Source: an uncultured Geobacteraceae bacterium
GTDB taxonomy: Bacteria > Desulfobacterota > Desulfuromonadia > Geobacterales > Pseudopelobacteraceae
DNA length: 37,409 nucleotides
Direction: 5' to 3'
Assembly (NCBI GenBank): GCA_903930585.1
Contig: CAIYZD010000371.1
Location: forward strand, 1 to 37,409
Below, one piece after another: positions 1 through 37,409 of the stretch. A model generated the notes under the pieces. That model was not told where the DNA came from, did no database searches, and worked only from the letters and a program-made list of their open reading frames with translations. The position numbers were made by a program, and so were the translations under genes. Numbering within the stretch: position 1 is the stretch's first letter; each line of letters opens with the position of its first letter.

Positions 1-647
1 CGGTCGGCACGGCTGCCAAGTACGTGGAAGAGGCTTCCAAGCGGATCAACATGCCTCCCGGTTACTATATCAACCTGTCAGGAGAAGCCGAGGATATGGC
101 CGAATCGTTTGGCTACATGGGAGAATCGCTGCTGCTGGCGGTACTGTTCGTCTATCTGATTCTGGCTGCCCAGTTCGAATCGTTCTTCGAACCGCTCGCC
201 ATAATGCTCTCCCTGCCGCTCGCCATTGTCGGTATGGCAGGTATGCTCAAGCTGACCGGCGACACGGTCAACATCATGTCGCTGATCGGTCTGATCATGC
301 TGATGGGGCTGGTGACCAAGAATGCCATTCTGCTGGTCGATTACGCCAAGGTGCTCCAGCGGCGGGACGGCATGGCGCGACGCGAAGCGGTCATTCTCGC
401 CGGGCGAACCCGTCTGCGGCCGATCATCATGACGACACTGGCAATGATCTTCGGCATGATGCCGCTCTTTCTCGCCATCGGCGCCGGAGCCGAAGGACGT
501 GCCCCCATGGCCCGTGCCGTGGTTGGCGGACTGTTGACCTCAACGCTGCTGACGCTGCTGGTGGTGCCGGTTATGTACACGTTGATGGACGACTTCGGCG
601 GATGGTTGCAACGGAAATGGAAAGGTGGACACGTGCATGTGGAGTGA
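1..647 (+). CDS. RND efflux pump inner-membrane transporter, C-terminal fragment
   Basis: This is the last ~215 residues of an AcrB/MexB-type (HAE1) resistance-nodulation-division pump; the gene enters from the left edge with codons in phase from base 3. The visible part is the second membrane half. It has a helix around LLLAVLFVYLILAAQFES, the motif GLVTKNAILLVDYA that is typical of the family's transmembrane core, then RLRPIIMTTLAMIFGMMPL and a final hydrophobic helix before a short basic tail. Such proteins use the proton gradient to export drugs, solvents or metals through a periplasmic adaptor and an outer-membrane channel. The TolC-type gene 34 bases downstream is the likely partner. 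The substrate cannot be told from this fragment. Confidence 0.93.
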   Translation, partial: VGTAAKYVEEASKRINMPPGYYINLSGEAEDMAESFGYMGESLLLAVLFVYLILAAQFESFFEPLAIMLSLPLAIVGMAGMLKLTGDTVNIMSLIGLIMLMGLVTKNAILLVDYAKVLQRRDGMARREAVILAGRTRLRPIIMTTLAMIFGMMPLFLAIGAGAEGRAPMARAVVGGLLTSTLLTLLVVPVMYTLMDDFGGWLQRKWKGGHVHVE

Positions 648-681
648 GATGAGTCGTTGTTTGAAAGGAGAAGTGCCGTAG

Positions 682-1980
682 ATGAAATGTGTATTGATGG
701 TTATTATCGCACTGCTACCGGCGATTTGCAGTGCCGAAACGCGCGTGCTGACGCTTGAGCAGGCGATCTCCATTGCAATGGAAAAGAACCGCGATATCGA
801 GAAGGCGCGCGAGTATGCCCAGTATGTCCAGGGGAAATACGTCGAGGAACGGGCGGCTGCATTGCCGCAATTGTCTCTTAACGGCACGGTTCAGGCATCT
901 AAGGACGGCAGCAGTGAGATTGGGGGATATCCTGCCCAGCGGCTGTTTGGCCGGGCGGTTGATCTGACGATTTCCCAGCCGCTGTATACCTGGGGGAAAT
1001 TGAACGCCGCCATTCGCGCCGCCGAGGTCGGGATGAAAACTGCCGACGAACAGTTGCGGCTGTACCGGCAGGCTGCGTACCGTGACGTTGTGGCGGCGTA
1101 TCTCGATATTCAGCTGGCCGGGGAATTACACCGGCTGGCGCAGGAAAACCGCTCGCAAAAGCAGCGGCATCTGGATGAAGCGACGCGCAAGTTCAGTGCC
1201 GGAGTTGCGACCGATTATGATGTGCTTGCGGCTGAAGTTGCCGCGGAAAATACGTTGCCGGAGGTGATACGCTCCGAAAACGGCGTGCGCATGGCTCGTG
1301 AACGGCTCCGTTTTTTACTTGCCATGGGTGCGGAAGAGGTCGATGTGGTTGGAACTCTTGAAACGCCCCCCCTTGATCTCTTACTTCCGGCCGGTTATGA
1401 CGAAGCGATGCAGATCGCCGGAAAGCGCCGCCCGGACCTTGCCGACCTGCGGCTGCGCATCGGCATCTATGACGAACTGGTAACTATCGCTGCCGCTGAA
1501 AATAAACCGCGACTTGACCTGAAAGGGGGGGCGGGCTGGCACTGGGCAAGCCTGAACGATCCGGGTCCGGCGCTGGATGCTTCCGGGGCGGCGTGGAACG
1601 TCGGCCTGTATGTGACGTTCCCGTTCTTTGACGGTCTGCGGACGAACGGCAAGGTCGCCCAGGCCAGAAGCGATCTGCGTACAAAGCGGATCGAAGAGGC
1701 CAGGCTACGGGATTCCATCACACTCGAAGTCCGTCAGGCGGAATTTTCATACCGTGAAGCGGGAGAAATACTCAAGGCGCTCTCCGGTACGGTCAAGCAG
1801 GCGGAGCGTTTGGTCAGGATGGCGGAAAGCGGGTATGAATTCGGCGTTAAAATCAGGCTCGAAGTGGATGATGCCCAGCTGAATCTTCTCCAGGCCAAGA
1901 GCAATCTGGCAAAGGCGCAACGCGACCTGCGTGTGGCGCAGGTCAATTATCTCTGGTCGATCGGGGTGGCGGGAGAGTAG
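682..1980 (+). CDS. TolC-family outer membrane efflux protein
   Basis: The 432-residue product begins with a signal peptide (MKCVLMVIIALLPAICSA, cleavage likely before ETR). It then shows the duplicated, alanine- and glutamine-rich helical pattern of outer membrane efflux proteins, with phrases such as SQPLYTWGKLNAAIRAAEVG in the first half and FPFFDGLRTNGKVAQARSDL in the second. Length matches the TolC/OprM family. A good ribosome site (AAAGGAG, 11 bases upstream) supports the start. It should trimerise into the exit duct for the RND pump encoded just upstream; the adaptor gene is presumably further left. A hairpin after the gene probably ends the operon. Confidence 0.93.
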   Translation: MKCVLMVIIALLPAICSAETRVLTLEQAISIAMEKNRDIEKAREYAQYVQGKYVEERAAALPQLSLNGTVQASKDGSSEIGGYPAQRLFGRAVDLTISQPLYTWGKLNAAIRAAEVGMKTADEQLRLYRQAAYRDVVAAYLDIQLAGELHRLAQENRSQKQRHLDEATRKFSAGVATDYDVLAAEVAAENTLPEVIRSENGVRMARERLRFLLAMGAEEVDVVGTLETPPLDLLLPAGYDEAMQIAGKRRPDLADLRLRIGIYDELVTIAAAENKPRLDLKGGAGWHWASLNDPGPALDASGAAWNVGLYVTFPFFDGLRTNGKVAQARSDLRTKRIEEARLRDSITLEVRQAEFSYREAGEILKALSGTVKQAERLVRMAESGYEFGVKIRLEVDDAQLNLLQAKSNLAKAQRDLRVAQVNYLWSIGVAGE

Positions 1981-2008
1981 CACACCGTAGCGTCACCGTG
2001 ACTGGATA

Positions 2009-2060
2009 CGTCAGGCACTCGGCAATAAGTCATTGTTGCCGGGCTGACGACAATCCTTTT
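2009..2060 (+). terminator. Probable terminator hairpin after the RND/TolC operon
   Basis: CGTCAG (2009-2014) pairs with CTGACG (2044-2049), and inside it CGGCAA (2020-2025) pairs with TTGCCG (2036-2041). A short T-rich stretch (CCTTTT) follows ten bases later. The T-run is weak and not adjacent, so this is a moderate call. The next promoter begins at the end of the element. Confidence 0.4.
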
Positions 2061-2087
2061 GACTCACGTGATACTGCGTGGTATTTT
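2059..2087 (+). promoter_or_regulatory. Sigma-70-type promoter for the PfkB gene
   Basis: TTGACT (2059-2064) and TATTTT (2082-2087) are separated by exactly 17 bases and lie 30 bases before the chosen ATG. Transcription would start near 2094. This placement also argues against the alternative upstream GTG at 2078, which would fall inside the promoter. Confidence 0.55.
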
Positions 2088-2116
2088 ATGTCTTTATTTT
2101 ATATCGGGAGAAGTCT

Positions 2117-3031
2117 ATGAGCATTGTAGTTGTCGGCACCGTGGCGTTTGATACGGTTGAAACACCCTTCGGCAGGGGAGAAAACGTTCTGGGTGGGTCG
2201 GCCACCTATTTTTCCACATCTGCCAGCTTCTTTTCCGATGTGTCACTGGTTGCGGTTGTCGGCGAAGATTTTCCGGAAGAACACGTCACTTTTCTACAGG
2301 GTCGCAACATTGATACTGCCGGCTTGCAGCGTATTCCAGGTAAAACGTTTCATTGGAGCGGTCGCTATGGGTATGATCTGAACGAAGCCCAGACGCTTGA
2401 CACCCAGCTTAACGTTCTGATGGATTTTCAACCGGAACTGCCGGAATCCTATCGCGATGCGGAATATCTCTTTCTGGCTAATATTGACCCGGATTTACAG
2501 ATGAAGGTGCTGGAACAGGTTCGGAAACCGAAGCTGGTGGCGTGTGACACCATGAATTTCTGGATTTCATCAAAGCCGGAGGCGCTGAGGAAAGTGCTTA
2601 AAAACGTTGACATCGTTGTCATCAACGAAGGTGAGGCGCGGCAATTTACCGGAGAAGCCAACCTGGTGAAGGCGGCGCGGCAGATCATCGCCCTCGGTTG
2701 CAAGCGACTGGTCGTCAAGCGGGGCGAGTACGGCGTGCTGATGTTTACCGCCGATACGGTTTTTGCTGCGCCGGCGTATCCGTTGGAGGACGTTTTTGAT
2801 CCGACCGGAGCGGGTGATACGTTTGCCGGAGGGTTCATGGGGTATCTGGCAAATACGGGCGACCTGTCGGAGGAGGGGCTGCGTCAGGCCATCGTCTTCG
2901 GGAGTGTTATGGCCTCTTTCAATGTTGAGGATTTCAGCCTTAACCGCATGAAGCGGCTTGAGTACAAAGAGATTCAAGCTCGTTTTGTGAACTTCAAGGC
3001 GCTGACAAGCTTCAGGGATGTCTCTTTCTAA
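2117..3031 (+). CDS. PfkB-family sugar/nucleoside kinase
   Basis: A 304-residue kinase of the ribokinase/PfkB family, which phosphorylates a sugar or nucleoside hydroxyl with ATP. The N-terminal GG motif (VLGGSATYFSTSASFFS) and the C-terminal signature DPTGAGDTFAGGFMG are both present; the Asp in GAGD is the catalytic base of the family. An ATG with GGGAG six bases upstream is preferred over a GTG at 2078. The stop codon directly abuts the next ATG (TAA then ATG), so it is probably co-transcribed with the TPR lipoprotein and the RodZ-like gene. The natural substrate cannot be read from the sequence. Confidence 0.9.
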   Translation: MSIVVVGTVAFDTVETPFGRGENVLGGSATYFSTSASFFSDVSLVAVVGEDFPEEHVTFLQGRNIDTAGLQRIPGKTFHWSGRYGYDLNEAQTLDTQLNVLMDFQPELPESYRDAEYLFLANIDPDLQMKVLEQVRKPKLVACDTMNFWISSKPEALRKVLKNVDIVVINEGEARQFTGEANLVKAARQIIALGCKRLVVKRGEYGVLMFTADTVFAAPAYPLEDVFDPTGAGDTFAGGFMGYLANTGDLSEEGLRQAIVFGSVMASFNVEDFSLNRMKRLEYKEIQARFVNFKALTSFRDVSF

Positions 3032-3793
3032 ATGAAAAAGGTTTTCTATTCCATAGCTGCAATGCTGCTGTTTCTGAACGTTTCCGGATGTGTCTCCGGT
3101 CGGGGACAGAGTACGTCCAAGCCTAATCCTGCATCCTATCATTACCAGATGGGCCTTTCCTATCTTGGTGAACGTAATTACTCTTCAGCTCTGTTTGAGT
3201 TGACGGAGGCCGAGAAACTTGATTCCGAGAATCCTGATGTCGTTTATAATCTGGGTATGGCTTTTGTCGGAAAAAAGCGTCCGGATCTCGCTGAAGCAAA
3301 ATTTCTGAAAGCTATCCGTTTAAAGCCGAGTTTTTCCACTGCCCGTAACGATCTGGGAGTTGCCTACCTTGAGTTGAAACGCTGGGATAGCGCTATTCAG
3401 CAGTTTAAAATTGTCAAGGATGATCTTTTTTACGACAACGGTGAAAATGCAGCCATCAATCTCGGGCTGGCCTATCTGGGAAAGGGAAATTTTCTCAAGG
3501 CGTTGGAAGAACTGCAAGCCGTGGCTGTTATGAATCCGCGCAATCCGGTTGCACGGCTTTCGCTGGGGCGGGTCTGTTTTGCCATGGACAAGAGCGAACA
3601 GGCGATTGCCGAATATACCAAGGCACTTGAAATCTATCATGATTACGGGGCCGCCTATTATTATCTGGGGCAGGCTCAACTTAAGATGAGTAGAATCGAC
3701 GCAGCTCGTGTTTCATTCAAAGAAGCGGTGCGGTTTATTCCCGACAGCGAACTTGGTCGCGCAGCCCTTGGATACCTGGATCTTATCAAGTGA
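3032..3793 (+). CDS. TPR-repeat lipoprotein, PilF/PilW-like
   Basis: The 253-residue product starts with a lipoprotein signal (hydrophobic stretch then VSGC as lipobox, lipidated Cys at about residue 20). About five or six tetratricopeptide repeats follow, for example ALFELTEAEKLDSENPDVVYNLGMA and KFLKAIRLKPSFSTARNDLGVAYLEL, read here in part. This matches PilF/PilW-type outer-membrane lipoproteins that help assemble the type IV pilus secretin, but TPR lipoproteins also serve other complexes. It starts immediately after the PfkB stop and overlaps the next gene by four bases, so translation is probably coupled. In several Proteobacteria a pilF-like gene also lies directly before a rodZ-like gene, which supports the call. 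Confidence 0.82.
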   Translation: MKKVFYSIAAMLLFLNVSGCVSGRGQSTSKPNPASYHYQMGLSYLGERNYSSALFELTEAEKLDSENPDVVYNLGMAFVGKKRPDLAEAKFLKAIRLKPSFSTARNDLGVAYLELKRWDSAIQQFKIVKDDLFYDNGENAAINLGLAYLGKGNFLKALEELQAVAVMNPRNPVARLSLGRVCFAMDKSEQAIAEYTKALEIYHDYGAAYYYLGQAQLKMSRIDAARVSFKEAVRFIPDSELGRAALGYLDLIK

Positions 3794-4671
3794 GTGAGAA
3801 TAGAGTGTCAGATCCGTTTTCATCTACTTCGGAGGCTCTTGGAAGTTCACCTGGGGCAGTTTTGCGCCGTTGCCGCGAATTCCACGGAATTACGCTTGAA
3901 GAGGCCTCTGAAACAACAAAAATAGGTATTTCTCACCTGAAGGCACTGGAAGACGATCAAATCAGGGAATTTGCCAATCAGGCGTACCTTAAGGGCTTTC
4001 TGCGTATCTACGCCACGTACCTCGGACTGAATTCGGATGATGTGGCACGGATGTATGACAAGCTTTTCGGGGGGCAGGGTGAAAAACCGGACAGTGTGCG
4101 CCAGTCGGTTACACCCGGCCGTACGCGGCGTCGTTTAATCTCCTTGAAAAAAATGGTGTTTCCGGCGATATTGCTGGTGCTGATCCTTATTACCGCGACT
4201 TTTTTTAAACGCCCTTCCCCCACTCCTGTCCGCCATGTGCAGCCGATCGCAGTCGCCCCCCTGCAGAATGTCGCTGTCCAGATAGTGCAAAGTTCAGCAC
4301 GAATCAGAAAGGCAGAACGTGTTAGCATACCCCGTAAGGAAGAACCGCGCCTGGTAGAACTTCTCGAATCGGAAAGGACGGCGCCGCCGGTGGTGCCAAA
4401 ACGTCCGGCAGATGCGGCCAAGGGGTTTCTGCTGAAAATAAGGGTTACTCAGAACGGAACACTTACCGCGACTGTTGACGGGGCAGGGGCACAGCAGTAT
4501 GAACTTACCATTGGAGATGTTATCGAGTGGAAGGCAGAAAAAAAGGTCGCACTGGAATTGAGTAATGCCGGTGGAGTCGACGTAGAATTGAATGGCAAAC
4601 CTTACCAACCGCTCGGACCTCCCGGCAAACCGGCGTACGTTGAACTTGATGCTGATGGCGTCAAACAGTAA
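3790..4671 (+). CDS. RodZ-like membrane protein with N-terminal helix-turn-helix
   Basis: The 293-residue protein has a helix-turn-helix of the RodZ type at about residues 18-90 (LRRCREFHGITLEEASETT ... LKALEDDQ ... AYLKGFLRIYATYLGL), a basic linker, one membrane helix near residues 118-137, a proline-rich spacer and a C-terminal beta-rich DUF4115-type domain from about 215. RodZ links MreB filaments to the inner membrane and supports rod shape; the HTH is used for protein contact rather than DNA binding. The start is a GTG that overlaps the preceding stop (GTGA). No mreB is in the window, so a role in cell shape is inferred from architecture. Confidence 0.85.
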   Translation: MSENRVSDPFSSTSEALGSSPGAVLRRCREFHGITLEEASETTKIGISHLKALEDDQIREFANQAYLKGFLRIYATYLGLNSDDVARMYDKLFGGQGEKPDSVRQSVTPGRTRRRLISLKKMVFPAILLVLILITATFFKRPSPTPVRHVQPIAVAPLQNVAVQIVQSSARIRKAERVSIPRKEEPRLVELLESERTAPPVVPKRPADAAKGFLLKIRVTQNGTLTATVDGAGAQQYELTIGDVIEWKAEKKVALELSNAGGVDVELNGKPYQPLGPPGKPAYVELDADGVKQ

Positions 4672-4730
4672 TCCGTCGCAGTTTTCCCGATCCCTATTCC
4701 ACTCCGGAAACAGAAAAAGAGTTCGGGCCC

Positions 4731-4758
4731 TTGACACCTGGCCGCTCCATGCTAAACT
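4731..4758 (+). promoter_or_regulatory. Candidate sigma-70 promoter for the receiver/Usp genes
   Basis: A perfect TTGACA (4731-4736), a 16-base spacer and TAAACT (4753-4758) lie about 35 bases before the GTG start of the receiver gene. The 120-base gap after the RodZ-like gene otherwise shows no clear terminator. Confidence 0.5.
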
Positions 4759-4791
4759 TCCAGTACTTATGAACTGTGCGGGAGAACCATC

Positions 4792-5166
4792 GTGGATCAG
4801 GGCTATAAAAGGATACTGGTTGTGGATGATGAGGAAAACGCCCGGGTGGCGCTATCCAAAATCCTTGCTCATGATGGCTATGACGTCTCGTCAGCCAGGA
4901 ACGGGGTAGAGGCTCTCAATTATCTGCGCAGTAAAGATGTAGAGCTGATCATTACCGATCTGAACATGCCGGAGATGAACGGGTTGATGTTTTTGCGCGA
5001 GCTGAATCGCTCTCATCCCGCCAGCAATGTTATTATGATCACGGCGTACGGTGAAGTCGAGTCGTATCTCGAAGCCATGACGCTGGGGGTATTTGAGTAT
5101 ATTAACAAACCGGTCAAGTACGACGATCTGAAAAAAGTCATCAACAAAATTTTTAATATCGTCTGA
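4792..5166 (+). CDS. Single-domain response regulator (CheY-like receiver)
   Basis: The 124-residue protein is a receiver domain and nothing else. All key residues are visible: the acidic pocket in LVVDDEEN, the phospho-acceptor Asp in ITDLNMPEMNG, the conserved Thr in MITAYG and the Lys in INKPVK. It should be phosphorylated by a histidine kinase and act through protein contact, as it has no output domain. It uses a GTG start with a GGAG-type site shortly before it. A candidate promoter precedes it and a universal stress gene follows 24 bases later. The receiver-kinase at 5681-6862 is a possible partner. Confidence 0.93.
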   Translation: MDQGYKRILVVDDEENARVALSKILAHDGYDVSSARNGVEALNYLRSKDVELIITDLNMPEMNGLMFLRELNRSHPASNVIMITAYGEVESYLEAMTLGVFEYINKPVKYDDLKKVINKIFNIV

Positions 5167-5190
5167 TAAATACATTCAGGAGGAGTTTTC

Positions 5191-5640
5191 ATGAAACCGT
5201 TTACCAAAATTCTGGTCGCCATCGATTTTTCAGAAAATTCAGAATGTGCTTTTGACTACGCATTGACATTGGCCACCCAGTTCAATGCCGAACTCACGAT
5301 TGTTCATGTCATCAACGAACCGGTTGATTTGCGCGGTTTCTACGTGCCGCATATCTCATTTGAGCAACTTGAGAAAGAGATTGAAGAAGGCGCCGCCAAG
5401 ATGATGGAAACATTCTGCAGTTCAAAGCTGGGGACATTTTCAAATTATAAAACATCTATTGTGACCGGTATTCCCTATGATGAAATCACGGCGGCAGCCG
5501 GCAGAATCGATGCGTCTCTGATTGTGATCGGCACTCATGGCAGAACCGGCCTTGACCGCATCCTTTTCGGCAGCACGGCGGAACGGGTTGTTCGCGCTGC
5601 CGTTTGCCCTGTTCTGACGGTCAGACTCCCGGCCGTTTAA
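5191..5640 (+). CDS. Universal stress protein (UspA family)
   Basis: A 149-residue single Usp domain. The N-terminus KILVAIDFSENSECAFDYAL is typical, and the C-terminus carries the ATP-binding pattern G-x2-G-x9-G-S/T (GTHGRTGLDRILFGST), so it belongs to the nucleotide-binding (MJ0577-like) group rather than the UspA group that lacks the motif. These are cytoplasmic dimers linked to survival under starvation or redox stress. The ribosome site AGGAGG is strong. It probably shares a transcript with the receiver gene upstream. Confidence 0.93.
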   Translation: MKPFTKILVAIDFSENSECAFDYALTLATQFNAELTIVHVINEPVDLRGFYVPHISFEQLEKEIEEGAAKMMETFCSSKLGTFSNYKTSIVTGIPYDEITAAAGRIDASLIVIGTHGRTGLDRILFGSTAERVVRAAVCPVLTVRLPAV

Positions 5641-5680
5641 CCCTGTATTCGGTACGTGACATGCAAAAGACCATTCTGCC

Positions 5681-6862
5681 ATGCTGATGGAACCGGGATT
5701 GCGGAGAAATTCCGTCGTCATTATTGATGATGACCGGAACATCCTCGAACTGACCTCACAGATACTTTCACGGAATGGTTTTCAGACGTATGTTGCAGAC
5801 CGTGCCGTAGAGGGGATTGAACTGATATCACGCCATGCTCCCGAATTGGTCCTGCTTGACTACATGATGCCGGAAATGGATGGACTATCTGCTCTGAAAA
5901 AGATCAAAACACGCTTTCCCGATTCGTATGTCGTGATGTTTACCGGCAGGGGAAGTGAGGAAATCGCTGTCGAATTGATGCAAAACGGTGCTTCGGAGTA
6001 TATTCTCAAGCCGTTTAATACTCGTAATCTGGTTGAACGGCTGGAAAATGTGCTGCGAATCCGGGAAATAGAACTTCATAACCGGGAGTTGCAGAAACAG
6101 CAGGAACAGCTGCTTTCCGAAATTGAACTCTGGAATCTTGAGCTCCAGAAGCGGGTACGCGAAAAAACCGAGGCACTTCAAAATGCTCAAGACGAGATAG
6201 TCCAGTCTGAAAAACTGGCGGCGATGGGCTATCTTTCGGCTGGTGTGGCCCACGAAATCCGCAATCCGCTCAACTCCATATCCCTGTATGTTCAACTCAT
6301 GCGTCAGACAACAACCGACCCTGAGCATCTTGAGTGCCACGCGAAAATCATGAAAGAAGTTGACCGGATAGATACCATTATCCGTAAGTTGCTGGACGCC
6401 TCCCGGCGTACCCGGGTCATTTCGGCCAACGTGCAGATCAATCAGGTTATAGATACGGTCATAGAAGCTTTTTCTCCCCAGATTGAGACCAGGAAAATCG
6501 GAGTTGAACGGCAGTATCAGGTTATCTCCCCCATAACTGCCGATTCAACCGAGCTGGAGCAGATATTTACCAACCTTTTTCTGAATGCCATTGATGCCAT
6601 GAACCGGGGCGGTATCCTTACTATCGAGACATATGAAAAGGATGGCAAGGTAATCGTCAGGGTTGGCGATAGTGGTAACGGTATTGCGAAGGATATTCTT
6701 CCAAGCATTTTCGAGCCTTTTTTCAGTACAAAAAGCCGAGGCACCGGAATGGGACTTCCGGTCGCGCAACGTATTGCCCGGATGTACGAAGGAAACATGG
6801 AGGTCGAATTATCGTCATCGGAAGGAACCACGTTCCGCCTGGAGTTTCCGGTCGGTCGCTGA
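5681..6862 (+). CDS. Receiver-histidine kinase (REC-HisKA-HATPase), soluble
   Basis: The 393-residue protein has an N-terminal receiver domain (acidic residues in VIIDDDRN, phospho-acceptor D60 in LLDYMMPEMDG, K110 in LKPF), a long coiled coil at about 125-180, a HisKA H-box (GVAHEIRNPLNS, H191) and a HATPase domain with N-box (LFLNAIDAM, 299-307), DSGNGI (330-335) and GTGMGL (354-359). There is no membrane segment, so it senses through its receiver or coiled coil in the cytoplasm. It likely works in a phosphorelay with the lone receivers on either side. The start is uncertain: ATG at 5681 or 5687, both with weak ribosome sites. Confidence 0.92.
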   Translation: MLMEPGLRRNSVVIIDDDRNILELTSQILSRNGFQTYVADRAVEGIELISRHAPELVLLDYMMPEMDGLSALKKIKTRFPDSYVVMFTGRGSEEIAVELMQNGASEYILKPFNTRNLVERLENVLRIREIELHNRELQKQQEQLLSEIELWNLELQKRVREKTEALQNAQDEIVQSEKLAAMGYLSAGVAHEIRNPLNSISLYVQLMRQTTTDPEHLECHAKIMKEVDRIDTIIRKLLDASRRTRVISANVQINQVIDTVIEAFSPQIETRKIGVERQYQVISPITADSTELEQIFTNLFLNAIDAMNRGGILTIETYEKDGKVIVRVGDSGNGIAKDILPSIFEPFFSTKSRGTGMGLPVAQRIARMYEGNMEVELSSSEGTTFRLEFPVGR

Positions 6863-6897
6863 CATTTCCTTTCATTTTCCGGCTGAGGTGGTGTAGA

Positions 6898-7329
6898 ATG
6901 CCTCAGCTTGCCAAACTATCTCCGGTGTGTACCTTCATGACTGAATCGCCCAGAAAAGTTCTTATTATCGATGATGATCCCTTTTTCCGGAAAGTGCTGA
7001 CCGATAATTTCAGGGAAAACGGTTTTTCCGTTTTCAGTGCCGATGACGGCATTGAGGGAGTGCGGGCGTATCTTGAAATATCACCGGATGTCGTTATCTC
7101 TGATCTCGTCATGCCGCGCATGGGGGGAGTGAGCACCTGTATGGAGATCGGTCGGTTGGCCGGTGATGCGCCTCCTGTTATTGTTCTGCTGACATCCATG
7201 TTCCATGAAACGCCTCATGAACATGTTGATCCTGAAATGGGCGCCAGAATCCATATCCCCAAATCGACCAATCCGGTGGATATCGTCATTATCGTTGAAC
7301 AGCTTCTGGAACGCGGAAAGTATCTCTAA
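6898..7329 (+). CDS. Single-domain response regulator
   Basis: A 143-residue receiver domain with LIIDDDPF, phospho-acceptor Asp in ISDLVMPRMGG, Thr in LLTSM and Lys in HIPKST; no output domain. It lies 35 bases after the receiver-kinase and is the obvious candidate substrate. The ATG at 6898 has GAGGTG about nine bases upstream; an internal ATG at 6937 would remove 13 poorly conserved residues and is possible. The longest in-frame start of the following dehydrogenase gene would overlap this gene, so that start is rejected. Confidence 0.9.
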   Translation: MPQLAKLSPVCTFMTESPRKVLIIDDDPFFRKVLTDNFRENGFSVFSADDGIEGVRAYLEISPDVVISDLVMPRMGGVSTCMEIGRLAGDAPPVIVLLTSMFHETPHEHVDPEMGARIHIPKSTNPVDIVIIVEQLLERGKYL

Positions 7330-7339
7330 AGCTGACGGT

Positions 7340-8917
7340 ATGCCATTTATCTATCGTAATCTTTCTCTCACCCCTGATGATCATGAGGAAACGCTGCCTG
7401 CGGTGCTGGCGGCAAAACTTTCCATTCCGCTCTCATCCGTGCGCGATGTCCGTATTATCCGCAAAGGGATAGACGCCCGCAAAAAGCCACATATCAAACT
7501 GATCTATACGCTCTCGTTCTCTGTCGATACTGCGCTTAAAATAAGCCTGAAAGCTGACCCGGCGCTGGAATGGCAGGATGAAAAGGTGGTTTCTGCTCCG
7601 CACCGGATTCAATCGCGCCAGCGTATCGTTATTGTCGGCAGTGGTCCGGCCGGATTGTTTGCCGCGTTGCGTCTTGCTGAGTACGGATTGACGGCAACTG
7701 TCATCGAACGGGGAAAAAGTGTCGAACAACGCGCGTTATCGGTGCACCGCTTTTGGCAGGACGGTGTTCTTGATCCCGAGTCAAACGTTCAGTTTGGCGA
7801 GGGGGGAGCCGGGACGTTTTCGGATGGCAAGCTGACCTGTCGCTCGAAAGATCCGCTGGTGCCATGGGTACTGGATAAATTGGTACTATTTGGAGCCCAG
7901 CCAGAGGTTCGGCATCTTGCCAAGCCGCATATCGGTACGGATCGGTTGAGAGTGGTGATCAGCGCTATCCGGCGCCATCTTCTTGAGAAAGGCTTCACCA
8001 TCCGTTTCGACTGCCGTATGACCGACCTGGGCATCAAGGATGGCCGTATAGCAACGGTGACGCTGAATGATGCGGAGGAGATCCGGTGCGACCACCTGAT
8101 TCTGGCCGCCGGGCATAGCGCGCGCGACACATTTGAACTGCTGGAACGTTTGAACGTGCCGCTCCAGCGCAAGCCATTTGCCATGGGTCTCAGGGTCGAA
8201 CATCCGCAACAGCTGATAAACCGGATCCAGTACGGTAATCAGAAACAGCCGAATCTACCGGTTGCGGACTATGCTGTCGCCTGGAACAACAGAATCACCG
8301 GGCGTAGCGCCTATTCATTCTGCATGTGTCCGGGGGGGGTGGTTGTTGGCGGCTCCTCCGAGGCAGGTGGCGTTGTTACCAATGGCATGAGCGGCCAGTT
8401 GCGCAATTCCCCGTATGCGAACAGTGCTCTGGTGGTTAATGTCCGGGAAGAAGATTTTATCGGGCCGGGACCGCTTGGAGGGGTCCGGCTGCAGCGCCGG
8501 TGGGAACAGCGGGCATTTGAATTGGGTGGCGGAGGATACCGGGCGCCTGCTCAGAGCCTGCTTGCTTTCTTGCGGCTTCCGGGAAAAGGGGTAGTCAGGA
8601 CGAGTTATCGTCCCGGTATCTGCGAGACGGAGCTTGATTCAGTGCTGCCGCCATTCATCATCGATACGCTCCGCGAAGGGATCGCGGATTTCGGGCGTAG
8701 GCTGCGGGGGTTTATTACCGCCGAGGCAACCCTGATCGGTATCGAGTCACGCACATCATCGCCGGTGCGCATCCTGCGCGATGACGGTTTTGAGTCCGTT
8801 GGCGTAAAATGTTTGTATCCGGCCGGTGAAGGCGCCGGATATGCGGGCGGCATCATGAGCTCCGCAGTCGATGGCATCAGGATCGCGGATAGTATCGCGG
8901 GGCGACTGGCGCCATGA
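7340..8917 (+). CDS. Uncharacterised FAD-dependent dehydrogenase (COG2509-type)
   Basis: The 525-residue product has an N-terminal ~85-residue domain (MPFIYRNLSLTP...) followed by a flavoprotein fold. The dinucleotide motif IVIVGSGPAGLFAALRLAEYG is at about 96-116, the motif VQFGEGGAGTFSDGKL follows, and the C-terminus YPAGEGAGYAGGIMSSAVDG is the usual FAD-contacting end. This matches the conserved family of uncharacterised NAD(FAD)-utilising dehydrogenases. It presumably oxidises or reduces an unknown substrate in the cytoplasm. The start at 7340 begins ten bases after the receiver stop. Its ribosome site is weak, so it may depend on translational coupling. Confidence 0.88.
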   Translation: MPFIYRNLSLTPDDHEETLPAVLAAKLSIPLSSVRDVRIIRKGIDARKKPHIKLIYTLSFSVDTALKISLKADPALEWQDEKVVSAPHRIQSRQRIVIVGSGPAGLFAALRLAEYGLTATVIERGKSVEQRALSVHRFWQDGVLDPESNVQFGEGGAGTFSDGKLTCRSKDPLVPWVLDKLVLFGAQPEVRHLAKPHIGTDRLRVVISAIRRHLLEKGFTIRFDCRMTDLGIKDGRIATVTLNDAEEIRCDHLILAAGHSARDTFELLERLNVPLQRKPFAMGLRVEHPQQLINRIQYGNQKQPNLPVADYAVAWNNRITGRSAYSFCMCPGGVVVGGSSEAGGVVTNGMSGQLRNSPYANSALVVNVREEDFIGPGPLGGVRLQRRWEQRAFELGGGGYRAPAQSLLAFLRLPGKGVVRTSYRPGICETELDSVLPPFIIDTLREGIADFGRRLRGFITAEATLIGIESRTSSPVRILRDDGFESVGVKCLYPAGEGAGYAGGIMSSAVDGIRIADSIAGRLAP

Positions 8918-8948
8918 TGCCGCCTGTCTCCTGTCAGAGGCTGAGGGC

Positions 8949-9353
8949 TCAGCTTTTCTGCTGGTGACGGATAAACTGGTTGTACCCCTGGTCAGTCCCC
9001 TTTATGTGACGGACCAGCCAGTCAACCAAAAACTCCAGCATGTTATTGCCAAGTTCATGTCCGTCGATAAAGTCAACCTGAATTTCCTGCAGACGTGAAA
9101 CGAATTTGTCATGCTCGTTACGATGAGCCGGCAGGCCGGGATAGCTACAGGAGAGCATCATTCGTTCTTCTTCGTTGAAATGTTCCGTCACATAGGTAAT
9201 CAGATTCGAGATTACGTTGCCGACCGCTTCAGATCCCTCTCCATTCCGTATTGCATCGTTAAGTGAGTTGATCCAGCCAAAAAGCGCCTTGTGCTGCTCA
9301 TCGATGCTAGCAATGCCGAGCGCAATGCTGCCATCCCATTCAAAAGTCTCCAT
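8949..9353 (-). CDS. Bacteriohemerythrin
   Basis: A 134-residue single hemerythrin domain. The di-iron ligand pattern is complete: His in SIDEQH, His and Glu in TEHFNEEE, two His in PAHRNEH, and the final His and Asp in WLVRHIKGTD. Such proteins bind O2 reversibly and may store, deliver or sense oxygen in anaerobes and microaerophiles. The start has GAGG about eight bases upstream. It converges with the FAD dehydrogenase across a 31-base gap and stands apart from the M16 gene upstream, with a small inverted-repeat cluster at its promoter side. Confidence 0.95.
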   Translation of the reverse strand: METFEWDGSIALGIASIDEQHKALFGWINSLNDAIRNGEGSEAVGNVISNLITYVTEHFNEEERMMLSCSYPGLPAHRNEHDKFVSRLQEIQVDFIDGHELGNNMLEFLVDWLVRHIKGTDQGYNQFIRHQQKS

Positions 9354-9368
9354 GCGTGTACCTCATTG

Positions 9369-9391
9369 GGAATTGTTATTCCAAGCGGAAT
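9369..9391. promoter_or_regulatory. Three alternating GGAAT/ATTCC half-sites upstream of hemerythrin
   Basis: GGAAT (9369-9373), ATTCC (9378-9382) and GGAAT (9387-9391) lie in alternating orientation, each separated by four bases and thus on a 9-base period. The cluster is 15 to 38 bases before the hemerythrin ATG in the 47-base gap after the M16 gene. It could be an operator or a weak hairpin; function is inferred. Confidence 0.3.
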
Positions 9392-9400
9392 TATTACTAA

Positions 9401-10831
9401 TCAGGGCTTGGGGGGATTCAGCTTCAGATCAAGTTCCCGTACCTGTCCCAGCGTTGTGAGCGGCTGGTCAAACTTCGTCGCATCACCGACAACAACGAGT
9501 TTGAATGCGTCCGGGTGCAGATATTTTCGAGCGGCACTCAGGATATCCACTTTTGTTACTTTGGCAAGATTGTCGCGGTACTGTTCCAGATAGCCGTCGG
9601 GATACCCGTAATATTCGAGCCGGGCGCGCTGGGTTACAATCGAAGCCGGACTGGTGAAGCCAAACATGAATGAGTTGATCAGGTATTCCCGTGCGGCATT
9701 CAGTTCTGCGTCGCTGACCGGCTCCTTTGTCATGCCGGAGATGATTTGCTTCATCAGGTTAATTGCTTTGGCGGTTGATTCGGCCTTGGTCTCCGTTTCG
9801 GCAATAAAGGTGCCGGTAAAGCGGCGTCCAATATCGAAGTGGCTGCCGACGCTGTAGGCCAGCCCCTGGTTGGTACGAATCTCCATCATAAGCCGTGACG
9901 TAAAACTTCCTCCCAGGATGTAGTCAAGAAGGCGTATGGCGTAGATATCGGGAGAATCCTTGGTCAGTCCCAGGTGTCCCATGCGGATGACCGTCTGATT
10001 GACATCTTTTTTGCCGTAGATCACTTCACCCTGAAGGGGTTGATCCGGTTGCGGTACCTTCGGTAGAATCAGGGAGGTACGGTTTTTACCCGATTTAAAT
10101 GTTGTATTCAATGCGTTAAGCAGAGAGGTCCGGTCAAAATCGCCCGAGACGGCAAGAATCATGTTGTCAAGCCGGAAAAATCGCTGGTGAAAATCAACCA
10201 GATCCTGGCGGGTGAGGGAATTGATCGATTCGAAGGTCGCGATCTCACCCAAAGAATGACCGGCATAAATTGCCCGGTTGATCTCCCGGCCGGCAATATC
10301 CTTGGGATCGTCATTCTGACGTCGCAGAGCTTCAACGATATGTCTGCGGGCAATTTCAACCCGGTTCGCGCTGAAGTCCGGGAGGAGCAGAACATTTCTG
10401 AATATGTCCAGTGTCCGGCTGAAATTCTTGCCGAGCGTTGTCATCGAAACCATTCCCATGTCGCTTCCGATGCTACTCTCGACGGATGAAGCCATAAATT
10501 CAAGCTCGTCATCCATCTGCTCCGGCGGTACTCCTCCGGCGCCACCGCTCCGCATGACACGACCGACCATGTCGGAAAGCCCCGTTTTTGCAGCCGGCTC
10601 ATAGACCGATCCAACTCGCACCATGGCGGTCATATTGATGATCGGCAGTTCGGTGTCACGCAGCAGATATACCGGCATGCCGCATTCCAGCACAACCCGT
10701 TCGGCCTTGGGAATCTGAAAATTCAATGCGGCAAAGGTCATGGTTCGGGGATTTGCCTGATGCTGATCTCCGGCATAAACGGGCGTGGCCGAGATGACCA
10801 GATAACAGATAAAAACAAGGAACGGTCTCAT
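9401..10831 (-). CDS. M16 peptidase-like protein lacking the zinc motif
   Basis: The 476-residue product has a signal peptide (MRPFLVFICYLVISATPVYA) and then two M16 domains. Where active members carry HxxEH, it reads TGLSDMVGRVM, so it cannot bind the catalytic zinc. The second half has the usual family motif near VIRMGHLGLTKDSPDIYAIRLLDYILGGSFTSRLMMEIRTNQGLAYSVGS. This is the known arrangement of periplasmic M16 pairs in which an inactive subunit partners an active one. It overlaps the active gene upstream by four bases (ATGA), which supports coupled synthesis and complex formation. Confidence 0.92.
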   Translation of the reverse strand: MRPFLVFICYLVISATPVYAGDQHQANPRTMTFAALNFQIPKAERVVLECGMPVYLLRDTELPIINMTAMVRVGSVYEPAAKTGLSDMVGRVMRSGGAGGVPPEQMDDELEFMASSVESSIGSDMGMVSMTTLGKNFSRTLDIFRNVLLLPDFSANRVEIARRHIVEALRRQNDDPKDIAGREINRAIYAGHSLGEIATFESINSLTRQDLVDFHQRFFRLDNMILAVSGDFDRTSLLNALNTTFKSGKNRTSLILPKVPQPDQPLQGEVIYGKKDVNQTVIRMGHLGLTKDSPDIYAIRLLDYILGGSFTSRLMMEIRTNQGLAYSVGSHFDIGRRFTGTFIAETETKAESTAKAINLMKQIISGMTKEPVSDAELNAAREYLINSFMFGFTSPASIVTQRARLEYYGYPDGYLEQYRDNLAKVTKVDILSAARKYLHPDAFKLVVVGDATKFDQPLTTLGQVRELDLKLNPPKP

Positions 10832-12312
10832 TTGTCACCCCCTTTTTTAGTGATGAGTCCAACGGTGCGGTTCAGGGGGGTGAAGTAGGTAGTGGCGACG
10901 CGCATAATATCGGCCGGAGTTACCTTGGCAATCTTGCCGCGATGTTCGGTCATATAGCGCCAGCTGCCGGCTGTCGCCTCGTATTCGGTAAGGTTGCGGG
11001 CCAATCCGCCATTAGTCCCCATGCGGCGTGCTTCCTCATATTCGATCTTATTGAGGATCCTCAGGAGATCGCGCTCGGCAACAGGTGTCGTTTTCAGAGT
11101 ATCCAATTCTGCCAGAATGGCTTCCTCAACCTCTTTGATCGTATGTGGCGCACGCGGATTGGCACTGACGATGAACAGGTTCGGATAGCGGGTACCCGGC
11201 GCATCGAATACGCCGATATCGGAGGTGATCTGTTTTTCGATTACCAGATCCTTATAAAAACGGGAAGTACGGCCCGTTCCCAGAATCATGGTGATCACGT
11301 CAAAAACATAGTCATCCGGGGTTCCTATGGCCGGTTTATGGAATCCCATTATCAGAGCCGGCTCCGCCTCGGCAATTAACTCGATGCGCCGCTCGCCTGA
11401 CTGCGCCGGTTCTATGGTCGTGACCGGAGGGATCTCCTTGCCCGGTTTGATTGCGCCGAAATAGCGCTCGACCATGGCAATGGTCTTCCTGGTGTCAATA
11501 TCACCCACTATAGCGACAATAGCATTATTAGGCGCATAGTAATCACGAAAGAACCGTTCGGCTTTGCTGCGGGTCAGATATTCGATATCGGACATCCAGC
11601 CGATAGTTGGCTGACCATAGGGATGAGCCAGAAAACTTGACGCCACGAATGTTTCCCATAATTTGTTCTCCGGGTCTGCATCATACGATCTGCGCCGCTC
11701 CTCCATTACGACCGAGCGTTCGGTGTAAAACTCGCGGAGAACCGCGTTCTGCAGTCTGTCGGATTCTATGGCGGCCCAGAGTTCCAGTTTGTTGGCCGGA
11801 AGGTTGATCAGATAGGTGGTGCCATCCCGGCTGGTAAACGCGTTGTATCCGGTGCCGCCGTGTTTCGAATACAGCTCGAAAAATTCATCCTTGACGACAT
11901 ATTTTGACGCATCGCTTTCCAAAACGGCCAACTGCTTCTCCAGTTCGGCGATCTTTGCCGGATCTGCTTTTTCACGTCGTGCTTTCTCATTCATCAATTT
12001 CTGGGCAACCGCCTCGATCTTGTCAAGGATCGGCTTTTCCGCGGCGTAATCTGTTGTCCCGAGTGTGGTTGTTCCTTTGAAGAGCATATGCTCAAGCATG
12101 TGAGCAATCCCGCGTTCATCGCTTCGTTCATCGACGCTGCCGACTTTGAACCGGATCCAGGCAGCAACCGTCGGCGAAGTGTGTCGCTCGACCAGCAGCA
12201 GTTTCATGCCGTTTTTCATGGAGTGTTCGACGACTTTTTCTTCCAGTGTCGCTGCGTGTATGGTGGTGGCAAAGGCGGCCAGCAGCGTAACTGCGGCCAG
12301 GATTGTCTTCAT
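10828..12312 (-). CDS. Secreted zinc peptidase, M16 family (active subunit)
   Basis: A 494-residue periplasmic protease with signal peptide (about residues 1-20, ending in ATTIHA). The inverted zinc motif HMLEH is at residues 71-75, and the downstream Glu ligand is in ERSVVMEERRR near 204. Residues ~95-140 form a Lys/Glu/Ala-rich insertion likely to be helical or coiled coil, between the metal motif and the rest of the first domain. M16 enzymes degrade peptides or unfolded segments in a clamshell chamber. The ribosome site AAGGAG is good. It follows mlaD by 13 bases, so it is probably part of the lon-mla transcript. Confidence 0.93.
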   Translation of the reverse strand: MKTILAAVTLLAAFATTIHAATLEEKVVEHSMKNGMKLLLVERHTSPTVAAWIRFKVGSVDERSDERGIAHMLEHMLFKGTTTLGTTDYAAEKPILDKIEAVAQKLMNEKARREKADPAKIAELEKQLAVLESDASKYVVKDEFFELYSKHGGTGYNAFTSRDGTTYLINLPANKLELWAAIESDRLQNAVLREFYTERSVVMEERRRSYDADPENKLWETFVASSFLAHPYGQPTIGWMSDIEYLTRSKAERFFRDYYAPNNAIVAIVGDIDTRKTIAMVERYFGAIKPGKEIPPVTTIEPAQSGERRIELIAEAEPALIMGFHKPAIGTPDDYVFDVITMILGTGRTSRFYKDLVIEKQITSDIGVFDAPGTRYPNLFIVSANPRAPHTIKEVEEAILAELDTLKTTPVAERDLLRILNKIEYEEARRMGTNGGLARNLTEYEATAGSWRYMTEHRGKIAKVTPADIMRVATTYFTPLNRTVGLITKKGGDK

Positions 12313-12325
12313 ATTCTGTATCTCC

Positions 12326-13408
12326 TTAAAACACCGAAAACTTGATATATTTCTGCGGATGTTCCTTGAAATCTTTTACCAGCGCATTCAGATCGTCAAC
12401 CATCCGGTTCATTTTGTCATAAAGTGCTTTGTCGTTCACCAGCTTGCCGGCAGTTCCGTCACCTTCCCTGACTTTCGCGGTTATCTCTTCAATGGCCTTG
12501 ACCGACAATTCGGCGCTGGAAAGAAGCGAAATCCCCCTGTCATAAAACTCCCGGTCATTCAGCAACAGGCCGATGGTGCCATTTTTCGACAGAACACGTT
12601 TATTCAGATCGCGGACATCGTCGGCCGCCTGGATACTCTTGTCGGCAAGAGAGGTCAGCTTGGTATAGAGCGTCTTGTCATAGATCAATTTGTTAAGGGT
12701 TCCCTCGGATGTCTGAATATCCTGCAGGGTACGGTCGGCGCGGGTAAGAATGCTGATCAGCTTGTTGTATGGTTCCGGGTCGCGGTTGAGCCTGCCAAGA
12801 GTCCCTTCGCCGCGGTTGATGGTGACAACCAGCTCTTTCATCTCAACCGTCAGGCGTGAAATATTGTGGTAGAGGGTCTCGTCTTTACTGAGCTTCCCCA
12901 GAGTCCCCTTCCCCTGCTTAATGTTCTCTATGATGCTGTTAACCTTGTCAAAGGTGTCGCCGGCTTTTTGGATGACATCATCCAGTTTGGCCGCCGATGT
13001 TCCTTGCAACCGGGCGGGAGGCTTGTCGAAGTAATGCTTGGAGGGGAGTATGTCGACATATTTTTCACCCATCAATCCGCGAGTTTTGATCGTTATCTTC
13101 GAGTCGGGACCGATCTTTTTCAGGGCGTTACTGTCGACTTCGATATCGATGCTGACTTCGTTACTGTTCTTCGGATCTGCGAACAGGATATCGGTGACAA
13201 GGCCGACATCCACTCCCGCCAGCCAGACCGGGGCGCCGGTTTTCAAGCCGACAACATCATTCATAGCGATCCGCACGGCTCCTTTATTGACAAACATCTT
13301 GGTCTTTTGTCCCATCAGCAGGACTCCGCCGGCAAAAAAGAGCAGTGCCAGAAAGATGAAGACCCCTCCCCGTACCTGAGCCCAACCGATCTGATTACTT
13401 CGTTTCAT
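12326..13408 (-). CDS. mlaD: MlaD-type MCE domain protein with five C-terminal repeats
   Basis: The 360-residue protein has an N-terminal membrane anchor (residues ~14-33) and one MCE domain (about 38-122, with GLKTGAPVWLAGVDVG and RGLMGEKYVDI). MlaD forms a periplasmic hexamer that carries lipids between the permease and the outer membrane. E. coli MlaD is about half as long; the extra ~200 residues here are helical and hold five copies of a G-x-G-T-x-G-K-L-x-x-D-x-x-L-Y motif at 166, 200, 234, 275 and 316. The gene follows mlaF by 45 bases. No mlaC or mlaB gene is present in the window. Confidence 0.9.
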   Translation of the reverse strand: MKRSNQIGWAQVRGGVFIFLALLFFAGGVLLMGQKTKMFVNKGAVRIAMNDVVGLKTGAPVWLAGVDVGLVTDILFADPKNSNEVSIDIEVDSNALKKIGPDSKITIKTRGLMGEKYVDILPSKHYFDKPPARLQGTSAAKLDDVIQKAGDTFDKVNSIIENIKQGKGTLGKLSKDETLYHNISRLTVEMKELVVTINRGEGTLGRLNRDPEPYNKLISILTRADRTLQDIQTSEGTLNKLIYDKTLYTKLTSLADKSIQAADDVRDLNKRVLSKNGTIGLLLNDREFYDRGISLLSSAELSVKAIEEITAKVREGDGTAGKLVNDKALYDKMNRMVDDLNALVKDFKEHPQKYIKFSVF

Positions 13409-13453
13409 ATAATTCCGCCTGTTCCGCTTGTTTTTCCATGGATATTTTCACGT

Positions 13454-14206
13454 TCATATAAACAGCGACCTGTCGGTAGGTTTCAGGAATTCCAGTACCT
13501 CCGGGATGCGGCTGGAATTCATCTCCCGTTCACTCCCCTCAAACAGCATGCGTGCCTTATGCAGAAAGGTAAAACGTTGCGAGGTTGCAAAGGCGGTTGC
13601 CAGGTCGTGCGTGACCATCAGGGTCGTCTTTCCTTCAGCCTGTAGTCGCTGCATCAAATTGCAGATATTGTAAACCCCGATCGGATCGAGCCCGGTGGTC
13701 GGTTCATCAAAGAATATGTAATCCGGATCGGCTGCCAGGGCACGAGCTATAGCCACCCGCTTTTTCATACCGCCGGACAATTCGGCCGGATACAGGTTAA
13801 GGGCCGCTTCGACCCCGACAAAGCGGAGCTTTTCCAACACGGTTTTTTCTATGTCGTCCTGGGAAAGACGCCCCTCTTCGAAGAGGCGATATCCGACATT
13901 CTCTCCGACCGTCATCGAATCGAACAGAGCACCCCCCTGAAAAACAATCGCAATCCGTTTTCGTTGCTGCATGAAGTTCGCTTCCGGCAACCCGGTGATA
14001 CAGAGATTACCGATAAAAACCTTGCCGGAATCCGGCTCAAGAAGGCCGAGGAGCAGTTTGAGAATGGTGGTCTTACCGGCGCCGCTTACACCGAGAATGG
14101 TGCGGTTTACGCCCCGTTCCAGATGAAAATCGAAATCTTTCAGGATCTGACGGCCACCAATGGAGTAGCATAATTTTTCCATGCGGATTGAATCGCTGGA
14201 GCTCAT
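13454..14206 (-). CDS. mlaF: MlaF-type ABC transporter ATPase
   Basis: A 250-residue ATPase with Walker A LGVSGAGKTT, signature [15 protein letters not shown], Walker B YIFFDEPTTGLDP and switch His in MVTHD. The DEPTTGLDP and GGMKKR forms are typical of the lipid-transport (Mla/Ttg2A) group. The start chosen is the ATG that overlaps the EVE gene stop (ATGA at 14203-14206); a longer reading from 14245 would overlap the EVE gene by 40 bases. It should energise the MlaE permease at the inner membrane. Confidence 0.94.
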   Translation of the reverse strand: MSSSDSIRMEKLCYSIGGRQILKDFDFHLERGVNRTILGVSGAGKTTILKLLLGLLEPDSGKVFIGNLCITGLPEANFMQQRKRIAIVFQGGALFDSMTVGENVGYRLFEEGRLSQDDIEKTVLEKLRFVGVEAALNLYPAELSGGMKKRVAIARALAADPDYIFFDEPTTGLDPIGVYNICNLMQRLQAEGKTTLMVTHDLATAFATSQRFTFLHKARMLFEGSEREMNSSRIPEVLEFLKPTDRSLFI

Positions 14207-14673
14207 TGGCCGTCGCCCCCACCCATGGTCAGAATAATCCGCCACTCAACGTCCGTTACCGGCTGGATGGAGAGGCGGCTTCGTTTGACCAGCGGCATGT
14301 CGGTCAAAAGCGGGTTCTGCTTGATGCGTTCCAAAGTCACCATGGTACGCAATGGTCTGACATGGCGCAGATCGACCATGTACCAGATCGGTTTGTCAAC
14401 GGATGCTTTCGGGTCGAAGTGTTCGGCATTCGGATTCAGTGCGGTTGTATCGGGATAACCGGCCCGTACGACTTCGGCGAGACCGACTACGCCCGGTTCC
14501 GGTATGTTGCTGTGATAAAACAGTACCTGGTCGCCGATCTGTACCTGATCCCGCAGGAAGTTGCGCGCCTGGAAGTTGCGTACGCCATCCCACGGTTCGG
14601 TCATGTCCGGCCGGTTTTTCAGATCGTCAAAAGAAAAACAGCCCGGTTCGGTTTTAAACAGCCAGTACGCCAT
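14203..14673 (-). CDS. EVE-domain protein (possible modified-base reader)
   Basis: The 156-residue product is a single EVE domain (MAYWLFKTEPGCFSFDDL, WDGVRNFQARNFLRD, GDQVLFYHSN, VVGLAEVVR, WYMVDLRHVRPL), related to the PUA/YTH/ASCH fold and to eukaryotic THYN1. Such domains bind modified bases in DNA or RNA. The ATG at 14673 overlaps the region just after the mlaE stop and has AGAGG upstream; a longer start at 14694 would overlap mlaE. Its position inside an Mla operon, between permease and ATPase, is not explained by its likely function. Confidence 0.92.
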   Translation of the reverse strand: MAYWLFKTEPGCFSFDDLKNRPDMTEPWDGVRNFQARNFLRDQVQIGDQVLFYHSNIPEPGVVGLAEVVRAGYPDTTALNPNAEHFDPKASVDKPIWYMVDLRHVRPLRTMVTLERIKQNPLLTDMPLVKRSRLSIQPVTDVEWRIILTMGGGDGQ

Positions 14674-14674
14674 A

Positions 14675-15448
14675 TTAGCCTCTGAAAACGACAAAAATCT
14701 TTGCCAGGAAGAAATCGCTGACCAGGATCAGCACCGAAGAGAGTACGACGGCCTGTTTGGCAGCTGTGCCGACCCCCTCGGCGCCCCCCCTGGTGTTAAG
14801 CCCCACATAACAGCCGGTTATGGCGATAATGGCGCCGAATACCGCCGGCTTGACGATTCCCTCGACCAGATCCTGAAACACCATGAATTGGGGAAGTCCG
14901 CTGATATACATGATCGGGTTGATACTGTAGCCGGCAGACATGATATAGCCGCCCAGAATGGAGACCATATCGGTTACCACGGTCAGAAGCGGCAGAGCCA
15001 GAATCATGGCTTTAAGGCGGGGCGTTGCCAGACGCTTGATGATGTCGGTGCCCTCGACCCGCATGGCATCTACCTGCTCCGTTACCACCATCGTTCCCAG
15101 TTCGGCGGTGATGGCTGATCCCACCCGGCCCGCGACCATCAGTGAAGCCAGTACCGGACCAAGCTCCTTGATCATTGTTACCGCTACCATGCCGCCGACA
15201 TAGCTGGTTGCAGCAAACGGCTTCAGCTGGATCAACGATTGTAACGCCATAACCATTCCGGAGAAAAGACCGGTCAGGATGCAGATGAACAGCGATGAAA
15301 ACCCCAGTTTATCGAATTGGATGGTAAATTCGCGATAATAGAAAGGGGAACGAAATATCCGTGCAAAGGTGCGCCCCGCCAGAAGGAAATAACTCTGCAG
15401 CTCATGAAAAAAAATCAGCAGAATTTTGTCGATGACGGCAAATTTCAT
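14675..15448 (-). CDS. mlaE: MlaE-type lipid ABC transporter permease
   Basis: A 257-residue integral membrane protein with five or six hydrophobic helices. The family core is clear: TGLFSGMVMALQS, IKELGPVLASLMVAGRVGSAITAELGTM, QVDAMRVEGTD and the C-terminal GCYVGLNTRGGAEGVG. MlaE pairs with MlaF and the MlaD ring to move phospholipids between the membranes and keep the outer leaflet free of them. It begins six bases after the lon stop and is followed closely by the EVE gene, placing lon and mla genes in one transcription unit. Confidence 0.95.
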   Translation of the reverse strand: MKFAVIDKILLIFFHELQSYFLLAGRTFARIFRSPFYYREFTIQFDKLGFSSLFICILTGLFSGMVMALQSLIQLKPFAATSYVGGMVAVTMIKELGPVLASLMVAGRVGSAITAELGTMVVTEQVDAMRVEGTDIIKRLATPRLKAMILALPLLTVVTDMVSILGGYIMSAGYSINPIMYISGLPQFMVFQDLVEGIVKPAVFGAIIAITGCYVGLNTRGGAEGVGTAAKQAVVLSSVLILVSDFFLAKIFVVFRG

Positions 15449-15454
15449 CGTTGT

Positions 15455-17770
<2,316 letters not shown>

Positions 17771-17840
17771 ATTCCGGTATTCCTTTATGATTGATATGCC
17801 CTTTCTATACGGCACTACGAGCCGCAATTACGGGTTATAC

Positions 17841-17868
17841 ATAATAGCACACTTCAGGCTACAAGCAA
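17841..17868 (-). promoter_or_regulatory. Candidate promoter for lon
   Basis: On the minus strand TTGCTT (17868-17863), a 16-base spacer and TATTAT (17846-17841) would start transcription near 17834, giving a leader of about 60 bases before the lon ATG. The -35 box is weak. Confidence 0.4.
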
Positions 17869-17962
17869 AGCCTCATGGGAATATTTTGCCAATATTGTAA
17901 TCTAAATTCTTTGCTGCTCATGCAAATCATATGGATTCATTTTGCGGCATTCATTTTTACGC

Positions 17963-17990
17963 TTGACAAGTTTTGAAATAGTATTAAGAT
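17963..17990 (+). promoter_or_regulatory. Sigma-70 promoter for the 20-codon ORF
   Basis: A perfect TTGACA (17963-17968), a 16-base spacer and TAAGAT (17985-17990) lie in AT-rich sequence; a start near 17998 would leave a leader of roughly 45 bases before the short ORF. It is one of the best -35 boxes in the window. Confidence 0.6.
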
Positions 17991-18041
17991 AAAAAACATC
18001 CTGTTAGGAATTAAATAATACGTCGAAAGGAGACCCTGCCA

Positions 18042-18104
18042 ATGTGGACTGCAAGATTTAGAATTCGTCCGGTTTCCCACTGCAAAGAGGGTTGCCCTAG
18101 TTAG
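18042..18104 (+). CDS. 20-residue peptide of unknown function (leader peptide or small protein)
   Basis: This short ORF encodes MWTARFRIRPVSHCKEGCPS. It has a strong ribosome site (GAAAGGAGA, with GGAG nine bases before the ATG) and its own promoter. The peptide has three Arg in an alternating R-x-R-x-R stretch (two on AGA codons), a single Trp, and two Cys spaced C-x3-C near the end; there is no signal peptide or membrane segment. The stop codon's last base starts a GC-rich hairpin, and an intrinsic terminator follows. It could be a translated leader that controls the efflux genes downstream, a free-standing small protein, or the coding part of a dual-function RNA. I do not recognise the family. 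Confidence 0.6.
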   Translation: MWTARFRIRPVSHCKEGCPS

Positions 18105-18127
18105 CCCGCCGCCGGTTGGCCGCGGGC
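18104..18127 (+). other. GC-rich hairpin at the stop codon of the short ORF
   Basis: GCCCGC (18104-18109) pairs with GCGGGC (18122-18127), and inside it GCC (18111-18113) pairs with GGC (18118-18120) around a GGTT loop, with one C-C mismatch. The stem begins at the last base of the TAG stop, so a terminating ribosome would melt it. It is separate from the terminator that follows. Confidence 0.6.
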
Positions 18128-18131
18128 GTCT

Positions 18132-18173
18132 AAAAAAAAGCCTCTCTGTCGTCTGACAGAGGGGCTTTTTTTT
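18132..18173 (+). terminator. Strong intrinsic terminator after the short ORF
   Basis: Eight A's, an 11-base arm (18140-18150), a GTCT loop, the complementary arm (18155-18165, one G-T pair) and eight T's form a nearly perfect palindrome that would work in both directions. It separates the short ORF unit from the macA-like gene. Confidence 0.9.
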
Positions 18174-18201
18174 GTCGCCCGCGCAGTTATTCTGTTATGA
18201 T
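18172..18201 (+). promoter_or_regulatory. Candidate promoter for the MacAB-like operon
   Basis: TTGTCG (18172-18177), an 18-base spacer and TATGAT (18196-18201) lie between the terminator and the macA-like ATG at 18248. If real, the efflux genes need not be read through from the short ORF unit. Confidence 0.4.
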
Positions 18202-18247
18202 GACCCGTGTACGTGTTTGGCTACTATCCGTTAATCGAGAAATTTAC

Positions 18248-19498
18248 ATGAAAAAAACCTGTATCGTTTTGACCGTTATCATTCTTATCGGTGGCATTTC
18301 CGGCTATTTCTTTTTAAAACGGACCCCAGAGGTTAGCTACAAGACGGTTAAGGTTGAGCGTGGCACGATTGTTTCGACGGTCGCTGCTACCGGCAATCTT
18401 TCGGCCGTAACTACGGTTCAGGTCGGCACCCAGGTGTCAGGCACGATTCAGAAGCTCTTTGTCGATTACAACTCGCGGGTCAAAAAAGGACAGGCTATTG
18501 CCGAAATCGATCCCGCGCTTTTTAACGCCTCGGTGGAGCAGTCCCAGGGCAACTTCCTGAATGCGGAGGCCAACCTGCAAAAGGCCAGGATTACTCTGGC
18601 TGATGCCGAGAGAACATTTAACCGTAACAAAAAACTTCTGAGCGACGGCATCGTTTCACAAGGTGACTTTGATGCTGCCGAAACCGCTCTCCAGGCGGCT
18701 AAAGCCGGGGTGACTGGTGCGGAAGGGAGTGTCGCCCAGACACGGGGCTCACTGATGCAGGCCAAAACCAACCTGCGCTACTCCATTATCCGTTCACCGG
18801 TCGACGGCGTGATCATATCCCGCGCGATCGACGTCGGGCAGACCGTAGCGGCGTCATTCCAGACCCCGACCCTTTTTACCATTGCTCAGGATCTGACTAA
18901 AATGCAGATCGAAGTCAGCGTAGACGAAGCAGATATCAGCCGTATCCGGCTTCATCAAAAAGCAGGCTTTACCGTTGACTCCTATCCGGAGTTGACTTTC
19001 CGCGGCACGGTTGTTCAGATTCGCACTGCTCCGGTGATCACCCAGAATGTTGTTACCTATGTCGTGGTTGTTACGGTTGATAACAGCGATATGAAACTGA
19101 TGCCGGGAATGACGGCCAATGTGTCGATTGAAGTGGCGAAGAAGGACGGCGTACTCAAACTGTCTCCGGCCGCTTTGCGCTTCAAACCGAAGGCAAAAGG
19201 GGATGATTTGAAAGGTAAGGGTACGGATTCGTCCGCCCAGCGTCCGACGGGTGGGAACAGAGCACCTGGTGGCAAAGGCGCTCCTGCTCCAGGCAGGGAG
19301 AGGAACTCACATCTGTACCTGCTCAGAGAGGGAAAACCGGTCGCAGTCGCGGTAAAAACCGGAATTGCCAACAACAGCAGCATTGAACTGATTGAGAGCG
19401 ACCTCAAGGAAGGGGATGAGGTCATTATCGAGCAGACCGGCGGCGATATGAAGAAAAAGACGGGAGCAGGCGGCTCTCCGATGGGACCACGTTTTTAG
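18248..19498 (+). CDS. MacA-like periplasmic adaptor of an ABC efflux system
   Basis: The 416-residue protein has an N-terminal membrane anchor (MKKTCIVLTVIILIGGISGYFF), a lipoyl/barrel-sandwich half (VQVGTQVSGTIQKLFVDYNSRVKKGQAIAEID), a long helical hairpin (~95-190), the second lipoyl half (IIRSPVDGVIISRAIDVGQTV) and a beta-barrel domain. A Gly/Pro/Lys-rich insert lies near residues 315-355. This is the membrane fusion protein type that joins MacB-like ABC transporters to TolC. The ATG at 18248 is preferred over 18197, which lies in a candidate promoter. Its stop is directly followed by the ATPase ATG. Confidence 0.92.
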   Translation: MKKTCIVLTVIILIGGISGYFFLKRTPEVSYKTVKVERGTIVSTVAATGNLSAVTTVQVGTQVSGTIQKLFVDYNSRVKKGQAIAEIDPALFNASVEQSQGNFLNAEANLQKARITLADAERTFNRNKKLLSDGIVSQGDFDAAETALQAAKAGVTGAEGSVAQTRGSLMQAKTNLRYSIIRSPVDGVIISRAIDVGQTVAASFQTPTLFTIAQDLTKMQIEVSVDEADISRIRLHQKAGFTVDSYPELTFRGTVVQIRTAPVITQNVVTYVVVVTVDNSDMKLMPGMTANVSIEVAKKDGVLKLSPAALRFKPKAKGDDLKGKGTDSSAQRPTGGNRAPGGKGAPAPGRERNSHLYLLREGKPVAVAVKTGIANNSSIELIESDLKEGDEVIIEQTGGDMKKKTGAGGSPMGPRF

Positions 19499-20215
19499 AT
19501 GAACAGTGTCATCTCGTTAACCGATATTCGCCGGGTCTTCAGCATGGGGGACCAGCAGTTCGAAGCGCTCAAGGGGATCTCTTTCGACGTTGCCGCAGGA
19601 GAATTTGTCGCCATTATGGGAGCATCCGGCAGTGGAAAATCAACCTGCATGAATATTCTGGGCTGTCTTGACCTCCCCACCTCCGGCTGCTATCTCCTGG
19701 ATGGTCTGGATGCGGGAGGCATGACCGCCAACCAGCTGGCAGATATCAGAAACAAAAAACTTGGTTTCGTTTTTCAGGGGTTTAACCTGCTGGCGCGCAC
19801 TCCGGCGATTGAAAATGTTGAGCTGCCACTGGTATATGCCGGTTTCCATGCCAAGGAGCGACGCGTGAAAGCCCTGAGCGCGATGGAACAGGTCGGCCTC
19901 TCAGGCAAAGAGAACAACCACCCCAGCCAACTCTCGGGAGGGCAGCAGCAGCGAGTCGCCATTGCCCGTGCCCTGGTCAACAATCCTGCGGTAATTCTGG
20001 CGGATGAGCCGACCGGCAATCTGGACAGCAGCACCAGCGAAGAAATCATGGGGCTGTTCACCGCCCTCAACCGGCAGGGAATCACTATCATTATGGTTAC
20101 TCACGAACATGATGTGGCAGCGTATGCGGGGCGGCAGATAACGTTTAAGGATGGGAAAATTATTAGTGATACGAAGTTGGCGCAAAGTGTTGATGGTGGA
20201 GAGCCCATGTCATGA
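19499..20215 (+). CDS. MacB/LolD-like ABC transporter ATPase
   Basis: A 238-residue ATPase with Walker [11 protein letters not shown], signature [15 protein letters not shown], Walker [13 protein letters not shown] and switch His in MVTHEHD. The DEPTGNLD form marks the MacB/LolD/FtsE group. In E. coli MacB the ATPase and permease are one chain; here they are separate, as in many YknY/YknZ-like systems. It starts one base after the adaptor's stop and overlaps the next gene by ATGA, although that next gene is not the permease. Confidence 0.94.
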
Positions 20216-21717
20216 TCGAAATCACCTCCTTGGAAGATCTTCCCCTCCTGGCAGAGTCCGTTGAAGTCGAATGTAAGCTGGCGGCGGGACAGGATGGGCG
20301 AGGTAAATTACCCGACGATTTTTGGCCCACATACAGTGCTTTTGCAAATACCCATGGCGGACTTGTTGTGCTTGGAGTAAAAGAAAAGCAGGGCAGCTAT
20401 GAGCTGCGAGGAGTGCCGGATGCGGACCGGGTGATTACCGACTTGTTTAATACGCTTAATAATCAGCAAAAGGTCAACGTCAATCTGCTTCGTGATACTG
20501 ATGTACGCAAGCTGGCACTCCACGGTGGGGACATAATACTGCTGGAAATACCTACAGCTGGACGTAAACAGAAACCGGTGTTTCTGAACGGTAATCCCTT
20601 TAACGGCAACACGTATCGCCGTTTGCATGAGGGTGATCGCCACTGCAATGACGAAACCGTCAAGCGCATGCTGGCTGAGCAGGTGGAGGATGTTCTGGAT
20701 CAACGGATCTGCGTTGGTTTCTCGCTGACGGATTTGGACATGGATAGCCTGAACGCATATCGCAACATGCTCCGTGCCGAAAAACCGGGGCATCCCTGGC
20801 TGGCACTGAATGATATGGAATTTTTGCGGATGCTTGGCGGTTGGCGTGAGGATCGCGTGACCGGTGAAAGTGGTATGACTCTGGCTGGGTTACTGATGTT
20901 CGGGCAGTGGGCGTCGATTACCGAGGCGTCGCCGCTCTATTTTGTTGATTATCAGGAACGTCCGGCAGATAGACAATCCGAGACGCGTTGGTTGGATCGT
21001 ATCGTGCCTGATGGAACATGGTCTGGTAATCTGTTTGATTTTTATCGTCGTGTGTCAAAAAAACTGATAGCAGACCTGAAAGTCCCGTTTGTGCTGAAGG
21101 GAGATGTGAGACAAGACGACACGCCTGTGCATCAAGCCTTGCGCGAGGCACTCGTAAATGCGCTGGTGCATGCGAATTACAGTGATCGTGCTTCAACATT
21201 GGTAGTGAAAGAACCTTCCGGTTTTCTGTTCCGAAATCCCGGGTTATTGCGTGTGCCTGCCGAACAAGCCATGCAGGGAGGAGCGAGCGATTGTCGCAAC
21301 CGGACAATGCAACAGATGTTTTTGATGATTGGTCTTGGCGAGAGGGCAGGTTCAGGTTTACCCAAGATTATCCATGGTTGGCAGAAGAACGGCCACTTCC
21401 TGCAACTTCGGGATTCTTTTGAGCCTTACGATCATTCCGTTCTTGAGATGCGTTGGGGTACGAACCAAACCCGCCGAAACGGTGTAAATGACGGTGTAAA
21501 TGACGGTGTAAATGACGGTGTAAATGAAGACGGGCTTGCTGAATACGAGCGCAACCTGCTGGAGCAGATACGACACAACAAGAGTATTACGGCTCGGGAG
21601 CTTGCAGCTGAAACGGGCAAATCTCTCAGCTCAATTGAACGAACAATTCGTAAACTGAAGCTCAAGCACCTGCGGCGGGTCGGTTCAGACAAAACGGGCT
21701 ATTGGGAGGTGCTGTAA
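20212..21717 (+). CDS. AlbA_2/Schlafen-type ATP-binding protein inserted in the efflux operon
   Basis: The 501-residue protein has an N-terminal AlbA_2 (Schlafen-like) domain at about 15-135 (SVEVECKLAAG, FANTHGGLVVLGVKE, NTYRRLHEGDRHCNDE), a GHKL-type ATP-binding domain around 300-385 (LREALVNALVHANYSD as N-box, GLGERAGSGLPKII as G-box), four GVND repeats (424-439) and a C-terminal winged helix (ITARELAAETGKSLSSIERTIRKL). These proteins are annotated as putative transcription regulators or RecG-like, but function is poorly known. It overlaps the ATPase by four bases yet separates it from its permease, so a later insertion is likely. Its base composition looks somewhat more AT-rich than its neighbours. 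Confidence 0.9.
   Translation: MIEITSLEDLPLLAESVEVECKLAAGQDGRGKLPDDFWPTYSAFANTHGGLVVLGVKEKQGSYELRGVPDADRVITDLFNTLNNQQKVNVNLLRDTDVRKLALHGGDIILLEIPTAGRKQKPVFLNGNPFNGNTYRRLHEGDRHCNDETVKRMLAEQVEDVLDQRICVGFSLTDLDMDSLNAYRNMLRAEKPGHPWLALNDMEFLRMLGGWREDRVTGESGMTLAGLLMFGQWASITEASPLYFVDYQERPADRQSETRWLDRIVPDGTWSGNLFDFYRRVSKKLIADLKVPFVLKGDVRQDDTPVHQALREALVNALVHANYSDRASTLVVKEPSGFLFRNPGLLRVPAEQAMQGGASDCRNRTMQQMFLMIGLGERAGSGLPKIIHGWQKNGHFLQLRDSFEPYDHSVLEMRWGTNQTRRNGVNDGVNDGVNDGVNEDGLAEYERNLLEQIRHNKSITARELAAETGKSLSSIERTIRKLKLKHLRRVGSDKTGYWEVL
21481..21528 (+). repeat. Four 12-base tandem repeats inside the AlbA_2 gene
   Basis: GGTGTAAATGAC occurs three times and a fourth copy ends in GAA (21481, 21493, 21505, 21517). 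Each unit encodes GVND/GVNE, so slippage changes linker length between the ATP-binding and winged-helix parts without shifting the frame. Confidence 0.95.
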
Positions 21718-21761
21718 TGCTGACGGAAGGCCTGCTCGAAAATATCTGTAAGTACTTGTAA
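21717..21761 (+). other. 14-codon mini-ORF between the AlbA_2 and permease genes
   Basis: An ATG overlapping the AlbA_2 stop (TAATG) opens a 14-codon frame (MLTEGLLENICKYL) that ends one base before the permease ATG. The permease lacks a clear ribosome site, so the mini-ORF could couple its translation to the upstream gene, or be a scar of the insertion. There is no direct evidence that it is made. Confidence 0.25.
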
Positions 21762-21762
21762 A

Positions 21763-22989
21763 ATGGACTTTATCCAGACGCTCAAAATAGCTCTCCGGGC
21801 ACTGCGTACCAACAAGATGCGCTCTTTTTTGACCATGCTCGGGATTATTATCGGTATTGCAGCCGTTATTGCGATGATGGCGGTCGGCTCCGGCGCCAGT
21901 TATGTCATCTCCCAGCAGATCGCCAGTATCGGCAGCAACATTATCCTGGTTATCCCCGGCTCCACAACCAGTGGCGGTTTGCGTACCGGCAGCGGCGGCG
22001 CGCAAACTCTGACCAGCGACGATGTCAAGGCGATTATGAACGAGTGCCCGTCGGTGAGCCTGGCGGCCGGGACGGTCCGCTCCTCCTCTCAAGTCGTTTA
22101 CGGCAATCTGAACTGGTCAACCCTTATCATGGGGGGCACTCCGGAAATGTTCGAGATTCGCGAATGGCCGGTATCTGCCGGGCGCAGCATAACGCAACAG
22201 GATGACGATTCAGCCGGCAAGGTCTGTCTGCTGGGGCAAACCGTGGCTGATAACCTCTTCGGCTCTTCTGACCCGATCGGTACTATTGTGCGCATCAAAA
22301 AGATACCGTTTACCGTCATCGGTGTTCTGGAGCGGAAGGGGCAATCTCCCCAGGGAACGGATCAGGACGATACGGTTTTTGTGCCGTTGCGTACCGCCCA
22401 GCGCAATCTGGTGCGTGCCCAGCATACCAATAATGTTGGAGCACTGATGGTGAAAGCCAAAAGTGAAGAACTGCTGGGTAAAGCGGAAGAAGAGATTAAC
22501 AGCCTGCTTAATCAGCGGCATCGCGTCACCGGCAATAAGGAACCTGATTTTACGACACGTAATCTGTCGGAAATTCTGGCGGTCGCCGAACAGTCAGCCA
22601 AAGCCATGTCGCTGCTTCTTGGGGCAGTGGCCTCTATATCGTTAATTGTGGGGGGTATCGGTATTATGAATATCATGCTGGTCTCGGTGACCGAGCGTAC
22701 CCGCGAGATCGGCATCAGAATGGCGATCGGTGCGAAAAAAAACGATATTCTCTTGCAATTTATGACCGAAGCGGTGCTGCTGACCATGTTGGGTGGGATC
22801 ATCGGTATCGCTCTGGGAGCCGGTGGCGCGACCATAGTCTCTCATCTGCTCGACTGGCCCACCCTGATTTCGCTTGAATCCATCGTAATTGCGTTTGTTT
22901 TTGCTGCTGTCGTCGGCATCTTTTTTGGCTTTTATCCTGCAAGAAAAGCTGCCGGCCTTAACCCGATTGACGCTTTGAGGTATGAATAA
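21763..22989 (+). CDS. MacB-like ABC transporter permease
   Basis: The 408-residue protein has the FtsX/MacB layout: one N-terminal membrane helix after ALRTNKMRSFLTMLGIIIGIAAV, a large periplasmic domain (~50-285) and three C-terminal helices with the family motifs GGIGIMNIMLVSVTERTREIGIRMAIGA and FFGFYPARKAAGLNPIDALRYE. It should couple cytoplasmic ATP hydrolysis to movements in the periplasm that drive export through the adaptor and a TolC channel. The ATPase is two genes upstream across the AlbA_2 gene. Substrates could be macrolides, peptides or lipids; the sequence does not decide. Confidence 0.94.
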   Translation: MDFIQTLKIALRALRTNKMRSFLTMLGIIIGIAAVIAMMAVGSGASYVISQQIASIGSNIILVIPGSTTSGGLRTGSGGAQTLTSDDVKAIMNECPSVSLAAGTVRSSSQVVYGNLNWSTLIMGGTPEMFEIREWPVSAGRSITQQDDDSAGKVCLLGQTVADNLFGSSDPIGTIVRIKKIPFTVIGVLERKGQSPQGTDQDDTVFVPLRTAQRNLVRAQHTNNVGALMVKAKSEELLGKAEEEINSLLNQRHRVTGNKEPDFTTRNLSEILAVAEQSAKAMSLLLGAVASISLIVGGIGIMNIMLVSVTERTREIGIRMAIGAKKNDILLQFMTEAVLLTMLGGIIGIALGAGGATIVSHLLDWPTLISLESIVIAFVFAAVVGIFFGFYPARKAAGLNPIDALRYE

Positions 22990-22994
22990 ATACT

Positions 22995-23408
22995 ATGAAT
23001 GACTGCCAGATGTGCCACCGCTGGAATACGGATCCGGATCTGCGGATCATGGAACTACCGCATTCCTATGTGATTCTCAACCGGGACCAGTTTTTCCCCG
23101 GTTATACCCTGTTGTTTACCAAGGATCATTACACTGAGCTGTTTCATCTTGACCGGAATGTGCGCTCGGCCCTGATGGAGGAGGTCTCTTCCGTGGCGCA
23201 GGCGCTTTACACCGTATATGCGCCTGCCAAGATCAATTACGAACTGCTGGGGAACATGGTGCCGCATATTCACTGGCACATTGTGCCGCGCTTCATGTCG
23301 GAACCGCTCTGGCCGCGTCCGATCTGGGCCGAGCAGCATGACGAGCGGCTGCTTGCGCCGGATGAATACCGGCAAGAGATAGAAACAATCCGGAGTGTCC
23401 TGTCATGA
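22995..23408 (+). CDS. HIT-family hydrolase
   Basis: A 137-residue histidine-triad protein with the catalytic HIHWH at residues 91-95 and the preceding helix-strand pattern FPGYTLLFTKDHYTELFHL. The family hydrolyses nucleotidyl-phosphate bonds such as diadenosine polyphosphates or AMP-amides. Two N-terminal cysteines (CQMC, residues 4-7) may bind zinc with a histidine, as in some HIT proteins. It starts five bases after the permease stop and overlaps the next gene by four bases, so it sits in the same transcript. Confidence 0.94.
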   Translation: MNDCQMCHRWNTDPDLRIMELPHSYVILNRDQFFPGYTLLFTKDHYTELFHLDRNVRSALMEEVSSVAQALYTVYAPAKINYELLGNMVPHIHWHIVPRFMSEPLWPRPIWAEQHDERLLAPDEYRQEIETIRSVLS

Positions 23409-24700
23409 TCCGTCCATATTTTCATACGCTTAATAATGGTTTGCGGGTAGTCTGTGTTGAAATGCCCCATTTGCACTCCGCCGAGCTGGCGATCTACCTT
23501 AAGGTTGGCGGCCGCAATGATCCGCCCGGACGGGAAGGGTTGTCTCATTTTCTGGAACATATCCTGTTTCGGGGCACGGCGGATTTTCCCTCGTCGCTGG
23601 CAATCGAGTCGGCCTTCGAGATTATCGGCGGTGCCCCGAACGCTGCTACCGATGCCGAATCGACCTACTACTATTCGCGGGTACACCCGGACAGCATCAG
23701 GCGCGGTATGGAGATTCTTGCGTCAATGCTGATGAAACCGCTTCTGAACGGAATCGATATCGAAAAACGGATCATTGTCGAGGAAGCCCGGGAGGATCTG
23801 AACGAGCAGGGAGACGAGGTCAATCCGGATACCATCGTCAGTCGGCTGCTCTGGCCTCGTCACCCGCTGGGGATGCCCACTATCGGAACCTTGAGCAGTA
23901 TTGCGGCAATCGAAAAATACGACCTCAAAGAGCACCTTGAAAAATATTATGTTCCGGCTAACGCCGTACTGGTTGTGTCCGGCCCGGTGCTCAGCGGTAC
24001 CGTTTTTGAGGCTGCCGGGGATTGCTTTGGTACGTGGTCGGAGAGCAGCGTGCCGGTAACCTCCCTCGTGACGCAGCGCCATAACTCTCCGCAGGTTGTA
24101 TGTGTGCAGGATTCCGACAGTCAGATGAATCTCCAGGTGGCTTTTCTCGGTGTTCGGCGTGACGACCCCCGTTTTATGGCGGTTAGATTTCTCCGCCGTA
24201 TTCTGGCCGGTGGGGGGAGTTCACGCCTCCATTTGCGGCTACGGGAAGAGCTGGGAATCATTTACTCCGTAGATGGTGCGATCGGTGCCTATGACGAGAC
24301 CGGCTGCCTGGCTTTTGATCTGTCGACCGCTCCCGAAACGTTGATTCAGGCTGTTGAAACAACCCTCGAGGAACTGTTCCGTATGACCGGAACGCCGGTC
24401 CCCGGTGAGGAGTTGGAGCGGATTCGCAATTCTTACATTTATGACCTGGAATTCAGCCGCGATTCGGCCTATGAGATGGGAGGCAGGTACGGCTGGGGCG
24501 AGTTGATGGGGGTTGTACGAAGTATCGAAGAAGACCAGTCCGAAGCTCGCCGGATCAGTGCCGCCCAATTACAGGAAACTGCCCGGGAACTGTTTGCACC
24601 CGAAAATCTGCGCCTCGTTGTTGTGGGACCGTGGAAGCGCGGTATGAAAAAGAAACTGCGGGAAGTGGTCCGGAACTTTGAAAAACGGTTTGGCCAGTGA
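23405..24700 (+). CDS. Cytoplasmic M16 zinc peptidase
   Basis: The 431-residue protein has the inverted zinc motif HFLEH at residues 48-52 and the Glu ligand in KRIIVEEAREDLNE. There is no signal peptide, unlike the M16 pair at 9401-12312, so it probably works in the cytoplasm, as YmxG/PqqL-like mitochondrial-processing-peptidase relatives do. The second domain shows RFLRRILAGGGSSRLHLRLREELGIIYSV (family pattern near the second half). It overlaps the HIT gene by ATGA and converges with the PilZ gene seven bases away. Confidence 0.93.
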   Translation: MIRPYFHTLNNGLRVVCVEMPHLHSAELAIYLKVGGRNDPPGREGLSHFLEHILFRGTADFPSSLAIESAFEIIGGAPNAATDAESTYYYSRVHPDSIRRGMEILASMLMKPLLNGIDIEKRIIVEEAREDLNEQGDEVNPDTIVSRLLWPRHPLGMPTIGTLSSIAAIEKYDLKEHLEKYYVPANAVLVVSGPVLSGTVFEAAGDCFGTWSESSVPVTSLVTQRHNSPQVVCVQDSDSQMNLQVAFLGVRRDDPRFMAVRFLRRILAGGGSSRLHLRLREELGIIYSVDGAIGAYDETGCLAFDLSTAPETLIQAVETTLEELFRMTGTPVPGEELERIRNSYIYDLEFSRDSAYEMGGRYGWGELMGVVRSIEEDQSEARRISAAQLQETARELFAPENLRLVVVGPWKRGMKKKLREVVRNFEKRFGQ

Positions 24701-24707
24701 CTTTCGC

Positions 24708-25403
24708 TCAGGTCGTCAGCCGATCTCGGTCAAACTCCCTGCTCGTTTTGAAAATACCTGAAAATACTGAAATAACCGACTCATTAAGTTCTTTAAAACG
24801 GACGCCGATCCCGGGAGGGAAACGATGTCCCCACGGTTTGATCCAGCAAATGGAAGCGTCAAGAGTGAATCCGCATTCCAGAAACGTAACCGAAACATCG
24901 GTAACGTCAGTAAATCTTTCGGAAAAGACATCAACGATAAAAGCTCCTCCCCAGGAAAGATCCATGGTAAATCCGCGGTACTCTTCGCCATTGCAGCGGA
25001 CGAGTGTCGAGATGCAGACCTCATGCCGCCGGAAAACACGTAATGTTCGTGTTACGAATTCAGGGCAGGTCTTGGAGAGAAAGTCGCCCAGGTTTTTGTC
25101 CTGTCTTGCACTGCCCGGCATAGCCATAGGCACCAGCATGGAGCCCATCGCCCGTACCCGTAAGGTCGGGAAGAAATTGGCCAGGGTATAGGCCACAATT
25201 TTCTCCTCACCCTTTGACTTTATTATTGAGGGGAGGTCGACCAGCAGTCCGCTGTACAATCCTTCGAGAGCCAGATTCTCGGCTTCACAAAAAGTTGCGC
25301 AGGACGCGGCGAGTGCGCCGTAATTATGGAGGGTGTTGACCAGCGCTGCACGGGTTTCATCAACGTATGAGACAACCAGTATCGGATGTTGCGGTAATGG
25401 CAT
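24708..25403 (-). CDS. PilZ-domain protein with receiver-like N-terminus
   Basis: The 231-residue product has a PilZ domain at about 115-225: arginines in RVFRR (122-126) and DLSWGG (148-153) fit the RxxxR and D/NxSxxG motifs that bind c-di-GMP. Residues 1-100 look like a degenerate receiver: ILVVSYVDETR at the first strand and LLVDLP (Asp56) at the phosphorylation position, but the acidic pair is missing. It may therefore join c-di-GMP binding to a pseudo-receiver contact surface. It follows the HD-GYP gene by 85 bases. Confidence 0.82.
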   Translation of the reverse strand: MPLPQHPILVVSYVDETRAALVNTLHNYGALAASCATFCEAENLALEGLYSGLLVDLPSIIKSKGEEKIVAYTLANFFPTLRVRAMGSMLVPMAMPGSARQDKNLGDFLSKTCPEFVTRTLRVFRRHEVCISTLVRCNGEEYRGFTMDLSWGGAFIVDVFSERFTDVTDVSVTFLECGFTLDASICWIKPWGHRFPPGIGVRFKELNESVISVFSGIFKTSREFDRDRLTT

Positions 25404-25488
25404 GTTATAATGTTCTCCGACCTGAAATGGGTATAGTTACAAATGTTCTTGGGCACGCACGACAGAAATGCCCTGAATCCGTTCGGGG

Positions 25489-26619
25489 TCAGGAGCCCTG
25501 CCTCGATTCCAGTACTTCTTCAAAAGGATTGTGCTCACCGCCGGGAGTATCCTGTAGCGAATTTTTAATAGCCACAAAACGATCCAGATTGTCCATAAAA
25601 AGGTCAAGCAAGGCCGGGTCAAAAAAAATGCCCCGATCCTTTCGCATCATGTCAATAGTCTGTTCAAGCGAAAATGCTTTTTTGTACGGCCGTTCGGATG
25701 CCAATGCGTCGAAAACGTCCACAACCATCACAATCCTGCCGTAAATATGTATATCCGTGCCTTTCAGCCTGTTGGGATACCCGTTGCCATCCCAGCGTTC
25801 ATGGTGCTGCTCGGCAATAATCCGTCCTGCCTCGATAACCGGAAAGCGCTTGGCGTCGCTTAGAATTTTGCCGCCGATGGCGGCATGCATCCGCATGATT
25901 TCAAGCTCCTGATCAGTCAATTTGCCCGGTTTCAATAAAATACGATCCGGAATTCCGATCTTGCCGACATCATGCAGCGGTGAAGCGTAGCGCACTATTT
26001 CGCACTCTTCCTCTGACATACCGGCCAGTTCGGCCAGTTCGCGCGAGAAGTGACTTATTCTCACCGTGTGCATGCCGGTTTCCAGATCCCGGTACTCTGC
26101 CGCTTTACCAAGCCGCAGTGAAATCTCGTATTCCGCTTCTTGGGAAAGAGCCAATGCGCTCTGCAAGGCGGCGGTTTTTTTAACCACCTCGTGTTCAAGA
26201 GCATCGTTCATATCCAGCTTGATGTCGTTCATCTTTTTGATGCGGACGTGATTCATGACCCGAAGTTTGAGTTCCTGCGGATCATACGGCTTGGCGAGGA
26301 AGTCGTTGGCGCCCATCGTAAGGGTCTTGAGAACTTCGCTCCGATCCGCGGTAACGACAATGACCGGTATTTCGCGAAAACGCTCATGCCGCTTGAGAAT
26401 CTTCAGAGTCTCAAACCCGTTGAGAACCGGCATCTCCAGATCGAGCAAAATGATGTCGATATTGTCTCTCTGCTCCAGAATATCCAATGCCTCGCGACCG
26501 TTCATGGCACGCAGCATGGTCAGGTCTTCCAGACCGGAAAGACCGGTCAGCATGACCTCAATCAAATCGAGATTAAACTCCACATCATCGACTGCAAGTA
26601 CGCGAATATCGGTATCCAT
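25489..26619 (-). CDS. Response regulator with HD-GYP phosphodiesterase domain
   Basis: A 376-residue protein with a receiver domain (phospho-acceptor D60 in LLDLEMPVLNG, T90, K110), a helical linker and an HD-GYP domain with HD at 216-217 (PLHDVGKIGIPD) and HHERWDGNGYP at 272-282. HD-GYP proteins hydrolyse c-di-GMP (some also cGAMP) at a di- or tri-metal site, and phosphorylation of the receiver normally controls this. All listed catalytic residues are present. It lies between a CheX-like gene and a PilZ gene on the same strand, suggesting one signalling module. Confidence 0.95.
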   Translation of the reverse strand: MDTDIRVLAVDDVEFNLDLIEVMLTGLSGLEDLTMLRAMNGREALDILEQRDNIDIILLDLEMPVLNGFETLKILKRHERFREIPVIVVTADRSEVLKTLTMGANDFLAKPYDPQELKLRVMNHVRIKKMNDIKLDMNDALEHEVVKKTAALQSALALSQEAEYEISLRLGKAAEYRDLETGMHTVRISHFSRELAELAGMSEEECEIVRYASPLHDVGKIGIPDRILLKPGKLTDQELEIMRMHAAIGGKILSDAKRFPVIEAGRIIAEQHHERWDGNGYPNRLKGTDIHIYGRIVMVVDVFDALASERPYKKAFSLEQTIDMMRKDRGIFFDPALLDLFMDNLDRFVAIKNSLQDTPGGEHNPFEEVLESRQGS

Positions 26620-26705
26620 GGCAACTACCCTTCGTGAAGTTCAGACAGTGCAATTTTTTCCACAGAGGCGCCTCCGGTAACAACAAGCAGTGGGTGCGGG
26701 CTGAT

Positions 26706-27209
26706 TTACTCTTCGATCGAGAGCGAAACCATGAACCATTCTTCGTCGGTGGCAAACTTGAGCGTAACATTTTCAAGATTCTGTCCGGTAGAGACAACAT
26801 AGTCCGCGCCATTAACAATCGAAGGTGTTGAAAGCTGAATATCCGATCCACCCTTGGAGAGGTGTTGTTTGAAAGAACCTGCCACCATGTTGGCAATTTC
26901 TCCCATGGCGTCATTAACGTCGTCATCAATTTCAGTGACTTCCATGCCGAGCATCAAAGAGGTGAATGAGATGGCCAGTGCCCAGGGGATATGGACGCTT
27001 ACGAGCCCGTTATAGGTCCCCGCCAGTCCGACCATGGCGGTCAGACAGTCTTTAAAATGTGTGGTGACATCAATCTGAATCGGCAGGTGCATCAAATCCT
27101 CAACTCCGACCATGTTAATGAAAACATCCTGGACATCTTTGATGAGGCTCTTGATCAGCTGGTCTTCGGTCAGGTGAATTGCATCGAGTGTTTCGGGCTT
27201 CATCGGCAT
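26706..27209 (-). CDS. CheX-like chemotaxis phosphatase domain protein
   Basis: The 167-residue protein matches the CheC/CheX/FliY phosphatase fold; the ExxN active motif is in GEIANMVAGSFK (E104, N107), with a preceding GTYNGLVSVHIPW strand region. CheX removes phosphate from CheY-type receivers. The ribosome site GGGGG lies about ten bases before the ATG at 27209. Since no che operon is nearby, a likely target is the receiver of the HD-GYP regulator encoded 86 bases downstream; this is inference from position. Confidence 0.85.
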   Translation of the reverse strand: MPMKPETLDAIHLTEDQLIKSLIKDVQDVFINMVGVEDLMHLPIQIDVTTHFKDCLTAMVGLAGTYNGLVSVHIPWALAISFTSLMLGMEVTEIDDDVNDAMGEIANMVAGSFKQHLSKGGSDIQLSTPSIVNGADYVVSTGQNLENVTLKFATDEEWFMVSLSIEE

Positions 27210-27307
27210 ACTGGTATCCCCCCTCTGGTGCTAAAATTAATTGGCAAAGCAGTCCTGCTCATCATCAGAAAATGCCCCGGTTGGCATGCTATCATGAAAC
27301 TATGCCG

Positions 27308-27335
27308 ACTTTACAGTACTTTTCCAAGTGGTCAA
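27308..27335 (-). promoter_or_regulatory. Candidate promoter for the CheX/HD-GYP/PilZ genes
   Basis: On the minus strand TTGACC (27335-27330), a 16-base spacer and TAAAGT (27313-27308) lie about 100 bases before the CheX-like start, in the 158-base gap after the transglutaminase gene. Confidence 0.5.
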
Positions 27336-27367
27336 GGCATATATTCATGGATCTTCCTGAATTATAC

Positions 27368-28816
27368 TCAGTACGATGTTGCCAGAACGGTCATCTTGAT
27401 GCGACCGATAATGGCAATAATCGGCGCCATATCTTCCGGTAGATGCCCTTCAAGCAGCTTGAGGTGTGTAGGATCAGCCGGCAGCTGGTTGTAAATGGGG
27501 TCTACAGAAACCCAGTTGTCATTGATAAAACTCTCGGCCCAGCTATGATACAGAAAGCCCTTTCCCTCCAGGAGCACCAGACCGGACACAAAACGGGTCG
27601 GAATGCCTGACGCACGCGCCAGCGCGGTATAGAGGCGGGCGTGTGTCTGGCAGTTGCCTTTTTTTGATGCGAGGCTCGCTACCGCACTGCCGCCGTCATC
27701 AAGCGTGTCATGCAACCAGTCTGCAGTCCAGGCTGCCAGAACGCGTGCCAAATCTTCCTGGCTATTAACTCCCGCAGCCAGGGCTTTTGCTTGAGCCTTG
27801 ATTTCGGGTGCGTCTGACTCAATCTTGTCAGCAGGTTTCAGGTGTGCATCCGTTGGTTTTTGCGGTTTTGCGCCTGGGGATGGCTGAACCAGCGTGCCGG
27901 TCCTGATAATGACCCGTCCGTTACCGTGCCGCTCCACCTGCTGCCCCCCCTCCTGTAACAGTGGCATGGCATCATTCCATTCACTGATTTCGACGGCCAG
28001 CCCGGTAAGCTTCGCCGGATTTTTTATTGGCGGCTGTACGCGCACCAGGCTGAAGTCGTAAATCAGATCTTTTTTGGCAAGTGCCCAGTCGCTGATAAAG
28101 GGTGCAATCGTATTGGGTTGTTCCGCCTTTGTTGTCACCAGACCTTCACGGACGGACTCCTGAAGCGTATTTCCCAGTTTGTCTATCCAGATGTCATTGT
28201 TTACAAAGGGATACAGATTGTTGCGGAGCTTGAGAGCGGGCAGGCCTTCGGGCGTTGGTTCTTCGCCCAGCACGGTTATCTGTACCTCCTTGATCTTGAG
28301 CTCTTCCGGATCGAACTCCTGAATTTTATATGACGATCCCGCTACGCCACCACCACGCATGAGTGGGTAAACATTAAGAGCGGGGCCAGGATACACGTCT
28401 CCTTTGAACCGGAGTATTTTGTCGGATGTTTTTCCGTTGGTTTCGCTTTTGATATAAAGAGCGCTGCCGCTGACCTTGCCGCTGACGTGCGATGGCGAAC
28501 CATTTATCGTTTGATCCACATCAAATGACCGGAGTGTCAGGTTTTTCGACACCAGGTACGTTTCGCGCATTGACGCTTCTTTCGAAAAACTCATGACTTT
28601 CATCCTGACGCTTCCGTCTCCCTCCATGCGGTAGCCATCTTCGGACTTTTCAATGCGTTGTCGGTAGAATCCGACGCGATCACTGTTTACATAAATACCG
28701 AACCAGCGCTCCGAAAGGGGAGGCGTTTCAATCTTGCCGAAAGGAGCTGCCGGAGCGGCCTTGGCGTAGCAGAGCACGAACACGCTTGCAACAAAAAAAG
28801 AGACGTATTTTTTCAT
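27368..28816 (-). CDS. Secreted transglutaminase-like cysteine protein
   Basis: A 482-residue protein with a signal peptide (MKKYVSFFVASVFVLCYAKAAPA), a long beta-rich N-terminal part and a C-terminal transglutaminase-like domain. The catalytic triad is C389 (KKGNCQTHARLYTALARASG), H424 (FLYHSWAESF) and D439 (WVSVDPIYNQ). Bacterial members act as proteases, peptide cross-linkers or amidases in the envelope. The start at 28816 has AAGGA seven bases upstream and gives the signal peptide; a longer reading from 28852 is rejected. A strong hairpin lies in the 5' region. Its role within this c-di-GMP neighbourhood is unknown. Confidence 0.9.
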   Translation of the reverse strand: MKKYVSFFVASVFVLCYAKAAPAAPFGKIETPPLSERWFGIYVNSDRVGFYRQRIEKSEDGYRMEGDGSVRMKVMSFSKEASMRETYLVSKNLTLRSFDVDQTINGSPSHVSGKVSGSALYIKSETNGKTSDKILRFKGDVYPGPALNVYPLMRGGGVAGSSYKIQEFDPEELKIKEVQITVLGEEPTPEGLPALKLRNNLYPFVNNDIWIDKLGNTLQESVREGLVTTKAEQPNTIAPFISDWALAKKDLIYDFSLVRVQPPIKNPAKLTGLAVEISEWNDAMPLLQEGGQQVERHGNGRVIIRTGTLVQPSPGAKPQKPTDAHLKPADKIESDAPEIKAQAKALAAGVNSQEDLARVLAAWTADWLHDTLDDGGSAVASLASKKGNCQTHARLYTALARASGIPTRFVSGLVLLEGKGFLYHSWAESFINDNWVSVDPIYNQLPADPTHLKLLEGHLPEDMAPIIAIIGRIKMTVLATSY

Positions 28817-28845
28817 TATCAATCCTTTATACCGTGAATATGCAA

Positions 28846-28894
28846 GCGCCACCCGCCTTCAGACACGTGAAAACAGGCTGAAGGCAGGTGGCGC
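28846..28894 (-). terminator. 17-base-pair hairpin between the GGDEF and transglutaminase genes
   Basis: The arms 28846-28862 and 28878-28894 pair fully on the minus strand (one position is G-U there but C-A on the plus strand), around a 15-base loop. It starts about 28 bases after the GGDEF stop. The tail on the minus strand (TTGCATATT) is a poor T-run, so it may attenuate or protect mRNA rather than fully terminate. Confidence 0.6.
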
Positions 28895-28921
28895 GTATGA
28901 TGCGGGTGATAATGCCGCGTG

Positions 28922-29893
28922 TTACTCCTGCTCAGTCGCTTTTTTCTGGCTGGTTGCTACTGCAGGTGCGTTTTCCGGTTCGAGAAACTCAACCCGGTTT
29001 CGCCCGTTGGCTTTAGCCAGATACAGGGCATCGTCCGCCTGTTTGATAAATCTGTCGACGGTAGGTGAGCGTTCCGGGGAAAAACAGGCAACCCCCAGGC
29101 TTACAGTAAGGCTGAGTTTGCTCAGCGGCTCGCTGAATTTGGTGACCTGCACTGCCAGGCGGATGCGATCAGCAACAAAAACAGCCTCTTTCAGTGTTGA
29201 GTCCGGCAGGATCGCTACAAATTCTTCGCCGCCGTAACGAGCGGCGCAGTCATACCCGCGCAACTCGCTCTGCAGTTGCAACGCAACCTTCTGTAATACG
29301 GCATCCCCCTGCAGGTGGCCAAAATTATCATTAACCTGTTTGAAGTGGTCGATATCGAGCAAGATCAATGAGAGGTTGCCTCCCTTGCGAATGCTTCGTT
29401 GCACCTCTTTGTCGAGGGCTTCCATCATATAGCGGCGGTTGAAAAGTCCAGTCAGGTGATCGGTATTGGAAAGTTCCAGCAACAACTCATTGGAACGCTT
29501 CAGTTCATCCTGCAACTTTTTTATTTTGAGGTGGACCTTAACCCGGGCAACCAGTTCCTCATGGTCAAACGGCTTGGTGATGTAATCGCTGGCGCCCTGT
29601 TCAAGCCCCTTGATCTTGCGTTCCCGGTCATTCATGCCGGTCAGGATAATAACAGGGATGTCTTGAAGGTCCGGCCGTGCTTTCAGCATGCTCAGAAACT
29701 TGAAACCGTCGATACGCGGCATCTCCAAATCGCACAAGATGATGTCCACACTCGAAGAGAGCAGCTTCTTGAACCCTTCCAGGCCATCTTCAGCCTCGTA
29801 ATAGCGAGTGAAGAGGCTGAACGACTCAAGAGTTCTGATTATCTGCTCCCTGACGGAGACGGAGTCATCTATAATAAGTACGCTGGAGGCCAT
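28922..29893 (-). CDS. Response regulator diguanylate cyclase (REC-GGDEF)
   Basis: A 323-residue PleD/WspR-like protein. The receiver has D10, phospho-acceptor D55 (LCDLEMPRIDG) and K107; a helical linker leads to a GGDEF domain with active site GGEEF (221-225). The inhibitory I-site RxxD is present as RGYD (212-215), exactly five residues before the active site, so the enzyme should be subject to product inhibition. It makes c-di-GMP from GTP, most likely when phosphorylated dimers form. It is the synthetic counterpart of the HD-GYP and PilZ proteins encoded nearby. Confidence 0.96.
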   Translation of the reverse strand: MASSVLIIDDSVSVREQIIRTLESFSLFTRYYEAEDGLEGFKKLLSSSVDIILCDLEMPRIDGFKFLSMLKARPDLQDIPVIILTGMNDRERKIKGLEQGASDYITKPFDHEELVARVKVHLKIKKLQDELKRSNELLLELSNTDHLTGLFNRRYMMEALDKEVQRSIRKGGNLSLILLDIDHFKQVNDNFGHLQGDAVLQKVALQLQSELRGYDCAARYGGEEFVAILPDSTLKEAVFVADRIRLAVQVTKFSEPLSKLSLTVSLGVACFSPERSPTVDRFIKQADDALYLAKANGRNRVEFLEPENAPAVATSQKKATEQE

Positions 29894-29968
29894 GGCCTGA
29901 AAGTGTAGCCCAACTTATCTCAAAACTCAATTAATAAAACAGCTATCTCTGCGGGAATCCGAATAAAT

Positions 29969-30634
29969 TCAGAGCAGTGGTTCGTGGGCAAGACGCTTCA
30001 TTTCCAAAATAGTGGCCGCATAATCAGGCGCTCCGAACACGGCGCTGCCAGCGACGAAGACGTCCGCGCCCGCATGGGAGATCCGGGCGATATTGGCTGG
30101 CTTGACACCACCGTCAACTTCAAGCTCGGCTTCGGAACCGCGTCGGTCCAGCATCTCCCGCAAGGAATGGATCTTTGGCAGGCATGCTTCAATGAAGCTC
30201 TGGCCGCCAAAACCGGGGTTGACGGTCATGAGCAGCACCAGGTCGAGCTCTTCGACAATGTAGTCGAGGACGTTTAACGGAGTGGCTGGGTTGAGTGAAA
30301 CTCCGGCCCGTTTCCCGAAAGATTTTATCAGCTGTACAGTGCGATGCAGGTGGTTGGTCGCTTCAGCATGGACGACGATAATATCGGCGCCGGCCGCTGC
30401 AAAGTCCGAAATATAGAGATCGGGATTCTCAATCATCAGGTGCACGTCAAGCGGAAGCGTTGTTACCGAGCGGGCAGCCTCGACAATCAGCGGTCCGATT
30501 GTGATGTTGGGGACAAAATGACCATCCATCACGTCGATATGGATATAGTCGGCGCCGGCAGCCTCAACGGCCCGGATTTCATCGCCAAGACGCGAAAAGT
30601 CGGCAGACAGGATGGATGGAGCAATTTTTTTCAT
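29969..30634 (-). CDS. rpe: Ribulose-phosphate 3-epimerase
   Basis: A 221-residue TIM-barrel enzyme that interconverts ribulose 5-phosphate and xylulose 5-phosphate in the pentose phosphate pathway. Diagnostic segments are [26 protein letters not shown] (metal-binding His and Asp), [23 protein letters not shown] (phosphate grip) and [10 protein letters not shown]. The ATG at 30634 has AGGAG six bases upstream; the longer reading to 30736 would run into rsmB. It follows rsmB by 16 bases. Confidence 0.97.
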
Positions 30635-30650
30635 GGAGAACTCCTGTACG

Positions 30651-32024
30651 TTATAGTGAACGTTTAATGCGTGCGGCAAAAAAACCGTCCATGCCGTGAC
30701 GGTGCGGCCAGACCCTGAACATGCCATAGAACGCAATCAGGTCACTCCAGCCGGGAAAATGATCGTTCAAATTTTCTAGCACGAACGCGGGATGGTGCAA
30801 AAGAAAATCTTCCACCACCAGCTCATTTTCCGCTTCGGAGGTTGAGCATGTCGAGTAAAGCAGCGTGCCGCCCGGCTTTAGCTTGACGGCGGCATTGTTC
30901 AGCAGGGTTTTCTGGACGGCGGCCAGACGGGTGATGTCGCCGGAGAAGAGACGCCATTTTGCCTCAGGATTGCGGCGGATAACTCCGAGTCCCGAACAGG
31001 GAGCATCCAGCAGGATCCGGTCAAAAAAACCGTCGGGAAACGTGTCCGGCTGATGCAGGTCGGCAACAGATGTTGAAATGCTCCGTATTCCGAGACGACG
31101 GACGTTGTCCTGAACCAGCGTCAATTTCGAGCGGGAGATATCCGTTGCGATCACTTCGCCACGGTCATCCATCAGTTGGGCGAGGTGTCCGCATTTACCG
31201 CCGGGTGCGCAGCAGGCGTCCCAGATGCGTTCGCCCGGTTCGGCCCCGAGCAGTCGTGCGGCCAGCTGTGATGCCTCGTCCTGTACGGCGAACAGGCCGG
31301 CATCAAAGCCGGGAAGCGTACTGATGGTGTGGCGCCCGGTAACCGTGATGCCGTCGGGCGAAAAGCGGCACGCCGTTGCTTCGATCCCCTGCCGTTCAAA
31401 CGCCTCACATAGTTGGTTCCGGTCGGTGCGAAGGGTGTTGACCCGGAGCGTCAGCGGGGGTTGCTGTGACGAAGCCTCTGCCAGCAACCCGGCTTCAGTG
31501 ACGCCAAGTTGTTCGATCCACTGTGCAACCAGCCACTCCGGCTGGGAATGCCGGGCTGCAATCGCCGCCGCCGGATTGGCGCCGATATCCGGAAAGCTGA
31601 TCGTATCGCGCCGCCGCAGGTAGTTTCTCAGGACGGCATTGATCAACCCGCTGGTGCCCGGTGTAATAAGCTTAGCCAGGTTGACCGATTCATTGACGGC
31701 GGCCGACTCGGGAATGCGATCAAGACAGGTCAGCTGGTACAGCCCGATCCGAAGAATGACCAGCGCCAGTGGATCAAGCTCAATCATCGGCTTTTCGAGC
31801 AATTGTTGCAGAATATGGTCCAGAGTCCCCTGACGGCGCAGTACGCCGAATACGAGTTCGGCGTACAGACCCCGGTCAGGTCCGCTCAGGATGCCGTTCG
31901 AAAGCTCGTTGTCGATCAGGCGATCGGCAAATCCACCCTCTTTCCTGATACGCAGCAGGGTTTCGCAGGCTGCTTGCCGGGGATTTGCCGTGAAGGCGCC
32001 TTTTGCGGCACGTCTAATAATCAT
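30651..32024 (-). CDS. rsmB: 16S rRNA m5C967 methyltransferase RsmB
   Basis: The 457-residue protein has an N-terminal NusB-like helical domain (about 10-140, [21 protein letters not shown]) and a C-terminal SAM-dependent methyltransferase with [16 protein letters not shown], the motif [15 protein letters not shown] and YSTCS, whose two cysteines are the pair used for C5 methylation of cytosine. The NusB-like part distinguishes RsmB from other RNA m5C enzymes. The ATG at 32024 has GAGG upstream and overlaps the htpX end by 11 bases; a start at 32057 would overlap further. Confidence 0.96.
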
Positions 32025-32871
32025 GATTCCTCGATATGTCTTCCAGGCGATGGACACGCTCCGGAATAGGGGGGTGGGTGGAGAAGAGCGACATCATTCC
32101 GCCTCCGGTCAGTGGGTTGACAATAAACATATGTGCGGTGGCGGCATTCGCTGCCATCGGGATCTGCTGACTTCCCAACTCCAGTTTTTGCAGTGCCCTG
32201 GCAAGAGAGAGCGGGTTGCCGCTGATGTGTGCTCCCGCGGCGTCGGCGCTGAATTCCCGCGAGCGCGAAATAGCCATCTGGACCAGCATGGCGGCAATGG
32301 GGGCCAGAATTGCCATGAAAAGCATGCCGAACATACCGCCTCCCGCCTCGTCGTCATCGCCTCGTCCTCCGCCAACCATGGCGCCCCACTGTGCCATATG
32401 AGCCAGATAGGTGATAGCTCCGGCAAAGGTGGCGGCAAGGGTGGAGATGAGGATATCACGATTCTTGACGTGACCAAGCTCATGAGCCATAACACCGGCC
32501 AGTTCTTCATCGGTCAGGAGCCGCATGATTCCGGTGGTGGCTGCGACAGCCGCATGTTCCGGATTGCGGCCGGTGGCAAAGGCATTGGGGCTGTCGTCCT
32601 GAATGACATACACCTTCGGCATCGGGACTCCTGCCCGCCCGGCCAGATGCCGGACAATACCGTAAAAACGCGGGTTGTCCTGTTCTTCTATCGGTCTCGC
32701 CCCGTACATGCTGAGCACGATCTTGTCGGAGAACCAGTAGGAGAAGAAGTTCATTCCCCCTGCCAGCAGAAAGGCCATGGTCATTCCCCCCCTGCCGCCG
32801 ATTGCGCCGCCGATCAGTATCAGCAGTATGGTCAACAGTGCCATTAATAATGCTGTTTTGACTGTATTCAT
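32014..32871 (-). CDS. htpX: Membrane zinc metalloprotease HtpX
   Basis: A 285-residue M48-family protease with two N-terminal membrane helices ([37 protein letters not shown]), the zinc motif [10 protein letters not shown] and the downstream Glu in [10 protein letters not shown]. HtpX degrades misfolded inner-membrane proteins. The ATG at 32871 with GAGG six bases upstream is preferred over a GTG at 32886. It heads the htpX-rsmB-rpe set, and a candidate promoter lies about 50 bases upstream. Confidence 0.96.
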
Positions 32872-32922
32872 TGCGATCCTCATCACTACTTCTCACGTGT
32901 GTCGTCCAAACATAATTTTCTC

Positions 32923-32951
32923 ATAATAGTCACCATTCAGCAAAAGCGCAA
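32923..32951 (-). promoter_or_regulatory. Candidate promoter for htpX-rsmB-rpe
   Basis: On the minus strand TTGCGC (32951-32946), a 17-base spacer and TATTAT (32928-32923) precede htpX. The -35 box is partial. Confidence 0.4.
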
Positions 32952-33023
32952 GGGTGACGAAATTTACTGACTCACTATGCTCTTTAGGTGCTGTGGAGAA
33001 TGTCACAAAAACAGCTATTTCCC

Positions 33024-33052
33024 TTGCATACCTCTCATCGATTTGCTATTGT
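33024..33052 (+). promoter_or_regulatory. Candidate promoter for the radical SAM/rng genes
   Basis: TTGCAT (33024-33029), a 17-base spacer and TATTGT (33047-33052) lie about 40 bases before the ATG at 33094. Both boxes are imperfect. Confidence 0.35.
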
Positions 33053-33093
33053 CCCAGACCGTCTAAATCTTGCACAAGAACCGAATTTTATTC

Positions 33094-35565
33094 ATGAATC
33101 TTCTGGCTGTCGAAAAACCTGCCCGCTATATGGGTGGCGAAATGGGCTCCATCCGCAAGGATAATGCCGATCTGCGCTTTGTCCTTGCGTTTCCGGACGT
33201 GTACGAAGTTGGCATGAGCCATTTAGGACTGCGCATCTTGTACCATATCCTGAATGAGGTTGAAGGGCTTGCCGCCGAGCGTGTATTTGCGCCCTGGCCG
33301 GATATGGAGACGCAGATGCGCGCTGCCGGTGTTCCGCTGGCAACGCTTGAAACGGCGACTCCCCTCTCTTCCTGCGATATCATCGGTTTCACCCTGCAGT
33401 ACGAGCTTTCCTATACCAATATTCTGAATATGCTTCGTTTGGGCGGGATTCCGCTCCTGGCAAGTGACCGTGAAGATGGTTTTCCGCTGATTATTGCCGG
33501 CGGCCCCTGCGCCTATAATCCGGAACCGCTGGCGCCCTTCTTTGATGCCGTGCTTCTGGGGGATGGCGAAGAAGCGGTGCTGGAAATCGCCCAGGTGGTA
33601 CGGGAAGCGAAAACGTCGGGTGAGAGTAAGGCCCGGCTGCTCGAACGCCTGTCGGCTGTCGAAGGGGTCTATATCCCCTCGTTCTTTGAGCCGCAGTATG
33701 CACCGGATGGCACCCTGTCCACCATCCGACCGCTTAAATCCGGCTACACATCCGTTCGTCGGCGCTTTCTTGCTGATCTTGATGCGGCGCCTTATCCGGA
33801 TTCGCCTGTCGTACCGTTTATGAAAACCATCCATGACCGCGTTGCGGTGGAAATTGCTCGCGGCTGCACGCGCGGGTGCCGTTTCTGTCAGGCCGGGTAT
33901 GTCTACCGTCCGCTTCGTGAGCGCTCTCCCGCTACTATTCTCAATCTGGTGGAGCAGTCGCTCAAAGCTACCGGCTATGACGAAATATCGCTTCTTTCGC
34001 TTTCCACCGGTGACTATTCCTGTGTCACTCCGCTGGTAACCGAATTAATGGCGCGCTATGCCGAGGATCGGGTTGCCGTTTCGCTGCCATCGCTCAGGGT
34101 CGGGAGCTTGTCGGATGAACTGATCGAGGAGATTAAAAAAGTACGCAAGACCGGTTTTACCCTGGCGCCGGAAGCGGGAAGCGACCGGATGCGGCGGGTT
34201 ATCAATAAGGGGATCACCGAGGCTGATTTGATATCCGGTGCTGCTGCGATCTATGCAGCCGGCTGGCGTTTGATCAAGCTCTATTTCATGATCGGTTTGC
34301 CGGGGGAAACGGCTGACGATGTTGCCCAGATAGCGACGCTGGCGCGTCAGGTCAAAGACCAGGCCAAGGGGAGCGGCGTTTCCGGTGATGTCAATGTTGC
34401 CGTCAGCACCTTTGTCCCCAAGGCACATACGCCATTCCAGTGGGAACCGCAGATCTCCATGCAGGAAACTACTGATTTTCAGTATCAACTTCATTGCGAT
34501 CTCAAAAAACGCAAATTGAAATTCAAATGGCAGGATGCGCCGCTTTCATTCATGGAAGGGGTTTTTGCCCGGGGCGACCGTCGTCTGGCGCCGCTTCTGA
34601 TCCGGGCCGTTGAGCTGGGGTGCCGTTTCGATGGCTGGCGTGAACACTTCTCTCTTGACCGGTGGCTGCAGGCATGTGCCGATTGCGCTATTGAACCGGA
34701 ATGGTATCTGCGCCGCCGGGAGCTGGATGAAGTCCTGCCGTGGGACCATCTCGATTGTGGTGTGACGCGCCAGTTTCTGCTGGCCGAACGCGAGCGGGCC
34801 CATGCGGAAGCGGTTACGAAAGATTGCCGTGACGGCAGTTGCAGCGCCTGCGGCGTCTGCGATTTTACCGAGGTGAAGAATCGTCTTTCCGACTTCGCAC
34901 CGCTTCCGCCACGGTCGAACAACACGGTTGATGAACCGGCAGCCGCGAGGATGCGTCTCAGGTTTGCCAAAACCGGAGTCATGCGCTATTTGAGCCATCT
35001 TGAGCTGATTACCGTCTTCACCCGTGCCGTCAGCAGGGGAGGGGTGCCGATCCTTTTTTCACTCGGCTTTCACCCGCATCCCCGGTTCTCATTCGGAACT
35101 GCTACGTCCGTGGGGATTGAATCGTGGGCGGAGTATATGGATATGTTTGTTGTTGCCGGTATCACTGCCCGGGATGTTCAGGAACGCCTTAATGCCGTGC
35201 TTCCGGAAGGGTTGCGGATTCTGGAGTCGGAGGAAGTCGATCCCAAATCGCCATCCATTTCGACGTTGATCGATGCGACCCGTTATCGGATAGTCATTGC
35301 CGGTGCTGATCCGAACGAATTGCCGAACCAATGTGTGCAATTTTTGGCACATGAATCTTATGGCATTCAACGGACCAAAAAGGGACAGACCCAGACCGTA
35401 GACTTGAGAAACGAGACCGTGTCGCTTTCTGTCGATGGGCGGACGGTAGAACTGGTCGCCCGAAGGGGCAAGCCGGTTGAGTTTGCCCGTGCCATTACCG
35501 GCAATGAGACGCTTAAGGGTGATGATATCCAGGTCGAAAAACGGGAAGTCATCTTTACCCTGTAA
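33094..35565 (+). CDS. B12-binding-type radical SAM protein fused to DUF2344
   Basis: The 823-residue protein joins two conserved families (TIGR03960 and TIGR03936). Residues 1-~200 resemble a cobalamin-binding Rossmann domain (LRFVLAFPDVYEVGMSHLGLRIL), and the radical SAM cluster is C258, C262, C265 in GCTRGCRFCQAG. A second Cys group CRDGSCSACGVC lies near 577-588. From ~618 comes the DUF2344 domain (MRLRFAKTGVMRYLSHLEL, LGFHPHPRFSFG). The reaction is unknown. Separate genes of these two families often lie beside rng, which is the case here, hinting at RNA or ribosome modification. The ATG at 33094 matches the family start; a TTG at 33070 is possible. Confidence 0.9.
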   Translation: MNLLAVEKPARYMGGEMGSIRKDNADLRFVLAFPDVYEVGMSHLGLRILYHILNEVEGLAAERVFAPWPDMETQMRAAGVPLATLETATPLSSCDIIGFTLQYELSYTNILNMLRLGGIPLLASDREDGFPLIIAGGPCAYNPEPLAPFFDAVLLGDGEEAVLEIAQVVREAKTSGESKARLLERLSAVEGVYIPSFFEPQYAPDGTLSTIRPLKSGYTSVRRRFLADLDAAPYPDSPVVPFMKTIHDRVAVEIARGCTRGCRFCQAGYVYRPLRERSPATILNLVEQSLKATGYDEISLLSLSTGDYSCVTPLVTELMARYAEDRVAVSLPSLRVGSLSDELIEEIKKVRKTGFTLAPEAGSDRMRRVINKGITEADLISGAAAIYAAGWRLIKLYFMIGLPGETADDVAQIATLARQVKDQAKGSGVSGDVNVAVSTFVPKAHTPFQWEPQISMQETTDFQYQLHCDLKKRKLKFKWQDAPLSFMEGVFARGDRRLAPLLIRAVELGCRFDGWREHFSLDRWLQACADCAIEPEWYLRRRELDEVLPWDHLDCGVTRQFLLAERERAHAEAVTKDCRDGSCSACGVCDFTEVKNRLSDFAPLPPRSNNTVDEPAAARMRLRFAKTGVMRYLSHLELITVFTRAVSRGGVPILFSLGFHPHPRFSFGTATSVGIESWAEYMDMFVVAGITARDVQERLNAVLPEGLRILESEEVDPKSPSISTLIDATRYRIVIAGADPNELPNQCVQFLAHESYGIQRTKKGQTQTVDLRNETVSLSVDGRTVELVARRGKPVEFARAITGNETLKGDDIQVEKREVIFTL

Positions 35566-35618
35566 ACAGTTACGAACATTTTTATTTATATATTTCAGGT
35601 TGAATGGAGAAAATCATT

Positions 35619-37145
35619 ATGGGAGCCGAGCTCGTTATTAATGCCGCTTCCCACGAAACCCGCATCGCGCTGATTGAGAACGGTACCATTGCCGAGCTTT
35701 ATATCGAACGGAGTCGCGAAAAGGGAATCGTGGGTAATATTTATAAAGGTCGGGTCATTCGTGTGCTTCCCGGCATGCAGGCCGCTTTTGTGGATATCGG
35801 TCTGGAGAAGGCCGCTTTCCTCTATGTTGCCGACGTATTCGATGCCATTGAGGAGTATGAGTCGCTGTTGTATGCCGGTAGTAAAAAGTATGATGAACCG
35901 CAGGTAGACCAGGAGGGGAATGATCGTCCTGAGTTCCGTCCGCTCCATCCGATAGAAGATCTTCTGCAGGAGGGGCAGGAACTTCTCGTGCAGATCTCAA
36001 AAGAACCTCTCGGCACCAAAGGAGCCCGTATCACCTCCCATATTTCGCTGCCGGGACGGCATCTGGTGTATATGCCTACGGTCGACCATATCGGGATTTC
36101 CCGGCGGATAGAGGATGAGCCGGAGCGCGAGCGGCTACGGGAAATCGTCGAACGGCTCAAGAAGACGGGTTCCGGGTATATCGTCAGGACCGTGTCGGAG
36201 GGAAAGAGCGAGGAAGACCTGGTGGCCGACATGCAGTATCTGACGACCTTGTGGGAGGAAATATCCAAGCGTCAGGCAAAGGCTGCGGTCCCATCGCTGC
36301 TGCATTCCGACCTGGATGTAGTCCAAAAAGTGGTCCGGGATATAGTAACCGAGCAGGTTGATAAAATAATCGTTGACTCACAGGTCGATTACGACCGGAT
36401 TGTGAATTTTATTTCTACCTTTGCATCAAAGATGAAGTATTCGATCGAGCTGTACGATGAGGAAGAGCCGATCTTTGATCATTACGGGCTGGAGGTTGAA
36501 ATCAGCAGGGCGCTGGGAAGAAAGGTCTGGCTCAAGTCGGGGGGGTATATCATCATCGAGCAGACCGAGGCTTTGAGCGCTGTCGACGTCAATACCGGTC
36601 GTTTTGTGGGTAAGCATAATCTTGAAGACACGATCTTGAAGACCAATCTGGAAGCGGTGAAAGAGATCGCCTATCAACTCCGGCTTCGTAATATCGGCGG
36701 GATCATCATTATCGATTTTATTGACATGGAAAAAGAGGTTAATCGCGAAAAAGTCTATGGGGCGTTGGAAGAAGCTCTGAAAGCGGATAAGTCAAAAACG
36801 AATATTCTGAAAATATCCGAACTTGGCCTGGTTGAGATGACCAGGAAACGGGTGCGCGAGAATATCAGCCGCATGATGTGCGAGCCATGCAGCTATTGTG
36901 AAGGGCGCGGCTACATCAAGTCGAAGATCACCGTCTGTCACGAAATATTCCGTGAATTACGGCGGGAAATGCTTGATATTCGCGGGACCAAGGCGACAGT
37001 GACAGTCCATCCGCAGGTGGCTGACCTGCTTTATGACGAGGAACGGCGTGGACTGGAAGAGCTGGAAAAGAAGTTCAAGAAAAGGATCACCGTGAGGGCA
37101 AAGCCCGGCTTTCACCAGGAACAGTTCGAAATATCAATTAACTGA
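35619..37145 (+). CDS. rng: Ribonuclease G/E-family endoribonuclease
   Basis: The 508-residue enzyme has an N-terminal S1 domain (about 35-125, GNIYKGRVIRVLPGMQAAFVDIG), the RNase H-like/DNase I-like catalytic core with DVNTGRF and IIDFIDM (acidic metal ligands), and the zinc-link cysteines in CEPCSYC. It lacks the long C-terminal scaffold of RNase E, so it is RNase G-like; it processes rRNA and degrades mRNA. The ATG at 35619 has GGAG nine bases upstream; an ATG at 35604 has no well-placed site. It follows the radical SAM gene by 53 bases and ends in a large hairpin. Confidence 0.95.
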   Translation: MGAELVINAASHETRIALIENGTIAELYIERSREKGIVGNIYKGRVIRVLPGMQAAFVDIGLEKAAFLYVADVFDAIEEYESLLYAGSKKYDEPQVDQEGNDRPEFRPLHPIEDLLQEGQELLVQISKEPLGTKGARITSHISLPGRHLVYMPTVDHIGISRRIEDEPERERLREIVERLKKTGSGYIVRTVSEGKSEEDLVADMQYLTTLWEEISKRQAKAAVPSLLHSDLDVVQKVVRDIVTEQVDKIIVDSQVDYDRIVNFISTFASKMKYSIELYDEEEPIFDHYGLEVEISRALGRKVWLKSGGYIIIEQTEALSAVDVNTGRFVGKHNLEDTILKTNLEAVKEIAYQLRLRNIGGIIIIDFIDMEKEVNREKVYGALEEALKADKSKTNILKISELGLVEMTRKRVRENISRMMCEPCSYCEGRGYIKSKITVCHEIFRELRREMLDIRGTKATVTVHPQVADLLYDEERRGLEELEKKFKKRITVRAKPGFHQEQFEISIN

Positions 37146-37162
37146 AGTACTGTTGTTTCGTG

Positions 37163-37208
37163 TTAAACGCAACGAGGCGGGGAGGTCTCCCTGCCTCGTT
37201 GCGTTTAA
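37163..37208. terminator. Large bidirectional terminator hairpin after rng
   Basis: TTAAACGCAACGAGGC (37163-37178) pairs perfectly with 37193-37208, and the inner bases GGGGAG/CTCCCT extend the stem (one G-T). It sits between convergent rng and the ribbon-helix-helix gene. T-runs are short (TTT) on both sides. Confidence 0.75.
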
Positions 37209-37221
37209 AGAGTAAAAGGTA

Positions 37222-37404
37222 TCAGGCTGCTTTACTCAGTCCATTCTGCTCGAAGTGAGCAGAAAAATATTCCATTGCTTCCCGCATGATATCCGATACG
37301 CTCTTGTGAGTGGTTTTCATCAGGTTTTCCAGGTGGTCGCGTTCTTCATCGCTTACCCTCATTGAAATGACATTGTAGCGTGGGTTCTCTCTCATTCTTC
37401 CCAT
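37222..37404 (-). CDS. Small ribbon-helix-helix protein (possible antitoxin or regulator)
   Basis: The 60-residue product fits a CopG/Arc-type ribbon-helix-helix: a beta strand NVISMRVSD followed by helices EERDHLENLMKTTH and SVSDIMREAMEYFSAHF. Such proteins bind DNA as dimers and often act as antitoxins or autoregulators. Only five bases precede the ATG in the window, so its promoter, any earlier start and any toxin partner upstream cannot be seen. It converges with rng across the large terminator hairpin. Confidence 0.75.
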   Translation of the reverse strand: MGRMRENPRYNVISMRVSDEERDHLENLMKTTHKSVSDIMREAMEYFSAHFEQNGLSKAA

Positions 37405-37409
37405 GGTAG

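Follow-up and report, generated by a model that had tools for sequence, protein, structure and literature searches.

A conserved micro-gene of the Geobacterales and other phyla encodes a short cysteine peptide with an RNA structure eight nucleotides beyond its Cys-18 codon

The window analysed here is a 37,409-nucleotide stretch of DNA from an uncultured Geobacteraceae bacterium. Its plus strand carries a compact unit between lon, which is encoded on the opposite strand, and a MacA-MacB gene set (Table 1). The TTGACA promoter, ribosome-binding site, 20-codon open reading frame (ORF), hairpin at the stop codon and terminator that an earlier note on this DNA had described were all found where the note had placed them. 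The first base of the hairpin is the G of the TAG stop codon, eight nucleotides after the Cys-18 codon. From the promoter and terminator, we infer a transcript of about 175 nucleotides. The predicted fold of positions 17997–18175 has a z-score of −5.46 relative to shuffled sequences, and none of 200 shuffles was as stable. An inverted repeat, TCCTGTTAGGA, is located close to where the transcript is predicted to begin (17999–18009) and is kept in most of the genus; it is possibly an operator or a 5' stability element.

Table 1. Features of the micro-gene unit and of its downstream neighbour in the window
Feature	Position	Strand	Basis
Micro-gene promoter: TTGACA (17963–17968), 16-nt spacer, TAAGAT (17985–17990)	17963–17990	+	Pattern scan, genus conservation
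5'-leader element ATCCTGTTAGGAATTAAA with short inverted repeat TCCT/AGGA	17998–18015	+	Genus conservation
Ribosome-binding site AAAGGAG	18026–18032	+	Genus conservation
20-codon ORF MWTARFRIRPVSHCKEGCPS; stop TAG at 18102–18104	18042–18104	+	Invariant residues, pN/pS
Cys-18 codon, register point for the downstream RNA structure	18093–18095	+	Unit alignments
Hairpin GCCCGC.GCC/GGC.GCGGGC, 9 pairs, overlapping the stop	18104–18127	+	Fold, covariation
Intrinsic terminator, 20 pairs, 4-nt loop, stem including A- and T-runs	18131–18174	+	Fold, alignments
Separate macA promoter: TTGTCG, 18-nt spacer, extended −10 TGTTATGAT	18172–18201	+	Pattern scan, genus alignment
MacA-like membrane-fusion protein gene, neighbour outside the unit	18248–19498	+	Start by comparison with relatives

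A pattern scan of 3.3 kb identified 11 promoter-like sites, against 3.2 expected, and three terminator-like sites, against 4.2 expected, and it placed the terminator of the micro-gene on the minus strand only. The scan is unconvincing by itself, and the unit was accepted as real because of its conservation. In the alignment of the genus, the −35 element reads TTGAC in all 26 rows and TTGACA in 25 of them. All 26 rows keep the promoter segment GTATTAAGATAAA and the ribosome-binding segment AAAGGAGAC, and 22 keep the leader segment TGTTAGGA. A blastn search found the unit in 56 of the 58 genomes searched, the window's own included, with E-values of 4.4e-11 or lower; the two genomes without a match (G002 and G008) belong to the same genus. 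The earlier note had made its case depend on conservation in relatives, and a covariance model, for which 46 of the 60 loci fetched from the order were used, matched 132 of 141 genomes and all 29 genera of the order, at one to three places per matching genome. The matches are on contigs of Geobacteraceae, Geobacter, Geomonas, Trichlorobacter and Desulfuromonadales; "Geobacterales", and "Bacillota" in "Bacillota-type", are labels given within this analysis. Comparison with these relatives confirms, well beyond chance, that the 210-base stretch holds a genuine gene, absent from the annotation, that encodes a 20-residue cysteine peptide. A gene this small escapes ordinary annotation.

The peptide ends in H-C-K-E-G-C plus two residues. 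In the 60 order loci, which were collected by DNA similarity, so that the CKEGC motif was not preset, pN/pS of codons 1–18 is 0.24 in frame, compared to 2.71 and 1.63 out of frame. This ratio indicates that the peptide is under selection at the protein level. All 60 loci share the residues R9-P10-V11 and C14-K15-E16-G17-C18; the codons of these invariant residues mostly vary, and Cys-18 is encoded by one codon only. The C-x3-C motif singled out by the earlier note is therefore fixed throughout these loci, whereas of its R-x-R-x-R motif only Arg9 is conserved, residues 5 and 7 being variable. A reading of the peptide as a selenoprotein was rejected. UGA was seen in the loci read only as the stop codon after Cys-18 or further downstream, at a position corresponding to a sense codon elsewhere, and an in-frame UGA encoding selenocysteine ahead of a stem-loop, as in selenoproteins with a bacterial SECIS element, was not found in them.

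The hairpin is maintained across the order in a fixed position relative to the Cys-18 codon. In 46 aligned rows, 96.5% of the cells are paired and six of the eight pairs have changed on both sides, which are the compensatory changes that had been named beforehand as support for the hairpin. None of 500 shuffles paired as well, and versions of the stem slid along the alignment were 35–48% paired. Of the 97 order-type units, 96 have GCCC, GCCT or GCTC at positions +8 to +11 from the Cys-18 codon, and base +8 is a G paired with a C in all 46 aligned rows, wherever the stop codon lies. An independent stem finder placed a stem at +8 in 91 of 115 units. The 42 nucleotides after the Cys-18 codon have a z-score below −2 in 99 of these 115 units, a set that takes in at least 10 Bacillota-type units, versus 11 of 150 stop codons of long ORFs taken as controls. 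The hairpin loops vary within the order. The stop codon follows Cys-18 after two codons in 75 of the 97 order-type units and after six or more in 21; in the late-stop units read, TAG is replaced by TGG, CGG or AGG, and translation enters the stem. The overlap of hairpin and stop codon reported in the earlier note is real in the window, but what is conserved is the distance of eight nucleotides from the Cys-18 codon. Because the hairpin keeps its register to Cys-18 and not to the stop, the overlap in the window is a side effect of this register. The accompanying suggestion that ribosome position matters gains support in a sharper form, that of an RNA structure registered to Cys-18. The units combine a conserved nascent C-terminus with a fixed relation to an mRNA element, as expected of regulatory arrest peptides in general.

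The family extends beyond the order. A DNA pattern for [RS]P[VIM]xxCKEGC, in which CKEGC was preset by design, gave at least 119 stretches in named genomes. The micro-ORF is present, among the matches listed, in many Geobacter-like genomes, dozens of Candidatus Omnitrophota, Thermoanaerobacteraceae, Selenomonadales, Ca. Theseobacter and Ca. Wolfebacteria. The matches in Prochlorococcus (L147) and Brenneria (L218) were rejected as chance, since neither genome has a match to a profile of 26 peptides, which were partly drawn from the DNA-pattern set with its preset CKEGC. This profile matched 43 of 145 genomes in the phylum of an Omnitrophota metagenome-assembled genome (MAG), 35 of 299 in the phylum of a Selenomonadales MAG, two of three in one small phylum, and, in the phylum to which the window belongs, 10 of 297, eight of them from the order. 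It matched none of the 299 genomes of Brenneria's phylum, a set without an included positive, at a threshold that gives matches elsewhere. Weak matches of the covariance model within the window's phylum scored 21.5–39.5 bits; of the two that were read, L100 has a terminator and L101 is a real unit. Twelve stretches of viral contigs fit a peptide pattern and none was confirmed, and the single match among plasmids had an E-value of 7. Because the sequences are related, counts across loci do not represent independent events. In Trichlorobacter thiogenes (L342), two units of the order type occur together with a single Bacillota-type unit that has the pseudoknot; the latter is near a gene that is CcdA-like by eye and has no NCBIfam match. 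This arrangement suggests horizontal transfer.

Most family members share the core [YFW]-x-[LI]-R-[PAERQ]-[VIT]-[AST]-[HR]-C-[KRS]-[EDG]-G-[C/H], which is preceded by a free N-terminus of about two to seven residues and followed by a free tail. Cys-18 is replaced by His in L276, L286 and L334; exchange of Cys and His is frequent among metal ligands. Searches of Pfam with two peptides of the family and of NCBIfam with four gave no matches. Rfam 15 gave none in the window at the gathering score, and the eight matches that it returned in five loci were all below that score. No paper came up in literature searches on segments of the peptide core, and broader searches found no recognised description of the peptide, within a coverage that largely leaves out subscription literature.

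Outside the order, the same position after Cys-18 is occupied by a predicted pseudoknot. We compared, without gaps, 95 units that are not of the MW[TI] type of the order, for which the pseudoknot motif was not a criterion of selection. Positions +8 to +10 (GTC) pair with +19 to +21 (GAC) in stem S1, and positions +13 to +17 (GGGCA) pair with +29 to +33 (TGCCC) in stem S2. The order of the strands (S1-5', S2-5', S1-3', S2-3') and a last loop rich in TAAA identify the structure as an H-type pseudoknot. The paired fraction in the 95 units is 0.88 for S1, versus 0.14–0.52 for slid versions, and 0.82 for S2, versus 0.30–0.43, and the number of complete stems was not reached by any of 2000 shuffles for either helix. 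The whole of S1 is exchanged for CTC/GAG in L129, L158 and L235 and for GCC/GGC in L209 and L297. S2 likewise has changes on both sides; it reads GAGCA/TGCTC in L101, for instance, and AGGTA/TACCT in L232. The loop motif starts exactly at +19 in 71 units, in which the stop codon is 0, 2, 4, 6, 8 or 18 codons after Cys-18. The first seven nucleotides past the Cys-18 codon occur in 60 forms in 84 units, a count that includes some order-type units caught by a loose motif.

The pseudoknot is not uniform among the units. Both stems are complete in only 58 of the 95, S1 has only three base pairs, and the structure is predicted from sequence pairing. The first box differs from GTC in 21 units; 15 of these are unpaired there and six are paired, L275 probably by chance. 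Three of the 15 unpaired units (L045, L047 and L176) are of the order type and have the hairpin. Another hairpin is present near the stop codon in L149, L169, L199 and L230, and for L215 none was found. Outside the order type, the 42 nucleotides after Cys-18 are not unusually stable, with z below −2 in six of 86 units. We claim no common origin of the RNA structures, since the hairpin occurs in one clade and the pseudoknot in others. A tandem duplication in L264, L265 and L308 affects the first half of the pseudoknot (GGTCCTGGGCTTAA) and shifts the intact pseudoknot further downstream, which makes these three loci a natural variant of the spacing at the level of sequence.

We propose that the unit is a stand-alone micro-gene whose peptide is made under a programmed ribosome pause at Cys-18, and we give this reading a probability of roughly 0.45. 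The observations on which it draws are the conservation of the unit, the coding of the peptide, the autonomy of the unit from macAB, the fixed register of the RNA structure and the recurrence of stress genes among the neighbours, all from sequence comparison. Structures that stimulate pausing or frameshifting are typically located eight nucleotides beyond the A-site codon. The pause is proposed because an RNA structure is positioned at +8 nucleotides and 13 conserved residues would be in the upper tunnel at the same moment. The hairpin in the window and most of the order, or the small H-type pseudoknot in other phyla, would meet the leading edge of the ribosome during decoding of Cys-18, and the ribosome would pause with the residues [YFW]-x-[LI]-R-P-V-[AST]-[HR]-C-K-E-G-C in the upper exit tunnel. 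The His/Cys-x3-Cys end is a likely contact for a thiophilic metal, NO or an oxidant, made either by the nascent chain as a sensor or by the released peptide. The pause may serve sensing, as in an arrest peptide, or the maturation of the released peptide. If the structure pauses ribosomes at one Cys codon, it would offer a clean natural case of a peptide and an RNA acting jointly on the ribosome. The unit may also sense metals or NO through its nascent chain, without the leader-operon arrangement that is usual for such devices. Of the three options listed in the earlier note, a leader of the MacAB-like genes, a dual-function small RNA and a free-standing small protein, the last fits best.

Tentatively, the units may constitute a previously undescribed cross-phylum family of autonomous translational-pause micro-genes, which would combine 13 residues ending in HCKEGC, an RNA roadblock at +8 nucleotides and a nascent-chain sensor of thiophilic metals, NO or oxidants, and in which hairpin and H-type pseudoknot would be two RNA solutions for one geometry. 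H-type pseudoknots that stimulate frameshifting or pausing are compact and have an A-rich last loop, and these pseudoknots, or hairpins with the same effect, are located 5–9 nucleotides after the decoded codon. The micro-gene units resemble them in having a compact pseudoknot with an A-rich last loop, or a stem-loop. A difference is that we noticed neither a slippery sequence nor a second frame in them and that their structure comes after a micro-ORF has ended.

The neighbouring genes were compared using ORFs called with a simple ORF finder, and most were named from their first residues or from one scanned member of a cluster, some below the curated cut-off. Of 40 loci fetched with the peptide profile, three lack the core pattern; the other 37 comprise 34 from the phylum of the Selenomonadales MAG and three others. 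A P-type ATPase of more than 700 residues, belonging to one cluster, is encoded no more than three ORFs away, upstream or downstream, in 11 of the 37, several of which are close relatives. That of L310 exceeds the cut-off of TIGR01511 (copper-translocating), and all three loci with His in place of Cys-18 adjoin such an ATPase gene. In 59 other loci, which include two chance matches, two Geobacterales loci and one place counted twice, two ORFs upstream and three downstream were considered. The clusters comprise an Rrf2 regulator at 25 loci, an Fe-S ATPase/ferredoxin at 13, Hcp at 10, a superoxide-reductase-like protein at six, a thiol-peroxidase-like protein at five, a CusA/CzcA-like protein at four, and a Cu/Zn-efflux-like protein, below the curated cut-off, at five. 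The link to stress genes concerns a minority of the loci in each group, and no stress-gene theme was apparent among the scanned neighbours of the solitary copies of the order. Together with the His/Cys ends of the peptide, neighbours such as CopA, CusA, Rrf2 and Hcp point to thiophilic-metal, redox or NO stress, with a thiophilic metal, NO or an oxidant as signal or cargo. The palindrome GATAC-N7-GTATC is present within 160 nucleotides upstream in 26 of the 59 loci. In the Omnitrophota loci (L121–L231), a promoter with this palindrome precedes the micro-ORF and, in many of them, the Rrf2 gene, and the palindrome looks like the operator of that Rrf2 regulator.

These neighbours also bear on an alternative in which the unit is a cis-acting sensor leader, where metal- or redox-dependent stalling or release of an arrest peptide sets the expression of the next gene (copA, rrf2 or hcp), on the model of CruR and copper. 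Such a leader would account for the conserved C-terminal stretch between a variable N-terminus and tail, and for an RNA structure at the front of the ribosome. Many Omnitrophota ORFs do precede an Rrf2 gene, mostly by 31–58 nucleotides, behind the palindromic promoter, and a copA-type gene is located 213–424 nucleotides downstream on the same strand at eight loci. Against this, no downstream gene is common to the loci, and a constant cis target is absent: of the 26 order loci that lack MacA downstream, 13 have the next ORF found on the opposite strand. The ATPase gene is divergent in L331 and L334, Rrf2 is upstream and not downstream in L159, and a terminator is located inside the unit in the order. 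We consider this alternative unlikely, while giving it appreciable weight.

The closest known device in its working is CruR (DUF2946), a copper-responsive upstream ORF of Bordetella that heads an operon and contains CXXC and RAPP motifs (PMC9426467). CruR has about 140 residues or more, with RAPP at 139–142. The likeness includes a cysteine motif in the nascent chain, a link to copper genes, a long intergenic gap after the ORF and a switch proposed to act by ribosome stalling. Unlike CruR, the micro-gene encodes 18–27 residues, has a CxxxC motif and no RAPP, and has an RNA structure at +8 nucleotides; unlike the head of an operon, it is often without a downstream gene on the same strand. Membership in CruR/DUF2946 was rejected, as the peptide has no DUF2946 match, its motif is CxxxC and not CXXC, RAPP is lacking, and there is no fixed operon. 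In RAPP-type and Sec/YidC arrest peptides, conserved C-terminal residues are reported to act inside the tunnel and the N-terminus is free to vary, as it is in the micro-gene peptides (PMC10987492, PMC7897499, PMC10951233). The motifs RAPP, RGPP and RAGP are absent from the peptides of the family, and among the clustered neighbours we noticed no gene for protein localisation, in contrast to these arrest peptides.

A plain metal- or thiol-binding micropeptide produced in large amounts, the 3' structure of which serves mRNA stability or termination without any pause, would agree with the strong ribosome-binding site, the promoter and terminator of the unit, the H-C-x3-C/H ends, and the copper and redox neighbours. 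It leaves unexplained why the distance from the structure to Cys-18 is fixed while the stop codon shifts over 0–8 codons, and we regard it as improbable.

A further alternative is a leader of the MacAB-like genes. MacA is encoded by the next downstream gene in 34 of the 60 order loci, about 70–215 nucleotides after the stop codon. In the other 26, no MacA gene is downstream, and the unit is also present in other phyla. Within the genus, L016, L020 and L061 keep the unit without macA downstream; L020 retains both lon and the unit, and L061 has a MacB-ATPase-like ORF 592 nucleotides upstream on the other strand. All 23 genus rows that contain macA have an extended −10 element, TCTGnTA, between the terminator and that gene; over all rows the count is 24 of 26. 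The gene regulated by an attenuator is on the transcript of its leader, and from the strong terminator and the macA promoter beyond it, macAB would not be on the transcript of the unit. Short attenuator leader peptides such as TnaC and ErmCL combine a short ORF, a hairpin and a terminator, as does the micro-gene. They differ from it in that the unit is autonomous, has its own terminator and has no constant target gene. Attenuation through pairing of the 3' arm of the hairpin with the terminator was rejected, since about 4 bp are possible, as judged by eye in the alignments, versus the 20 bp of the terminator. The leader or attenuator of MacAB-like genes considered in the earlier note was rejected because of the separate macA promoter and the loci without macA, and we leave it a very small probability; judged from gene order and signals, the unit is autonomous from macAB.

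A dual-function small RNA, with base-pairing to target mRNAs as its second activity, would be in line with a short, structured and often solitary unit present in one to three copies per matching genome. Selection acts on the peptide and the hairpin loops vary within the order, both of which argue against it, and we give this possibility hardly any credence. The short conserved cysteine peptide could also be thought of as a RiPP precursor that is later modified, for instance by the GeoRSP radical-SAM system, the name of which derives from this bacterial group, but GeoRSP_rSAM (TIGR04303) exceeds its cut-off in three of 50 genomes, 34 of the 50 being peptide carriers, and we find a precursor barely credible. 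The GeoRSP maturase was rejected as a partner because it is not co-distributed with the peptide: the three genomes are peptide carriers of the order, and the window's own genome is not among them.

Two further observations concern the genes around the unit. An ORF of about 193–211 codons is located on the minus strand between lon and the micro-gene in 17 relatives (among L003–L022, L057 and L058); the copy in L011 has no Pfam match, and no such ORF was called at the window's locus. In the window, a gene for a Schlafen/AlbA_2-type protein of 501 residues with a winged-helix end according to Pfam (20212–21717, plus strand) separates the MacB-like ATPase gene from the MacB-like permease gene. The ATPase and permease genes are adjacent where both were called, the permease gene being reached in 15 relatives.
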